Source: Alloalcanivorax xenomutans
GTDB taxonomy: Bacteria > Pseudomonadota > Gammaproteobacteria > Pseudomonadales > Alcanivoracaceae
Reading direction: 5' to 3'
NCBI RefSeq assembly: GCF_900217905.1
Contig: NZ_OBMO01000001.1
Location: 1 to 64,000 of the forward strand
DNA: 64,000 bases
Position 1 is the first letter of the stretch, and every line of letters begins with the position of its first letter. Both the position numbers and the translations under genes were made by a program. The notes under the pieces are model-generated. The model searched no databases, had not been told where the DNA came from, and worked only from the letters and a program-made list of their open reading frames with translations. Of the stretch, positions 1-64,000 are shown in pieces.

Positions 1-89
1 CCACAGTCTGTACCCTAGGGTCAGAAGCTTGCCTGGTCCCTCCACCCCGACAAGTCTCTTCTTTCTAAGACTTGCCGGGTAACCATACA

Positions 90-152
90 AGCTTGCCTGC
101 AAGCGAATGGGGCTCGCTCGGGCGGTTTGTAATATTCGCTTGCAGGCAAGCT
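90..152. repeat. REP-like inverted repeat
   Basis: Two 19-bp arms (90-108 and 134-152) are perfect reverse complements, centred on the ATTCGC / TTGCAGGCAAGC sequence; the right arm runs into CTCCCACAG. The ends resemble the palindromic elements at 28983 and 34745. The rest of the first 260 bases holds no gene I can support. Confidence 0.75.
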
Positions 153-206
153 CCCACAGCGGGTCTGTACGGAGGCCTTCCGGACCCCGGTTGTCCCGCG
201 ATGAAT

Positions 207-238
207 CAAAAAAAGCCCGCCATTGAGGCGGGCTTTTT
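207..238. terminator. Bidirectional Rho-independent terminator
   Basis: An 8-bp stem, AGCCCGCC (214-221) with GGCGGGCT (227-234), has a 5-nt loop, a run of A on the left and a run of T on the right. On the minus strand it ends the acyl-CoA dehydrogenase transcript 22 bases after the stop codon. Confidence 0.9.
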
Positions 239-260
239 CGGGGTTACAGCGAGTCCGAAA

Positions 261-2057
261 TCAGAACGCGAAGTGCTCGGCGTCCAGATCCATCATGCTG
301 TCCACGCCGCCTTCGATGGCGCCTTTGTGACCGGCGGTGCGCGGCAGGATGCGCTTGAAGTAGAAACGCGCGGTCTTGATCTTGGCGTTGTAGAACGCCT
401 CGTCACCAGCACCGGCGGCCAGCTGTTCCTGGGCCTTGGCGGCCATCAGCGCCCACAGGTAGGCCAGGGTCACATAGCCGGAGTACATCAGGTAGTCGAC
501 AGCGGCGCCGCCGGCGTATTCCGGGTTCTGCATGGCCTGCAGGCCAATCGCCTGGGTCAGCTCGCCCCACTCTCGGTTATAACCGGCCAGCGGTTCGATG
601 AACTCCTTCAGATCAGCGTTATCGGCGTTGGCTTCACAGAACTTGTGCACGATCTTGGTGAAGTTACGCAGCGCCTTGCCCTGGGTCATCAGCACTTTAC
701 GGCCCAGCAGGTCGAGCGCCTGGATACCGGTGGTGCCTTCGTACAGGGTGGAGATGCGCGCGTCACGCACGTTCTGCTCCATGCCCCATTCGCGGATGAA
801 ACCGTGACCACCGTAGATCTGCACGCCGTGGTTGGCCGCTTCCAGACCCGCTTCGGTAACGAACGCCTTGGCGATCGGGGTGAGCAGCGCCATCAGTTCG
901 TGGGCTTCCTCCCGCTCTTCCTCGGTTTTGCCCAGTTTCACGCTGTCGCCCAATTGCGCGCACAGGTACACCAGGGCACGGCCGCCTTCGGCGAACGCCT
1001 TGCTGGTCAGCAGCATACGGCGCACGTCCGGATGCACGATGATCGGGTCCGCCGGACCGTCCGGGTTTTTCGGCCCGCTCAGGCTGCGCATGGCGAGGCG
1101 GTCCTTGGCGTAGGTCAGACCGCCCTGGAAGCCCAGCTCGGCGTGGGCCACGCCCTGAATGGCGGTACCCAGACGGGCGAAGTTCATAAAGGTGAACATG
1201 CAGTTCAGGCCTTTGTTCTCCGGACCGATCAGATAGCCGGTGGCGCCGTCGAAGTTCATCACACAGGTGGCGGACGCCTTGATGCCCATCTTGTGCTCGA
1301 TGGAGCCGCAGGCCACCGCGTTACGCTCGCCCACACCGCCATTACCGTCGGTAAGGAACTTCGGCACGATGAACAGGGAAATGCCCTTGGTGCCTTTCGG
1401 CGCGTCCGGCAGGCGGGCCAGCACGATGTGGACGATGTTCTCGGCCATGTCGTGTTCGCCGGCGGAGATGAAGATCTTGGTGCCGGTGATTTTGTAGGAG
1501 CCATCGGCCTGGGGCTCGGCCTTGCTTTTCAGGATACCCAGGTCGGAACCGCAGTGCGGCTCGGTCAGACACATGGTGCCGGTCCATTCACCGCTGGTCA
1601 GCTTCGGCAGATAGGCCTGCTTCTGCTCGTCGGTGCCATGGGCCTCGATGGTGGCCACGGCGCCGTGGGACAGGCCCGGGTACATGCTCCAGGACCAGTT
1701 GGCGGTGCCGGTCATTTCAGAGATGGCGATACTGGCGGAACCGGGCAGGCCCTGACCACCGAATTCCGGATCACCGCCCATGGCCGGCCAGCCGCCTTCC
1801 ACGTACTTGGCGTAGGCTTCCTTGAAGCCTTGCGGGGTGGTGACCACGCCGTCCTCGAAGTGGCAGCCTTCCTCGTCACCGGAACGGTTCAGCGGTGCCA
1901 GTTCGTTTTCCGCGAACTTGGCCCCTTCCTCCAGGAAGGCGTTGAGCAGTTCGCTATTCACTTCTTCCAGGCCCAGCTTGGCGTAGTGGGCATCCAGGTC
2001 CAGCACCTCGTTGAGAACGAAGCGCATGTCGCGCAAAGGGACTTTATACTCAGGCAT
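261..2057 (-). CDS. Acyl-CoA dehydrogenase (large, C-terminal-extended class)
   Basis: A 598-residue FAD-dependent dehydrogenase expected to oxidise acyl-CoA to enoyl-CoA in beta-oxidation or a related acyl-CoA pathway. The ACAD signatures are present: the flavin-binding segment TEPHCGSDLG, the stretch ITGTKIFISAG, and YEGTTGIQ, whose Glu is the usual catalytic base. It is longer than the 380-residue short/medium-chain enzymes and has the C-terminal extension of the AidB/DmdC-like group (annotated as 3-methylmercaptopropionyl-CoA dehydrogenase in some genomes), so the chain-length preference cannot be read from sequence. It is monocistronic, between a terminator and a promoter region that carries a PsrA-like palindrome. 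Confidence 0.93.
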   Translation of the reverse strand: MPEYKVPLRDMRFVLNEVLDLDAHYAKLGLEEVNSELLNAFLEEGAKFAENELAPLNRSGDEEGCHFEDGVVTTPQGFKEAYAKYVEGGWPAMGGDPEFGGQGLPGSASIAISEMTGTANWSWSMYPGLSHGAVATIEAHGTDEQKQAYLPKLTSGEWTGTMCLTEPHCGSDLGILKSKAEPQADGSYKITGTKIFISAGEHDMAENIVHIVLARLPDAPKGTKGISLFIVPKFLTDGNGGVGERNAVACGSIEHKMGIKASATCVMNFDGATGYLIGPENKGLNCMFTFMNFARLGTAIQGVAHAELGFQGGLTYAKDRLAMRSLSGPKNPDGPADPIIVHPDVRRMLLTSKAFAEGGRALVYLCAQLGDSVKLGKTEEEREEAHELMALLTPIAKAFVTEAGLEAANHGVQIYGGHGFIREWGMEQNVRDARISTLYEGTTGIQALDLLGRKVLMTQGKALRNFTKIVHKFCEANADNADLKEFIEPLAGYNREWGELTQAIGLQAMQNPEYAGGAAVDYLMYSGYVTLAYLWALMAAKAQEQLAAGAGDEAFYNAKIKTARFYFKRILPRTAGHKGAIEGGVDSMMDLDAEHFAF

Positions 2058-2186
2058 GTCAGGTCTCCCTGAAAACGGTCTGTCTGGGGTTCCGAGCGGG
2101 CACGCCCAAGGGCGCCGCCGTCATTGAAGGGCCACAATCTTAGGTGAGGGTGTCATCAGTGCCCACCTCTATTTGTGACCCATAAG

Positions 2187-2202
2187 TCAAACGACTGTTT
2201 GA
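2187..2202. promoter_or_regulatory. PsrA-like operator
   Basis: TCAAACGACTGTTTGA is a perfect 6+4+6 palindrome. Its core fits the (C/G)AAAC-N4-GTTT(G/C) site known for PsrA, the TetR-family fatty-acid sensor of pseudomonads. It lies 130 bases upstream of the acyl-CoA dehydrogenase start and about 70 bases upstream of the Trm112-like gene, so it could control either; the dehydrogenase is the natural target. Confidence 0.6.
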
Positions 2203-2229
2203 ATTCGCGCACGGGACCCCGAGGGCTGG

Positions 2230-2235
2230 TATAGT
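2230..2235 (+). promoter_or_regulatory. -10 box for the Trm112-like gene
   Basis: TATAGT lies 37 bases upstream of the ATG at 2273. No good -35 hexamer is seen at normal spacing, so this is a weak prediction. Confidence 0.4.
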
Positions 2236-2272
2236 CGGCCCCGGACCATCATGACGATGAGGTATCAAGGCG

Positions 2273-2461
2273 ATGATCGATCCCAATCTGCTCGACATTC
2301 TGGTGTGCCCGGTCAGCAAGGCTCCGCTGATCCTGGATGAGAAGGCCGGCGAGCTGAAATGCAAGGCCAGCGGTCTGGCCTACCCGATACGGGATGGCAT
2401 CCCGGTGATGCTGGAAGAAGAAGCCCGCACCATGAGCAACGAGGAATTGAAAGGTCTTTGA
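2273..2461 (+). CDS. Trm112 family protein (YcaR/UPF0434)
   Basis: A 62-residue protein of the Trm112/UPF0434 family, small zinc-ribbon-like proteins that in other systems activate methyltransferases; the bacterial role is not settled. The start [14 protein letters not shown] and the block [16 protein letters not shown] are characteristic. The family CPxC is CPVS here, so the second ligand of that knuckle is missing, and one further Cys (LKCKA) remains. An AAGG Shine-Dalgarno precedes the ATG. The phospholipase gene follows 31 bases downstream on the same strand and may be co-transcribed. Confidence 0.9.
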
Positions 2462-2492
2462 GTTTGGCCATCACCACCAACGAGGATGGGGT

Positions 2493-3503
2493 ATGAAGCG
2501 CATTTTGCTGGCTTGTCTGCTGTGTGGCCCGCTGATGGCCCAGGCGCAGGAAAGCACGGAAGCCACCGAGGCCGCCGCCCGGGCCGAGGCGAAGCGTAAT
2601 GAGTGTTTGTTGCGCGGTGTTCAGCAAGGCGACCGCGCCGTCACCCTGGAAGAGCTGCGCCGCTGGTGCGATCCGGAGCAGCAGCAACGTAGTGCCCATG
2701 AGGACGCGCTGCGCGGCCGGCTGGCGCTGGAGCGTTCTTCCCTGAACAATCCCTTCGCCATCACGCCGCATCGCCGTAACTACCTGATGCCCTACTCCTA
2801 TTGGTCAAATCCCCAGTGGAACGATCCGGACCGGGAAGACGACGACCTGGACTCCGAGGAAATCAAATTCCAGCTGTCCCTGAAGGCACCGCTGTACGAC
2901 GACTTCTGGAACGGCAGCACGCTGTACATGGCCTTCACCGGCACCTTTTTCTGGCAGGCCTACAACAGCAATCAATCCAGTCCGTTCCGGGAAATCAACT
3001 ACGCGCCGGAGATTTTTCTGGCCAAACCCATGGACTGGAAACTGGGGCCGGTTCGTACCGAGCTGATGGCCTTTGGCTTCATTCATGAATCCAACGGCCG
3101 CGACGTGCCCGCTTCCCGCAGTTGGAACCGCGTTTACCTGCGGCACATTTCCCAGATTGGCTCCTATTACGTCTCGGTGATGCCCTGGTACCGGATTCCC
3201 GAAGACAAGAAAAAGGATCCGCTGCAAACCAGTGGCGACGACAATCCGGACATCGAAAAATACATGGGGCATTTCCAGTTGGAAGTGGCGCGCCCGTTCG
3301 GCAACCACGTGCTGGAACTGATGGTCCGCAACAACCTGCGCTCCGACAATAAAGGCGCCGGCGAAATCTCTTATTCCTTCCCGATCAACAAGCGCTTCAA
3401 AGGGCTGGTGCAGGTGTTTTCCGGCTACGGCGATTCGCTGATCAACTATGACGACTACGAGAACCGTTTCAGCCTCGGCATTTTGCTGACCGATACGCTG
3501 TGA
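2493..3503 (+). CDS. pldA: Outer-membrane phospholipase A1
   Basis: A 336-residue OMPLA-type phospholipase that hydrolyses phospholipids misplaced in the outer leaflet of the outer membrane. A signal peptide (MKRILLACLLCGPLMAQAQ) is followed by an acidic, coiled N-terminal stretch and then the 12-strand barrel. The catalytic residues are clear: HESNGRD supplies His and Ser two residues apart, and SWNRVYL supplies the Asn twelve residues after that Ser, the same spacing as E. coli His142/Ser144/Asn156. The N-terminal spacer is longer than in E. coli PldA. A hairpin follows the stop codon. Confidence 0.93.
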   Translation: MKRILLACLLCGPLMAQAQESTEATEAAARAEAKRNECLLRGVQQGDRAVTLEELRRWCDPEQQQRSAHEDALRGRLALERSSLNNPFAITPHRRNYLMPYSYWSNPQWNDPDREDDDLDSEEIKFQLSLKAPLYDDFWNGSTLYMAFTGTFFWQAYNSNQSSPFREINYAPEIFLAKPMDWKLGPVRTELMAFGFIHESNGRDVPASRSWNRVYLRHISQIGSYYVSVMPWYRIPEDKKKDPLQTSGDDNPDIEKYMGHFQLEVARPFGNHVLELMVRNNLRSDNKGAGEISYSFPINKRFKGLVQVFSGYGDSLINYDDYENRFSLGILLTDTL

Positions 3504-3525
3504 CGCGGCCGCGCGAACGCACGGT

Positions 3526-3545
3526 GGGCGGATCGCAATCCGCCC
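3526..3545. terminator. Hairpin between convergent pldA and pncB
   Basis: GGGCGGAT (3526-3533) pairs with ATCCGCCC (3538-3545) around a 4-nt loop. It lies between two converging genes but has no real T-run, so efficient intrinsic termination is uncertain. Confidence 0.55.
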
Positions 3546-3554
3546 AGCGCCGTT

Positions 3555-4898
3555 TCACTCCGCCAGCCGCGCCAGAGTATCCCGGCGCAGGGTTTCCAGA
3601 GACTCGCTAAAACGTACCGGATAAGGGGCGTGCGGTGTCAAACCGCGCAGCGCCGTCGGCAGGGATTGTCGCTCCCGGCTCAATCGTTCTCGGGCCTGAT
3701 CCGGATCCGGCGACGGCAACACCGGCCGGCCATCACGGATCACTTCCCGCAACAACGGCTCGCCATCGCGTGCCTCATCGATACCGGTGATCTCGTCACC
3801 GGCCAGCATGCCGCTCGCATCGTGATGGCGCCATACCTGTTTGGCGCCGGGATAGACCGGCTTGCCCGGTGCGTTCTTGAGCCGGGGCTCGCCGCCGTAC
3901 TCGGTGAGCTTGTAGGCGAAATCCAGAGAGGGCGCGTCGGCCACCGAACCCATTTCCGTGCCCACCCCGAAGCCGTCCATGGGGGCGCCATCAGCCACCA
4001 GCTTCGCCACTTTCCATTCGTCCAGGCCACCGCTGACGACAATACGTATGCCGCTCAGTCCGGCGTCATCCAGCCGCCGGCGCGCCGCTTTCGCCAAGGC
4101 ACCCAGGTCTCCGGAATCGATTCGAATGGCGCCGACCTCGATGCCTTCCTCCCGTACCAGGCCGATCACCTTGTCCACCGCGGCCAGAGTGTCGTAGGTG
4201 TCCACCAGCAGCGTGGTTCCCGGATACAGCCGCGCGTATTCGAGAAAGGCCTGCCGTTCGTCCCCCACCGCCTGAATGTAAGAATGCGCCATGGTGCCCT
4301 GGGCCGGCAGATCAAAGTCCCGCGACGCCAGCACATTGCTGGTGCCACTGATGCCCGCTACACGGTAGGCGCGCACACCGCGCCAGGCCGCTTCCAGGCC
4401 ATGCATGCGACGCATGCCGAAATCCATCACCGGCCGTCCGCCGGCGGCATCCACTACCCGGGAAGCCTTGGAGGCCAGCAGTGTCTCCAGGTTGATGTAA
4501 TTCATCAGCAGGCTTTCCAGCAGCTGCCCCTGGATCACTGGCGCCCGCACCTCCAGTACCGGTTCGTGGGGAAAGACGAGGGTGCCCTCCGGCACCGTGC
4601 GGATCTCCCCGGTAAAGCGAAAACCGGCCAACCAGTCCAGAAATTCCGGTTGGAATTGCTTCAATTCCGCCAGGCGGGCCACTTGCTCCGCGGGAAAGCG
4701 CAGTTCACTGACCAGGTGGGCGGCGTACTCCTGACCACAGGCCACGGCATACTGGCGTTGCTCGGGCAGTACACGGAAAAACAGGCTGAAAATGGCTTCG
4801 TCGTTGCGCTGCTGACGCCAGTAAGCCTGCGCCATGGTCAGTTCATAGAGATCCGTGAGCAGACACAACGCGTCTCGGTCCGGCCAAATGGCGGTCAT
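3555..4898 (-). CDS. pncB: Nicotinate phosphoribosyltransferase
   Basis: A 447-residue enzyme that makes nicotinate mononucleotide from nicotinate and PRPP, the committed step of Preiss-Handler NAD salvage. The N-terminus LLTDLYELTMAQAYW, the block SGTSNVLASRDF, the autophosphorylation-type region GTMAHSYIQA and the phosphate-binding segment IRIDSGDLGAL are typical. Start ATG at 4898 has an AGGAAG Shine-Dalgarno. It is the last gene of a macrodomain-pncA-pncB operon (45-bp gap to pncA), so nicotinamide released by ADP-ribose chemistry can be deamidated and recycled by neighbouring products. Confidence 0.95.
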   Translation of the reverse strand: MTAIWPDRDALCLLTDLYELTMAQAYWRQQRNDEAIFSLFFRVLPEQRQYAVACGQEYAAHLVSELRFPAEQVARLAELKQFQPEFLDWLAGFRFTGEIRTVPEGTLVFPHEPVLEVRAPVIQGQLLESLLMNYINLETLLASKASRVVDAAGGRPVMDFGMRRMHGLEAAWRGVRAYRVAGISGTSNVLASRDFDLPAQGTMAHSYIQAVGDERQAFLEYARLYPGTTLLVDTYDTLAAVDKVIGLVREEGIEVGAIRIDSGDLGALAKAARRRLDDAGLSGIRIVVSGGLDEWKVAKLVADGAPMDGFGVGTEMGSVADAPSLDFAYKLTEYGGEPRLKNAPGKPVYPGAKQVWRHHDASGMLAGDEITGIDEARDGEPLLREVIRDGRPVLPSPDPDQARERLSRERQSLPTALRGLTPHAPYPVRFSESLETLRRDTLARLAE

Positions 4899-4943
4899 CA
4901 GACTTCCTCATGCAGTATGCAGTGCTGTAGCCAGGCAGATTGG

Positions 4944-5513
4944 TCACTGTCCGGCGATTAGTATCACCCCGGCTTCCCGCAATGCCCGGTGGCACTCCTG
5001 CTGCCGATCGGCGAATACCGGCCGGGTGGCGGCCAGTAGCAAATGAGTGACCAAACCGTGGCGGCGGGCATCCAGAGCGGTATGGTAAACACAAACGTCT
5101 TCCGCCAGACCACCCAGCCACAAGCGGCGCACCCGGCGGCGGCGCAACCAGTGGGCCAGGCCGGTACCGTCAAAGGCGGAATAGGCATCCCGTTCGAAAT
5201 GGCTCCCTTTGCTTACCCGCACCGCCTTATCCGGAATCCGCAGTTCCGGGTGAAAGGCGGCGCCCCAGCTGTCCTGCACGCAGTGTACCGGCCACGGCCC
5301 ACCACGAGTATGAAACGAAACATGGTCCACCGGATGCCAGTCCCGCGACAGAATCACCGGCAGATTGGCGTCGGTGGCCGTGCCGATCCAGTGATTAAGG
5401 ACCGGCACCACCGCGTGGCCGTCATCCACCGGCAGAGCGCCGCCGGGGCAGAAGTCGTTCTGCACATCCACCACCAGCAGGGCGTCTCCGGCGCGCATTG
5501 ATGTGCCTGTCAT
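4944..5513 (-). CDS. pncA: Nicotinamidase
   Basis: A 189-residue isochorismatase-fold amidase that converts nicotinamide to nicotinate, feeding pncB immediately downstream. The catalytic triad is visible as Asp in VVDVQNDFCPGGALPV, Lys in VSKGSHF and Cys in AEDVCVYHTA; RDWHPVDHVSFH carries the metal ligands. A strong AAGGAGGT Shine-Dalgarno sits five bases before ATG 5513, which fixes the start (MTGTSMRAGD). Confidence 0.94.
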   Translation of the reverse strand: MTGTSMRAGDALLVVDVQNDFCPGGALPVDDGHAVVPVLNHWIGTATDANLPVILSRDWHPVDHVSFHTRGGPWPVHCVQDSWGAAFHPELRIPDKAVRVSKGSHFERDAYSAFDGTGLAHWLRRRRVRRLWLGGLAEDVCVYHTALDARRHGLVTHLLLAATRPVFADRQQECHRALREAGVILIAGQ

Positions 5514-5550
5514 GACTTACCTCCTTTTCCGGCTAACACGGACGCCAGGA

Positions 5551-6069
5551 TCAGCCGGCCTCCAGCTCATCCAGCACCCGCCGATGCACTTCGCCCGCGG
5601 ACGGATCAAACAATACGAAACGCACCAGTTGCAGCGATGATCGCTGCCCGGTCACCGCCCGTACCGTTCGCAGCGCCACCCGGGCGGCCTCTTCCATCGG
5701 ATAGCCGAAGACCCCGGTGGAGATGGCCGGGAACGCCACCGAGGCCAGCTCACGGGACGCCGCCAGTTCCAGGGCATTACGGTAGCAGTCGGCCAGTAAT
5801 CGGGCGGACGGCTGGTCCAGTTGGTAAACCGGTCCCAGGCAATGGATCACATACCGATTGGGAAGGTCAAACCCTCCGGTAATCACCGCCTCTCCGGGGC
5901 GGATCGGGGCCAGAGGCGCGCAGGCCCGGGCCAGTTCCGGCCCGGCGGCGCGGTGAATGGCACCGGCCACACCTCCACCGGGTTTCAACTCCCGATTGGC
6001 GGCGTTGACGATAGCGTCCATGTCCGCTTGTCGGGTAATGTCTCCCACGGTAATTTCCAAGGAAGTCAT
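5551..6069 (-). CDS. Macrodomain protein (ADP-ribose / O-acetyl-ADP-ribose hydrolase family)
   Basis: A 172-residue stand-alone macrodomain of the YmdB/MacroD type. The ADP-ribose pocket motifs are present: VNAANRELKPGGGVAGAIH (the Asn-rich loop and GGGV), and ISTGVFGYPMEEAA (the phosphate loop). Likely substrates are O-acetyl-ADP-ribose or mono-ADP-ribosyl groups on proteins. ATG 6069 has a GGGAGGAC Shine-Dalgarno; a longer frame to 6117 lacks one. It heads the operon with pncA 37 bases downstream, linking ADP-ribose turnover to NAD salvage. Confidence 0.92.
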   Translation of the reverse strand: MTSLEITVGDITRQADMDAIVNAANRELKPGGGVAGAIHRAAGPELARACAPLAPIRPGEAVITGGFDLPNRYVIHCLGPVYQLDQPSARLLADCYRNALELAASRELASVAFPAISTGVFGYPMEEAARVALRTVRAVTGQRSSLQLVRFVLFDPSAGEVHRRVLDELEAG

Positions 6070-6131
6070 GGTGACGTCCTCCCGATCGGTGTTTGATGTC
6101 CTCATGCTGCTGCTCATCAGGGAGCCTGTAA

Positions 6132-6590
6132 ATGCGTTTTGCCGTTGTTATTTTCGCCCTGCTGCTGTCCGCCTGCCAGACCCTGAGCGGTCTGGAAAAA
6201 CCGGAAGTGTCGTTGTCCTCGGTACAACTGGAACAAGTCAGTGTGTTCGAGCAGCAATGGCATCTGGTGTTGCGAGTACGCAATCCCAATGACCGGGAAC
6301 TGACCCTCAACAGCCTCGACTATGAAGTGTTTTTCAACGGCGAGCGCTTCGCTCGCGGCCTGACGGGAGAACGCGTCACCTTGCCGGCCATGGGCGATGC
6401 CCTGGTCAGCACCCGCATCACCACCACCCTGCTGGGGACGTTACAGCAACTGCAAGGCCTGCAGCGGCTGGACGAGCCGCTGGACTATGAGATCAAGGGC
6501 AAAGCCCGGGTGGCCGGTGTCGGCTTCCCGTTGCATTTCGACCGCAAAGGCCAGTTCACCCTGCCCGATACCTTGCCACGGGCACGCTGA
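6132..6590 (+). CDS. LEA type 2 (WHy domain) lipoprotein
   Basis: A 152-residue lipoprotein with signal MRFAVVIFALLLSAC (lipobox LSAC, Cys as residue 15) followed by one LEA14/WHy-like beta domain: LVLRVRNPNDRELTLNSLDYEVFFNG is its diagnostic start. WHy-domain proteins are linked to desiccation and stress, but the bacterial lipoproteins of this group have no firm function. It is divergent from the macrodomain operon and lies 45 bases upstream of an alpha/beta hydrolase on the same strand. Confidence 0.85.
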   Translation: MRFAVVIFALLLSACQTLSGLEKPEVSLSSVQLEQVSVFEQQWHLVLRVRNPNDRELTLNSLDYEVFFNGERFARGLTGERVTLPAMGDALVSTRITTTLLGTLQQLQGLQRLDEPLDYEIKGKARVAGVGFPLHFDRKGQFTLPDTLPRAR

Positions 6591-6635
6591 TCATGGCCGG
6601 CACGTTGTTTCACCGCAGTCCGCCAGGAGGCCGGG

Positions 6636-7598
6636 ATGGGATTACGACGTGAACTGCTGGGTGGCCAGGCCACGCCCTTTCAGGCGGCGTTGGCCATGGC
6701 TCTGCGGGGGCTGTTGCGCTTCGGAGTACGCCCCGCTTTTCGCCCTGGCATGCGCCTGGGAGTGCAGCGTTTCTGGCTGAACACCGCCAGCCGCGCCAGT
6801 CTGGTCGCCGGTGGCGTACCACGCCACCGGGCCCGCTTCGGCTCGGTGCCGGCGGAGATATTGGGCCGCCCCCAGGGGCCGGTCTTGTTGTATCTGCACG
6901 GCGGCGGCTACGTCTCCGGCTCGCCCGCCACGCGCCGGTCGCTGACGTCCCATTTGGCGCGCCGTCTCAACGCCACCGTGGTGGTGCCGGCTTATCGACT
7001 GGCGCCGGAGCACCCCTGCCCGGCGGCGCTGGACGACGCCCTGATGGTGTATCAACGCTTGCTGGACAAAGGCCATGACGCCAGCCACATCGCGGTGGGG
7101 GGCGATGCCGCCGGTGGCGGGCTGACGTTGGCGCTGCTGCAACGGATCCGGGATTCGGCGCTGCCGGCGCCGGCGGCGGGCGTGCTGTTGTCACCGTGGC
7201 TGGATCTGACGGTGAATCAGGAGCAGCGCTCGGACATTGGTGAAACCCTGCTGAACGTGCCGTGGCTGGCCCAGGCGGCACGGCTCTACGCCGGCGACGA
7301 CCTCGCCCGGCCGCAGGCGTCACCGCTGTATGGCGATCTCAATGGTCTGCCGCCACTGCTGATTCAGAGCGGCGGTGATGAGTTGCTGCGCGTGGACAGC
7401 GAACGGCTGGCGGATCGGCTGCGCGCCACCGACACGCCGAGCCGCTATCAGTTGTTTCCACGCCGCTGGCACGTCTTCCAGACCCACGCCGGCCTCCTCG
7501 CCGACGCCGACCTGGCCGTGGCGGAGATCGGGGATTTTCTGCACCAGAAATGGGAAAAAGCAGTGAATAATGAACAGTTAACAGGGAATAGTGAATAG
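6636..7598 (+). CDS. Alpha/beta hydrolase of the hormone-sensitive-lipase type; nucleophile Ser replaced by Ala
   Basis: 320 residues. The HSL oxyanion motif YLHGGGYVSGSP (residues 86-97) and the blocks YRLAPEHPCPAA, GGDELL (acid region) and RWHVFQTH (His) are intact. The nucleophile elbow reads GGDAAGGG instead of GDSAGG: residue 158 is Ala, codon GCC at 7107-7109. The paralogue at 10244 has TCC (Ser) at the same place. Without the Ser, ordinary ester hydrolysis is not expected, so this copy may be a binding protein, may use another chemistry, or may be decaying; the reading frame is otherwise clean. Start ATG 6636 has a strong AGGAGG. The last residues (AVNNEQLTGNSE) are encoded by an inverted-repeat arm. 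Confidence 0.88.
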   Translation: MGLRRELLGGQATPFQAALAMALRGLLRFGVRPAFRPGMRLGVQRFWLNTASRASLVAGGVPRHRARFGSVPAEILGRPQGPVLLYLHGGGYVSGSPATRRSLTSHLARRLNATVVVPAYRLAPEHPCPAALDDALMVYQRLLDKGHDASHIAVGGDAAGGGLTLALLQRIRDSALPAPAAGVLLSPWLDLTVNQEQRSDIGETLLNVPWLAQAARLYAGDDLARPQASPLYGDLNGLPPLLIQSGGDELLRVDSERLADRLRATDTPSRYQLFPRRWHVFQTHAGLLADADLAVAEIGDFLHQKWEKAVNNEQLTGNSE

Positions 7599-7712
7599 TG
7601 AAGGAAAGTGGGGAGGTTGCGGATGCGCAAGTGTTCTGTGCTAATTCGCAATATCTGGTTGCGTCTTTTTTCAACTGTTCACTGTTAACTGTTCATTATT
7701 CACTGCTTTTTC
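7554..7712. repeat. Convergent-gene inverted repeat of 7-bp units, copy 1
   Basis: Arms 7554-7584 and 7682-7712 are 31-bp perfect reverse complements. The right arm reads as 7-mers of the type TTMACTR (TTAACTG, TTCATTA, TTCACTG). The left arm encodes the end of the upstream hydrolase and the right arm contains the stop codon of the AraC gene. The 97-bp spacer holds no ORF. Related elements lie at 20192-20406 and 23173-23373. Confidence 0.88.
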
Positions 7713-8707
7713 TGGCGTCGATAACGCGCCGGCGTCTGTCCGGTCCAGCGTTTGAAGGCGTGAATGAAGTTGGAGACTTCGGAGAAGCCGAGGCGCGCGC
7801 TGATTTCCTCCTGCCTCAGCCCGCCACCCAAAAGCCATTGTTCCGCCAGCAGCCGACGCACCTCGTCCAGCAATTCCCGATATCGGGTGTCTTCGGCCAG
7901 CAGCCGCCGGCGCAGGGTGCGGCTGGTGACGCCAATCTCGTCGGCCAGTTGCTCCATGGTCGGGAAATGGCCGGGCCTGGCCAGCAGTAGCTCACGAACC
8001 CGTGCCGCCATGCCCACCCGCCGCCGGCGCTGCGCCAGCAATTGCTGGCACTGTTGCTCGCACAAGCGGGCGGTGACCGGGTTGGCCTGCGGCAAGGGCC
8101 GCTCCAGCAAGCCGGCGGCGAAGCCGATCCGGTTCACTGGCTGGTCGAATTCCGGCGCCAGCCCGAACACCGCCTCGAAAGGGGCCGTGGCACGGGCCGG
8201 CAGACGCAATTGCAGACGCGATAGCGGCATCCGGCTGGCAAACAACTCCTGCTGGATCATCATGATGGCGCTGGCATCGCGGGCCAGCAGATAATCGCGC
8301 ACCCCTTCCGGCAGGTCACCGTCATCAATAACAAGCGCGGCCTGTCCGCTCTGTTCTTCCAGCGTCACCCGATTAAAGGCGAACGTCAGATCCAGGTAAC
8401 GCTGCCCCAGCGCCACCGCTTCGCGGAAAGTGCCACTGCTGAGCAGAGCGAATCCCCAAACACCATAACTGCTCAGGTGATAACGCTGGCCCATGGCCAG
8501 CCCCAACTCGGCGCTGTCACCCAGTTCGGCGCACAGATTAGCAACCACCGCCAGCTCCTGCTCCGCTTCGATCTGCACGTCATTGCGCGTCAACCACCGC
8601 GGCTCGATGCCCGACCCGGGCAGCAGACTCGCCACGGGCACACCGTGCTCCGCGGCGAACTCCACCTGCATGCGTACGCTGGTCAAACTCCGGCTGGATG
8701 CGCTCAT
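7700..8707 (-). CDS. AraC family transcriptional regulator
   Basis: A 335-residue regulator: an N-terminal arabinose-binding-like ligand domain of the OruR/ArgR-type group (RWLTRNDVQIEAEQELAVVA, YGVWGFALLSSGTFREA), then a C-terminal double HTH (ADEIGVTSRTLRRRL and SEVSNFIHAFKRWTGQTPARYR). It is divergent from the BVMO-esterase-SDR operon, about 100 bp away, and is the likely activator of it; the inducer cannot be read from sequence. Start ATG 8707 was chosen over an upstream extension of 27 residues that has no ligand-domain similarity and runs toward the BVMO gene. Confidence 0.9.
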   Translation of the reverse strand: MSASSRSLTSVRMQVEFAAEHGVPVASLLPGSGIEPRWLTRNDVQIEAEQELAVVANLCAELGDSAELGLAMGQRYHLSSYGVWGFALLSSGTFREAVALGQRYLDLTFAFNRVTLEEQSGQAALVIDDGDLPEGVRDYLLARDASAIMMIQQELFASRMPLSRLQLRLPARATAPFEAVFGLAPEFDQPVNRIGFAAGLLERPLPQANPVTARLCEQQCQQLLAQRRRRVGMAARVRELLLARPGHFPTMEQLADEIGVTSRTLRRRLLAEDTRYRELLDEVRRLLAEQWLLGGGLRQEEISARLGFSEVSNFIHAFKRWTGQTPARYRRQKKQ

Positions 8708-8808
8708 GGCTGTCCGTTTTCCACAACTTTTTGTCCTAGCATGCCATAAACAGCCTGCCCCCGCCCCGCTACAGTGGATCGATATCAATAAACAAAGTGG
8801 ATACCACC

Positions 8809-10260
8809 ATGGATGCGACTCACCAGGTCATCATTATCGGCGCCGGTTTCGGCGGCCTGGGCATGGCGATTCAACTCAAGACCCAGGGCCAGCACGATCT
8901 GTTGCTGATCGAGAAAGGCGATGATGTGGGCGGCTGCTGGCGTGACAATACCTATCCCGGCGCCGCCTGCGACGTGCCCTCGCATTTGTATTCGTTCTCC
9001 TTCGAGCGCCATTACCCCTGGAGCCGCCGTTTCGCGCCCCAGGCGGAGATCCTGGACTACCTGCGCCATTGCACGGACAAATACGGTATCCGGGAGCATA
9101 TTCGCTTCGGCACCGAAGTCACCGAGGCCCGTTACCTGGACGCCCACGGTCTCTGGCAGCTAACGCTGAGCGATGGGGGGACCGTTACCACACGAGCTCT
9201 AATTACCGCCACCGGACAGCTCAATCAACCGGCCTACCCGCCGCTGTCCGGCATCGAGGACTTCCAGGGTCCGCATTTTCACAGCGCCCGCTGGGACCAC
9301 GACGTGGATCTGACCGGCAAAACCGTGGCGGTGGTGGGCACCGGTGCCAGCGCCATCCAGTTCGTGCCGGAAGTGGCCCGCAAGGCGGGCAGATTGCTGC
9401 TGTTCCAACGCTCGGCGGCCTATGTGCTGGGCAAGCCGGATCGCCGTTACCGCCGCTGGGAACACCGCCTGCTGAAAACACTGCCGATAACCCAGACACT
9501 GGATCGTCTGCGTATCTACGCCGCCAATGAGTCCCGGGTACTGGGTTTTACTTCGTTGCAAAAAGCCATGACGGTGTATCAGAGGCTGTTCCGGCGGCAC
9601 CTGGAAAAACACATCGCCGACCCGTCGTTGCGGGCAAAGCTGATCCCGGATTACCCGATGGGCTGCAAACGTATCCTGATGTCGAACCACTACTATCCGG
9701 CACTGGCCCGGGACAACGTGGAAGTGATCAACCACGGCATTCAGTCGGTGGATCACAGCGGCCTCACCGACAGCACCGGCGCCCATCATCGGGCCGACGC
9801 GATCATTTACGGCACCGGCTTCAGAGCCACCGATTTCCTCACCCCCATGACCATCATCGGGCGCCATGGCCTGACGCTCAATCAGGTCTGGCGGGACGGG
9901 GCCGAAGCGTATCTGGGCATCACCGTGCACGGTTTCCCGAACCTGTTCATGCTCTACGGCCCCAACACCAATCTCGGCCACAACTCCATCATCTACATGC
10001 TGGAAAGCCAGATTCACTATATCCAGCAGGCGCTGGCGCACTTGCCTGCCACTGGCGCGCTGGAAGTGCGCTCACGCACACAGAACGATTTCAACCGGCG
10101 CTTGCAGAAACGCATCCGCGACACGGTTTGGGATAAGGGCTGCGACAGCTGGTACAAAACCGAAAGCGGCAAGAACACCAACAACTGGCCGGGCTTCACC
10201 TTCGATTACCGGCGCCAGACCCGGGTACTGGACCTGAGCGACTATGACTACCCTCACTGA
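8809..10260 (+). CDS. Baeyer-Villiger-type flavin monooxygenase
   Basis: A 483-residue class B flavoprotein monooxygenase that inserts oxygen next to a ketone, giving an ester or lactone. Two dinucleotide folds are seen: GAGFGGLG near the N-terminus for FAD and VVGTGASAIQ in the middle for NADPH. Between them is the BVMO fingerprint FQGPHFHSARWD (FxGxxxHxxxW[P/D]), which separates it from ordinary flavin-containing monooxygenases. A GTG at 8797 would add four residues; ATG 8809 is preferred. The next gene overlaps it by 17 bases, so the esterase is translationally coupled. Confidence 0.93.
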   Translation: MDATHQVIIIGAGFGGLGMAIQLKTQGQHDLLLIEKGDDVGGCWRDNTYPGAACDVPSHLYSFSFERHYPWSRRFAPQAEILDYLRHCTDKYGIREHIRFGTEVTEARYLDAHGLWQLTLSDGGTVTTRALITATGQLNQPAYPPLSGIEDFQGPHFHSARWDHDVDLTGKTVAVVGTGASAIQFVPEVARKAGRLLLFQRSAAYVLGKPDRRYRRWEHRLLKTLPITQTLDRLRIYAANESRVLGFTSLQKAMTVYQRLFRRHLEKHIADPSLRAKLIPDYPMGCKRILMSNHYYPALARDNVEVINHGIQSVDHSGLTDSTGAHHRADAIIYGTGFRATDFLTPMTIIGRHGLTLNQVWRDGAEAYLGITVHGFPNLFMLYGPNTNLGHNSIIYMLESQIHYIQQALAHLPATGALEVRSRTQNDFNRRLQKRIRDTVWDKGCDSWYKTESGKNTNNWPGFTFDYRRQTRVLDLSDYDYPH

Positions 10261-11203
10261 TGCACTGCGGCGACGGCGCCGCCCCGACCAGCGTCTGTTG
10301 GCCGCCACTTTACGCCGTGCCTTGCAGTTGCTGTTCAAACCCGTGGCCCACCCTCGCGTCGGTATTGCCGCGCAGCGACGCTGGCAGGAAGCCCTGGCGC
10401 GCACCAACCCGGGGGCCAGTGGTATGCCCCATCACAACATGGAAGCGGGCGGAGTCCGCTGCCGCGTCTATCAGCCGGAGGGCGCCGACACCACCGTGTT
10501 GTACCTGCACGGCGGCGCCTATATCACGGGGTCGCCATCCACTCATCACGGTCTGACCTCTCATCTGGCCAGACACAGCCAGGCCCGGGTGGTGGTGCCG
10601 GACTATCGGCTGGCTCCGGAACATCCCTGTCCGGCCGCTATCGAGGATGCGGTGGCGGTATACCAGACCTTGCTTGACCAGGGCACCGATACAGCCCGGC
10701 TGGCACTGGCCGGGGATTCCGCCGGCGGCGGGCTGGCGGTGGCGACGCTGCTGGCCTTGAAACAGGCACGCCTGCCGCTGCCGGCGTCGCTGTTCCTGAT
10801 TTCTCCGTGGGTGGATCTGACCCTGACCCGGCTGTTCGATACCGACCGGGACGTAATGTTGAGTCAGGCCTGGCTGGCGGACGCCGCTCGCGCCTATGGC
10901 GGCGATCATCCCGAGCGGCCGCAATGCTCACCGATCAATGGCGATCTGGCCGGACTGCCTCCGGTTCTGATTCAGGCCGGCGCTGACGAAATCCTGCTCA
11001 ACGACAGCCACCGGCTGGCGCGAGCGGTCCGTGATGCCGGCGGCCAGGTCCGCGTTCAGGTGCACCCGCAACGCTGGCATGACTTTCAATTGCACGCCGG
11101 GTTGCTGGCCGACGCCGATCTGGCCCTGCGCGGCGGCGCCGGTTTTCTTCGGCACCATTTCCGGCAATCCGACCACCCGGCAGCGGAGCAGACACGGCCA
11201 TGA
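10244..11203 (+). CDS. Alpha/beta hydrolase (HSL-family esterase)
   Basis: A 319-residue esterase with a complete HSL set: oxyanion motif YLHGGAYITGSP, nucleophile elbow GDSAGGG, acid region AGADEILLND and His in RWHDFQLH. Operon position between the monooxygenase and an SDR suggests that it hydrolyses the ester or lactone made by the upstream enzyme to an alcohol plus acid. It is a close paralogue of the 6636 hydrolase (shared TSHLAR, YRLAPEHPCPAA, HAGLLADADLA), but keeps the Ser. Its start is inside the BVMO gene and its stop overlaps the next ATG by 4 bases. Confidence 0.93.
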   Translation: MTTLTDALRRRRRPDQRLLAATLRRALQLLFKPVAHPRVGIAAQRRWQEALARTNPGASGMPHHNMEAGGVRCRVYQPEGADTTVLYLHGGAYITGSPSTHHGLTSHLARHSQARVVVPDYRLAPEHPCPAAIEDAVAVYQTLLDQGTDTARLALAGDSAGGGLAVATLLALKQARLPLPASLFLISPWVDLTLTRLFDTDRDVMLSQAWLADAARAYGGDHPERPQCSPINGDLAGLPPVLIQAGADEILLNDSHRLARAVRDAGGQVRVQVHPQRWHDFQLHAGLLADADLALRGGAGFLRHHFRQSDHPAAEQTRP

Positions 11204-11973
11204 TCCCGTCCACCACGAAAAGTATCCTGATCACCGGCGCCGCCAGCGGCATCGGCCTGGCCACCGCGCGCCACTTCCATCAACGCGGCTGGCGGGTAGG
11301 CCTGCTGGACGTCAACGAGGCCGCCCTGGCCGGGCTGGCGCGGGACCTGGATAGCGCCTGGTTTCATCCTCTCGACGTCACCGACGCGGAGGCGTGCGCA
11401 CGGGCGGTTTCCGCTTTCGCCGGCGACGGTGTGCTGGACGCGCTGTTCAATTGCGCCGGAATCCTGCGCATGGGGCGTTTCGAAGCGATCAGCGCGGAGC
11501 AGCACAAACGCATCATCGATATCAATGTCACCGGCCTGGTCAACATGAGTCTGGCGGCCCTGCCGGCCCTGCGGCGGGCGGACGCTCCGGTGGTCATCAA
11601 CATGAGTTCCGCGTCGGCGCTTTATGGCGTGCCGCACCTGGCCAGCTATTCGGCCAGCAAGTTCGCCGTGCGCGGCCTCACCGAAGCGCTCAACATCGAA
11701 TGGAAACGACTCGGCATACGAGTGGTGGATGTGATGCCGCCCTTCGTGAAGACACCCATGGTGGAGGATGCCGACTATCAGGCGCCGGTGGTAAGCCGTC
11801 TGGGCGTGAAGCTGAAGGCGGAGGACATCGCCGCCAAGGTCTGGGACGCGGCGGCGCGGGAGGTGCCGGTGCACAACCCGGTGGGGAGTGTATTCAAGAT
11901 GATCAAGCTGCTCGACAAACTGCTGCCCAGTGCCTCGACACGCCTGACCATGACCTTTCTGAGTCGCGAGTAG
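11200..11973 (+). CDS. Short-chain dehydrogenase/reductase
   Basis: A 257-residue classical SDR: cofactor motif TGAASGIG, structural motif NCAG, catalytic Ser in NMSSASALYG and YSASK (Tyr and Lys). ATGA overlap with the esterase makes it the third gene of the operon. In BVMO operons such enzymes oxidise a secondary alcohol to the ketone substrate, or oxidise the alcohol released by the esterase; which one applies here is inference. The Asp at the end of beta-2 (LLDVNE) favours NAD(H). Confidence 0.92.
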   Translation: MIPSTTKSILITGAASGIGLATARHFHQRGWRVGLLDVNEAALAGLARDLDSAWFHPLDVTDAEACARAVSAFAGDGVLDALFNCAGILRMGRFEAISAEQHKRIIDINVTGLVNMSLAALPALRRADAPVVINMSSASALYGVPHLASYSASKFAVRGLTEALNIEWKRLGIRVVDVMPPFVKTPMVEDADYQAPVVSRLGVKLKAEDIAAKVWDAAAREVPVHNPVGSVFKMIKLLDKLLPSASTRLTMTFLSRE

Positions 11974-12038
11974 CGGTTGGCTGGAGTGAAGGAAAGGGCC
12001 GTTTGGAGGCCGAGCCTGCGGGAGACGCGGACTCAAGT

Positions 12039-12458
12039 CTAGCGGTTCGCCGTCCGCACGTCCTGGGAAAGGGGCTCGAAACGGATCTTGACCTTGCGTT
12101 TCCCCCAGCGAAGCGCCGCGCCGCGATCCTCACCCATATAGATATCGATCTTGTTACGCCAGCGGCGGTGCATTTTGTCGCGCACGTACCAGATACCGTC
12201 CAGCCCTTCGATGGAGACCGGAGTACCGTAATCCAGACCGGCATCCAGCAGATCACGGGACACGGCGATAACCTTCATGCCCGGTTCCAGTTGATCGCCC
12301 CAGGCAGCCAGGCTGTGATCCTCTCCCGCGCCCTGCCCCGGCAACGAATTGTAGGCTGTGGCGGTAACGGTGCGGCGCTCGGAGAAGGTGGCCTCACCGT
12401 GTACCGGTATGCTGGCGGCGGCCAGCAGCAACGCCAGCACCCTTATGACGGCTCTCAT
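12039..12458 (-). CDS. 3D-domain exported protein
   Basis: A 139-residue secreted protein with a signal peptide (MRAVIRVLALLLAAASIPVHG) and one 3D domain, the double-psi beta-barrel related to RlpA and MltA, named for its conserved Asp residues. The blocks VTATAYNS, LAAWGDQLEPGMKVIAVSRDL and DKMHRRWRNKIDIYMGED fit it. A peptidoglycan-related role is likely but not shown. Start ATG 12458 follows a GAGGGC Shine-Dalgarno. It converges with the SDR operon. Confidence 0.85.
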   Translation of the reverse strand: MRAVIRVLALLLAAASIPVHGEATFSERRTVTATAYNSLPGQGAGEDHSLAAWGDQLEPGMKVIAVSRDLLDAGLDYGTPVSIEGLDGIWYVRDKMHRRWRNKIDIYMGEDRGAALRWGKRKVKIRFEPLSQDVRTANR

Positions 12459-12476
12459 CGGCGCCCTCGGACTCAA

Positions 12477-12784
12477 GTCGGATGATTTGGCGGCCGATTA
12501 TACCTTAACAAGGCGGCGAAGCGGGCCATGCAACAATCTGCGTTCTACCCGCAACGCCCGATCCGGCGGCGCGACAGCCATAATCCGGCCGGCGCGTGCT
12601 ACTTATCATGGCGACGGTTACCAAACTCCAACGAACCGCAAATGTCCCCGGCGGTCCCAATTTGTAAGTCTCGAAGCCTGCTCGAGGTCGCCGGGCAGAG
12701 CGCCCTGGCACAGGGCATCGGCGAGCCCGCCGTCTTCGAGCCCGCCGTCTTCGAGCACAGCGTCTTCGAGCACAGGGAGGAGCA
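12477..12784. other. Intergenic stretch with a 15-bp tandem repeat
   Basis: 308 bases between the 3D-domain gene and the second SDR. No gene is supported: an 86-codon frame (12528-12788) has basic, low-complexity composition and ends in the repeat. The notable content is the repeat listed at 12719; the rest shows no motif I recognise. Confidence 0.5.
12719..12778 (+). repeat. Four 15-bp tandem repeats ending in the SDR ribosome-binding site
   Basis: Units at 12719-12733, 12734-12748, 12749-12763 and 12764-12778 follow CTTCGAGC(C/A)C(G/A)(C/G)(C/G)GT with the first unit diverged at its start. The last unit merges into AGGGAGGAG just before ATG 12785, so the array forms the leader next to the ribosome-binding site. 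Confidence 0.8.
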
Positions 12785-13648
12785 ATGAAGAAAACCGTAC
12801 TCATTACCGGGGGGAATTCCGGGCTGGGATTGCACAGCGCCGAACAAATGGCCGCGCGCGGCGCCGAGGTGCTGATCGGCTGCCGGGACCGGACCCGCGG
12901 CCAGGCCGCCGTCGCGCACATCAAGAATCACCACCCGCAGGCGCGCGTGCGGCTGTTCGCGCTGGATCTGAGTGATCTTGCTCAAGTCCGCAGCGCCGCC
13001 CGGAGGCTGCGGGACGAAATCGGCGAGTTGGATGTACTGATCAACAATGCCGGAACGGTCCCCACCCGGCAGCAGTTCACCGCCGACGGCTATGAAATGC
13101 AGTTCGGCGTCAATTACCTCGCCCCGGTGTTGTTCACTCATTTGCTGCTGCCCCTGCTGCGGCAGGCCCCATCCGCCCGTATCCTGCATGTGGCCTCCGT
13201 GGCGCACTGGCTCGGGCGCATCAATTCCCGTACCTGGCGGGGCCGCTTCCCGTATCTGGTGATGGACGCCTACGGCCAGTCGAAGCTGGGCAACATCCTG
13301 TTCAGCAATGTGCTGGCCCAACGGTTGGCGCGTGAGGGCATCACCAGCAATGCCCTGCATCCCGGCGGGGTCGACACCGGCATCTTCCGCCATGTGCCCG
13401 GCCCGCTGCGGACGCTGATCCGACCCACTCTGATCACACCGGAAAAGGCGGCCCTGCTACCGGTTTCCATGGCTCTGGACGAGGACTTCGTCGGCGTTAC
13501 CGGCGGCTATTTTGACGCCCGCGGGCGTGCTCGCCGCTCCCCCAGCGCACGCAACGGCGCGCTGGCGGCACGGCTCTACGAAGAGACCACGGCGTTATTG
13601 GAACTGACGCCACTGACAGCGGCTCAACCGGCGCGCGTGCCCGGCTGA
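12785..13648 (+). CDS. Short-chain dehydrogenase (retinol-dehydrogenase-like)
   Basis: A 287-residue SDR of the RDH/WW-oxidoreductase-like group, expected to act on hydrophobic alcohols or aldehydes. Motifs: TGGNSGLG, LDLSDL, INNAG, catalytic Ser in HVASVAH and YGQSKLGN. The Arg in GCRDRTRG after beta-2 suggests NADP(H). Start has a strong GGGAGGAG. Its last 25 bases overlap the convergent acpH gene. Confidence 0.9.
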   Translation: MKKTVLITGGNSGLGLHSAEQMAARGAEVLIGCRDRTRGQAAVAHIKNHHPQARVRLFALDLSDLAQVRSAARRLRDEIGELDVLINNAGTVPTRQQFTADGYEMQFGVNYLAPVLFTHLLLPLLRQAPSARILHVASVAHWLGRINSRTWRGRFPYLVMDAYGQSKLGNILFSNVLAQRLAREGITSNALHPGGVDTGIFRHVPGPLRTLIRPTLITPEKAALLPVSMALDEDFVGVTGGYFDARGRARRSPSARNGALAARLYEETTALLELTPLTAAQPARVPG

Positions 13649-14235
13649 ACCGGGCGCTCCAGGGCGGCGTCCGCCACATGGGCACGCAATTCGGGATAGA
13701 AACTCAGAAAGGTGTCTTCCAGCGCCCCATAGTGGGCGCGAATATCCTCGATGCTGCCGGCAAAGGCATTGGCGAAGCGTAGTCGCCCGGCGATACGGTC
13801 CAACGCCACGCCTACCGTGTCCAGATCGGCGTAATGCCCGAACCAGTCGTGGCTCACCAGGCGCCGGGTGGTCTCGCGCATGGGCCCGGGCATCAACGGC
13901 TGACCGTATTGCAGATGGCGATAATCGGCACGGATCACTTGCGCCAGATCCTCATCATGGAAGCGGGACCAGTGGCGAATGAGAAAATGGTCGAACAAAA
14001 CATCCAGCGCCACGCCCGAAAAGCGCCGCCGCTGCGGCGAGAAAAGCTGGCGCGCGGCACGCACCCGCGGATGATGATCGGTAAAGCGGTCCACCAGACG
14101 GTGATTACGCAAGCCCGCCCGAACCGGCTCCGATAGCGCCTCCTCCCGGATCCCACGCATAAAATCCCCCATCAGGTTGCCGACCTTGGAGGTCACCGTG
14201 GGCTGAGCCAGTACCAAATGAGCAAAATAATTCAT
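13624..14235 (-). CDS. acpH: Acyl carrier protein phosphodiesterase
   Basis: A 203-residue member of the AcpH (DUF479) family, which removes the 4'-phosphopantetheine arm from holo-ACP. MNYFAHLVLAQPT, VGNLMGDFMRG, RFTDHHP and DVLFDHFLIRHW are the family blocks; the HD-like His/Asp pairs supply the metal site. ATG 14235 gives the standard N-terminus; an 18-residue upstream extension is not conserved in type. It is divergent from degV across an AT-rich 200-bp region. Confidence 0.92.
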   Translation of the reverse strand: MNYFAHLVLAQPTVTSKVGNLMGDFMRGIREEALSEPVRAGLRNHRLVDRFTDHHPRVRAARQLFSPQRRRFSGVALDVLFDHFLIRHWSRFHDEDLAQVIRADYRHLQYGQPLMPGPMRETTRRLVSHDWFGHYADLDTVGVALDRIAGRLRFANAFAGSIEDIRAHYGALEDTFLSFYPELRAHVADAALERPVQPGTRAG

Positions 14236-14435
14236 TGTTTTATTGCGACGCGGAAGCGCCATCCACTTTTGTCTTATTGTAAAAATCATTGATTAATACA
14301 ATAAGATGAGACATATATAACCATAAAAGATTAGAACGCGGATCAGCGCGAACCTTAAAACCCGTCGCTTTTGCGATTTCATGCCCGCCCGGTGCCGGAT
14401 TCGGCGCTGCTTGGGCATTATTGGCGAGGATACCC

Positions 14436-15377
14436 ATGAAAACTGGCCTGGTGGTGGATTCCGGTTGCGACTTGCCCTCTGACTTTATCAAAGAAAACGG
14501 CATCCTGGTGCTGCCGGCGTCGATCCGCATCGGCGACGAGATCATCGCCGATGACCGTTCTCCCCAACGTACCCGCTCCTTTTACGACCGCCAGCTACTG
14601 GACAAAGTCCATGACGCGCAGTCCCTGCCCGCCACCGTGGCGCAAATCAAACAGCTTTTTCTCGAACAGGTGGTAACCCACTGCGACTACGCCCTGGTGG
14701 AAACCGTACTGCAAAGCCGCAGCCCGATCTTCCACAACGCCACCGAAGCGGCCCACGGCATCCTGTCCGAGTACCGGGCGGTGCGTGACCGGGCCGGCCT
14801 GCAGGGTCCGTTCGCGGTGCGGGTGATCGACAGCCAGACCCTGTTCGCCGGTCAGGGCGCGCTGGCGGCGGAAACCGTGCGGCTGATGGCCACCGGCATT
14901 CGCGGCGCCGAATTGCGCGCCCGGGTCAGCGCCCTGGCCGGCAAAGCCACCGGCTACGCGGTGGTGCCCGATCTCTACTATCTGCGGCAGAGAGCCCGCA
15001 AAAAAGGCGACAACAGCGTCGGGCTGGTGGGCGCGCTATTGGGCTCGGCCCTGGATATCAAACCGATTCTTTGCGCGCGCGGCGGCGAGACTTTCCCGGT
15101 GGCCAAGATTCGCGGCTTCGCCCAAGGCGTGGCGCGCTTGTTTGAACACGGCACGCGCTGTATCGAAAAGGGGCTGTTGTCACCGGTACTGTGCGTGAGC
15201 TACGCCGGCGATCCCCAGGCGGTGTATCAAATGCCGGGCTTCGAGGCGCTGAAAAGCTGCGCCGACCGCCATCAGGTCAGGCTGCTGGTCAGCAGTATGG
15301 GGCTCACCGGCAGCGTCAATATAGGCCCCGGCGCCCTCAGTATCGGTCTGCTGACCGAACAGCAGGATTTCCGCTAG
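14436..15377 (+). CDS. DegV family fatty-acid-binding protein
   Basis: 313 residues. VVDSGCDLPSDFI is the DegV N-terminal signature (family DSxxDLP), and the C-terminal SSMGLTGSVNIGPGALSIG matches the family ending. Members such as FakB bind a fatty acid for kinase FakA in Firmicutes; in gammaproteobacteria the partner is usually unknown and no FakA-like gene is in the window. Start ATG 14436 has GAGGAT upstream and fits the domain start better than the in-frame ATG at 14421. Confidence 0.88.
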   Translation: MKTGLVVDSGCDLPSDFIKENGILVLPASIRIGDEIIADDRSPQRTRSFYDRQLLDKVHDAQSLPATVAQIKQLFLEQVVTHCDYALVETVLQSRSPIFHNATEAAHGILSEYRAVRDRAGLQGPFAVRVIDSQTLFAGQGALAAETVRLMATGIRGAELRARVSALAGKATGYAVVPDLYYLRQRARKKGDNSVGLVGALLGSALDIKPILCARGGETFPVAKIRGFAQGVARLFEHGTRCIEKGLLSPVLCVSYAGDPQAVYQMPGFEALKSCADRHQVRLLVSSMGLTGSVNIGPGALSIGLLTEQQDFR

Positions 15378-15384
15378 CTCTCCA

Positions 15385-15987
15385 CTAATCGGGGCCAGGT
15401 ACGTCCAGCAGAAAATCCAGATTCCGCCGCACCGCCGGCCATTCCAGATTGATGATGGAGAACACCACGGTATCGCGGTATAGGCCATCCTCACCCACCT
15501 GATGATTGCGCAGCACGCCATCCTGCTTGGCGCCGAGGCGCGCGATCGCTGTCCTGGAGGCGCGGTTGTGCCAATGGGTGCGAAACTCCACCGCGATGGC
15601 GTCCAGCGCTTCGAAAGCATGGCCCAGCAGCAGCCGCTTGCATTCCGTGTTCAGGCCACTGCGCTGGAAGCGGCGGGCATACCAGGTATAGCCCACCTCC
15701 AGCCGATGGTTGTCCTCGTCCACATGGCAAAAACGGGTGGAACCGATCACCTTGCCGCTGTCGCGATGGCGCACCGCGAACGGCATTTCACCGTGCTGAT
15801 CACGACGCGCGAGGGCAGCGCTCACGTACTCCGCCACCGCGTCCGGCGCTGGCACGAAGGTGTACCAGAGCCGCCACAGCTCACCGTCCCGGGTCGCCTC
15901 GGTCAGATCGTCCACGTGCGCGTCCCGCAACGGCTCCAGCACCACTTGCCTGCCTTCCAGCGTGACCGGCTCTATCCATCGACTCAT
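15385..15987 (-). CDS. GNAT family N-acetyltransferase (RimJ/RimL-like)
   Basis: A 200-residue GNAT acetyltransferase of the RimJ/RimL type: VTLEGRQVVLEPLRDAHVDDL at the start, VIGSTRFCHV and VGYTWYARRFQRSGLNTECK around the acetyl-CoA site, and the late ASRTAIARLGAKQDGVLR. Substrate unknown. It converges on degV with only 7 bases between stop codons. Confidence 0.88.
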   Translation of the reverse strand: MSRWIEPVTLEGRQVVLEPLRDAHVDDLTEATRDGELWRLWYTFVPAPDAVAEYVSAALARRDQHGEMPFAVRHRDSGKVIGSTRFCHVDEDNHRLEVGYTWYARRFQRSGLNTECKRLLLGHAFEALDAIAVEFRTHWHNRASRTAIARLGAKQDGVLRNHQVGEDGLYRDTVVFSIINLEWPAVRRNLDFLLDVPGPD

Positions 15988-16036
15988 GGTCGCCTATCCT
16001 TTTTTCTGGGCATGGCCCCCGAGGATAGCCAATCCG

Positions 16037-17407
16037 CTACCGCAAAAGCACCACGTGTCCTTCCCGGGGCAGTCCGCCGTGATCGTTCAATGCACGGATC
16101 ACCGGCCCCGCCGCCTCGAACCCCCGATGCTCACACAAGCTCATCCAGCCCGATACCGGGTCACTGACCGCCTGCAGAAAACGCCGCTGCGCCGCGCCAA
16201 AGCGCTCGCTCAGCACCGCCGGGCCCCAGTCCTGATTGCGCTTGCGAATCTGCACCGGCGCGAAGAAAAAGCGGGGCTCCGGTGTCAGTGTGGCGTCGGC
16301 CTTGAGGAATTCCGTGTTGGTGGCGGAACCGGCGTAGCAGTCGTACACCAGGGCCGGACCGAAATGGTCGTGGACGGCGTGCCGCAACGCCTCATCGCCG
16401 GAGAAGTCCACGTACAGAGTCGGTTGCCCGGCATCCAGCGACGCCAGTTGATCGTAGTCCACCACCTGCTGGTAGAGTCCCAGGCCCTCGACGTAGTCCC
16501 GATTCGATGGCGACGTCAGCGCGATGCGTACCGGGTCGCCCATTTCCCGCAACGCGAAGGCGGCGCCATAAGCGGTCTTGCTCGAGGCGCTGGAGACCAC
16601 CAGCTGCCGCGCGCCGAAGAATTCATTGTCGGAGAGGAAGTCCGCCAGCATATAGGAAGTGAAGAACAGCGGCCGCAATAGCATTTGGTAATCTTCCAGT
16701 GCCTTCACATAGGCGCCGTCGGTGCTGCACCGGGTGTACTGGTTATAGGGCGAGGGCAATCCCTGGCGGTAGTCGGTGGCGTCATAGAAGCCGCGCTCAC
16801 TGATCCGCTCCGGCCGTACCTTCAGCGCCGTGGCGATGGGGAAGTAACCATAGAAACGCTCCCCGGGGTCCACGCCCGGCACCCGCGAGTCGGTCACGGT
16901 GGCGAATCCCCACACCGGCATGTGGCCCCACCCTTCCTGCCCGGTGGGGAAGAAGGACCAGTAGTTCATGGCGTCACCGAAGGCGGCGTAGGTAATGTTG
17001 TTGGTGGTCAGGGCGAACCGGTCCACGGTGAGGATCACCTCGCCGTCACCGGCTTCCGGCAGTGTCTGGCTGTTAGAGCCTGTTCATAGTCTTTACGCCG
17101 CCGCGTTGCTGCTGGAAAAGCCGCCAGAGGGCGTTGGGGACTGCAGGCTCTGGTGGTTCCAAAGTCAAAGGCCACAGCGTCCTCTGGCGGCTTTTCCAGC
17201 GCAACCCGAAGGGCCGGGCCCCTTTTTCCGTCAGGCCGCGATTACGCTTGTTTATGTAGAATGACTACACGGCACAATCGGAATCACAACCTGACGAAAA
17301 AATGAACTCCGGCGCGGCGGCGTAAAGACTATGAACAGGCTCTTATCCAGCCGGGTATGGCCCAGGTCGGTCTTGTCGGTCAGCAGTCGCAAATTCGGGG
17401 TGCGCAT
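16037..17407 (-). pseudogene. DUF2855 protein gene interrupted by a MITE
   Basis: Residues 1-21 (MRTPNLRLLTDKTDLGHTRLD) are encoded at 17407-17345 behind a GGAG Shine-Dalgarno; the rest resumes at 17072. Removing the element (17076-17342) and one TTA copy restores one frame through DNSQTLPEAGDGEV into the 333-codon remainder, an intact total of about 367 residues. The family is a quinone-oxidoreductase-like (MDR) group of unknown function. A GTG at 17038, originally an internal Val codon, could start a protein lacking the first 33 residues, but no Shine-Dalgarno was seen for it. TetR is divergent and may have regulated this gene. Confidence 0.88.
17076..17342. mobile_element. 267-bp MITE with 30-bp terminal inverted repeats
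   Basis: Perfect 30-bp terminal repeats (17076-17105 and 17313-17342, starting GAGCCTGTTCATAGTC) are flanked by a TTA duplication (17073-17075 and 17343-17345). Inside is a second inverted pair (CTGGAAAAGCCGCCAGAGG and its complement) and a third (TTTTTCCGTCAGG / CCTGACGAAAAA). No ORF of transposase size. The TNA-type duplication and GRGCCTG end point to mobilisation by an IS5-family transposase, which is inference. Confidence 0.93.
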
Positions 17408-17480
17408 GGTCGCTCCGTTGGTGATGATTAACGTGGCATCATGCTAACAATGCCCCTTCGCCAACGGGTTCGGATTCCCC

Positions 17481-18110
17481 ATGACCAGGAAAACACCATC
17501 GAAGCCCCTGCCCCAACCGCATAAGCGGCCCTCCCAGGCGCGCGCGGTGTTCACCGTGCAGGCCCTTTACGACGGCTTTGTTCGGATTTGGCGCCGCGAC
17601 GGACCGGCCGCCGCCACCACCCGCGCCATTGCCGAAGAGAGCGGCTACGCCGTGGGCACGCTGTACGACTATTTCCCCAACCGCACTGCGCTGTTATCCG
17701 GTTACGTGCGCCATTGCATGGATGTGCTTTGCCAGCGGCTGAGCGAGGAAGACACCGCAATGGACCGGCATTGCTGGGAGGAGCGTCTGCGGCGAGCGGT
17801 GTCACTGACGCTGGACGAGGACGGGCAAGCTCCCTACTTCGATCGGGAGATGTTGATGATGGAGGGGAAAATCGCCACCGCCGCCCACCACCAGCGTGCC
17901 TTCCGGCAGCTGGTGGACGCCTGGGGCGCGCTGGTGGCGGGCTGGCCGGACCGGCCCGGGCCAGCGGTGACCGCCGACACTCTGGAAACCCTGGTCCTGG
18001 CCCTTTGGGGGGCGCGGCGCTATACGCTGTTGCTGGACACCGACACGCCCCCGATCCCGCAACAGGTGGATCGGCTGGCCGTCATGGCCCGGGCTCTGCT
18101 GACCTCCTGA
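17481..18110 (+). CDS. TetR family transcriptional regulator
   Basis: 209 residues. The N-terminal HTH is clear (TTRAIAEESGYAVGTLYDYFPNRTALL); the C-terminal ligand domain is not assignable. It is divergent from the split DUF2855 gene (74 bp between starts), the usual geometry of a TetR regulator and its target, so it may now control a broken gene. An imperfect ATGAT...ATCAT dyad lies between them. Confidence 0.9.
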   Translation: MTRKTPSKPLPQPHKRPSQARAVFTVQALYDGFVRIWRRDGPAAATTRAIAEESGYAVGTLYDYFPNRTALLSGYVRHCMDVLCQRLSEEDTAMDRHCWEERLRRAVSLTLDEDGQAPYFDREMLMMEGKIATAAHHQRAFRQLVDAWGALVAGWPDRPGPAVTADTLETLVLALWGARRYTLLLDTDTPPIPQQVDRLAVMARALLTS

Positions 18111-18123
18111 GCGGACACTGGGG

Positions 18124-18564
18124 TCAGGACTTGTCCTCCCCCGCGGCCTGGCGTTTGGCGTAGTCCTCCATGCGCTTCATCTGGTCCCTGGCACGTTCCA
18201 GGGAGGCGGAAGCGCCGTCACAGGCGGTTACCGTGCCCAGACAGTCCACGCATTGCACCAGGTCATTGGCGGCCATGCTCAAATGCACCTTGAAAGCCAG
18301 GGTTTGCAACGCGGCGGCCTCGCCGCGCAGGTTACGGGCCTGCTCCGGCAAGTCAGGGAAATCCGCCTTGCAGGCCTTTTGCGCCTCAGCGGTTTTGCTG
18401 TCAGGGTATTTTTCGTGCAACTCGCGGCCGGTCTGTTCCAGGGCGGCGATGCGCATCATCAGACTGTCGATGACTTTGCGCTCGGCGTCGTCGGGCAATT
18501 GCGCGAAAGCAGGCACACAGACGGCCACCGCCAGCAGGCCGATGATCCAGGCTTTACCATTCAT
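18124..18564 (-). CDS. Exported hypothetical protein
   Basis: 146 residues, not recognised. It has a signal peptide (MNGKAWIIGLLAVAVCVPAFAQ), then a mostly helical, charged mature part with Cys in KACKADFP and a close trio in QCVDCLGTVTAC, suggesting periplasmic disulphides. ATG 18564 has a good GGAG Shine-Dalgarno. Its 3' end converges on the TetR gene. Confidence 0.75.
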   Translation of the reverse strand: MNGKAWIIGLLAVAVCVPAFAQLPDDAERKVIDSLMMRIAALEQTGRELHEKYPDSKTAEAQKACKADFPDLPEQARNLRGEAAALQTLAFKVHLSMAANDLVQCVDCLGTVTACDGASASLERARDQMKRMEDYAKRQAAGEDKS

Positions 18565-18586
18565 CTTATTATCTCCTTTTGTTTTT

Positions 18587-18610
18587 AGGTGACGTTCGGG
18601 ACCGTCACCT
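18587..18610 (+). terminator. Terminator-like hairpin
   Basis: AGGTGACG (18587-18594) pairs with CGTCACCT (18603-18610), followed by TTTATT on the plus strand. No plus-strand gene ends just before it, and on the minus strand, where it separates the HIT gene from the exported protein, the T-run is missing. Its direction of action is therefore unclear. Confidence 0.45.
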
Positions 18611-18663
18611 TTTATTAAGGTCCGGCGAAGCCGGTACCGGGGCTGCCCCCTGGAATTACGGGC

Positions 18664-19184
<521 letters not shown>

Positions 19185-19341
19185 ATCGCCGGGACGTGGT
19201 GCCGTTCACATCCCGTCCAATTCATCGCCACCGATCGCCTTCGGTGGGGTGAGCCGCACCGCCCGGGCCGCGTATACTATGGCCCTGGCATCGCCGGCGG
19301 CGATGATATCCGTGAACTCTGCTTTTGCTGATCGGAACGAT

Positions 19342-20217
19342 ATGGCCACTCTGTTCGTAGACAACCTGACCGTACTGGATTTCTCCTACCTGCACCCCAA
19401 GCGGGGCATGATCGGGGAATCCTGGATCGTGGACCTGGAACTGTCCGGTGATCTGGACGGCCAAGGCATGGTGTTTGATTTCGGCCAGGTCAAACGGCGG
19501 CTCAAACGCCTGATCGATGATCAGGTCGACCATCGTCTGCTGTTCCCCGGTGCCCATGAGGCACTGAGTCTGAATCAGCGCGAAGATCAGCAACTGAGTC
19601 TCACCTGGCAGTATGCTGCCGGGGAAATCCGGCTGGTGGCGCCCTCCGAAAGCCTGCTGGAAATCGCCGGCACCGAGGTGTCCAAGGCCTCCGTTACCCT
19701 GTTCCTGATGGAGCTGCTGGAGCCATCCCTGCCGGACAACGTCAATGAAGCGCGCATCCTGCTCCGTGAGGAGGACACCGGTACCGCGCCGTTCTACCAT
19801 TACTCCCATGGCCTGAAGAAACACGACGGCAACTGTCAGCGCATCGCCCACGGCCACCGTTCCACCATTCAGATCTTCGAGAACGGCCGCCGCAGCCGTT
19901 ACTGGGAGAAGCTGTGGGCGGACCGCTGGGAAGACATCTACATTGGCACCCGGGAAGATCTGGAAGGCACCTACTTCGTCGAGGAAGTGCCCCACCACCG
20001 GTTCCGCTACGACGCGCCCCAGGGCCACTTCGAACTGGTGATCCCGGAAGACCATTGCTATCTGATCGACACCGACACCACGGTGGAATACCTGGCCGAC
20101 CACATCGCCCGGCAACTGGCCGAGGAAGCCCCCGGCAAGCACTTCCGCGTCCGCGCCTTCGAGGGCGTCGGCAAGGGGGCGATAGCTGAAGGGCAGTTAA
20201 CAGTTAAGGGTGAATAG
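19342..20217 (+). CDS. PTPS/QueD-family protein with two tandem domains
   Basis: 291 residues, two T-fold halves of the 6-pyruvoyl-tetrahydropterin synthase / 6-carboxy-tetrahydropterin synthase family. The second half carries the metal-site region: HGLKKHDGNCQRIAHGHRS. In the first half the equivalent HGH segment reads IGES (GMIGESWIVDLEL), so that half has lost its zinc ligands. It could act in queuosine or pterin synthesis; the duplicated form is not classic QueD. ATG 19342 (MATLFVDNL) is chosen over a long proline-rich extension. A TATACT box lies near 19273. The last nine residues (EGQLTVKGE) come from the repeat arm at 20192. Confidence 0.8.
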   Translation: MATLFVDNLTVLDFSYLHPKRGMIGESWIVDLELSGDLDGQGMVFDFGQVKRRLKRLIDDQVDHRLLFPGAHEALSLNQREDQQLSLTWQYAAGEIRLVAPSESLLEIAGTEVSKASVTLFLMELLEPSLPDNVNEARILLREEDTGTAPFYHYSHGLKKHDGNCQRIAHGHRSTIQIFENGRRSRYWEKLWADRWEDIYIGTREDLEGTYFVEEVPHHRFRYDAPQGHFELVIPEDHCYLIDTDTTVEYLADHIARQLAEEAPGKHFRVRAFEGVGKGAIAEGQLTVKGE

Positions 20218-20406
20218 TTAATAGCGACGCGGAAGACGCCGGCAGACTCAGAAAGCAAAGAGGCCGCGCCCTCAACCAGGATGCGGCCTCTTTGTCTTTA
20301 AAGACACAGATCAGAGCGTCAGGCTTGCATACACACAAATCACCTTTGCACTATCGCAACCCTCTGTTTTTCGCTATTAACTATTCACCCTTAACTATTA
20401 ACTGCC
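20192..20406. repeat. Convergent-gene inverted repeat of 7-bp units, copy 2
   Basis: Arms 20192-20227 and 20371-20406 are 36-bp reverse complements with one mismatch. The right arm reads TTAACTA, TTCACCC, TTAACTA, TTAACTG. The left arm supplies the C-terminal codons and stop of the PTPS gene; the right arm ends four bases before the LysR stop codon. The spacer contains the strong hairpin at 20256. Confidence 0.9.
20256..20294. terminator. Bidirectional terminator hairpin
   Basis: CAAAGAGGCCGC (20256-20267) pairs perfectly with GCGGCCTCTTTG (20283-20294), a 12-bp stem with a 15-nt loop; TTTGTCTTT follows. It sits between converging genes, inside the arms of the heptamer repeat. Confidence 0.85.
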
Positions 20407-20410
20407 TTTT

Positions 20411-21361
20411 TCACGGGTCCTCCGCCAGTATCCGCTCGGCCTCCTCCTGGATCAGCTTGCGCAGCCAGCGGTGGGCGGCGTTGTGGTGCAGCAGGGGGGA
20501 CCAGGCCATTTTCAGTTCGAACTCGGGAATGTCGAACGGTGGCGATTTGATCACCAGGCGGGGGTTTTGCGCCTGCATGCGTGCCACCCGGGACGGCAGA
20601 GTCGCCACCAGGTCGTTGTTCATGGCCAGCAGGGCGGGCATTTGATAGTGGCGGGTGAAGATACTGATCTTTCGGGTCCGTCCCATCTGTTGCAAAGCGT
20701 GGTCGATCCAGCCCAGCCCGCCCAGTTTTTCCGGGTTCATGCCAAAGCCCACGCCAAAACCGGTCTTGGACACCCAGATATGCTGGGCGGACAGGTAGCT
20801 GTCCAGATCGAAATGCTTGGCGATCGGGTTATCGCGGTTGAGCAGACAGGAGAAGGCGTCCTTCCACAGGGTGACCTGGTAGAAGGACCCCGGGATTTCG
20901 TTGAACCGGTTCACCGCCATGTCCACCCGTCCTTGTTCCATATCAGGATAACTGACATCCGACGGCGTCAGGAAGTCCAGAACCACATGGGGCGCCTCTT
21001 CACGCAGACGGCGCACGATGTGCGGCACCAGCGTGCCCTCGGCGTAATCGCTGGTCATGATACGAAAAACCCGGCGGCTTTCCTCGGGACGAAACACTTC
21101 CTCCGGATTGAACAGAGATTCCGCCTGTGCCATCAACTGACGAACCAGGGGCTGCAGCTCCAGAGCCCGGTCGGTGGCGGTCATGCCCTCGCTGGTGCGG
21201 ATCAGCAGCGGATCATTGAACATCTGCCGCAGCCGTTTGAGGCTGTTGCTCATGGCCGGCTGGGTAATGCCCAGTTGTTCCGCCGCCCGGGTCACGTTTT
21301 TTTCCCGCAGCAACACATCCAGGTATTTCAATAAATTCAGGTCGGCGCCGGCGACATTCAT
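20411..21361 (-). CDS. LysR family transcriptional regulator
   Basis: 316 residues: N-terminal HTH (LREKNVTRAAEQLGITQPAMSNSLKRLR) and a substrate domain with the NodD/SyrM/LeuO-like pattern (FRIMTSDYAEGTLVPHIVRRLREEAPHV, VDMAVNRFNEIPGSFYQ). The ligand is unknown. No divergent partner lies close; the next gene upstream is a small Arc-type repressor. Confidence 0.9.
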   Translation of the reverse strand: MNVAGADLNLLKYLDVLLREKNVTRAAEQLGITQPAMSNSLKRLRQMFNDPLLIRTSEGMTATDRALELQPLVRQLMAQAESLFNPEEVFRPEESRRVFRIMTSDYAEGTLVPHIVRRLREEAPHVVLDFLTPSDVSYPDMEQGRVDMAVNRFNEIPGSFYQVTLWKDAFSCLLNRDNPIAKHFDLDSYLSAQHIWVSKTGFGVGFGMNPEKLGGLGWIDHALQQMGRTRKISIFTRHYQMPALLAMNNDLVATLPSRVARMQAQNPRLVIKSPPFDIPEFELKMAWSPLLHHNAAHRWLRKLIQEEAERILAEDP

Positions 21362-21528
21362 GGCAGTGTGCTCTCTCTCCTGACAAAGCGATCATAACAG
21401 ACGCCGCGACGCCACCCCGCATGCTCTTTCGCACTCGGCCTTGACCCGGGTCAAGGCCGATTAATAGCACCGTGCCATCATCGCGTGAAGTTGAAAAAGT
21501 GCGTAAGGTAACCGTTTTCTCGGGGCAT

Positions 21529-21813
21529 ATGACAGACACTATGAAGCAGGACGAGACCACGCGGGCCGAGAAGTTCGTGGTTCGTTTCCCTCCCGGCATG
21601 CGTGATCGCATCGCCCAGGCCGCCACTCACAGTCACCGAAGCATGAACGCGGAGATCGTGGCGCGGCTGCAACGCAGCATGGTTGAATGGCCCGGGGACC
21701 TGCCACGAGCTGAAGGCTGTGTTCCCCAGGGGCTGGAGGAAGGGCTGTTGCTGGACTGCTTTCGCCGCCTGCCCGCTGAAAAACGCCAGGCCCTGTTGGC
21801 TTTGCTGGTGTAG
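21529..21813 (+). CDS. Arc family ribbon-helix-helix DNA-binding protein
   Basis: 94 residues with an Arc/Mnt-type RHH domain: EKFVVRFPPGMRDRIAQAATHSHRSMNAEIVARLQ. The C-terminal half (LLLDCFRRLPAEKRQALLALL) is a helix of unknown role. ATG 21529 follows a G-rich stretch and starts just ahead of the domain; the longer frame from 21472 adds unrelated residues. Confidence 0.85.
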   Translation: MTDTMKQDETTRAEKFVVRFPPGMRDRIAQAATHSHRSMNAEIVARLQRSMVEWPGDLPRAEGCVPQGLEEGLLLDCFRRLPAEKRQALLALLV

Positions 21814-21948
21814 CGAGCCTTGCTGGTAAAACGGGCTCTGTTGATATTGATATAGTTGCGGGATATCTGGTGCGTCAGGCGCTATGCTGGGAACCTGAAT
21901 GAATCTTTGGGGACGCTCTTCTCCCCGAACAGACTCTAAGGATCCAAG

Positions 21949-23169
21949 GTGACCCAAGACCCGCAACGGACGAGTACGCTTCCGTCCGGCAGCGATATAC
22001 GGCTGCCCTGGCATTTGCGTCTTCCGGCGCCGCTGGAACGCGAATTCGTTGATTATTTCCGCGGCAACGTGGCCCGCATCACGCCCTGGGCCACCATTAC
22101 CCTGGTCTCCATTCTGGCTCTGGCGGTGATTCTGGAGCTGAGCGTGGAACCGGATCTGGTCGCCCTTACCTGGCGCCCGCGCTTGTTCTGTATCATGCTG
22201 GCCGGCGCCACCGCGGTGGTCGCCCATCGCCCCGATTTGCGCCGCTGGCTGCATCCAATGATCATCCTGCTGGCGTTCGCGGTAGCCATCACCGGGATGT
22301 GGATGGGCCTGTCCATCGATCACCCGCAAGCGTTCTTGCTGTTCCTGCAAACCCCTCTGGCGATCCTGGTACTCGGCGTGCTGCTGCGCGTGCCGTTCCT
22401 GGCTTCCGCCCTGAGCACTTCGGCGATACTGGCGCTCCAGGCCCTTTGCACCCTGGCCCCCAATACTCTGCCACTGTCCCAGGCGTTGACGCTGCTGCTG
22501 TTCTCCCTGGCAACCGGCACCATGAGCTTGTTTGGCCAATATATTTATGAACGCCTGCTGCGCAGCCACTTTCTGTCCGAGCACGTGCTGTATCAGCACC
22601 GGGCGGAGCTGCATTCGGCCAACCGGGTGCTCGAGAGCCAGGCCACCGGGGACGGCCTGACCGGTTGCCTGAACCGGCGCGGCATGGAGTCCCGCCTCAA
22701 TGACGCTTTGCATGGCCGTAGCCGGCACGCCATCGATAACGTCACCGTGCTGCTGTTCGATATCGATTTCTTCAAGCAATACAACGATACCTACGGCCAC
22801 CTGGCCGGCGACGAATGCCTCAAGTCCGTGGCCGGCATTCCCCGTGGCATGGCCCAGGGCGAAGCCGATTTCGTCGCCCGTTACGGCGGCGAGGAATTCC
22901 TGGTGGCGCTGGCCAACACCAGCCTCAAGGACGCCCTGGTGTTCGCCGAACGGATGCGCACCCGGATCGAGCAACTGGGCCTGCCCCACGCCGGCTCCAG
23001 GGTCAGCCAGGTGGTCACCATCAGCGTCGGCGTGGCCAGCTCCTTGCCCGGAGAAAAGGACGTTCTCGCTCTGATCAAACGGGCCGACGAGGCGCTCTAC
23101 CAGGCCAAGGGCGCCGGCCGCAATTGCGTGGCGTTCATGGATGAGCTGCAGCGGGTGCAGGCGCTGTAA
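21949..23169 (+). CDS. Membrane-bound diguanylate cyclase (GGDEF)
   Basis: 406 residues. About six hydrophobic helices fill residues 40-205, followed by a short linker and a GGDEF domain (GLTGCLNRRGMESRL, DIDFFKQYNDTYGHLAGDECL, RYGGEEFLVAL, ADEALYQAKGAGRN). The GGEEF active site is intact; no RxxD inhibitory site is seen at its usual place, so product inhibition by that site is not expected. GTG start with AAGGA upstream. It converges on an HD-GYP gene with a heptamer inverted repeat between. Confidence 0.92.
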   Translation: MTQDPQRTSTLPSGSDIRLPWHLRLPAPLEREFVDYFRGNVARITPWATITLVSILALAVILELSVEPDLVALTWRPRLFCIMLAGATAVVAHRPDLRRWLHPMIILLAFAVAITGMWMGLSIDHPQAFLLFLQTPLAILVLGVLLRVPFLASALSTSAILALQALCTLAPNTLPLSQALTLLLFSLATGTMSLFGQYIYERLLRSHFLSEHVLYQHRAELHSANRVLESQATGDGLTGCLNRRGMESRLNDALHGRSRHAIDNVTVLLFDIDFFKQYNDTYGHLAGDECLKSVAGIPRGMAQGEADFVARYGGEEFLVALANTSLKDALVFAERMRTRIEQLGLPHAGSRVSQVVTISVGVASSLPGEKDVLALIKRADEALYQAKGAGRNCVAFMDELQRVQAL

Positions 23170-23172
23170 GGG

Positions 23173-23373
23173 GCAGGGAATAGTTAATAGTGAATAGTTA
23201 ACAGCGAAAAAAAGCACATTGCAGTACTGCAAAGGCTGTTTGCGTACCCGCAACTTCGGCTTATGTTAAAGGACAATCAGGCCCTGCCCAAGCGATGGCG
23301 CGGCCTCCTCGTTTCCCGATTCCCCGGCCTATTTCGCGCAACTGTTAACTATTCACTATTAACTATTCCCTGC
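23173..23373. repeat. Convergent-gene inverted repeat of 7-bp units, copy 3
   Basis: Arms 23173-23204 and 23342-23373 are 32-bp perfect reverse complements. The right arm reads TTAACTA, TTCACTA, TTAACTA, TTCCCTG. The left arm begins 3 bases after the cyclase stop and the right arm ends 3 bases before the HD-GYP stop. The spacer carries a perfect 14-bp palindrome, TTGCAGTACTGCAA (23219-23232). Confidence 0.9.
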
Positions 23374-23376
23374 TTT

Positions 23377-24927
23377 TCAGCGGTATTTGCTCACTTCCTC
23401 CACATCCCGCTGTTCCGGGTCCAGGGCTTCCAGGGCGTATTGGCGCCAGACGCCGGCGTCGAGGAACAGGCGGTAGAGGTCCGGGTCCAGGTGGTGGTCG
23501 TCGCGCATCTGGCGCATGATTTCCAACGCTTCCGATAACTTCAGTGGCGGTTTGTAGGGCCGCTCCCGGGAGGTCAGCGCCTCGAAGATATCGGCGATGG
23601 CCATGATCCGCGCCGGGATCGACATTTGTTCGCGGGTCAGGCCACGGGGGAACCCGGTGCCGTCCATGCGTTCGTGGTGACCGCCGGCGTATTCCGGCAC
23701 CCGCCGCAGCTTGCGCGGAAACGGCAGCGACTCCAGCATCGCCAGGGTCACGTCCATATGCCCGTTAATGACCGCCCGCTCGTCCTCGGTCAGCGTGCCT
23801 TTGGGGATACACAGATTGCTTACCTCGTCTTCACTCAACAGCGGCTGTAACCGCCCCTGCGCATCGGTCCAGGTGCGCCCGGCCATCCCCCGGACCCGTT
23901 CCTGATCCTCCCGAGCCATGGTTTCCCCGCCCAGGTTGACTCGCTGCAACAGCGCCAGATCCGCTTCCAGCTCCGCCAGCGCCCGCTCTCTTTCCGCCGC
24001 CAGCGCCGAGGCCCGTTCCGGCTCCGTCCGTTCACGCTCGGCGAAGTCCGCCACCAATTCCGCCCGCAGCACCGCGAAACGGGCGGCGATCATGTCGATG
24101 CGGTCGTGCAGGGCATGCAACTTGGTGGATTTCTCCAGCACCGAGTCCGGTGTCGCCAGCTTGCCGCAGTCGTGCAGCCAGGCCGCCACTCTCAGCTCGT
24201 ACCAGCCGTCCTCGTCCAGATCGAAGTCGGCGAAGGTGCCACGATCCTGGCAGGCAGCCCGGGCCAATAATTCGGTCAGCAGGGGCACCCGCTGGCAATG
24301 GGCGCTGGTGTGCGGGCTCTTGGCGTCGATGGCCTGGGCGATGACTTTGACGAAGGCGTCCAGCAGGTCCTTCATCTCCGCCACCACCAGCAGATTATTC
24401 AAAGCGATGCCCGCGTAGCCGGCCAAGGCCTCCGCCACCACCCGCTGGCGCCGGGAGAACGCCAGCCGGTGGCCCTGGTCGTCACGGGCATTGATCAGCT
24501 GCACCACACCGACCACCTCACCATCATGGTTGGGCAGCGGCACCAGCAGTTGCGCGGACACCTCCGTCACCAGATCCGGTACCCACAGCGCCCGGTCCTC
24601 TTCCGCCAGCCCCTGTCCCGACGCCAGCAACAGGGTTTCGCCTTCTTTCGCCACCCGCGCCACCGGGCACCCGGATCGCGCCAGAGGCACTTCGACCCCG
24701 TCCGTCACGCCGGTGCCACCTTCTCCCTGCCGAATCATGCAGACCAGGCGTTCATCACCGCCACCACCCCGGTACAGCCAGAGCGCACCGGCCTCCGCGC
24801 GGCACAGGGCGCGCGCCTCGGCGACGATGGTTTGCGCCAGTGTGGCCACGTCTCTTTGCTCATTGATACGCCGTGCCACCCGCAGCAGCGGCATCAACTG
24901 ATCTCCGATCCTGTGCAGTTGGGGCAT
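23377..24927 (-). CDS. GAF-HD-GYP phosphohydrolase, probable c-di-GMP phosphodiesterase
   Basis: 516 residues: an N-terminal GAF domain (about 15-185), then an HD-GYP-type domain interrupted by a roughly 100-residue charged helical insert. Seen in order: HTSAHCQRV, WLHDCGKLATPDSVLEKSTKLH, NGHMDVT and HHERMDGTGFPRGL; the last is GTGFP where the family has GxGYP. The metal His/Asp residues are kept. It faces a diguanylate cyclase gene end to end, so the pair encodes opposing activities on the same messenger, if both are active. Confidence 0.88.
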   Translation of the reverse strand: MPQLHRIGDQLMPLLRVARRINEQRDVATLAQTIVAEARALCRAEAGALWLYRGGGGDERLVCMIRQGEGGTGVTDGVEVPLARSGCPVARVAKEGETLLLASGQGLAEEDRALWVPDLVTEVSAQLLVPLPNHDGEVVGVVQLINARDDQGHRLAFSRRQRVVAEALAGYAGIALNNLLVVAEMKDLLDAFVKVIAQAIDAKSPHTSAHCQRVPLLTELLARAACQDRGTFADFDLDEDGWYELRVAAWLHDCGKLATPDSVLEKSTKLHALHDRIDMIAARFAVLRAELVADFAERERTEPERASALAAERERALAELEADLALLQRVNLGGETMAREDQERVRGMAGRTWTDAQGRLQPLLSEDEVSNLCIPKGTLTEDERAVINGHMDVTLAMLESLPFPRKLRRVPEYAGGHHERMDGTGFPRGLTREQMSIPARIMAIADIFEALTSRERPYKPPLKLSEALEIMRQMRDDHHLDPDLYRLFLDAGVWRQYALEALDPEQRDVEEVSKYR

Positions 24928-25110
24928 GCCGTTTCCTCGTCGTTATGGGTCAAGCAAACCACGTCATAAGGCCGCTGTCATGGCTTGGCGCTTGAAGCCA
25001 CCGCGGCGATTGCCTACCATCCGTCGGTTCCGGGACGCAAACCCGTGCCCCCGCACCGGGCCTGCTTTCCACATCTGCCTGCTTCATTTGCTTTGGATTC
25101 CGTGTCACCC

Positions 25111-27027
25111 ATGAGTGTGAGCTATCGACTGCCCGACGGGGCAACCCTGGAGTTTGATCAACCGGCCTCCGCCCTGGAGATCGCCGGGCGGATCAGCAAG
25201 AAACTCGCCAAACAGGCGCTGGCGGTGAAGGCCAACGGCCATCTCACCGACGTCTATCTGCCTCTCACCGACGGCACGGAAGTGGAAATCATCACCCGCG
25301 ACCATGAGGACGCTCTGGAGCTGATCCGTCACGATGCCGCCCATGTCATGGCCGAAGCCGTGCAGGAGCTGTTTCCGGAAACCCAGGTCACCATCGGGCC
25401 GACCATCGAAAACGGCTTTTACTACGACTTCCACCGGGAGACCGCGTTCACCCCGGAAGACCTGGTCGCCATCGAAAAGCGCATGCAGGAGATCGTGCGG
25501 CGCAACGAAGAGATCCGCCGCGAGGTTTGGGACCGGGACGAGGCGATCCGCTTCTTCCTGGATCAGGGCGAGGAATTCAAGGCGGAGATCATCCGCGATC
25601 TGCCCGAGGGCGAGGAAGTCTCGCTGTATCGCCAGGGCGAGTTCATCGACCTGTGCCGGGGCCCGCATTTGCCCTCCACCAGCAAGCTCGGCGACGGCTT
25701 CAAGCTGATGAAAGTGGCCGGCGCCTACTGGCGCGGCAATGCCGACAACGCCCAGTTGCAGCGGATCTATGGCACCGCCTGGCGCGACAAGAAAGAGCTC
25801 AACGCCTACCTCAAACAGTTGGAAGAGGCGGAAAAGCGCGACCACCGCAAACTGGCCCGGGAAATGGACTTGTTCCATATCCAGCAGGAAGCCGTGGGCA
25901 GCATGTTCTGGCACCCGCGCGGCTGGCGCCTGCGCAAGAACCTGGAAAACTACATCCGCGCCAAGATGGAGAAGTACGACTACTCCGAGGTGTCCACGCC
26001 GCAGATGATGGACCGCGTGCTCTGGGAACAGTCCGGACACTGGGACAAATACAGCGACGACATGTTTACCGTCTGTACCCATGATCACCGGGAAATGGCG
26101 ATCAAGCCGATGAACTGCCCCGGCCACGTGCAGATCTTCAACCAGGGCATCAAGAGCTATCGGGATCTGCCGATCCGCATGGGCGAATTCACCGCTCTGT
26201 TCCGTAACGAGGCCCATGGCGCCCTGCACGGTCTGATGCGGGCCCGCTCCTTCAGCCAGGATGACGCCCACATCTTCTGTACCGAAGGCCAGATCAACGA
26301 GGAAACCGCCGCCTTCATCACCATGTTGCGCGAGGTTTACCAGGATTTCGGTTTCGACAGCTTCCGCATCAAGTTCTCCGATCGGCCGGACAACCGCGCC
26401 GGTTCCGATGAAACCTGGGACCGCGCCGAGGGCGCGCTGCGCGAGGCGGTGGAGTCGCTGGGACTGGAATGTGAGCTGAACCCCGGCGAAGGCGCCTTCT
26501 ACGGCCCGAAACTGGAGTTCGTGCTGCGCGACGCCATCGGTCGTGACTGGCAGTGCGGCACCCTGCAGGTGGATTTCGTGCTGCCCGAGCGTCTGGATGC
26601 CGAATATGTGGCCGAGGACGGCAGCCGCCAGCGTCCGGTGATGTTGCACCGGGCCGTGCTGGGATCGCTGGAGCGCTTCCTGGGCATTCTGATCGAATCC
26701 ACCGCCGGCCATCTGCCCTTATGGATGGCGCCGGTACCGGTGGTGGTGGCCACCATCACCAACGCGGTGGATGACTACGCCGCCGGGGTGGTCGAGCAAC
26801 TCAAGGCGCGCGGCATTCCCGCGGAGCTGGATACCCGCAACGAGAAGATCGGCTTCAAGGTGCGCGAGCATTCCCGTGCCAAGGTGCCGGTGATCTGGGT
26901 AGTCGGCGAGAAGGAAGCGGAGCAGAATCAGGTGGCGGTGCGGCGCCTGGGCTCCCAGGCCACGGATACCCTGGCCCTGGACGAAGCACTGGCGGCGCTG
27001 GCCGAGGCGACACGTCAGCCTATTTAA
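25111..27027 (+). CDS. thrS: Threonyl-tRNA synthetase (possible zinc-starvation paralogue)
   Basis: 638 residues, full length for the family (E. coli 642): TGS and editing domains, class II catalytic core and anticodon domain. The zinc ligands are all present: Cys in [12 protein letters not shown], His in QDDAHIFC and His in MLHRAVLGS. Housekeeping thrS in gammaproteobacteria is followed by infC-rpmI-rplT; here hisI and cysS follow, as in clusters of spare zinc-enzyme copies. Whether another thrS exists cannot be seen here. ATG 25111 ([10 protein letters not shown]) is the family start; no clear Shine-Dalgarno or Zur box was found upstream. Confidence 0.94.
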
Positions 27028-27031
27028 GTAA

Positions 27032-27092
27032 GTGCAACCACGCTTGCACGCACCATGCAACACGCTCGGCCTCCCGCGTGTCGGCGTGTTGC
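27032..27092. promoter_or_regulatory. Two nested palindromes between thrS and hisI
   Basis: GTGCAA-N6-TTGCAC (27032-27049) is followed by GCAACACGC (27057-27065) pairing with GCGTGTTGC (27084-27092). There is no T-run, so this may be an operator or an mRNA structure rather than a terminator. Confidence 0.5.
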
Positions 27093-27126
27093 GTGTTAGC
27101 GTGAATGCCCAGCAGCGGAGCTGCTT

Positions 27127-27552
27127 ATGTTCAAAGCCAACGAACAACAGCCGGAAGGTTTCAGCGTCGCCCTCTCCGAAGCGCTGGATAACCTGGCCTT
27201 CAACGACCAGGGCCTGGTGCCGGTGATCGCCCAACAGCACGACAGTGGCGAAGTGCTGATGTTCGCCTGGATGAACCGGGAGGCGATCGAGGAAACCGTA
27301 CGTACCGGCCGGGTCTGCTACTACTCCCGTTCCCGCGGCAAGCTGTGGCGCAAGGGCGAAAGCTCCGGACAGGTACAGTATCTCAAGGAACTGCGGCTGG
27401 ACTGCGACGGTGACGTTCTGCTGGCCAAAGTGGAACAGACCGGGCCGGCCTGTCATACCGGCCGCCGCGCCTGTTTTTACTGGAAAGTGGAGGGCGATCG
27501 GGTGGTGATCGACCGCGCCCCGATCATCGATCCCAACGAGCTATATAACTGA
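27127..27552 (+). CDS. hisI: Phosphoribosyl-AMP cyclohydrolase
   Basis: A 141-residue zinc enzyme of histidine synthesis that opens the adenine ring of PR-AMP. Diagnostic blocks: MFAWMNREAIEETVRTG, YYSRSRGKLWRKGESSGQVQ, LDCDGDVLL and GPACHTGRRACFYW; the three zinc Cys are kept. It has no HisE fusion and no his neighbours. Its place between thrS and cysS, 3 bases before the latter, is a known context for HisI2 paralogues in zinc regulons. GGAG Shine-Dalgarno before ATG 27127. Confidence 0.94.
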   Translation: MFKANEQQPEGFSVALSEALDNLAFNDQGLVPVIAQQHDSGEVLMFAWMNREAIEETVRTGRVCYYSRSRGKLWRKGESSGQVQYLKELRLDCDGDVLLAKVEQTGPACHTGRRACFYWKVEGDRVVIDRAPIIDPNELYN

Positions 27553-27555
27553 GCC

Positions 27556-28938
27556 ATGCTGAAACTGCACAACACCCTGACCGGCCGCAAGGACGATTTC
27601 ATCCCGCTGGACCCGGACCGTATCACCCTCTACGTGTGCGGGCCCACGGTGTACAACTACGTCCACATCGGCAATGCCCGTCCGGTGGTGGTGTTCGATG
27701 TGCTCTACCGGCTTCTGCGGCGGCTCTATCCCCAGGTGGTCTACGCTCGCAACATCACCGATATCGACGACAAGATCATCAAGGCGGCGGCGGATAACGG
27801 CGAGGAAATCAGCGCCCTCACCGCCCGTTTCACCACGGCCTTCGAAGAAGACATGGGGCGGCTCAACGCCCTTCCTCCCACCGTGGTGCCCAAGGCCACC
27901 GATCACATCGGTGACATGCTCACCATGATCGAAACGCTGATCGCCAAGGGGCATGCCTACCAGGCCGATGGCCATGTGCTGTTCGCGGTGGAATCCATGC
28001 CCGATTACGGCAAGCTTTCCGGGCGTAATCTGGAAGACATGCTCGCCGGCGCACGGGTGGAAGTGGCGGATTATAAACGCCACCCCGGCGACTTCGTGTT
28101 GTGGAAGCCGTCCAGTGACGACCAGCCCGGCTGGGAATCGCCCTGGGGACGCGGCCGGCCGGGCTGGCACATCGAATGCTCGGCGATGATTCACAAGCAT
28201 CTGGGCGACGTCATCGACATCCATGGCGGCGGCCAGGACCTGATCTTCCCGCACCATGAAAACGAGATCGCCCAGGGCTGCTGCGCCCACGGCACAGACT
28301 ACGTCCGTTACTGGATGCACAACGGCTACATCAACATCGATGGCGAGAAAATGTCCAAATCCCTGGGCAATTTCCGTCTGGTCCGCGAGTTGTTGAAGGA
28401 ATACCCCGGCGAGGTGCTGCGTTTCGCGCTGCTCTCCAGCCACTACCGCTCACCGCTGAACTTCTCCGCCGAAGTGCTGGATCAGGCCGGCAAGAGCCTG
28501 GACGGCCTCTATTACGCCCTGCTGGGACGCGGCGAACAGGTCGAGCCCGATGCCGGCTACCGTCTGCCGGAGGACCACCCGGTGCTGCTGGCTCTGCGCG
28601 ACGATCTCAATACCGCCGAGGCGATCAGCGCCCTGCACGCGGTGGCGGCGAAGCTGAACAAGGCGGAGCTGCCGGAAAAACCGGCGATCAAAGCCGAGTT
28701 GCTGGCCGGCGCCGAACTGTTGGGGCTACTTGAATCCGATCCGGTGGCCTGGTTCCAGAACCAGGGCAGCGCCGATGACGGTCTCGCCAACGACGAGATC
28801 GACGCCCTGGTGGCGGAGCGCACCGCGGCCAAGAAAGCCCGCGATTTCGCCCGTGCCGACCAGATCCGCGACCAGCTCAAGGACGCCGGCATCCAACTGG
28901 AGGATACCCGCGAGGGCACCCGCTGGAGCCGGGACTAG
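27556..28938 (+). CDS. cysS: Cysteinyl-tRNA synthetase (possible zinc-starvation paralogue)
   Basis: 460 residues, standard length. Class I signatures HIGN ([12 protein letters not shown]) and KMSKS ([11 protein letters not shown]). The zinc site is complete: Cys in YVCGPT, Cys in HIECSAM, and His and Glu in [10 protein letters not shown]. Linked to hisI by a 3-base gap, so the two are probably co-transcribed. The downstream side was changed by insertion of an IS605-type element. Confidence 0.95.
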
Positions 28939-28982
28939 GTCCATCGCGATCCATGTAAGCAGGTCAGCAGATCCGCACGTCC

Positions 28983-29004
28983 ATTCGCTGGCAAGCCAGC
29001 GAAT
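28983..29004. repeat. REP-like palindrome
   Basis: ATTCGCTGGC-AA-GCCAGCGAAT is a perfect 10-bp-arm palindrome, 44 bases after cysS. It may act as an mRNA 3' end, and shares the ATTCGC ends of the other REP-like elements. Confidence 0.75.
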
Positions 29005-29061
29005 ACGATGGAAATTCAAGTCTCCCAACAGATAACCAAAATGCGCGACATGCCCGTACTT

Positions 29062-29202
29062 TTAGTTCGGGCTCCACAGGGCATTCTTGAGATAGGCTGG
29101 CTTCACCAGCTCAGGGTCCATCAGCTTTAGCTTGCGACTGGAGCCCCCTTTCAAGCTGTTTACCAGCCGGGACAGCACCACCTTTGGCGGGTATACGTGG
29201 CC
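29062..29202 (-). pseudogene. tnpA (IS200/IS605 Y1 transposase) remnant
   Basis: Minus-strand codons ending at 29062 read GHVYPPKVVLSRLVN, then SLKGGSSRKL and KNALWSPN-stop: the middle of an IS200-type TnpA, which normally has YPPKVxLS, LKGxSSR and LWSPSYF. The HUH-region His pair is collapsed and everything after LWSP, including the catalytic Tyr helix, is gone. It is divergent from tnpB, as in IS605. Confidence 0.8.
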
Positions 29203-29257
29203 GGAAAACGCAGTGTCTTCCTGTTCTGTGTGATTGTTGAGCATCCATAGACCAAGT

Positions 29258-30331
29258 ATGCTCGAGCCCATGATACAGACCAAGACCCTCAAGGTTCGCG
29301 TGAAGGACAAGCATGCCGCCGAGCTCAACCGCATGGCGCATAGCGTGAACTTCGCCTGGAACTACGTGAACGAACTAAGTTCGCGGTCGATCCACGAGCG
29401 CGGGGTCTTCCTGTCCGCCTACGACATCCAGAAATACACCAACGGGGCCGCTAAGGAACTCGGCCTTCACAGTCATACCGTTCAAGAGGTCGGCCGGGAA
29501 TACACCATCCGTCGCCAACAGTTTCGCAAGACCCGACTGGCGTGGCGCAAGTCCCGTGGTGTACGCCGCTCACTCGGCTGGGTGCCCTTCAAGTCGGGCG
29601 CGGCTAAGTGGAAGAACGGGCAGGTCACCTTCAATGGCCAGCACTTCAAGGTCTGGGATAGCTTTGGCCTGAGCCAGTACACGTTTCGCGCAGGCAACTT
29701 CAACGAGGATGCCCGAGGCCGCTGGTACTTCAACGTGGTGGTCGAGGTGGAGGTTCAGCCATCCAGTGGCCAAGGCGCCGTTGGCATCGATCTGGGGCTG
29801 AAGGACGTGGCCATCTGTTCCAACGGTGAGAAGTTGGAGAACGGTCGCTTCTACCGCAGTCTCGAGAACAAGCTGGCCGCAGCGCAGCGCGCCCGTAACA
29901 AGCGCCGCGTGAAGGCAATCCACGCCAAAATCAAGAACCGGCGCAAGGATGCGCTGCACAAGTTCTGTCGCCGGCTGGTGAACCAGCACGGCGGAATCTA
30001 TGTGGGGGATGTCTCGTCCACCAAACTGGCGAAGACTCGCATGGCCAAGAGCGTCTACGACGCCGGCTGGTCACAACTGAAGACGATGTTGGAATACAAA
30101 TGCGATCACGCAGGCATCGTCTTCCGAGAAGTCCGAGAATCCAACACCAGCCGTACCTGTTCGTCGTGTGGCTCGCTTAGCGGACCACAAGGCGTAAACG
30201 GGCTACGAGTGAGAGACTGGGAGTGCGTGGAGTGTGGTGTTCTCCACGACCGGGACGTGAACGCAGCCCGGAATATACTCAGTCTCGGGGCAGGACGTTG
30301 CCCTCCAGGAGTGGGAATCTCCGTCCTTTAG
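29258..30331 (+). CDS. tnpB: TnpB RNA-guided nuclease (OrfB) of an IS605-type element
   Basis: 357 residues from ATG 29258. RuvC-I Asp is in [10 protein letters not shown]; the zinc finger is CSSCGS...CVECG; RuvC-III Asp is in [12 protein letters not shown]. The RuvC-II Glu, normally in a motif like IVIEDLN, is Gly here (IYVGDVSS, residue 250, codon 30005-30007). Such forms may use a Glu elsewhere; REVRES, just ahead of the zinc finger, is a candidate. Full length and not frameshifted, though its tnpA partner is destroyed. It was inserted between cysS and yidD. Confidence 0.9.
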
Positions 30332-30368
30332 GGCGGAGAGGACGTCAAAGACAAATGTCATCTTCCTC
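30200..30368 (+). ncRNA. Probable omega RNA scaffold and guide at the tnpB 3' end
   Basis: TnpB guides come from the 3' end of the gene plus the right end of the element. A hairpin TCTCCGTCC-TTTA-GGGCGGAGA spans the tnpB stop, and the element seems to end at GACGTCAA (30341-30348). The guide would then be about 20 bases from 30349. The 5' limit is approximate. Confidence 0.5.
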
Positions 30369-30404
30369 GGGTATGCTGGCGGGGTTCTGATTGGGAGTCG
30401 CAAC

Positions 30405-30719
30405 ATGAAACGGGTTTTACTGGCCAGCCTGCGTTTCTACCAGGGCTATTTAAGCCCCTGGCTGGGCAATCAGTGCCGTTTCTATCCCACTTGCTCCGAG
30501 TACGCGCGCCAGGCGGTGGAGCACCATGGTGCCTTGCGCGGCAGCGCCCTGGCGGCGCGCCGCCTGTGTAAATGCCATCCCTGGCATCCCGGTGGCTTCG
30601 ATCCGGTGCCGGGCCAGCCGCACCCGCTGCATGGCGACGCGCAGCATGATATCCCCCAGCAAAATGGCCCCAACACTCATGGCCCCAAAACCCACGGAAA
30701 GGACCATGCGTCCCCGTAG
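30405..30719 (+). CDS. yidD: YidD family membrane-insertion factor with a His-rich tail
   Basis: 104 residues. The YidD core is complete: [31 protein letters not shown] and [13 protein letters not shown], a small amphipathic protein that helps membrane protein insertion. It is not in the usual rpmH-rnpA-yidD-yidC locus. The tail after the core is rich in His ([22 protein letters not shown]), unlike typical YidD. GGGAG Shine-Dalgarno. The DUF2946-like gene starts inside its last codons. Confidence 0.88.
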
Positions 30720-31035
30720 CTACAGGGCCTTCCCGGTTCGCCTCCTGCTACTTTCCCTGCTGTTGATCGCCGGGCAGTGGCAGATGGCGTGGCACAGCAC
30801 CGAGCATTTGCCGACCGCCACGTCCCTGGCCGGCGGCACCCCCGACAATGACGGCACCGCCGTCGCCCCCCATTGCCAGCACTGCGCGCCGGTACAGATT
30901 GCCGTGCCGCCCGCCACGCTGGTTCAGCATAACCCTCCGGCGGAGCCATTCTGGCGCCCGCTGGCGCAAAACCGTGGCCATACCCAGGCCGGTCTGCGCG
31001 CCTACCTTTCCCGCGCCCCACCTCTGTCCGCCTGA
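30706..31035 (+). CDS. DUF2946-like exported metal-associated protein
   Basis: 109 residues: N-terminal signal/anchor ([19 protein letters not shown]), then WHSTEH and HCQHCAP, a His/Cys pattern like that of DUF2946 proteins found beside metal TonB receptors. Function unknown. ATG 30706 has GGAAAGG; it overlaps yidD by 14 bases and precedes the ZnuD-like receptor. Confidence 0.65.
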
Positions 31036-31085
31036 TCTCCGATTTCGCCGCCGCCTCAAGCGGTTCGGGTTTCGATAGCGCTTTT

Positions 31086-31098
31086 GTTATGATATAAC
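31086..31098. promoter_or_regulatory. Zur box
   Basis: GTTATGATATAAC, flanked on the right by ATT, matches the enterobacterial/pseudomonad Zur core (GTTATNNTATAAC type, wider GAAATGTTATANTATAACATTTC) with one extra base in the centre. It lies 57 bases before the TonB receptor ATG, in promoter position. Confidence 0.75.
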
Positions 31099-31154
31099 AT
31101 TCGCAGCTTGCCAAGGCATGCTCCACGTGCCTGTTCGATAGAGGAAAAGAGTCC

Positions 31155-33275
31155 ATGAGACGCAAAGCTTTACCCCTGCCGCTGGCCCTGGGGTTGATGG
31201 CCGGTGCCACCCTGGCCGCCCTGCCAGCCTCGGCGCAACAGAACGACAACACCGACGACCAAGCGCCCCGGCAACCCTCCCATCAGTTGGATGCGGTCCA
31301 GGTGTCCGCACTGCCTTTTGACGAGGACGCCGCCAGCGGCGCCTCATCGTTCGGATTGCTGGAGGACAGTCTGCTGTTCCAACGCAGCAACGCCACCCTC
31401 GGCAACACGCTGGAAGGATTGCCAGGGGTTCATTCCGACACCTTCGGCGGTGGCTCCAGCCGCCCGGTGATCCGCGGCCAGGGGGCGCCACGGGTAAGCG
31501 TGCTCTCCGATGGCGCCCGTCTGTTCGACGCCTCCGATATCTCCCCGGACCACGCCACCACGGTGGAGCCCATGCTCGCCCGCAAGGTGGAGGTACTGCG
31601 CGGCCCGTCCACCCTGCTCTATGGCGGAGGCGCCATCGGCGGCGTGGTCAACGTCCTGGACGACAAGATCCCCACCCGCATGCCGGACCGTCCGGTGGAG
31701 GGCTTTGTAGCCGTCCGCGGCAATACGGTGGCTAACGAGAAGGCCGGTGCCGCCGGCATCACCGCCCGCGCCGGCGACCATTTCGCGGTGCACGTGGAAG
31801 GCTCACGGCGCCGCGCTGACGACTATGAAGTGAATGGCTTCACCGTGCCCGACATCGATGGCACCTACGCCGACAGTGACAATGTCAGTGTCGGCGCTTC
31901 CTGGATCGGCGAGCGTGGCTACCTGGGCATGGCGTATTCCTACCGCAGCGACATCTACGGTCTGCCCGGCCACAGCCATGAATTCGAGGGCTGCGAAGCC
32001 GATGGTGATCAATTGTCCTGTGATGGCGATGGTCACGACCATGACCACGACCACGGCGAAGGCGAGCACACGCCGCCTTATGTGGACCTGGACGCCCGCC
32101 GCATCGATCTGCGCGGTGAATACCGGCAGCCGCTGCCCGGTATCGAGAAGGTCAAGGTGCGCTCCAGCCACACCGACTATCGCCACCACGAAATCGAGGA
32201 AGGGGAAGTGGGCACCACTTTCCGTCACAAAGGCTATGAAACCCGGGTAGAGGCGGAACACGCGCCGATTGGCGGCTGGCATGGCGTGGTCGGTTTCCAG
32301 TACGCCGATCACCAGTTCAACACCCAGGGCACCGAGGCCCTGATGCCGAAGACCGACACCGAAACCCTCGGCGTATTCGCGGTGGAACACTACCGCTTCT
32401 CCGAACAGTGGCACCTGGAAGTGGGCGCCCGTCACGAGCATCAGCGCCTGGACCCGGTGGAGGATCCGCTGGACCGGCCTTCCTACAGCGACTCCGCCAA
32501 TTCATTGTCGGCGGCGCTGACCTGGGCGTTTCTGCCGGACTACAACGTGTCGCTGTCCGCCACCCGCGCCCAGCGCATGCCTCATGCCCAGGAGATGTAT
32601 GCCCGGGGGGTTCACCTGGCCACCAACACCTATGAGTGCGGCCTGGTCTCCAGCAGCTACACCTGCGGCGCGCCGGATGACGATTCCGCCATTCATAAGG
32701 AAACCTCGCGCAACATCGGCTTGAATCTGCGCAAGGTTCGCGGTGATCTGACCTTCGATGTGGGCCTGTTCCACAACCAGGTGGACAACTACATCTACGC
32801 CCGCACCCTGGATCAGATCGAGGAATTCCGCCTGATCAAGTACAGCCAGGACGATGTGGAGTTCACTGGCGCGGAAGCGGAGATGCGCTATCAGTGGACC
32901 CCACGCTGGTCCACCACGGTGTTCGGCGACATCGTCAAGGCCCAGTTCAGTCGCGGCGGCAATGAACTGCCACGAATCCCAGCGAAGCGCCTGGGCGGCC
33001 GCGTCAACACCTATTGGCGGGCGTTCGACGGTGAGCTGGAGTTCTATCGGATGTTCCCGCAGAACGACATCGCCGGCTACGAAAGCCGTACTCCCGGCTA
33101 CGACATGCTCAACGCCACCCTCAGCTACACCCTGGAAGGCGCCCAGCGCTACAGCGTTTATCTGCGCGGCAGCAACCTGCTGGGCGAGGAAGTGTGGAAC
33201 CACACCTCCTTCCTGGCCCGCACCGTGCCGGAGCCGGGCCGCAATCTGACCGTCGGCATGCGCATGGAATTCTGA
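31155..33275 (+). CDS. znuD: ZnuD-like TonB-dependent zinc receptor
   Basis: 706 residues: signal peptide, plug domain (DAVQVSALPFD, LPGVHSDTFGGGSSRPVIRGQG, VEVLRGPSTLLYGGGAIGGVVNV) and a 22-strand barrel ending in VGMRMEF. An extracellular loop after residue 275 has GDGHDHDHDHGEGEHTPP with a Cys pair just before it (EGCEADGDQLSCDGDG), the zinc-capturing loop of ZnuD-type receptors. The Zur box upstream fits. Start has GAGGAAA. A hairpin (33282-33302) separates it from the next gene. Confidence 0.92.
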   Translation: MRRKALPLPLALGLMAGATLAALPASAQQNDNTDDQAPRQPSHQLDAVQVSALPFDEDAASGASSFGLLEDSLLFQRSNATLGNTLEGLPGVHSDTFGGGSSRPVIRGQGAPRVSVLSDGARLFDASDISPDHATTVEPMLARKVEVLRGPSTLLYGGGAIGGVVNVLDDKIPTRMPDRPVEGFVAVRGNTVANEKAGAAGITARAGDHFAVHVEGSRRRADDYEVNGFTVPDIDGTYADSDNVSVGASWIGERGYLGMAYSYRSDIYGLPGHSHEFEGCEADGDQLSCDGDGHDHDHDHGEGEHTPPYVDLDARRIDLRGEYRQPLPGIEKVKVRSSHTDYRHHEIEEGEVGTTFRHKGYETRVEAEHAPIGGWHGVVGFQYADHQFNTQGTEALMPKTDTETLGVFAVEHYRFSEQWHLEVGARHEHQRLDPVEDPLDRPSYSDSANSLSAALTWAFLPDYNVSLSATRAQRMPHAQEMYARGVHLATNTYECGLVSSSYTCGAPDDDSAIHKETSRNIGLNLRKVRGDLTFDVGLFHNQVDNYIYARTLDQIEEFRLIKYSQDDVEFTGAEAEMRYQWTPRWSTTVFGDIVKAQFSRGGNELPRIPAKRLGGRVNTYWRAFDGELEFYRMFPQNDIAGYESRTPGYDMLNATLSYTLEGAQRYSVYLRGSNLLGEEVWNHTSFLARTVPEPGRNLTVGMRMEF

Positions 33276-33281
33276 GACCGG

Positions 33282-33302
33282 CCGGGCCCTCAAAGGGCCC
33301 GG
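33282..33302 (+). terminator. Hairpin between znuD and the AztD-like gene
   Basis: CCGGGCCCT pairs with AGGGCCCGG around CAA (9-bp stem). No T-run follows, so it may attenuate or stabilise rather than end transcription. Confidence 0.55.
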
Positions 33303-33362
33303 AGCGCCCCATTACCGAAACGCTATAACGTCATAAAATCGCAACGAATTCAGGAACGACAC

Positions 33363-34679
33363 ATGAACAGCTCATTGCACTCCGCCCTGCCCCGCCTCGG
33401 CGCCTTGACCCTGGCCCTACTGCTGGCCGCCTGTAACAACGACACCGGCAGCACCACCCTGCCCGGTGGCGACGATGATCACGACCATGACCACGAGGAA
33501 AGCGCTGGCCGCCTGGTATTCACACAAGCCGCCGGCACCAACTCCCGCGTTTACGTGTACGATCTGGAACAACAGGCCACCATCGCCGACTTCGCTCTGA
33601 CCTATCCGGCCACGGCACTGCATACCAGCCCCGGCGGCCGCTACGCCGTGATCATGCAACGTGACAATGATCAGGTGCAGATTCTGGATGGCGGTATCTG
33701 GCTGCACGAAGACCATGTCGACACCGGCACTCCCGGGCTCAGCGCCTTGACACTGCTTGGCGTTAAGCCCACCCATTACCGCGGCAACGACGGCCTCGGC
33801 ACGGTGTTTTTCGACGGAGACGCCGCCACCGGTTCCCAGTTCCAGCTATTCAGTGACAGCAGCCTGGAAAATGACGACGTCATCGCCTCTCACACTCTTG
33901 AGCAAGCGCACCACGGCATCGCCGAACCGCGCGGCGAGTGGGTACTGAGCAGTAACGTCAGCGACGGAGCGAGCGCTGCCGACGGCATCGCGCTGTATCA
34001 CCTGCACGGCGATCACTTCCATGCCGAGGGCACCCTGGCCACCGCCTGCCCGGGACTTCATGGCGGCGCCTCCAATACCACCCATTCCGTATTCGGTTGC
34101 GAGGATGGTGCACTGGTGGCGGAGCTGCACGGTGACCATTTTCACGATCACAAGGTCACCGCACCGGAACGTCTGGCGACAATCCTGGGCAGTCCCGATC
34201 TGACCGATTTCGCCGCCCTCTCCTACCCTGGCTATAACCTCTATCGGATAGCGCCGGATGCCACCGAAGCCGAGCAGGTGACGTGGCGCGAGAACACCGC
34301 CGCCGACGCCAAACCGCTCGCCTACGGCCTGGACCCGCACGGAGAGCATCTGGTGCTGCTCGACGATGCCGGCACCCTGCATGTGATGGATACCGCCGAG
34401 TGGCACCACCATGGGCAAATCACCGTATTGGATCAGCCCCCGGCCGACGGCGCCCCGGCACCGGCTTTGGCCTTCAGCGGCGACGGCCACGAGGTGTTCG
34501 TCTCCGACCCGCGGGCCCAGGCCATCCACCGTGTGGAACTGGAGTCCCTGACCGTGACCACTGAAGTGGCGGATCTCGGTTTCGCGCCGTTGGGGCTCGC
34601 CTGGACCGGTGCCGCCGGAGATCATGATGATCATGGCGAAGGGGAAGAGGAAGAAGGCGAGCACGACCACGAGCATTAA
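33363..34679 (+). CDS. AztD-like His-rich zinc-binding lipoprotein
   Basis: 438 residues. Lipobox LLLAAC, then an acidic His-rich segment (DDDHDHDHEES), a repeated beta-propeller-like body (GRLVFTQAAGTNSRVYVYDLEQ, ALHTSPGGRYAVIMQRDNDQ, GDGHEVFVSDPRAQAIHRV) and a His/Glu tail ending EGEHDHEH. This matches the AztD type of zinc metallochaperone, here probably membrane-anchored. It follows znuD and may pass zinc to a periplasmic carrier. A weak Zur-like sequence lies at 33317-33342. A strong terminator follows. Confidence 0.82.
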   Translation: MNSSLHSALPRLGALTLALLLAACNNDTGSTTLPGGDDDHDHDHEESAGRLVFTQAAGTNSRVYVYDLEQQATIADFALTYPATALHTSPGGRYAVIMQRDNDQVQILDGGIWLHEDHVDTGTPGLSALTLLGVKPTHYRGNDGLGTVFFDGDAATGSQFQLFSDSSLENDDVIASHTLEQAHHGIAEPRGEWVLSSNVSDGASAADGIALYHLHGDHFHAEGTLATACPGLHGGASNTTHSVFGCEDGALVAELHGDHFHDHKVTAPERLATILGSPDLTDFAALSYPGYNLYRIAPDATEAEQVTWRENTAADAKPLAYGLDPHGEHLVLLDDAGTLHVMDTAEWHHHGQITVLDQPPADGAPAPALAFSGDGHEVFVSDPRAQAIHRVELESLTVTTEVADLGFAPLGLAWTGAAGDHDDHGEGEEEEGEHDHEH

Positions 34680-34689
34680 ACGGTAAGCT

Positions 34690-34718
34690 GCGCGGGACAT
34701 CCGACGTCCCGCGCTTTT
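34690..34718 (+). terminator. Rho-independent terminator
   Basis: GCGCGGGAC (34690-34698) pairs with GTCCCGCGC (34706-34714), 7-nt loop, then TTTT. Ends the znuD/AztD-like transcript. Confidence 0.9.
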
Positions 34719-34744
34719 GAATTTATGGGAAGCCCCAGCGCCCG

Positions 34745-34811
34745 TTCGCGAGCAAGCTCGCTTCCCGCGGAGGCCACGGAGCCGCCGTGGGAAGCCGCCT
34801 CGGCGGCGAAT
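34745..34811. repeat. BIME-like pair of REP elements in opposite orientation
   Basis: Left unit TTCGCGAGCAAGCTCGCTTC (34745-34764, running into CCGC) and right unit, on the other strand, with GTGGGAAGCCGCC and GGCGGCGAAT (34787-34811). Both have a TTCGC end, a GC-rich palindromic core of different sequence, and a TTCCC end. The left unit is very like the common Pseudomonas REP. Confidence 0.75.
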
Positions 34812-34900
34812 CGGCGTGTTGCGTGTCCAGCCTTTCTTGCGCAGCAAACTTCATTACAATGGCGGCACTCTATCGTGGTTGTGATGAAAGGATTGTTGTA

Positions 34901-35419
34901 ATGAAGAAAACATGGCTTCTGGCCGTCTGCCTTGTCCTGCCGATGATCGCCAATGCCAGCGGCTTCGCCGGGTTGGACTACGTGAGCAGCAAAGTGGAAC
35001 CGGATCGCGGCGGCAGCGCCAAACCCTCGGCGCTGCAGTTCAAGCTGGGCACCTGGATCAACCGCACCGAAACCCTGGGCGGCGAAGTACGCATTGGTCT
35101 GGGGCTGGATGACGACAGCCTGGGCAATGGCACCAAGGTGGAAATCGACCGCCAATACGGCGCCTATTTTCGCGGGCAGTTCCCTAACTCCATGCCGATC
35201 CGTCCCTACGGTCTGGTCGGTGTCACCCGGGTGGAAACCACCCATGACTATCGCGCCGGCGGCTCCAGTAGCAAGAACTACAGCGATCTATCTCTCGGCT
35301 TGGGCGTGGACTTTACCGTCAGCCCCAAGGTGTTTCTGAGTGTGGAGTATCTGCGCGCCGTGGACAGCAGTGGCGACGAGGTGAACAACCTGGCGTTCGG
35401 CGTCAACGGCCGATTCTGA
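34901..35419 (+). CDS. Outer-membrane beta-barrel protein (OmpA/Ail-like)
   Basis: 172 residues: signal peptide MKKTWLLAVCLVLPMIANA, then alternating barrel strands (GLDYVSSKVEPD, LGGEVRIGLGLDD, VFLSVEYLRAVD) ending in AFGVNGRF, the terminal Phe used for outer-membrane assembly. Eight strands are likely. Ligand unknown. ATG 34901 follows AAAGGA; an in-frame upstream extension is REP-derived. Confidence 0.82.
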   Translation: MKKTWLLAVCLVLPMIANASGFAGLDYVSSKVEPDRGGSAKPSALQFKLGTWINRTETLGGEVRIGLGLDDDSLGNGTKVEIDRQYGAYFRGQFPNSMPIRPYGLVGVTRVETTHDYRAGGSSSKNYSDLSLGLGVDFTVSPKVFLSVEYLRAVDSSGDEVNNLAFGVNGRF

Positions 35420-35443
35420 GGGAATTCGCAGGAAAAACAACGG

Positions 35444-35480
35444 CGGCCGGTGAGGCTTGCTCCCACCGGCCGCGTTTCTT
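35444..35480 (+). terminator. Rho-independent terminator
   Basis: CGGCCGGTG (35444-35452) pairs with CACCGGCCG (35464-35472), followed by CGTTTCTT. The loop contains GGCTTGCTCCC, so it may have been built from a REP unit. Confidence 0.75.
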
Positions 35481-35495
35481 GTCAGAAAATCAGCG

Positions 35496-36452
35496 TCACG
35501 GAATCGGCAGGTAGCCGCCTTCCACTTCCTTGGTGACGATCGCCACCGCATTGTGGGCGTGCAGGCTTTCCAGGTGATTCACCCGCAACCAGAAATCGCG
35601 GTAGCAGGGTTGAGGATCCAGCGCATGCTTGAGACGGCGCGCCGCGTCTTCACAGAACATCAGATTCTGGCCATTCAGCAGCGCGAATTCCTGCTCGTCG
35701 ATACGCTTCACCGCCGTCTGCACCGGCGTCTTCAGCGCGTCTTCGATGGAGTCGATCAACGCCGTGATCGGGAAGGATTCAGCAGCCTTATCGAGCAGCA
35801 CCCGAACCTGCGCGATACTGCGCTGGCTATGCGGCGTGGCACGAATGCCTTCCTCGGTGCCGAGCCACTCGAACACTTCGTCCACATCCACCTTGCCGGA
35901 CTGAAAGTCCTCGCGGAATTTTTCCTGAATCAACTGACGAGCCAGCGCCGCGGAACAGGGGCAGGTGGAAGAGTACGGCACTTCCACGTACATCTCGGTG
36001 CACAGCCCTTCTTCACCCAGTGACGCCTTGATGCTCACGGTATAGCTCTTCCAGCCGGCGTAACTGCTCTTGAGCGCCGGGCGGCGCATGGAGTACTCGA
36101 AATCGAACTGCACGAAACCACGGGTGCTGAGCCCCTCATGGGTTTCCAGGAAATTGCCGAGCAGCTGTTCGATGGAAGCCGGGCTCACCGAGTGATCCCC
36201 GAAGGTTTCTTCCAGCATCAAATACAGGCGCGACATGTGAATGCCCTTGGCATCCGGATTGGCCAGATTGACGTAGGCCTGAATGGAGGTACTCACCGGG
36301 CGCTCGCCGACCCGGGTATCACTGACCCGTGCGGGCAGGTGAATTTCACTCATGCCGACCCAGTCGAGGGTGCCGCCGATATGGTCGACCATGGAGTTGG
36401 ATGCCACATCAGGCATCGCCTTGGTGTTGTCCGCACCGCTTTCGCGCTTCAT
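35496..36452 (-). CDS. folE2: GTP cyclohydrolase FolE2 (type IB)
   Basis: 318 residues. FolE2 makes 7,8-dihydroneopterin triphosphate from GTP, as FolE1 does, but works without zinc, and is often Zur-controlled. [18 protein letters not shown]-type sheet blocks, the catalytic [12 protein letters not shown] and TPHSQRS are visible. ATG 36452 has GGAGA six bases upstream; an upstream in-frame extension of 36 residues has none. It converges with the barrel gene. No Zur box was seen directly upstream. Confidence 0.95.
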
Positions 36453-36742
36453 GGAAATCTCCGATAAGGACGGAACGCGGGATGGCGCTAATCGGATGCC
36501 GGGACACAGAATGGCGCCCAACGAATCAGCACTGATGGCAATCCGACTGTCATCGTCCAATCATTCAGGGGCGCAGAGTGTAGCAGAAACCTTCAGCCAA
36601 ATAGACCTATTGCTGTTGTGGAAATAGCCGTGAAAAGCCCTGATTACGGGCCCATGGCCGCACCAGCGCACGGTGGATTACGACACCGATTGGCACCTGA
36701 ACGGTTATCTCATTGAAATATAAAGGGAAAAATACAGACATA

Positions 36743-36779
36743 CTGTTGGCCCGAGCGCCGCCCTCACCCCGGCCAACAG
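36743..36779. terminator. Hairpin downstream of the TPR gene
   Basis: CTGTTGGCC (36743-36751) pairs with GGCCAACAG (36771-36779), 19-nt loop. On the minus strand a T-stretch follows only about 10 bases later, so this is a possible terminator. The rest of 36453-36808 holds no gene I can support. Confidence 0.5.
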
Positions 36780-36808
36780 CTTTCTCTCATGGCACTGACA
36801 GCATCGAC

Positions 36809-37747
36809 CTATGGGTCAAGAAGCTCCTCGCCACCGACCACCGCCTGGAACCGGGGCAGGTCCCGCAACGGCTGGAACATCTCCTCCGCCCGGGCATGCT
36901 GGCGCAGCGCATCCGACTGATTCACCGCCTGCTCCAGATCACGCAGGGCGTTATCGGTTTCACCCAGCCCGGCCCAGGCACAGGCGCGCTGGTAGAGCGC
37001 ATGGGAGTTTTCTTCGTCCACTTCAAGCACCCGGTCGCACAGACTCAGTGCCCAACGCTGCTCACCCAGCTCAAGCGCGGCGTCCGCCTTCCATGCCAGC
37101 GCTTCCGGATCGTCCGGACGCAGTTCCAGGATGCGGTCGTACAGCTCGATTTTCTCCTTGTAGCTGGGCTCCTTGGAGGCTTTCAACCACAGGCTGTGAA
37201 TCTCGTTGGTACGCTCGATCTCTTCCTGGTTCTCGGCAATGGTGCGGGATTTCTTGCGCAGTTCCTTCTCCAGGTCCGCCAGCCGGGACTCGTACTCCAC
37301 GGTCAGCCGGGACATCTCCTTCTCGGCGTAAACGCGGATGTTGTCCTTGAGATCCCGGATCGTGGACCAGCCCACCAGCGCCAGAATCGAGGCGGCGCCG
37401 GCGATCAAATAAAAGAAGTACGTCACCGTGTTGGTGGCGTAGCCCATGGCCTTGTCCGCCACCTCCAGTTCCCGGTCGGTGACCAGCTTGGTCATCTCGT
37501 TGCGATATTCCATCATGTCCTGACGAAGGGAACGCAACTCACCGAGAATCCAGTTCTCACGGAACTGGGAAATCACCGGCCCCTTTTCAATCTCGCTTTG
37601 CGCCTCGGGCCGGGGCCCCCCCTGTGAGTCTTCCGGAACCTGTGAGGTTTGGGCCTGGACCGCCAGCGGCAACATCAGACAACCGATCAACACACCCACT
37701 TTTCCGCCAACACGGCTGAGCCGCTGAAGCAGCGCTTTGCGGAACAC
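36809..37747 (-). CDS. Membrane-anchored TPR protein
   Basis: 312 residues: signal peptide (MLPLAVQAQ), an acidic stretch, a transmembrane helix (TYFFYLIAGAASILALVG), a long coiled coil (about 145-200) and TPR units near the end (KIELYDRILELRPDDPEALAWKA, LCDRVLEVDEENSHALYQRA). Likely an inner-membrane scaffold; partners unknown. It is 23 bases downstream of the symporter gene on the same strand. Confidence 0.8.
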   Translation of the reverse strand: MFRKALLQRLSRVGGKVGVLIGCLMLPLAVQAQTSQVPEDSQGGPRPEAQSEIEKGPVISQFRENWILGELRSLRQDMMEYRNEMTKLVTDRELEVADKAMGYATNTVTYFFYLIAGAASILALVGWSTIRDLKDNIRVYAEKEMSRLTVEYESRLADLEKELRKKSRTIAENQEEIERTNEIHSLWLKASKEPSYKEKIELYDRILELRPDDPEALAWKADAALELGEQRWALSLCDRVLEVDEENSHALYQRACAWAGLGETDNALRDLEQAVNQSDALRQHARAEEMFQPLRDLPRFQAVVGGEELLDP

Positions 37748-37770
37748 GATTCACCTCTTCCTCTTGCTGA

Positions 37771-39234
37771 TTACTGCCCCTGGGAACCTTCCAATGGGCG
37801 ACGTTCACCCGAGCCGGTGAGGTGCCCCATGGCAAATACCAGCCAGGCGGCGACCATCGCCGGAAAAACCTCCGACATGGTCGCATTAAGCCCCGCCAGG
37901 CGCCAGCCAACCGCCACCACGGTGGCGGCGACGACCATACTTACCGCCACCGGCTCACCGGGACGGCCACCCAATGCATAAACCACCAGCAGACTGCCGA
38001 ACGAAGCACCGAGAATCCCCCAGGCGAACAACACCAGATCAAACACATTCTCATTGGCGAACAGAGCGATCCCCAGGGATGCCACCACCACCAGCAGAGT
38101 GATGACACGGGCGGTCCCGTAACCGTGCCAACGGCTCGGCATCAGGTCCCGGGACAGACAGGCACTGCAACTGAGAATCAGAGAATCCACGGTGGAGATG
38201 GTGGCCGCGAACAGCCCCGCCAGCACCAGCCCGGTGGCCACATCCGGCAACAGTTCCTGGGCCATTACCGGCAATGCCAGTTCCGCGTCCAGCTTGCCGG
38301 CGTTCATCACCAGCGACGGGTCAACAACGCCTTGATCCATCAACAGCCGGGCCATCATCCCGACGCCCACCGCCAGCGTGTAAAAGGCGATGAACCAGGC
38401 GTAGTAATAACAACGGGCCCGGCGCACCGAACGGGGGTTCGCCACCGCCATGAAGCGCACCATGACATGGGGCTGACCGATCACCGCGGCACCGGCGAAC
38501 GTCCAGCCCACCAGAAACAGCACCGGCCCTTGCCACCCCAGCGCCAGGCTCGCCTCGGAAAAGAAACGGAAGAAGTGATCGGAGACGCCATGCAACCCGG
38601 TCCACGCCGCCTCCCAGCCACCCACCATATGCACCGCGGTCCACAGCATCACCGTCATGGCCACGATCATCACCACCGATTGCGCCGCATCGGTCCAGAT
38701 CGAAGCACGCAACCCGCCGGAAAAGCCATAGAACAACACCATCACCGCGCCAATGATCGCGCCGGTACGGGTATCCCAGTCGAACAGGGCATGCAGCGCC
38801 TTGCCACCGGCCTTGAACTGAGCCGCCGCATAAACCCCCAGCAGCACCACGGCGATAACCGCCGCCACCGTCTTCAATACTTTGAATTCCGTACCATTCC
38901 AGTTGGCCAGCAGTTCCGGAAAAGTAAGGCTGTCCCGCTTCTCCGCGGTCTCACGGATACGGCGGGCCACCAGGGTGGAGGCCATCCAGTCGCCCAGAAT
39001 CCAACCCACCATCATGGTGAACGCCGGCAAACCCGTGGCGTAGGTGTAGCCGATCACACCGATGAACATGAAACCTGAATTATTGGTGGCGACAGCGGAA
39101 AGTCCGGTCAGGGACGGTGCCACGCCGGAGCCGGCGAGCAGGTAATCGGCCTGGCTTCGGGAACGCACCAGCACCGAAGCGAAACCGATCAGAAGAAACA
39201 ACAACATGAAGCCAATGAAGCTCGCCAGAACCAT
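37771..39234 (-). CDS. Sodium:solute symporter (SSS family)
   Basis: 487 residues, about 13 membrane helices, of the PutP-like SSS family. GWTFAGAAVIGQPHVMVRFMA and AATISTVDSLILSCSACLSRDL are family core blocks. The substrate is not readable. Because it is divergent from ectR-ectABC, uptake of a compatible solute such as proline or ectoine is a reasonable guess. Confidence 0.85.
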   Translation of the reverse strand: MVLASFIGFMLLFLLIGFASVLVRSRSQADYLLAGSGVAPSLTGLSAVATNNSGFMFIGVIGYTYATGLPAFTMMVGWILGDWMASTLVARRIRETAEKRDSLTFPELLANWNGTEFKVLKTVAAVIAVVLLGVYAAAQFKAGGKALHALFDWDTRTGAIIGAVMVLFYGFSGGLRASIWTDAAQSVVMIVAMTVMLWTAVHMVGGWEAAWTGLHGVSDHFFRFFSEASLALGWQGPVLFLVGWTFAGAAVIGQPHVMVRFMAVANPRSVRRARCYYYAWFIAFYTLAVGVGMMARLLMDQGVVDPSLVMNAGKLDAELALPVMAQELLPDVATGLVLAGLFAATISTVDSLILSCSACLSRDLMPSRWHGYGTARVITLLVVVASLGIALFANENVFDLVLFAWGILGASFGSLLVVYALGGRPGEPVAVSMVVAATVVAVGWRLAGLNATMSEVFPAMVAAWLVFAMGHLTGSGERRPLEGSQGQ

Positions 39235-39262
39235 CAGGCGCCTCCCCGAACAGCCAATTACT

Positions 39263-39291
39263 TTGACATCTAAATATTATATCTCTAAACT
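39263..39291 (+). promoter_or_regulatory. Sigma-70 promoter for ectR-ectABC with a possible EctR operator
   Basis: TTGACA (39263-39268), 17-bp spacer, TAAACT (39286-39291). The spacer is AT-rich (CTAAATATTATATCTC) and resembles the AT-rich pseudopalindrome bound by EctR1 of methanotrophs, which also overlaps -35/-10. The leader to the ectR ATG would be about 130 nt. Confidence 0.65.
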
Positions 39292-39429
39292 AGCCTACCA
39301 CTTTGAGCCACGGAGGTCCCGGCCTTGCCGCCTGGTTAGCCGAAACCGATCGAAAAAATCCCTTTCAACTCGAAATTGCGTTTTTCTTTTTTCAGTCATA
39401 TTGATTCGCTATCAAGGCAATAAACGGAC

Positions 39430-39963
39430 ATGGCCAGACACGACGAAGTGTTGATCGCGTTACGACAGATTATTCGCGCCACCGATTTGTACTCCCGGAA
39501 GTTGAGCAAGGTCGCCGGTCTTACCGCGCCTCAACTGCTGGTATTGCAGGCGATCGAACCCCATGGGGAATTGACCATGGGCGATATCGCCAATGAGGTA
39601 TCAGTGAGCCAGGCCACGGTCACCACCATTCTTGACCGCCTGGAGAAACGGGGGCTGATCGAACGCAAACGTGGCGAACAGGACAAACGCCGCGTTTACG
39701 CCTCGCTCACCGGCGAGGGCGTCGCTATTCTAGAGCGAGCCCCCACCCCTCTTCAGGAGGAGTTCATGGCCCGTTTCGAGCAGCTTCAGGACTGGGAGCA
39801 GACGTTGATTCTCAGTTCACTGCAACGGGTCGCCGCGATGATGAACGCAGGCGACATCGACGCTTCACCGGTACTGGATCTGGGCGCCATCGATCGCGCT
39901 CAGCCGGTAACCGAGGAACGCCGGAGCCGCCATCGCACCCCTTCCCAAACCGACCAGAAGTGA
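39430..39963 (+). CDS. ectR: MarR-family regulator of ectoine synthesis
   Basis: 177 residues. Winged HTH: GDIANEVSVSQATVTTILDRLEKRGLIERKR, with the RGEQDKRRVY wing. Four bases separate it from ectA, the usual ectR-ectABC arrangement of halotolerant bacteria; EctR1 represses its own operon at low salt. Confidence 0.92.
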   Translation: MARHDEVLIALRQIIRATDLYSRKLSKVAGLTAPQLLVLQAIEPHGELTMGDIANEVSVSQATVTTILDRLEKRGLIERKRGEQDKRRVYASLTGEGVAILERAPTPLQEEFMARFEQLQDWEQTLILSSLQRVAAMMNAGDIDASPVLDLGAIDRAQPVTEERRSRHRTPSQTDQK

Positions 39964-39967
39964 CACC

Positions 39968-41822
<1,855 letters not shown>

Positions 41823-41830
41823 TCCCACTC

Positions 41831-41854
41831 GCGCTCCCCCGCCCGGGGGAGCGC
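41831..41854 (+). terminator. Strong hairpin inside the ectABC operon
   Basis: GCGCTCCCCC pairs perfectly with GGGGGAGCGC around GCCC, followed by CTTTCT. It lies between ectB stop (41822) and ectC start (41888), so it could attenuate ectC or protect ectB mRNA. Confidence 0.7.
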
Positions 41855-41887
41855 CTTTCTCCCCTGCCATACTCTGGAGCTACTTTA

Positions 41888-42286
41888 ATGATCGTACGTA
41901 CTCTGGCGGAAGCCGAGAAAACCGAACGCCGCGTGGTCGCGGAAAATGGTAACTGGCAGTCCGTGCGGCTGTCCCTGAAGGAAGATGGCATGGGCCACTC
42001 CTTCAACATCACCACCATCTTCAAGGGTACCAAGACCCACATCAAATACGCCAACCACTGGGAATCGGTGTATGTGATCTCCGGTAAGGGCAAAATCGAG
42101 ATGGTCGAAAGCGGTGACGTCCACGAGCTGACCCCGGGCACCATCTACTTGCTCGACCAACACGACGAGCACTACCTGTACGGTGGCGAAAACGAAGACA
42201 TGGTCGTGGCCTGCGCTTTCACTCCGCCGCTGAGCGGCAAGGAAGTCCACGACGAAAACGGTGTTTACCCCGCCGACCTGGACTGA
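41888..42286 (+). CDS. ectC: L-ectoine synthase
   Basis: 132 residues, cupin: cyclises N-gamma-acetyl-diaminobutyrate to ectoine. MIVRTLAEAEKTERRV, KEDGMGHSFNITTIFKGTKT, ESVYVISGKGKIE and LLDQHDEHYLYG are EctC hallmarks, with the iron ligands in the last block and in ESVY. No ectD follows, so hydroxyectoine is not made from this locus. Confidence 0.97.
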   Translation: MIVRTLAEAEKTERRVVAENGNWQSVRLSLKEDGMGHSFNITTIFKGTKTHIKYANHWESVYVISGKGKIEMVESGDVHELTPGTIYLLDQHDEHYLYGGENEDMVVACAFTPPLSGKEVHDENGVYPADLD

Positions 42287-42307
42287 CTTTCCCGCCAGCC
42301 CCGATCC

Positions 42308-42327
42308 GGCGCGCGGTTCCGCGCGCC
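42308..42327 (+). terminator. Hairpin after ectC
   Basis: GGCGCGCGG-TT-CCGCGCGCC, a near-continuous palindrome without T-run, between ectC and crbR. Confidence 0.5.
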
Positions 42328-42354
42328 AATCATGGCATTGCCCCTCACCATGCG

Positions 42355-42360
42355 TATAAT
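42355..42360 (+). promoter_or_regulatory. -10 box abutting the crbR start codon
   Basis: A perfect TATAAT ends 6 bases before ATG 42367, so transcription would start at or next to the ATG, giving a leaderless mRNA. No good -35 is seen at normal spacing. Confidence 0.5.
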
Positions 42361-42366
42361 CGGGGC

Positions 42367-43017
42367 ATGACCCGGATACTGATCGCCGACGACCACCCTC
42401 TGTTTCGCGCCGCGTTGCGCCAGGCGGTGGCAAGCAGCTTTGCCGATGCCCGTATTATCGAAGCGGATTCCCTGGCGGCGCTGGAGCGCCTGGGCCAGGA
42501 CGAGGCCGTGTTCGATCTGATCCTGCTGGATCTGCACATGCCGGGCACGCACGGTTTTTCCGGGCTCGTCTATCTGCGTGACATCTATCAACGGGTGCCC
42601 CTGGCAGTGATTTCCGCCAACGAAGAGGTCGCCGTGATTCAACGGGCCCTGCACTTCGGCGCGGACGGCTTCATTCCCAAATCCGCCTCGGTGGACGCCA
42701 TGACCGAAGCGCTGGAAAGAATCATGAACGGCGAACGCTGGGTACCGGAAAAAGCCCGCGGCCCCCGCCCTCCTGACCTCGCCGACTACACCGCCATGCG
42801 CGAGCGCATCACCAGCCTGACACCGCAACAATTCCGCGTCATGGGCATGTTACTGGAAGGCATGCAGAATAAAGTGATCGCTTACGAACTGGATGTCTCC
42901 GAAGCCACGGTCAAGGCACACATGACCGCCATCTTCCGCAAACTCGGGGTCCGCAACCGGACCCAGGCGGTGCTGGCATTGAAAGACCTTGCCATCGAGC
43001 CCCCCGGCGATCTCTGA
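42367..43017 (+). CDS. crbR: NarL/LuxR-type response regulator (CrbR-like)
   Basis: 216 residues: receiver domain (ILIADDHPLFR, phospho-Asp in DLILLDLHMPG, late Lys in GFIPKSAS) and LuxR HTH (LTPQQFRVMGMLLEGMQNKVIAYELDVSEATVKAH). Convergent with crbS, one base between stop codons. CrbR activates acetate use (acs) in Vibrio and Pseudomonas. Confidence 0.9.
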   Translation: MTRILIADDHPLFRAALRQAVASSFADARIIEADSLAALERLGQDEAVFDLILLDLHMPGTHGFSGLVYLRDIYQRVPLAVISANEEVAVIQRALHFGADGFIPKSASVDAMTEALERIMNGERWVPEKARGPRPPDLADYTAMRERITSLTPQQFRVMGMLLEGMQNKVIAYELDVSEATVKAHMTAIFRKLGVRNRTQAVLALKDLAIEPPGDL

Positions 43018-43018
43018 T

Positions 43019-46000
43019 TCACAGCGCCCGCAGCACCGCCAGCAAGGCGTCCTGATTCACCGGCTTCTGCAGAAACTGCACGCCCATCTCTTCCGCCATG
43101 GTGCGGATCTCCGGCCGCCGGTCCGCGGTAATCAAAACCGCCGGCACCACATCGTCCCAATAGCCGTCCAGCGCCTCGATAACCTGAAAACCGGTCTCGC
43201 CATGGTCCAGTTGATAATCCACCACCAGCAAATCCGGCGCCGGCTGATTTTTCGCCTTTTCTATCGCCTCGCCTACGGAGCCCGCCACCACCGGTTCACA
43301 CCCCAGTGCGCGGAATAACGCTTCCAGACTGGCCAGCAAGGCGGCGTCATTATCAACGCAGAACACCCGCATGCCCTGAATATCCCTCTGCGGCTCCTCG
43401 ATGACGTCCACCGGAGCGGCCATCGGCGTTTGCGACCGGATTCGTGGCACCGAGACACTGAACACGGTGCCCTTGTCCGGCCAGGAGCGTACCGTCAATG
43501 GATGCTCCAGCAGCCGGCAAATGCGGTCCGCGATCGCCAGCCCCAGCCCCAGCCCCTTCACCTGCCGTCGCCCCTGCTGCGGCAAGCGCAGAAACTCCCG
43601 GAACACCTGGGTCAGTTGGTCCTCGGGAATACCCGGCCCGGTATCCCAGATCTCGATACGGACCCAGTCGCCATCGCGGCGGCAACCAAACAACACCTTG
43701 CCTCGATCGGTATAGCGCACCGCGTTGGATAGCAGATTCTGCAGCACTCGCCGCAGCAAAGTGGGATCGGTGCGCACCTCCACGTCCGGCGCCACAAGAT
43801 GCAGGCTCAGCGCCTGATCCCGCGCCAACACGCCAAATTCCTGTCCCAACTGCGACATCAGGGGCCGTAAACTCACCGGCGCCGGATGGGAAGGCATGGT
43901 GCCGGTGTCCAGCCGGCTGATCTCAAGCAAGGCGGAGATGATTTGCTCGGCGGCCTGCAACGAGCTGTCGATATGCCCCAGCACTTCTGTTTCGTAGGCA
44001 AAATCCTCTTCCTTGCGGCTCAGCCGTTGCCCCAGGGAAGAAACAAACAAGTGCGCCGCGTTGAGCGGTTGCATCAGGTCATGGCCGGCAGCGGCCAGAA
44101 ACCGTGTCTTGCCTTCATTGGCCTGCTCCAGCTTGGCGTTCAATTCCGATAGCCGGCGGGTCCGTTCGGACACCATCTGTTCCAGATTCTCGTTGATCTG
44201 CCGCAGCGCTATTTCGTCACGCTTTCGTTCGGTCACATCCATATAGGTACTGACGAAACCGCCCCCTTCCATGGGGTTGCCACGCACTTCCACCACCACA
44301 CCATTGGGCAACTCCCGCTCGAAGCGATGAGCATGCCCCTCCCGCAGCAACTGCACCCTTTTATTGACGTCCTCTTCCAGATCATCGCCATCGTAAAAGC
44401 CACGCCCGGCGTTATAGCGGTATACCTCTTCGATCGGCCTACCGAGACGAATCAGCCCCTCCGGGTACTCGAACATACGCACATAAGCCTGATTCCAGGC
44501 CACCACGTTCAGGTCCCGGTCCACCACGCAAATACCCTGACTGATGGTCTCGATGGTGGTGCGCAGCAGTTGATGATTGAACTGAATCAACTGGGACGCC
44601 TCGTCCATGATCCGCACCATCTCATCATGGCGCACATTTTGTTTGCTCAGCAGAGAGCCCATCACGATACGCGCGGTGGACGCTCCCATGGCGCCGGCCA
44701 GCAACCGCTCCACATAACGCACCAGATGCAACGGCGCCGGCAATTGCAGGTCCGCCGGCACCTGACGCCGCTCCAGATAATCGAAGAACAAGGTCCGCGC
44801 GCGCGGGTGCCCCAACCCTCTCTCACACACCTGCAGCAGCTCCGCCGTGGAGATCAGCGGATGCCCCATCTTCTCCCGCCACCAATCCGTGGGAGTATCG
44901 ACAAACCGGGTAGCCTGGGTTTCATCCAGCGCCTCACGAAACGAGCGCCGGGAAAAATAGATATAGGCGGCCAGATTCAGACTGAGACTCCAGAACACGC
45001 CATGGGTCAACGGATCCAGCCCCTCGATACCAAACAGGGCGTGAGGCCGCAGCACACCAAGACCGAGCAGCCCATGAAGGTTGAGCCAGTCCACCGCCGG
45101 ATCCGGCAGCATCAGCGGCAACAACAGACAGTACAGCCAGATCACGAAACCAACGATCATGCCGATAAAGGCACCGGCGCGGTGTCCTTTGTGCCAATAC
45201 AACCCACCCAGCAGCGCCGGCGCGAACTGCGCCACCGCGGCGAAGGAAATCAGCCCCAGGTGGGCCAGCCCCTGAATGCGATCGATGATGGTGTGGAACA
45301 GAAACGCCAGGATCAGCAACAGCACGATGCTGAGACGGCGGAGAAAACGCAGCTGCCCGCTCAGATCGGACAGTTCTTCCTTGCCCTGGATGCGGTATTG
45401 CACCCAGGCCGGCAGCAGAATTTCGTTGGTCAACATGATCGCCAAAGCGATGGTCGAGACAATCACCATACCCGTGGCGGCGGCGATACCGCCGATAAAG
45501 GACACCAACAACAGCCCATGGTTGCCAGTGGCCATGGGCAACGACAACATGAACATGTCTTCCTTGGTGCCTGGCGGCAGCATCTGCAACCCCGCCGCCA
45601 CGATCGGCAGCACGAACACCGCGAACAGCAGAAGATACAACGGCAATACCCAGCGGCTGCTGCGCAGATGACGAAGATCGTTGTTCTCCACCACTCCCAC
45701 ATGGAACTGCCGGGGCAGGCAAATGATGGCCAGCATCGACAACAACAACGCGGTAACGAATCCCTGGGAGAACAGGGTGGGTTCGAACAGCCCCCGAATG
45801 GTGGCGTCAGTGGTGACCCGATTCCACAGATCGAAAGGGCCACTGTAGATACCGAACAGGCAAAACAATCCGACAATGACGAAGGACACCAGCTTGACGA
45901 AGGATTCGAAGCTGACCGCCAGCATCAGTCCGGATTGGTGCTCGGTGGCGTCGATGTGACGGGTACCGAACAACAAGGTGAACAATGCCATCAGTGCGGT

Positions 46001-46507
46001 GACCACTAAAGCGGTATCCAGCGGTGGCGACACATCCGCCCCCAGCACGTGCTCGAACGACAAGGTCACCGCCTTCAACTGCAAGGCGATGTAGGGCAGG
46101 ACGCCGATGATGGCCACCAACGTGACCAGCACCGCCAACTGGCGTGACTTGCCGTAACGGGCGGCCAGGAAGTCGGCAATGGAAGTAATGTGGTGCTGTT
46201 TGCCCACCGACACCAGCTTGTAGACCAGCGCGGCGCCGAACAGCACGGTGATGATGGGGCCCAGGTAAATAGGCAGGTAGGTCCAGCCGCGCTGGGCGGC
46301 TTCCCCCACGGCGCCATAAAAGGTCCATGAGGTGCAGTACACCCCCAGAGCCAGACTGTAACTCCAGGGATTGTTGACCACCCGCAGGCCGCGCCGCTCG
46401 GCACGGTCTCCCCACCAGGCGATGACAAACAGAATCAGAACATACAGCAGCGCCAGGCCGCCCAACTGCCACAGAGAAACCACCTTGCCTCCGACTACAC
46501 CAACCAC
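43019..46507 (-). CDS. crbS: Hybrid histidine kinase with symporter domain (CrbS-like)
   Basis: 1162 residues: an N-terminal SSS-type membrane domain (about 1-500), a linker, a PAS domain (LLRTTIETISQGICVVDRD), a HisKA with AAAGHDLMQPLNA (phospho-His), HATPase (NLLSNAVRYTD, GLGLGLAIADRI) and a C-terminal receiver (PDLLVVDYQLDHGE). This is the CrbS/CbrA-type layout; the symporter-like part may sense or transport acetate-related solutes. GTG start. Confidence 0.92.
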   Translation of the reverse strand: MVGVVGGKVVSLWQLGGLALLYVLILFVIAWWGDRAERRGLRVVNNPWSYSLALGVYCTSWTFYGAVGEAAQRGWTYLPIYLGPIITVLFGAALVYKLVSVGKQHHITSIADFLAARYGKSRQLAVLVTLVAIIGVLPYIALQLKAVTLSFEHVLGADVSPPLDTALVVTALMALFTLLFGTRHIDATEHQSGLMLAVSFESFVKLVSFVIVGLFCLFGIYSGPFDLWNRVTTDATIRGLFEPTLFSQGFVTALLLSMLAIICLPRQFHVGVVENNDLRHLRSSRWVLPLYLLLFAVFVLPIVAAGLQMLPPGTKEDMFMLSLPMATGNHGLLLVSFIGGIAAATGMVIVSTIALAIMLTNEILLPAWVQYRIQGKEELSDLSGQLRFLRRLSIVLLLILAFLFHTIIDRIQGLAHLGLISFAAVAQFAPALLGGLYWHKGHRAGAFIGMIVGFVIWLYCLLLPLMLPDPAVDWLNLHGLLGLGVLRPHALFGIEGLDPLTHGVFWSLSLNLAAYIYFSRRSFREALDETQATRFVDTPTDWWREKMGHPLISTAELLQVCERGLGHPRARTLFFDYLERRQVPADLQLPAPLHLVRYVERLLAGAMGASTARIVMGSLLSKQNVRHDEMVRIMDEASQLIQFNHQLLRTTIETISQGICVVDRDLNVVAWNQAYVRMFEYPEGLIRLGRPIEEVYRYNAGRGFYDGDDLEEDVNKRVQLLREGHAHRFERELPNGVVVEVRGNPMEGGGFVSTYMDVTERKRDEIALRQINENLEQMVSERTRRLSELNAKLEQANEGKTRFLAAAGHDLMQPLNAAHLFVSSLGQRLSRKEEDFAYETEVLGHIDSSLQAAEQIISALLEISRLDTGTMPSHPAPVSLRPLMSQLGQEFGVLARDQALSLHLVAPDVEVRTDPTLLRRVLQNLLSNAVRYTDRGKVLFGCRRDGDWVRIEIWDTGPGIPEDQLTQVFREFLRLPQQGRRQVKGLGLGLAIADRICRLLEHPLTVRSWPDKGTVFSVSVPRIRSQTPMAAPVDVIEEPQRDIQGMRVFCVDNDAALLASLEALFRALGCEPVVAGSVGEAIEKAKNQPAPDLLVVDYQLDHGETGFQVIEALDGYWDDVVPAVLITADRRPEIRTMAEEMGVQFLQKPVNQDALLAVLRAL

Positions 46508-46591
46508 ACGCGGCCAACCTGCCGACGTCTCTCAGCGTGGGCACGAAGCCGCTGTACGAGCTTGGTCCGGGCGGCGGGCCACTGCCAAACA

Positions 46592-46813
46592 TCACCACAG
46601 CATCAAGGCACGCGCGAAGCGAATCACCACCGCCAGCAATAATAACAATACACCCGCGCGCTGCGCCTTGAACTCCGCCACCGACAGCGCCATGCCACGG
46701 GCCCAGAAGCGTGCCACGCCGCGCCAATCCCCGGTGCGACGCCAATAGTGCGCATAGGCACCCAGGACAATCAACAGCCCCAGGGTCAACAATGTGGTTT
46801 CCAAATACACCAT
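46592..46813 (-). CDS. Small membrane protein upstream of crbS
   Basis: 73 residues, two hydrophobic segments (TLLTLGLLIVLGAYAHYW and RAGVLLLLLAVVIRFARAL) joined by a basic loop. Not assigned to a family. A strong AAGGAGGGG Shine-Dalgarno supports it, and it lies 84 bases before crbS in the acetate cluster. Confidence 0.8.
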   Translation of the reverse strand: MVYLETTLLTLGLLIVLGAYAHYWRRTGDWRGVARFWARGMALSVAEFKAQRAGVLLLLLAVVIRFARALMLW

Positions 46814-46839
46814 GGTTTACCCCTCCTTACTAGCGCCGC

Positions 46840-47445
46840 TCAGCTCTTTTCCATCAATCTGGTGTACATCAGCGCGGCCGTGGTGGCATCACCGCGAGCG
46901 CTGTGTCTGCCCATAACCGGAACCCCCAAGTCCGCCGCCACCTGCTCAAAACGCAAATCCGCCACCTGCTCGGGCTGACGATGGCGCAGACGCTTCTGGT
47001 ACAGATTGCTCAACTCGATACGGCGATTGGGGATCTCAAAACCAAACAGGGTTTTCGTATAACGATTGAGAATGGCCATATCGAAGCTCAGACACCAGCC
47101 CACCAGCGGCCGGTTATCAATAAAGGCGAGTAGTTGCTCCAGGACCCGGCGAACCTCACCGCCCTCACGTAAATCCACCGGCCGCAAACGATGAATACGA
47201 ATCGACGTGGCATCCAGAGAGGCCGGCGCCTGAAGATGCAGGTTCAACGCAGCGCCCGCCCTCACTCGCCCGTGACTGATGGGCACCGCCGCCACCGATA
47301 CCAGTTCCGCGCGGCGAACATCCAGCCCGGTGGTTTCGCAATCGATCGCCACCAGCTCATCCGCATCCGCCGGCAATTCGAACATATGAGAGAAGGGACC
47401 GTCGCCGTGCCGGTGGCGTTGCCAGATGCGCTTCAATGTATGCAT
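46840..47445 (-). CDS. DEDDh 3'-5' exonuclease (DnaQ-like)
   Basis: 201 residues of the DNA polymerase III epsilon-like fold: LVAIDCETTGLD (Asp, Glu), GWCLSFDMAILNRY (Asp) and GRHSARGDATTAA (His, Asp). Found beside the DUF294 protein in acetate-switch clusters, role there unknown. The GGAG before ATG 47445 comes from the heptamer array. Confidence 0.88.
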   Translation of the reverse strand: MHTLKRIWQRHRHGDGPFSHMFELPADADELVAIDCETTGLDVRRAELVSVAAVPISHGRVRAGAALNLHLQAPASLDATSIRIHRLRPVDLREGGEVRRVLEQLLAFIDNRPLVGWCLSFDMAILNRYTKTLFGFEIPNRRIELSNLYQKRLRHRQPEQVADLRFEQVAADLGVPVMGRHSARGDATTAALMYTRLMEKS

Positions 47446-47447
47446 GG

Positions 47448-47517
47448 TTCAGTACTCCGGATTCGGTGCTCTGGATTCAGTATTCAAGATTCAGGACTCA
47501 AGCGTCAGTACTCAAGA
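47448..47517. repeat. Ten 7-bp units (five 14-bp repeats)
   Basis: Units of 14 bp at 47448, 47462, 47476, 47490 and 47504: TTCAGTACTCCGGA, TTCGGTGCTCTGGA, TTCAGTATTCAAGA, TTCAGGACTCAAGC, GTCAGTACTCAAGA. Each is two degenerate heptamers. The array fills the gap between the exonuclease start and the DUF294 stop and encodes the last codons of the latter. Confidence 0.88.
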
Positions 47518-49412
47518 TGGAAACGGCGACTCAGACTTTTCTTGAAATCATTGACCACATGCAAGGCGTCGCGCAGCATATCCCGCTCCAGGGACGACAA
47601 GCCGGCGACGTTGACCTGATTGCCGGAATCCAACGTGGCTCCAGGCTCGGACATGAATCTCATCTGCTGCCGCAGCCGCAACTCGGAAAACACCGACAAC
47701 GCGCCGCCGAGATCATCGGCCATTTCCGCTTCCAGATGACCGGCATCGGCCAGGCGCGTCAGCCGGGCCAGGGTATTGGTTTCCCGTATGCGATAACGCA
47801 GGCTCAATGCCCGCACTCCGTGAACCAGCGGGAAAACACCGCCCTTCTTGATATCCAGGGTCCGGTCGCGGGTCTTGAGAGTACCGAACAAGGTCAGAGG
47901 CGTGGCGAAATGCAGAACCGGACGGGCAAATTGGGACAGCAGAATTTCGTCGTGACTGCAGTGCTCGAATAACAGGTCCCGCAGTCGTTCCACCAAACGC
48001 ACCTGCCCCGCCACCGAATGAGCATCGGCCAGAATCGCCAGCCGCATCATAGCGGCGTCATCGCCTTGCCCCACCCAGCGCCGGATACGCCGGCGCCAAT
48101 CGGTCAACGTACCCACCCACTCCGGATTCGACGCCATAATGCCACCAGGACAACGGGGGTAACCCAGACGCACCAGCGTATCGGTAAAAGCACGGGAAAG
48201 ATCGCGTAGTTCCGGCCAGTTCAGATCCTCTTCCAGAATCAGGCCATTATCCTGATCGGTTTTCAGTATCTGCTCGCCACGTCCTTCGCTGCCAAAGACC
48301 ATAAGACAACACTGCATCGCCCGCGTCCGAGGCATCAGAAACTCAAAGGCACGGGCAATAATGCGGCCGTTGAGCGCCGCCATCAGTTCCATGGCGAAAC
48401 GCATGCGCACGCCCTGAGCCATCAGCGCCTGTACTAACTCAGGCAGACGGGCACTGGCCAATACCAGGGCATCCATATCCTCCGCCCGCTCCACTTCCAG
48501 CCCCACCACATAGGAGCGACTGGAAAAGAAACTGAGCACATCCGGCAATTCCACCACGCCCAAGGCGCGGCCCTCCGCCATCACCACCACCCGGGTCACC
48601 TGATGCCGGGTCATGCGTACCAGAGCGGCGAACAGGAATTCATCCGGATCAACGGTTACCAGGGCAAACGACGCCAATCCCAACGCCGGGCTTCGCGGAG
48701 TCAGCTCTTCCTCCACCAGTCCACGCAGCAAATCGGTTTTGGTGATCACCCCAACCTGGGCGCCCGCTTCCAATAACAAGCTGTCGACACCATGCTGGGT
48801 CAGTTCCGTGGCCGCATCGCCAATAGTCCCGTCCGCGGCCAGCAATACCGGCTCGCGCATGCACTCACTGACGCGCGCCAACATGAAACCGGCCAAGGTG
48901 ACACCGCCTTCACGCCGCTCCGCCAGCAGCTGACTCTTTGCCGCCAACCTCGCCTGGAAGTAATCCGCGAAGGTGGGTTCTTCATTACACAGAGCCTGAA
49001 ACAGCTCCGCCGGAATCAAATAGCAAAGCGCTTCTTCCTCCACCTTGAACCGGTAACGGCTGGTGCCGTTGAAGACGGTGATGGCGCCGAACAGATCATC
49101 ATCGGTATAGACCGCAATCCGTGCCGACGCCTCCGGAGCACGGGGGTCCATCTCCACCACCACGCCTTTGTGGACCACATAGACATAGTCGGTGGCATCA
49201 CCGGCGTCGAGAATCACGGTTCCGGCGGACAGAAACGTCATTTCCACCGCCTGGCGCAAACGGTCACGGCCCTGTTTTCCCAACAGGGAGAACGGCAATT
49301 GCTCGAAGTTCAGATCCACCTTTGCCCTGTCCTCCCGGAATCCCCTTCCTCCACGGAACGGGCCTACCGGATAAGCCATCCGGATAAACCAACCCTTGGA
49401 TTGGCTTATCAC
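47505..49412 (-). CDS. DUF294 nucleotidyltransferase-like protein with cNMP-binding and CBS domains
   Basis: 635 residues: a cyclic-nucleotide-binding fold (AVEMTFLSAGTVILDAGDATDYVYVV), two CBS motifs (about 150-300), then DUF294 GlnD-like nucleotidyltransferase (MVFGSEGRGEQILKTDQDNGLI). Probably a sensor that modifies a partner in response to energy state. GTG at 49412 or ATG at 49379 are possible starts; neither has a clear Shine-Dalgarno. Confidence 0.88.
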   Translation of the reverse strand: MISQSKGWFIRMAYPVGPFRGGRGFREDRAKVDLNFEQLPFSLLGKQGRDRLRQAVEMTFLSAGTVILDAGDATDYVYVVHKGVVVEMDPRAPEASARIAVYTDDDLFGAITVFNGTSRYRFKVEEEALCYLIPAELFQALCNEEPTFADYFQARLAAKSQLLAERREGGVTLAGFMLARVSECMREPVLLAADGTIGDAATELTQHGVDSLLLEAGAQVGVITKTDLLRGLVEEELTPRSPALGLASFALVTVDPDEFLFAALVRMTRHQVTRVVVMAEGRALGVVELPDVLSFFSSRSYVVGLEVERAEDMDALVLASARLPELVQALMAQGVRMRFAMELMAALNGRIIARAFEFLMPRTRAMQCCLMVFGSEGRGEQILKTDQDNGLILEEDLNWPELRDLSRAFTDTLVRLGYPRCPGGIMASNPEWVGTLTDWRRRIRRWVGQGDDAAMMRLAILADAHSVAGQVRLVERLRDLLFEHCSHDEILLSQFARPVLHFATPLTLFGTLKTRDRTLDIKKGGVFPLVHGVRALSLRYRIRETNTLARLTRLADAGHLEAEMADDLGGALSVFSELRLRQQMRFMSEPGATLDSGNQVNVAGLSSLERDMLRDALHVVNDFKKSLSRRFHLEY

Positions 49413-49503
49413 GATGACCTGACTTTATAACAGTGCCCTGTTAGACGAAGAAGGGCGGAGCGCATCGCACCCCGCCCCCCGGTTTTCGTTCCTGATCCCG
49501 TGA

Positions 49504-51300
49504 TCAGTGTTGTACCGCCGCGCCCGCGCCACGAGGTACCCGAATATCCTCCACAATATGTTGGATATGCTCTGGCGGTGCCTGGGTAACCCGGGAAACC
49601 ACGAAAGCCACCACGAAGTTAAGAATCATGCCAACCGTGCCAATCCCTTCCGGAGAGACACCAAACAACCAGTTATCGGCGGTGTTCAGCTCCGGAGAGA
49701 TGAATTTGAAGTAGACGATATAGCCAAAGGTGAAGGCCAGCCCCACCAGCATGCCGGCAATCGCCCCTTCCTTGTTCATGCGGCGATAGAAAATACCCAT
49801 CAGAATCACCGGGAAGAAACTGGCCGCCGCCAGACCGAAGGCAAAGGCCACCACCTGAGCCACGAAACCGGGTGGATTGATACCGAAGTACCCAGCGATA
49901 ACGATAGCGACGATGGCCGCAAGCCGCGCTGCTAGCAATTCCTGCTTCTCACTGATCCCGGGCATCAGGGTTTTCTTCAAAAGGTCGTGGGAAATCGCCG
50001 ACGATATCACCAGTAACAATCCGGCCGCCGTCGACAAGGCCGCGGCCACGCCGCCGGCCGCCACCAGAGCGATTACCCAGGCCGGCAAATTACCGATTTC
50101 CGGGTTGGCCAGAACGATAATGTCTCGGTCAATGTAAACTTCGGAGGCATTATCAGTGGGAGTATTGGTCAGCACACGCTCCCCTTGTGCACCGGAGGCC
50201 TCCTCGCGGGAGCCGGAGAAAGTCGGCTTGCCCTCGAACGGAGCGCCCGCGGCCATCTGTACACGTCCGTCGTTGTTCTTGTCCATCCAGCCGATCAAAC
50301 CGGAGTTCTCCCAGTTATAGAACCAGCCGGGCAGCTCTTTGTATTCCGTGCCGTTCACGGTTTCGATCAGATTGGTACGCGCGAAGGCCCCTACCGCCGG
50401 AGCGGAGGTGTACAACAGGGCGATGAAGAACAGGGCCCAGCCGGCACTGATCCGGGCATCACGTACACGCGGTACAGTGAAGAAACGCACGATAACGTGA
50501 GGCAGGCCGGCGGTCCCGCACATCAGGGCGGCGGTGATGAAGAACACGTCGATGGTGGATTTGCTGCCGTCGGTATAGGCGCCGAAGCCAAGCTCCTGAA
50601 CCACCTGATCCAGGCGTTCCAGAAGATAGACGCCAGTGTCGTTACCGGAGGCATCCAACACCGTGGCGCCAAAGCCGGTTTGTGGCAGTACGTGTCCGGT
50701 CATCATGATGGACAGGAATACCGCCGGCACCAGGAAAGCGAAAATCAGCACGCAATACTGAGCGACCTGAGTGTAGGTAATGCCTTTCATGCCACCCAGT
50801 ACGGCGTAGAAGAACACGATGGCCATGCCGATGATCACGCCGATGTTCACATCCACTTCCAGGAAGCGGGCGAACACGATGCCAACGCCGCGCATCTGCC
50901 CGGCCACATAGGTAAACGATACGAATATCACACAAATCACCGCCACCGTCCGGGCCACGTTGGAGTAGTAACGGTCACCGATGAAATCAGGCACGGTAAA
51001 CTTGCCGAACTTGCGCAGGTAAGGCGCCAGAAGCATCGCCAGGAGGACATAACCACCAGTCCATCCCATCAGGTATACGGAGGCGTCATAGCCGGCGTAG
51101 GCGATAATCCCAGCCATGGAAATAAAGGACGCGGCGGACATCCAGTCCGCGGCCGTGGCGGCACCATTGGCCACCGGGGAAACCCCACCGCCGGCCACGT
51201 AGAACTCCTTGGTGGAACCGGCCCGCGACCAGATCGCGATACCAATATAGAGCGCGAACGACGCGCCCACGAAAATATATGTCAGAAGTTGGACATCCAT
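49504..51300 (-). CDS. ActP-like sodium:solute symporter (acetate type)
   Basis: 598 residues, about 13 helices, of the VC_2705-type SSS subfamily paired with DUF4212. FYVAGGGVSPVANGAATAADWMSAASFIS is the subfamily start, and LPHVIVRFFTVPRVRDAR and AAALSTAAGLLLVISSAISHDLL core blocks. A 70-residue extracytoplasmic loop (about 330-400) is typical. Likely acetate or another small organic acid. Confidence 0.9.
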   Translation of the reverse strand: MDVQLLTYIFVGASFALYIGIAIWSRAGSTKEFYVAGGGVSPVANGAATAADWMSAASFISMAGIIAYAGYDASVYLMGWTGGYVLLAMLLAPYLRKFGKFTVPDFIGDRYYSNVARTVAVICVIFVSFTYVAGQMRGVGIVFARFLEVDVNIGVIIGMAIVFFYAVLGGMKGITYTQVAQYCVLIFAFLVPAVFLSIMMTGHVLPQTGFGATVLDASGNDTGVYLLERLDQVVQELGFGAYTDGSKSTIDVFFITAALMCGTAGLPHVIVRFFTVPRVRDARISAGWALFFIALLYTSAPAVGAFARTNLIETVNGTEYKELPGWFYNWENSGLIGWMDKNNDGRVQMAAGAPFEGKPTFSGSREEASGAQGERVLTNTPTDNASEVYIDRDIIVLANPEIGNLPAWVIALVAAGGVAAALSTAAGLLLVISSAISHDLLKKTLMPGISEKQELLAARLAAIVAIVIAGYFGINPPGFVAQVVAFAFGLAAASFFPVILMGIFYRRMNKEGAIAGMLVGLAFTFGYIVYFKFISPELNTADNWLFGVSPEGIGTVGMILNFVVAFVVSRVTQAPPEHIQHIVEDIRVPRGAGAAVQH

Positions 51301-51329
51301 ACTCTTATCCTCATTGTTATCGAGCTGGT

Positions 51330-51587
51330 TTACTGCTCGTCCACGTCGAATTTCTTATCCAGCTTGTTCATGGAATGGGCATACATGACGATCAGTACCA
51401 GGAACACATAGATCGATCCCTGTTGCGCAAACCAGAAGCCGAGTTTGAAACCGAAGAACTGGATAGCATTCAGTTGATCCACGAGCAGGATGCCGAAGCC
51501 GTAGGAGACGACAAACCAGACAACGAGATAGGAGAAGATCAATCTCAGGTTGGCGGCCCAATAGTCGCGGGCGTTTTTTTCTCTCAT
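51330..51587 (-). CDS. DUF4212 small subunit of the symporter
   Basis: 85 residues, two helices (LIFSYLVVWFVVSYGFGILLV, GSIYVFLVLIVMYAHSM). DUF4212 proteins are always next to this symporter type. 29 bases separate it from the symporter, which follows. Confidence 0.92.
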   Translation of the reverse strand: MREKNARDYWAANLRLIFSYLVVWFVVSYGFGILLVDQLNAIQFFGFKLGFWFAQQGSIYVFLVLIVMYAHSMNKLDKKFDVDEQ

Positions 51588-51771
51588 TAGTTAACCCCTT
51601 TCCCAGTGACGATTCCCAGTGACGATGACGGCACTGACAGCGAACCCTTTCCGCAATACACAGCCAAGCTTTCACCGGACAGGCACGAACGGTCCGCATC
51701 TAAGATGCCTAAACAAAGCCGAATGGCGCGACAGTATGACTTTAGTCGAAGGGCGGAGCCGGCGGCGCTAG

Positions 51772-51960
51772 GGCCTGTTCACCCTATTTCCACCGCGCCT
51801 GTTGCGGCTAAAACGTCACCAATCCAGGCACGAGGAGAGAAGTTTGGTCATTCCAAATGAACGACGAGTAACGCACAGTGGTGACGTTTTAGCCGCAACC
51901 CGAAGGGCTGGAGGCCAAAAGGGCATCCAGCAGGCGCGATGGAAATAGGGTGAACAGGCC
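51772..51960. mobile_element. 189-bp MITE at the end of the CHASE2 kinase gene
   Basis: Terminal repeats of about 30 bp with one mismatch (GGCCTGTTCACCCTATTTCC...) are flanked by CTAG on both sides (51768-51771, 51961-51964), a YTAR-type duplication as for IS5. Inside, GTTGCGGCTAAAACGTCACC and its complement form a second stem, and GCAACCCGAAGGGC is shared with the 17076 element. No ORF. Confidence 0.9.
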
Positions 51961-54297
51961 CTAGTCGCCGGCGTCCGCATAGGCGGGAAAGTTCAGGGTA
52001 AATGCGGAGCCCTGGCGCACCACGCTCCGGCACTGGATTTCGCCATTATGCTTGTCCATCACCGTTTTCACGAAGGCCAGCCCCAACCCCAGGCCGGTGG
52101 CCATGTTGTCGGCATCGAAGCGGCGATAGCTCTCAAACAGATAGGGAATATCATGGCTGGCAATGCCGACCCCCTGGTCGCTGACCTGGCAAATGACCCT
52201 GTCGCCGCTTTGCAGAACCGACAGTGTCACCACGCTTCGGGGCGGGCTGTACTTGATCGCGTTCTCAAGCAGGTTGAACACGGCCCGCACCAGAAAGCCC
52301 TGGTCGCCCCAAATAGGCCCGCCGTCATCGTCAAGGTTATCGCTTTCCAAGCGGATACCCTTGGCCTGAGCCAGAGGCCAGGCCCGGTCCAACGCATCCA
52401 TGGCGATATTGGCCAGCAACACCTCTCGAAAATCCAGTGCGCCAAACTCCACCTTGGCCAGCTGCATGAAGTCCTCGATCATATCCAGAGCGGATCGCAC
52501 CTGACGCTCCAGGCGCGCATGGAACTCCCGCGCCGGCAACGCCGCGGTACCGTTCTGCATATCGAGCAGGGCCAGCATACTGGCCTGCGGCGCCTTCATA
52601 TCGTGGGACAAAAACCGCAACATGTGCGCACGCTGTTCCGCCGCGCGCCGTTCACCGGTCATATCCACCAGACTGATCAGCCAGCCGGCATCCAGCGTAA
52701 TCGCCGTCCACAGTGGCGCCACTTCGATACGATAGTGATTTCCCCAACGGTCAAAAAACGCCTGACCATGCCAGTGACGCACATCGGCGAAACGCCCTCC
52801 CTCGGAGAGGAATACCGGCACGGCATCCGCCGGCACCACCGTCAGTAATGCATCCCGCAACTTCCAACTCTCCACCCCCGCGGGATTTCCCACCAGCCAG
52901 CGGGCTTTTCGATTGGCGGCCTTCACCTTGGCCTCGCCATCCACCAGAAACGTCACCACTGGCAGAGAGTCCAGCATGTCGGTGACGAACCGGCGGGAAG
53001 CACGCAGCTGTTGCACACCGGCTTCCAGGGCCATGACCCGGCGATGCAGCGTACTGCCCCAATGCATGCGGGAAGCACTGCCCGCCTCCGGCACCATGTT
53101 CGGCTCACTGCTCAGCGACTCGATCTCACTGCTGAACCAACGCAGGATCACACTCTGACTGCGCCATTGCCATAGCAGATAGAACAATACCAGTCCGGTT
53201 AAGGATGCCGCCGGAGGCCACCAGACTCCCAACCGCAAAGCCAGAGCACATGCCACCATGGTCAGTGTCGCCATCAACGCCATCAGGACGTGGACATAAC
53301 GCAAGCGCGACACCAGCAAGGCGATCATCAAGGCCAGCACCGGCACCATGGACAGCAATATCCTCGTGGCTTTATCCAGCTCGGTAATAACATAGCCATC
53401 CATCAGGCCATTGAGCAGATTAGCCTGGATCTCCACCCCTGCCATGGTGCCCATACGGCCCGATACCGGTACCGCATAGCGATCTCCCAGACCGGCGGCC
53501 GTGGCGCCAACCAGCACGACCCTGTCTTTAAGCAGCTCGTCCGGAACCTCGCCGAGCAACACACTGCTGTAGGACACTCGCGGGAACGCCCCGGGCGTCC
53601 CCCGAAACGGCACCCGGACCAGATGATCCCGATGCCAGGAAGGAGTGTTGTGTATCGACTGGGTTTCCTCGCCCGGCATCGCCATTCCCGTGGCCAACCC
53701 CTTGCTCGCCAGGGAATCGAACAGCGCCCAGGTAAGATGCGGTACCACCTGATCAATAACGCCCTCGCACAGATACAGGCGCCGCACCTTGCCATCCATA
53801 TCCGCTTCCACATTAATGTGTCCGATGCCGGCGGCATTGTCAGCGATGTCAGGCAAAGGCGGATAAACAACGGGGGGCGCCCCCGGCGTCGACATCGGAG
53901 CCCGCGCCAGGGGCACATAGACATTACCGGCACGGGCCATGGAGGCGCCCAGGCGCTGGTCCGCCTTGCCGTCACCTTCCGCTTCCAGAAAAAGGATATC
54001 CATCATCACGGCCTGGGCACCGGCTTCATGCAAGCGGTCCACCAACGCCGCGTGCACCAGCCGGCTCCAGGGCCAGCGCCCGATCTCACGAAGGCTACGG
54101 TCGTCCACGGCGACAATGAGAATGTCGTCGTTCACCGGCTGATCCGCCCAGGCAATCATACGGTCATAGACCGACGCATTGAGTTGTACGAAGTCACGGC
54201 TCGCCATCCAGCCGGTGGCGGCCAGAGCGATCAGTAACAGCACGCCCCACTGGAAAAACAGGCGGCGAAATAATGCTTCGCTGGTCAATATGGACAT
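51961..54297 (-). CDS. CHASE2-domain sensor histidine kinase
   Basis: 778 residues: N-terminal helix, CHASE2 sensor (about 35-310: ILIVAVDDRSLREIGRWPW), three membrane helices, a PAS, HisKA (RFLSHDMKAPQASML) and HATPase (NLLENAIKYSPP, GLGLGLAFVKTV). Downstream of the FecR/LysM gene with 42 bases between; may pair with the OmpR-type regulator at 61107. The stop codon lies in the MITE target CTAG. A TTG at 54333 is an alternative start. Confidence 0.9.
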   Translation of the reverse strand: MSILTSEALFRRLFFQWGVLLLIALAATGWMASRDFVQLNASVYDRMIAWADQPVNDDILIVAVDDRSLREIGRWPWSRLVHAALVDRLHEAGAQAVMMDILFLEAEGDGKADQRLGASMARAGNVYVPLARAPMSTPGAPPVVYPPLPDIADNAAGIGHINVEADMDGKVRRLYLCEGVIDQVVPHLTWALFDSLASKGLATGMAMPGEETQSIHNTPSWHRDHLVRVPFRGTPGAFPRVSYSSVLLGEVPDELLKDRVVLVGATAAGLGDRYAVPVSGRMGTMAGVEIQANLLNGLMDGYVITELDKATRILLSMVPVLALMIALLVSRLRYVHVLMALMATLTMVACALALRLGVWWPPAASLTGLVLFYLLWQWRSQSVILRWFSSEIESLSSEPNMVPEAGSASRMHWGSTLHRRVMALEAGVQQLRASRRFVTDMLDSLPVVTFLVDGEAKVKAANRKARWLVGNPAGVESWKLRDALLTVVPADAVPVFLSEGGRFADVRHWHGQAFFDRWGNHYRIEVAPLWTAITLDAGWLISLVDMTGERRAAEQRAHMLRFLSHDMKAPQASMLALLDMQNGTAALPAREFHARLERQVRSALDMIEDFMQLAKVEFGALDFREVLLANIAMDALDRAWPLAQAKGIRLESDNLDDDGGPIWGDQGFLVRAVFNLLENAIKYSPPRSVVTLSVLQSGDRVICQVSDQGVGIASHDIPYLFESYRRFDADNMATGLGLGLAFVKTVMDKHNGEIQCRSVVRQGSAFTLNFPAYADAGD

Positions 54298-54339
54298 CAG
54301 GACAGCTTGCTGGCAAGGAGAATCGAAAAGCAAGGGGGC

Positions 54340-55452
54340 CTAGCGGTGGGCACCCACCCCGCGCAGGAAAAACACATGATGGGCTTCGCGCCCTTCAATG
54401 CCATTGGCATCGACCGCCGACAAGCGGACATGGTACGCCCCCGCGGGCACATCCTCGACGTTAAACTCACCATCATCCGATACCGCTTCACGTACCAGCT
54501 CGATGAAATCACTGTCCCTGGACATTTGCAGCCGATACAGGACAGCTCCCGGTAACGATTCAACCCGGGCGTGCAGAACCCCGCCCGCGCCACGCCAGTC
54601 GGGCAGCAAGGTGGGCGCGGGCAACAACGCGACACGCATCAACCGGCCATCGCTGTCCAGGCGCCCGCCCTCACCTTCACGCACCTGCTGCTGAGCGTGG
54701 CCATCGTGACTGATCGCCACCGCTCCGCGCAGCACGCTGGTGGTGGCGGCACCGGTCTGTTCCCGTACACGAAAATGGGTACCACGCACGCCGATAATAC
54801 CCACCGGGGTTTCCACCTGATAGTGCTCTTCGCCGGGACGCGAGGTGACTTTGGACTCCACCGCGCCGCTCTCCAGGCGGACGCGGACAATACCCCGATC
54901 ACGCTCCTTGGCGAATCGAACCCGGCTGCTGGATGGCAAAACCACCTTGGAACCGTCTTCCAGGCGCAAGGATACAAAGGCGAAAGGACCAGTCACCACG
55001 GTTTCGGTTGTATCCAGTCGCATGCCCGTCAACAGCTGTTGACGCTCACCATCCACGCCCTCGGCCCAGACCTCACCTTCCAAGTGAAGCACATCCATAC
55101 TTAGAGGGCTGTTCTCCTCCAGTATCAGCTTGGTATCGGGTTGCAAACGGTAAGGGTCGGACAGGTGATTGAGGTCACGAACACGGCGCCAGGCCCGAGC
55201 GTCCCCCAGATAGTCTTCGGCGATATCCCAAAGCGTATCGCCGGGACGCACGATATGGTATCCCGGCGAGGATGGGGACTGTGGATTGGCCGGCGGCGGC
55301 GCGGCCATCGCGGTGCCGGCGAGCAGCAGTCCGCCAAGCAGACCTCCGATCACGCCTTGTGTCATGGCCACGATCCGTGGCGGCCACCCTCCGGGCCGTC
55401 GCCGAAGCGATGCCGGAAATTGCTTCCGGCAATTTTTTGTCACGCCTTGCAT
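54340..55452 (-). CDS. FecR/LysM-domain periplasmic protein
   Basis: 370 residues: long basic n-region, signal (GGLLGGLLLAGTAMA), LysM (YHIVRPGDTLWDIAEDYLGD), FecR domain (TPVGIIGVRGTHFRVRE) and a C-terminal Ig-like domain. LysM suggests peptidoglycan binding. FecR/LysM proteins often sit beside CHASE2 sensors. ATG 55452 has GAGGGTGG. Confidence 0.88.
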   Translation of the reverse strand: MQGVTKNCRKQFPASLRRRPGGWPPRIVAMTQGVIGGLLGGLLLAGTAMAAPPPANPQSPSSPGYHIVRPGDTLWDIAEDYLGDARAWRRVRDLNHLSDPYRLQPDTKLILEENSPLSMDVLHLEGEVWAEGVDGERQQLLTGMRLDTTETVVTGPFAFVSLRLEDGSKVVLPSSSRVRFAKERDRGIVRVRLESGAVESKVTSRPGEEHYQVETPVGIIGVRGTHFRVREQTGAATTSVLRGAVAISHDGHAQQQVREGEGGRLDSDGRLMRVALLPAPTLLPDWRGAGGVLHARVESLPGAVLYRLQMSRDSDFIELVREAVSDDGEFNVEDVPAGAYHVRLSAVDANGIEGREAHHVFFLRGVGAHR

Positions 55453-55521
55453 GGTCCACCCTCTTCTGCAGGCCCCGTCCACGGGTTGAGTCGGCGCGTT
55501 CCCTCGCTGTTGGCGTTGGAG

Positions 55522-56526
55522 TCAGTTGTATTCGATGGTGAAAGTAGCGATCGCGCGGGTTTCACCGCCATTGACAGTGGGCGCGGTCTGGTAATAACGG
55601 GCCTTCAGCGGCAGTTGGAATTGATGGTTCCCAGGCGTCACCGTACCCAGTTCGACACGATCGCCATTGGCGATGGGCGTGGAGGTACGGTTGTCCAGCA
55701 GCTGGATGCCCACGCCACTGGCGGCTTCGGTGCCACCATCAATCTTGATTACTCCGGCGGCGCCACTGGGATCCGGGGTGTACCCGAAAGACAGCTTCAC
55801 CGTGTCCTGCCCATGACTGGGGCCAACGCAGGACAACCCCACCTGAAATTCCCTTTCCGTGTTGGTGCTGCCGACGCCGGCGAAAACAGAGCGGGATACC
55901 GTGCCGAAGTCCACGGCGATATTGCGGGAGCCCATATCCACCTCACAGGCGGAGGAGACGATGGTGATGGCGCTGGCATCCAGCGTGGAGGTCAGAATCG
56001 GGCGCCCGGCCCCGGTGCCGTCGGCGTAGTAGCGGGTGTACTGCCCCGATACCAGTGTTCCCGACCCGGTTTGTTCGGCGATCTTGATGATCTCCACCCG
56101 GAAGTACCCTTCACTGAGATTCAGGTTGGTGTTCCTGAAAGGGCCTAATTGATGGGGATAGACCACGGTCTGGCTCAGCCCTTCGATACGCCGGGAAAGC
56201 CGGATGCCGATGCCCTGAACATTAGTGGTATAAATCTGCGGATCATAGGTACTCGGATTGCCAATCAGAGTCTGACCAATCATGTAGCCCGATCCCCAGG
56301 TACAATTGGCGTAGTTCGTGACCGGAAAGATTGGAAATTCCTGCATGGCCAGCACCGTTCCCACCGGCACATTGGGCGTCAGAGTCACCTGCCCCATGGT
56401 CATCTTGATGTCCTGAGGCACGATATACGAGCGGACGTTACACGAAGCCCAACCCAGGGAGGGCAATAAAGCCGCCATCAGTACCAGAGCAATTCGCCGC
56501 GCGGACGGGAGCAGAAGTTTATTCAC
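55522..56526 (-). CDS. Fimbrial tip adhesin
   Basis: 334 residues: signal (LPSLGWA), an N-terminal lectin-like part and a C-terminal pilin domain (ACEVDMGSRNIAVDFGTVSRS to ATFTIEYN). Two-domain layout of FimH/MrkD type. Overlaps the usher stop by 8 bases. Confidence 0.85.
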   Translation of the reverse strand: MNKLLLPSARRIALVLMAALLPSLGWASCNVRSYIVPQDIKMTMGQVTLTPNVPVGTVLAMQEFPIFPVTNYANCTWGSGYMIGQTLIGNPSTYDPQIYTTNVQGIGIRLSRRIEGLSQTVVYPHQLGPFRNTNLNLSEGYFRVEIIKIAEQTGSGTLVSGQYTRYYADGTGAGRPILTSTLDASAITIVSSACEVDMGSRNIAVDFGTVSRSVFAGVGSTNTEREFQVGLSCVGPSHGQDTVKLSFGYTPDPSGAAGVIKIDGGTEAASGVGIQLLDNRTSTPIANGDRVELGTVTPGNHQFQLPLKARYYQTAPTVNGGETRAIATFTIEYN

Positions 56527-59068
56527 AACGGGCCTCCAGATGATGGTAGGCGCGGGCCGCGCTTGCGTCCTCGTCGGACTCCGGCACGCGATAGTCGATG
56601 TCGCAGCTCTGGTTCGCTTCCTCGCCCCACTTGACGCTCAGACGGCCGCTCTCTTTTTCCGTACGCAGATAGACCCGGCCGCTCTGGCCCACCAGCCCCA
56701 CCGGCTGACCGGCCTCGTCGTACACTTCGGCGCCGAATGGAACCGGTTCACCATCCGGTCCTTTAGCCTTGATCAGCAGCGCCTGACCGCTGACGGTATC
56801 GAAGGTGAGCTTGGCCACGGCCCCGGCGTAGGGCGCCACTTGCTGGCTGCTGGTCTTCAGTTCCACTTCGGTGGACATGTCGTTGGGATCCAGCGTCACC
56901 GAGTTCAAGCGGTAAGGCGAAACGTACGGCACCACCGCGTAGCCGCGTTTATCGATGCGCACACCGGACATGTTGGTCACGCGAGCCCCAGCGGCCGCTG
57001 GCGCTTCCACCAACACCATGGTTTCACCGCGCTGAGGCGTCAGCGTCACGCCGCCGCTGTGCGCCACCATGCTGCCGCTGACACCGGCCCCCATCTGCGT
57101 AAAGTTGTCGTTATGGCTGTAAGAGGCCCGCAGCGTGGCATAGGGCGCCCGGTATTCACCGCTGAGTTCACCGGTGGCGCCGCTCTGATCCTGGTGGCTG
57201 ACCGCCACGTTATAAGTCATGTTGCCGTCCACGCCGGCACTGCCGGAGACGCCCAAACGGCTGCTCTCGTAGGCGCTGTCACGCATGGTCCCGGAGCCGA
57301 TCAGGCTGGCGTTGCCAGCCACGTTGTCCAATGGCACCGAGAAGTTGAAGTTGTACTGAGTGTCGTCGTAGCCGAATTCGTCCTCGGTCTTCAGCGCCGA
57401 GAAACCGTAATGGAAAGGCCCATAGTTGTTGTTGTACCCCACCTGGTATTGCGTGGTTTCCCCTTCGCTTTTCCAGTAATCACGAACGGAACCAGTGAAA
57501 TACATCGCCCCCAAACCGGCGCCCAGGGTCTGATTCACGGTGAGCTGGAATTCACTGCGCTGACGACGCACCGCATCGAAGCCCAACTGACGATCTTCGT
57601 AATCGTGGGCGATGATGGCGTCACGCAACCCGAGGTAACCGGAGGTGGAATAGCGGTAGGCCGCCACCGTCACATTGGTGCCGGTATCGGGCATGAATTT
57701 GCTGTAGCCCAGTTTGTAGCTCTGGCCATTGCGATCGCCATAGCGATCGAAGCCGGTACGGGCATGGGTGACATCGGCGGAGAAGGCGCCAACGGGCGTG
57801 CCCACCGCGACACCGGCCAGATAAGCCTGGTAGTCATCACTGAACGTGGCCCCGGTGTAACCCGTCAGCCGGTTGGTCAGGCCCTTTTGGTAGGTGGCCT
57901 GCATCAACCAGGGATCATCATCCAGGCTGGTTTCGCGCACCTTGCCGGCGGTGACGCTGTACCGGGATATGCCCGGACGCAACATCTGCGGCACGGAGGC
58001 GAAAGGCAGACTGAATCGACGAATACGGCCATCCGCTTCGGTAACGGTGACCTCCAGGTCGCCGCCATAACCGGTGGGGTACAGATCATCGATGACGAAG
58101 GGCCCCGGCGGCACCGTGGCCTGATAGATCACCTGACCGTTCTGGCGTACTTCCACCACCGCGTTGCTTTCCGCCACGCCACGAACGGTGGGCGCATAGC
58201 CGCGCAATGAATCCGGCAGCATGCGATCATCGGACGCCAGACGGGCTCCACGGAAGCCCATGGAATCGAACAGGTTGCCTTCAGTGTAAGCGTCGCCCAC
58301 GGTCACCATGCCACGGATCGACGGAATCGGCCGGCGCAGATAGGTAGCGGTGTTCTGCCAGTCAGTGCCCTGCCCATCACGGCGTGACACATTGGAATCA
58401 TGCCGCAATTGCCAGGCACCGATGTTGATGCCGCTGTTGAGCATCAAGTAGGCATTGTCGTAGGTGCTGTCATTACCGCCGTAATGGGTTTCGGTACGCA
58501 GCGCGTTGAAGTTGTAACTCAGGAAACCGGCATTGATACCCGGATCCCAGAATGCCGGATCCACATAGCCACGCGCGCTGCGGCGCATATTGGCTTGCGG
58601 GATACTGATATCCAGACGCATGTTGCTGCTGTCGAAACGGGCCTGGGCGCCCGGCAACCAGCCTTCCAGGGAACGGCACTCATCGCTCAGCGCGTCACCG
58701 ACCCCCTCAATGGTGCTGACGTCCACGCCATAACCGGACAGCATGCTCAGGGTAAAACAGGTGTGCGCGTTGATTTCACCGGGGGCGGCTCGAAACGCCA
58801 GTTCATTACGGCCCTTCCAGGAACCGTTGACGTAGACATCCAGATAGTAGTCACCCGCCAGCGTCGGATTGCCCTGGGCATAACGGGAAACGTCCATATC
58901 CTTGGCGGCACCGCGAAGGAAATCACTGTTGAAGGAGGCCGCCGCCACCTGAGTCCCGGTTTGAGCCAGCACGGCCTGCGTCCAGGTCAGCAGAGCCAGA
59001 CCACCAAGCAATTGGACACCGGCACTCAAACTGACCGTCCGGCGTGACACAACGCACTTTTGATTCAT
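56519..59068 (-). CDS. Fimbrial outer-membrane usher
   Basis: 849 residues of the FimD/PapC family: N-terminal domain (FNSDFLRGAAKDMDVSRYAQG), 24-strand barrel with plug (GYAPTVRGVAESNAVVEVRQNG, PPGPFVIDDLY) and C-terminal domains with a Cys pair. ATG 59068 has GGGGT upstream; a TTG at 59116 is less likely. Confidence 0.93.
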   Translation of the reverse strand: MNQKCVVSRRTVSLSAGVQLLGGLALLTWTQAVLAQTGTQVAAASFNSDFLRGAAKDMDVSRYAQGNPTLAGDYYLDVYVNGSWKGRNELAFRAAPGEINAHTCFTLSMLSGYGVDVSTIEGVGDALSDECRSLEGWLPGAQARFDSSNMRLDISIPQANMRRSARGYVDPAFWDPGINAGFLSYNFNALRTETHYGGNDSTYDNAYLMLNSGINIGAWQLRHDSNVSRRDGQGTDWQNTATYLRRPIPSIRGMVTVGDAYTEGNLFDSMGFRGARLASDDRMLPDSLRGYAPTVRGVAESNAVVEVRQNGQVIYQATVPPGPFVIDDLYPTGYGGDLEVTVTEADGRIRRFSLPFASVPQMLRPGISRYSVTAGKVRETSLDDDPWLMQATYQKGLTNRLTGYTGATFSDDYQAYLAGVAVGTPVGAFSADVTHARTGFDRYGDRNGQSYKLGYSKFMPDTGTNVTVAAYRYSTSGYLGLRDAIIAHDYEDRQLGFDAVRRQRSEFQLTVNQTLGAGLGAMYFTGSVRDYWKSEGETTQYQVGYNNNYGPFHYGFSALKTEDEFGYDDTQYNFNFSVPLDNVAGNASLIGSGTMRDSAYESSRLGVSGSAGVDGNMTYNVAVSHQDQSGATGELSGEYRAPYATLRASYSHNDNFTQMGAGVSGSMVAHSGGVTLTPQRGETMVLVEAPAAAGARVTNMSGVRIDKRGYAVVPYVSPYRLNSVTLDPNDMSTEVELKTSSQQVAPYAGAVAKLTFDTVSGQALLIKAKGPDGEPVPFGAEVYDEAGQPVGLVGQSGRVYLRTEKESGRLSVKWGEEANQSCDIDYRVPESDEDASAARAYHHLEARCE

Positions 59069-59112
59069 GAGACACCCCGCGTCCATGGTTTTTTTGTTCA
59101 GGCGTTTTTTGA

Positions 59113-59856
59113 TCAACGGCCCACCGGCACATCCCGAGCCACCCGACCACCGAAGTCATTGATAGTGGTCATACGTACCTGGCCAATCGCGGCCGGCGCA
59201 TTAGCGGGCAAGGGGAATTCCAGGCTGCCACCGGGGGCGATCATGCCTTCGTCCACGGGCACCGGGACCAGCGCGCTTTCTCCACGGAGGATTTCCAGAC
59301 GGCTGACGGTGACGTGGTAAGGCGTGGGGTTTTTTGCTTTGAGTACCGCTTGTCCGCCGGAGCGGGACAGATACCATTGCAGTTTTTCCGGAGCGTCGTT
59401 GGCTTTACCGCTCAACCCCTTGGGCCGGTAAAACAACTTGATGCGCGAGCGAACCGCCAACTGCAGGAAATTCTGGGGAATCCCTTCTTCGGCTTTCGGT
59501 GCCGGCGGAATGTCGAGCACATTCAACCAATACACGGACTCGCGGTCTTCCGGCGGCATCTTGCCACCGGTAAAGGAAATTCGAAGAACCTGACCGCTGC
59601 CGGCTTCCACACGGGAAATCGGCGGCAGCACGATGAAAGGCACATCGCTTTGTTCCGGAGCGGCGTCGGCGTCGCCGGCGTCGATCCATACTTGCACCAG
59701 GGCCGGGTTTTCGCCGTCATTGGTCAGTTGCACCGAGACTTCACGATCGCCACCGGGATAAATCACCCTGGTACCGCCGATCACCACGGCGGCCTGCGCG
59801 GCTACACCCGCGGCCAGCAATGTGAATGACAACAAGCAAAGGAGAAAACGCTGCAT
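59113..59856 (-). CDS. Fimbrial periplasmic chaperone
   Basis: 247 residues of the PapD/FimC family: signal (LLSFTLLAAGVAAQA), GTRVIYPGGDREVSVQLTN, VLPPISRVEAGSGQVLRI and ESVYWLNVLDIPP. ATG 59856 has GGTGG; the 24-residue extension is dropped. Confidence 0.93.
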   Translation of the reverse strand: MQRFLLCLLSFTLLAAGVAAQAAVVIGGTRVIYPGGDREVSVQLTNDGENPALVQVWIDAGDADAAPEQSDVPFIVLPPISRVEAGSGQVLRISFTGGKMPPEDRESVYWLNVLDIPPAPKAEEGIPQNFLQLAVRSRIKLFYRPKGLSGKANDAPEKLQWYLSRSGGQAVLKAKNPTPYHVTVSRLEILRGESALVPVPVDEGMIAPGGSLEFPLPANAPAAIGQVRMTTINDFGGRVARDVPVGR

Positions 59857-59933
59857 AGCCACCACCCGAAACCTGGAAGGACAAACAAGAAAGTGTCCGG
59901 GGCCGGCAAGCCGGCCCGCGGAAACCATGGGGA

Positions 59934-60488
59934 TTACTGATAGATAATGGTGTACTGAACGCTGGTGGAGACGTCGCCAGCGCCAGCGGCGGCGGTAGCG
60001 TAGTACTCGGCGTAGTAGTTCAGGTCAGCGCCGTCACCTTCGTTGGCAACCGTCACCCACTGGGAGTTGGTTTGCGCACCGTTGGCACCAGCGGCCAGCA
60101 CCGGCAGGAAGCCGTTGTTCTCACCCAGCAGCTGGATTTGAACGTTGGTGGCACCATTGCTGGCGGCGTCGATCTGGTTGTTCAGACGGCCGGTGTTGTA
60201 GTCCACGGTGGGACCCGGTTCGAAATAGGTCGCCACTTGCCCGGCGGAGCAGTTGGACAGGTTGATGGCGAAAGGAGTACGACCAGCAACTTCACCGGCG
60301 GCGGCCAGCGTCTGAGCGGACACGGTCGGCAGGGTTACGGTGAAATCGGTGCCACCCGGGGTGGTGATTTCACAGGTTTGGTCGGTGATTTTACCGTTGA
60401 AGGTAATGGTGCCGTCCGCGGCGAGAGCGGAACCAGCACCGGTCAAGCCGAAAACTGCCAGAGCAATAGCGGTTTTATTCATTTTCAT
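59934..60488 (-). CDS. Major fimbrial subunit (type 1 family)
   Basis: 184 residues: signal (MKMNKTAIALAVFGLTGAGSALA), GTITFNGKITDQTCEI, second Cys in NLSNCSAG and the beta-zipper end SVQYTIIYQ. First gene of the minus-strand fimbrial cluster. Confidence 0.94.
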   Translation of the reverse strand: MKMNKTAIALAVFGLTGAGSALAADGTITFNGKITDQTCEITTPGGTDFTVTLPTVSAQTLAAAGEVAGRTPFAINLSNCSAGQVATYFEPGPTVDYNTGRLNNQIDAASNGATNVQIQLLGENNGFLPVLAAGANGAQTNSQWVTVANEGDGADLNYYAEYYATAAAGAGDVSTSVQYTIIYQ

Positions 60489-61106
60489 AACAGATGCATC
60501 CCATCCTGATAACGTATTTTGGGACCGGCACGCCTGTTCGGGAGCCGTTCCGCGGCCTTGCGGCCTACCGCCCTGGCACCTTGCCCACTGGGCCCGGCAT
60601 CAGATGCCGCCAAGAAATGCGATTGTGTGACGGGGTCGGTAGACTACGGGGAAGGAGAATGGCGAGGAGCTAACAAACAAACAACAGTCCGAAACCATTG
60701 TTCATATTCCGTTGACAGTTATTTTATATTTTCCACCAAAAGTACGACCAAATGACCAAAACCGTTAATTTATTTAATACTTTTACATTAGACAAATTGT
60801 CTTCATTTATTTAAATAAGCACGAAATGCGTTAACAATTTTTGCCTTATCGTGGATGACTTTGCCGGTTCACCGCCCTAACATTCCGCCCGGGCAAAGGC
60901 GCCCCGAACACGCCTGATCCCGCCCTGCCGCGAAGCGCGGCAAAAGGGCGCGGATGCAAAACATTAATAAAAATAACGTTCCGATTCCCCCGCCGCGGCC
61001 CGGGTCGGATAACAATCCGTACAGGCGTGCCGGAAATTTTGTCAACGCCTTGGAAACATGACTCCATAAAACAATGCGCCGTGTCACTTGAGAGGGAACT
61101 GGGACC
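60489..61106. other. 618-bp regulatory region between pilin and response regulator
   Basis: No gene supported. 60700-60850 is very AT-rich against the GC-rich surroundings and has GACAA-A-TTGTC (60791-60801) and a TTGACA (60711). Nearer the regulator, TGCCGCG-AAG-CGCGGCA (60926-60942) forms a hairpin. Probably divergent promoters, possibly with a nucleoid-protein site. Confidence 0.5.
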
Positions 61107-61829
61107 ATGCATATCGCCATACTGGATGACGAGCCTGCCGTACTGGCCCAGGTCAGTCAGGCCCTGACTGGCCCATGGGGACGACATAAAGTCACACTGA
61201 AGATTTCCACCTTCTCCACTTGCAAGGAATTGATCCAGGCGACCAAACGCCACACCTTCGATCTGGCCATTCTCGATTGGGAATTGCCGGACGGCAGCGG
61301 GGTGGAAGTACTGACCTGGTTCACCTCCTACCTGGAGTCGCCCCCTCCGGTGATCATGCTCACCGTGCGCAATAGTGAACAGGATGTGGTCGAGGCCCTG
61401 ACCAGCGGTGCTGAGGATTTCATTAACAAGCCCTTCCGGGCGCGGGAACTGAAGGCCCGGGCCATCGCCGTGCTCCGCCGCCGCAATGGCCCCTTGAGTG
61501 TGGAAAAAGGGAGAGAGGAAGACCCCAGCCACGGCAACATCGTGTTTGACGTGAATCGTCAGACCCTGCATCGCGACGGCCAATCGGTCAAGCTGACGCA
61601 TCAGGAATACCGGCTGGCCTTCCTGCTGTTCAGCAATCTTGGCCGCCCATTGGCCCGGGCGTATTTATACGAGTATGTCTGGGGTAAAGACGAACAATTC
61701 TCGTCACGCACTCTGGATGTACATATTTACCGTGTCCGCCGCAAGCTGGGACTGACCCCGGACCACGGCTGGCAGCTCAATGCCGTTTACGGCTACGGTT
61801 ACCGCCTGCAGGAAACCGACCCTTCTTAG
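61107..61829 (+). CDS. OmpR-family response regulator
   Basis: 240 residues: receiver (IAILDDEP, phospho-Asp in DLAILDWELPDGSG, Lys in FINKPFRARE) and winged HTH (LTHQEYRLAFLLFSNLGRPLARAYL, SRTLDVHIYRVRRKL). No kinase adjacent on this strand; the CHASE2 kinase at the far end of the fimbrial cluster is a candidate. Confidence 0.92.
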   Translation: MHIAILDDEPAVLAQVSQALTGPWGRHKVTLKISTFSTCKELIQATKRHTFDLAILDWELPDGSGVEVLTWFTSYLESPPPVIMLTVRNSEQDVVEALTSGAEDFINKPFRARELKARAIAVLRRRNGPLSVEKGREEDPSHGNIVFDVNRQTLHRDGQSVKLTHQEYRLAFLLFSNLGRPLARAYLYEYVWGKDEQFSSRTLDVHIYRVRRKLGLTPDHGWQLNAVYGYGYRLQETDPS

Positions 61830-62173
61830 CCCTGGGACAATGGCAAGCCGCTGCCTTCCCACTCCGTGTACACCAGCACCGCCCCGCCCGTCGTCAGCGC
61901 CCGCTCGAACGCGTCACGCACCGCCGGCCGGGCCTGGTGCAACTGCCCTTCGATGAGAACCCCATCCCGGGCGACAAGAACCTCGACCCACCCATGTTCC
62001 CTGGCCACCCGCTCCATGCGCGAATAGTCGTGGTATCCACAGAGACGGTATTGGCGGGAGAACACCATCAACGGCTGCCAGGCCCCCACCCAGCCCTCTT
62101 CCATCGCCTCACCGACAGCGAGAGCACAACCAATGAACACATGGATCTCGTAGGTGGAATTGGCGCCCACCAT
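61826..62173 (-). CDS. Hypothetical protein
   Basis: 115 residues, not recognised. Coherent alpha/beta composition (VEVLVARDGVLIEGQLHQARPAVRDAFERAL) with no signal or membrane helix. It overlaps the response regulator stop by four bases, convergent. A competing plus-strand frame (61937-62266) looks less protein-like. Confidence 0.55.
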   Translation of the reverse strand: MVGANSTYEIHVFIGCALAVGEAMEEGWVGAWQPLMVFSRQYRLCGYHDYSRMERVAREHGWVEVLVARDGVLIEGQLHQARPAVRDAFERALTTGGAVLVYTEWEGSGLPLSQG

Positions 62174-62704
62174 TGCTCAGCCCCTCTCTTATTATTGTTT
62201 ACTGCCGGCCAGGCCGACTTTTCTATCGAAAGGGAACGGCGGCGGGAAATAAACAGCCTGAAATAAGGGGACAGATAAAAGATGCAAAATGACCCGAATG
62301 AACCGGCATCTGGGGTCCAGAGAATACAGCGGGGAGGCAACACAACAAGCGGGGCAAGAGCCCCCGCCGGTACCGCAAGCGAGACGCCATAGGGAAAGGA
62401 GATCAGAGGAAGAAGCGGCTTGCGGCGGCCGGCGGGCATTTCACTATAGGCGCCCCATCGGAGCCCCGGAAGCCCCCTGTTAGACCTATTTGGAATCAAT
62501 GACGCCTGCTCATTCCCGGCCCCGGCGAGGACATTCCAGAAGCTCTCCAACTGCATTGAATTTAAAGGAAAAAACCATCCTCCCACTAACCCACGAGCTG
62601 CCTCTTGAGAATGCCTCTGAAGCGCGGGATAGTGATTGCCACGGCATCTTGTGCCAGCGTTCAATAGGCCATAATTCGCTTATCAACCATCACCGGGGAA
62701 CACC
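62174..62704. other. 531-bp intergenic region with several GC-rich hairpins
   Basis: No supported gene. Stems seen: GACCC...GGGTC around 62292-62316 and GCGGGG-CAAGAGC-CCCCGC near 62350. No known riboswitch, RNase P, 6S or tmRNA motif was found on either strand. A minus-strand frame (62068-62664) looks spurious. Confidence 0.4.
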
Positions 62705-63136
62705 ATGACAAGCTATCAGGGCCGCTGCCTGTGTGGGCAGGTCCGCTTCCGGATTTCCGGCCCGTTCAAGCAGTTTCACCTTTGCCACTGCAGCCGCTGC
62801 CGGCACGCCACCGGAAGCGCCCATGCCTCCAACCTCTTTATCGGCAATGACCAGATCGAATGGCTGGCCGGCGAAGAGCGGATACAACGTTTTGACTTGC
62901 CGGAGGCACAGCGTTTCGCGCGCGCCTTCTGCCGCCACTGCGGCGCGCCGGTGCCGCATCAAAGCCGGGACGGCAACGGCTTCATCGTCCCCGCCGGCAG
63001 CCTGGATCAGGCTCCGGACCGGCAGCCGGACGACCACATTCATTTCGACAGCCGCGCTCCCTGGTATAACGGCACCTTGCAGGCCCCCCGATTCTCCGCG
63101 GCGCCGGGCTCGCCACCACCAATTGACCCGGCCTGA
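62705..63136 (+). CDS. GFA/CENP-V family zinc protein
   Basis: 143 residues of the glutathione-dependent formaldehyde-activating family: [32 protein letters not shown] and [10 protein letters not shown] hold the zinc Cys. Substrate unknown for most members. Confidence 0.9.
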
Positions 63137-63174
63137 CGCCTCCGTTAACGTTGCGCCGCCCACGGAGGAAAACG

Positions 63175-63411
63175 ATGGCCAAGCAAGTCCCGCAATTGGA
63201 AGAATCCCTGGATAATCTGGAAGCCCTGGTGGAACGCATGGAATCCGGCGAGATGACTCTGGAAGAGTCGCTGCGCGCTTTCGAGGAAGGGGTAAAACTC
63301 ACCCGCCAGTGCCAACAGGCGCTGTCCCGGGCCGAACAGAAAGTACAGATCCTCCTGGAACAGGACCCGGACGCCGAACCGGCCCCCTTCGAGACCCCCG
63401 ATGGCCAATGA
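63175..63411 (+). CDS. xseB: Exodeoxyribonuclease VII small subunit
   Basis: 78 residues: [26 protein letters not shown] and [15 protein letters not shown] are the XseB helices. GGAGG precedes ATG 63175. Overlaps ispA by 11 bases, the usual xseB-ispA order. Confidence 0.94.
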
Positions 63412-64000
63412 CAATCTGGGCCTGGGGTCTTTCGCCGACGACGCCCGCGCCCGCCTGGAACAGGCACTGCACCGCTATTTGCCGGAACCCGCCGCCTGCG
63501 ATGCACCGCGCCTCGCCGAAGCCATGCGCTACGCCGCCCTGGCCGGCGGCAAGCGGATCCGTCCATTGCTGGTCTACGCCGCCTGCCAGTTAAGCGGCGG
63601 CACGCCGGAACAGGCCGATGTCCCAGCTACCGCGGTGGAGCTGATCCACGCTTATTCGCTGGTACACGATGATCTGCCGGCCATGGACGACGACGACCTG
63701 CGCCGTGGCCAACCCACTTGTCACCGTGCCTTCGACGAGGCCACCGCGATTCTCGCCGGCGACACTTTGCTCACGCTGGCCTTCGAGCTGCTTGGTGACG
63801 CCGGCGATTACCCCGCCGCCACCCGGGTCGGCATGGTACGCACCCTGGCCGGGGCCGCCGGGGCCACCGGCATGGCGGCAGGCCAGATGCAGGACATGGA
63901 AGCCGAGGGCCGCTTGCAGCAAGTCAGCGCCCTGGAACGCATGCACTATCTGAAGACCGGCCGCTTGATCACCGCTAGCCTGCATCTGGGTTATCTGGCG
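63401..64000 (+). CDS. ispA: Farnesyl diphosphate synthase (5' part)
   Basis: First 200 codons of a trans-prenyltransferase that condenses IPP with DMAPP/GPP to farnesyl diphosphate. [12 protein letters not shown], then the first Asp-rich motif in [15 protein letters not shown], then [14 protein letters not shown]. The window ends before the second Asp motif. ATG 63401 lies in the xseB end. Confidence 0.95.

Follow-up and report, generated by a model that had tools for sequence, protein, structure and literature searches.

The DUF2855 gene on the minus strand of the window, i.e. the whole stretch of 64,000 nt of Alloalcanivorax xenomutans DNA analysed here, is split after codon 21 by a MITE-like element, and Alloalcanivorax balearicus MACL04 has the same insertion at the same base. 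The explanation that we prefer, with slightly better than even confidence, joins three parts: an ancestral MITE insertion, a short DUF2855 form that has been kept under selection, and an element family that is maintained by its structure and has paired ends. The coordinates are collected in Table 1.

Table 1. Features of the split DUF2855 locus and a second related element (positions in the window)
Feature	Position	Strand	Remark
MITE-like element	17076..17342	+	267 bp; orientation set by the CAACCCGAAGGGC core
Target duplication TTA, left copy	17073..17075	.	window letters
Target duplication TTA, right copy	17343..17345	.	window letters
Left terminal inverted repeat, 30 nt	17076..17105	+	inverted-repeat analysis
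Right terminal inverted repeat, 30 nt	17313..17342	-	complements left repeat perfectly
Hairpin 1	17106..17205, limits approximate	+	arms 17111-17142 / 17169-17200, 88% complementary
Junction core CAACCCGAAGGGC, small CC-GAA-GG hairpin	17203..17215	+	common to distant relatives
Hairpin 2	17214..17316, limits approximate	+	fold
Cut-off N-terminal DUF2855 coding piece, codons 1-21	17346..17407	-	frame enters element, stop at 17252
Remaining DUF2855 ORF, 333 aa from GTG	16037..17038	-	conserved between A. xenomutans and A. balearicus
Divergent TetR-type regulator gene	17481..18110	+	intact neighbour, served as comparison
Second related element	51771-51961		191 nt, GGGCCTGTTCA ends, CTAG both sides

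The element and the interrupted gene

The original prediction of a MITE-like insertion with perfect 30-bp ends and an exact TTA target duplication was borne out: the complementary arms 17075-17105 and 17313-17343 are 31 nt long and 100% complementary, and 30 nt of these lie within the element. The ORFs touching the element are all short and run into the flanks or have at most 50 codons inside, so that it has no coding capacity of its own. Being short and non-coding, with terminal inverted repeats, a target duplication, dispersed copies and a relative in which the site is empty, it has the characteristics of a MITE. The foldback is nearly complete, i.e. the element is almost fully palindromic, and the whole folds into a three-way junction composed of a terminal stem, hairpin 1, the small CC-GAA-GG hairpin and hairpin 2. 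Its z value is -17.1 on the minus and -14.9 on the plus strand, and none of 200 shuffled sequences was equally stable.

The predicted splitting of a DUF2855 frame is supported by the match of the remaining ORF to PF11017 (E 3.4e-105; 353 bits vs a gathering score of 30.9; profile positions 1-329 of 335), which begins at residue 8 of the short form and covers nearly the whole Pfam domain. The parent frame that had been rebuilt from the window could be compared with an intact gene, because a related genome (G006) has the empty site; the gene there reads ...GHTRLDDSQTLPEAG..., which agrees with the prediction except that D replaces N at the junction. The GTG at 17038 corresponds to codon 34 of this intact gene, and a protein starting there would therefore lose 33 residues; the N-terminal stretch lost in the short form, of 27-40 residues, is present in all DUF2855 relatives with a readable upstream frame. 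A search for promoter-like sites in 17000-17500 found none. Another DUF2855 gene of the genome (L079, C31:11584-12498) has 43% identity to the split one.

The locus in relatives and the age of the insertion

The ORF was searched in 38 genomes including the own one (G000), and close DUF2855 orthologs were found in G006 (98% identity), A. balearicus (G007; 97%) and G001 (73%). G006, which provides the empty site to be looked for in related strains, has an uninterrupted frame and TCA where the carriers have TTA. A. balearicus has TTA on both sides of the insertion and matching flanks, and because of this shared insertion the event is not recent at the strain level, contrary to what had been proposed. 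The picture set against the original prediction, in which all relatives carry the element with a gene starting downstream, holds for A. balearicus with its conserved ORF, but not for G006 and, as far as read, G001.

In A. balearicus, contigs C66 and C41 both break within the element, leaving 49 and 45 element letters visible, and all 94 are identical to those of the window vs a divergence of about 4-5% in the flanks; judged from these letters, this hints at a younger insertion. A long tract of identity around the insertion is absent between these two genomes: in the first 100 bp on either side they differ at 1 and 3 positions, and G000 differs from G006 at 1 and 2. In a 12-kb segment nearby, pieces of G007 are 94-97% and pieces of G006 93-95% identical to G000, and the TetR neighbour of G000 is also closer to G007 than to G006. 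The 62-nt cut-off piece differs at 1 position in both G000-G007 and G000-G006 and at 2 in G007-G006. The three lineages are nearly equidistant.

Probable selection on the shortened gene

The open frame downstream of the element has 348 codons in both G000 and G007. Between the two ORFs, 35.5 changes are synonymous and 11.5 non-synonymous, giving a dN/dS of 0.096; under neutrality of all 47 changes so few non-synonymous ones have P = 9e-13. The corresponding ratios are 0.064 for G000-G006 and 0.105 for G007-G006, and 0.193 for the TetR neighbour between G000 and G007. The value of 0.096 supports continued use of the downstream ORF, provided that the insertion predates the G000-G007 split. The dS of the ORF is lowest for G007-G006 (0.110), followed by G000-G007 (0.155) and the third pair (0.210), and therefore G000 and G007 are not necessarily sisters in this ORF. 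Later transfer of the inserted allele, or its loss in G006, would make the conservation partly older than the insertion.

According to the explanation we prefer, the MITE would have inserted at TTA within codon 22 of the DUF2855 gene in a common ancestor of A. xenomutans and A. balearicus, so that the insertion in the two species would have a single origin. It would have severed the first 21 codons, and the downstream ORF would have been kept under selection, probably giving a short protein from the internal GTG with the Pfam domain retained; this predicted short form would be expressed and active. The DUF2855 gene may thus have been shortened rather than killed. A plain pseudogene, weakened as an explanation by the low dN/dS, is a possible though less probable outcome: the insertion would have inactivated the gene, and the low ratio would mostly reflect the time before insertion, the shared site being due to late interspecies recombination or to independent hits. 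The identity of all visible element letters although the flanks differ fits such a history, as does the closeness of the A. balearicus ORF to that of G006 rather than G000, and the second DUF2855 gene on contig C31 could compensate for the loss. The missing identity tract, and first-100-bp differences much like those to the empty-site genome, speak against late recombination, and independent hits would demand the same base, orientation and end variant. Far less probable, to a degree that we would be surprised to see it confirmed, is that production of the full-length protein continues, the folded insert being bypassed in translation or removed from the message. Pairing in the terminal stem would place the two halves of the gene side by side, insert and duplication together amount to 270 nt, and the N-terminal piece has a single difference between the carriers; this conservation, however, says little about bypass because the empty-site G006 is equally close, and copies of the element vary in length from 265 to 315 nt. 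We know of no bypass signal for such elements.

The element family in the genus

Thirteen full-length copies, including that of the window, are present in the A. xenomutans genome, the other 12 having 77-95% identity and E values of 1e-72 or better; with this number the element is not a chance structure. Shorter copies occur too, e.g. a 56-bp element on contig C44 that has little beyond the two ends. Some match to the element was found in 14 of the 38 relatives, in several of them a distant match to the interior only. With at most 2 mismatches, the end pattern of the element is present in at least 15 of 46 genomes and at least 2 of 8 genera of the family.

We compiled 43 copies of 265-315 nt (13 from G000, 4 from G006, 7 from G007 and 19 from Alcanivorax sp. 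24, G008; L157, without ends, was dropped). Their inverted ends are complementary at a mean of 28.4 of 30 positions. An exact 3-bp duplication flanks 19 copies and is always TNA (TAA 12, TTA 6, TCA 1); it is absent in the other 24, perhaps lost in some of them through rearrangement between copies. Lone ends of 17-34 nt, located mostly after TNA or NTA, are also found: 6 of 35 exact matches in G000 and 8 of 10 in G006 have no partner, and several are orthologous between species (among L064-L069, L093-L100, L103 and L105-L112). These lone ends could be remnants or one-ended products, or the sites could have a different role. Interior lengths differ between orthologous copies (283/266, 267/300, 267/298 and 282/297), suggesting that interior pieces have been exchanged or lost.

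Several other loci were noted. A site at about 24946-24955 is empty in the window and in G006 and occupied in G007 (267 nt) and G008 (300 nt), where the two elements (L062, L163) share a private end variant and differ in the length of the interior. Immediately ahead of a small ORF there is a 73-nt stretch (L015, G000 C22:157114-157186) that has 84% identity to hairpin 2 and no element ends, and this arrangement has counterparts in G006 and G007. At 23173-23373 the window contains a different inverted-repeat element, with perfect 32-nt ends of another sequence, and stretches similar to it are numerous in G007 and G008.

Related elements beyond the genus

A 17-letter core was found in 8 of 369 genomes of the class, including the own one. 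On inspection, the matches in G175 and G199 proved to be something else; GGGCCTGTTAACACTA ends bound the elements of G387 and G168, and 181 such ends are present in G387; in G249 and G216 an interior of this kind is enclosed by different ends; and in G390 the interior was seen and the ends were not. The same junction core occurs in elements of other gammaproteobacterial families. Relatives of the GGGCC-end type are often found with CTA on one side and TAG on the other, which fits a 2-bp duplication of TA. The second related element of the window shares the junction core, and its hairpin 2 is shortened.

Search for a transposase and a vehicle

The IS5-family transposase with matching ends that the original prediction suggested was not found: profiles PF01609 and PF13586 had no match in G000, and none of 10 PF01609 loci in G006, G007, G008 and G019 is surrounded by a matching end pair. 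An IS5 driver is a putative link, and such a transposase may occur in a genome outside the sample. Among the matches listed for G000, G006 and the 46 genomes of the family, no end pairs at IS spacing enclose a transposase. The 2.55-kb stretch from the C14 element to the lone end L212 has desaturase-like and AraC-like ORFs, as read from their translations, and no transposase; in the G387 stretches between ends no transposase was recognised, with a GGDEF-like ORF in L227, the one stretch read whole, and other ORFs elsewhere. The likeliest reading is that the element is non-autonomous and would be moved in trans by a transposase with a TNA target preference.

A phage or plasmid vehicle was considered and rejected, the window element having no match in plasmids. 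For the relative L037, three plasmid records cover 52%, 19% and 19% of the query, and there was no match in phages. The end pattern had no match in viral_contigs; the core pattern was found in 11 viral contigs, in 10 of which scanning found no outer inverted repeat, the remaining one having a weak fold only.

Covariation and paired ends

Ends and core together were used to collect 34 elements. In their minimum-energy folds the small junction hairpin is formed exactly as described in 24, and the junction has a different fold in 7; in the remaining 3 the core string is not exact. For covariation, we aligned 24 copies of 264-268 nt, taken from 54 copies, 19 from this genus and 5 from another. Two-sided changes were found at 32 of 105 pairs vs 18.4 in shuffles, with none of 500 shuffles as high, and in 142 cells vs 45.0; slid structures have no more than 5 pairs and 17 cells. 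The reference structure, being that of the window's own copy, is somewhat favoured on the cells paired.

The two ends of a copy change in step. Over the 43 copies, the left and right ends of the same copy have a mean of 1.6 mismatches in 30, and those of different copies 4.4; when ends were re-paired, the observed total of 69 stood against a shuffle mean of 186, and none of 5000 shuffles was as low. At positions 10-20 of the ends, left and right are in the same state in 33 copies, which represent 15 different states. A weaker result is that the own right end is at least as close as any other copy's in 24 of the 43 copies only. In 8 comparisons of orthologous copies at 6 sites, one two-sided and 5 distinct one-sided end changes were found, which points to matching set mostly before or at insertion; conversion of the ends after insertion, as the sole cause, is disfavoured by the same counts.

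We read these elements as a structure-maintained MITE superfamily. The family would be maintained as the three-way junction of a terminal stem, two hairpins and the conserved CC-GAA-GG core, and new copies would have matched ends because a pair of complementary ends is required, or produced, by the agent that moves the element. The matching could be due to selection for the paired structure, to correction in a hairpin that precedes transposition, or to copying in which one end is the template for the other. A more specific version, which we regard as speculative and rather improbable, is that each transposition of this widespread gammaproteobacterial superfamily of three-way-junction palindromes passes through a folded intermediate, either single-stranded or a hairpin, with one end as template for the other; perfectly matched ends would be renewed every time, and the many solo ends would arise as by-products. 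It is still less probable that the element is an RNA device, such as a structured 5' leader or a regulatory RNA, with selection acting on pairing in the RNA transcribed from one strand. The very strong folding, found on both strands, and the covariation would be expected of such a device, and in folds that forbid G-U pairs the single mismatches of the hairpins are uneven (69 G-T vs 111 A-C). In the terminal stem, however, G-T and A-C mismatches are equal in number (30 and 32 of 1290 pairs; 23 and 24 of 884 in the other set), which points to DNA rather than one RNA strand, since selection on the RNA of one strand should favour G-U on that strand; this disfavours a function in RNA only, though the hairpins are uneven. 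Copies are furthermore not tied to any single gene context, and six element loci had no Rfam match at the gathering score, 11 weak matches in another search being all below it.

Comparison with known systems

A licence-limited literature search found no description of the element family, which is no proof of its being unpublished. A MITE within a gene is ordinary. End pairs that change in step, and a stem architecture that is kept while stem sequences change, are a natural record of element copying, because ends recognised singly by a transposase need not match at neutral positions; folded intermediates in MITE transposition thus become testable. The shared and conserved DUF2855 ORF is a case on which the idea of MITE insertions shortening genes, rather than destroying them, can be tested.

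MITEs derived from the IS5 family have a 3-bp TNA duplication, and the ends of the window element resemble, as we take it, GAGCCTGTT-type IS5-family ends. The TNA duplication is shared by the window family (19/43 copies). The differences are that G000 has neither a PF01609 nor a PF13586 transposase, that no autonomous element with these ends was found among the places listed, and that, for relatives of the window element with GGGCCTGTT ends, the flanks are mostly CTA and TAG.

REP/BIME sequences have a GTAG/CGTC tag, and their single unit is a hairpin. A single end of the window element, in contrast, is not itself a hairpin and has no such tag, and the units of the family are about 265-315 nt long with target duplications. 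Both are intergenic palindromic repeats that occur as single and paired units, the REP/BIME palindromes being associated with RAYT transposases, according to the excerpt available (PMC3733652).

Bacterial MITEs include NEMIS/Correia, ERIC, RUP, Nezha and QMITE2 of Coxiella, and in the excerpts available of the two sources (PMC10969869, PMC3733652) they are, like the window element, short and non-coding, with terminal inverted repeats, a target duplication, many copies and a strong hairpin fold, and can interrupt genes. Going beyond what those excerpts mention, the window family has ends that covary within a copy, and its three-way junction with the CC-GAA-GG core extends across gammaproteobacterial families.
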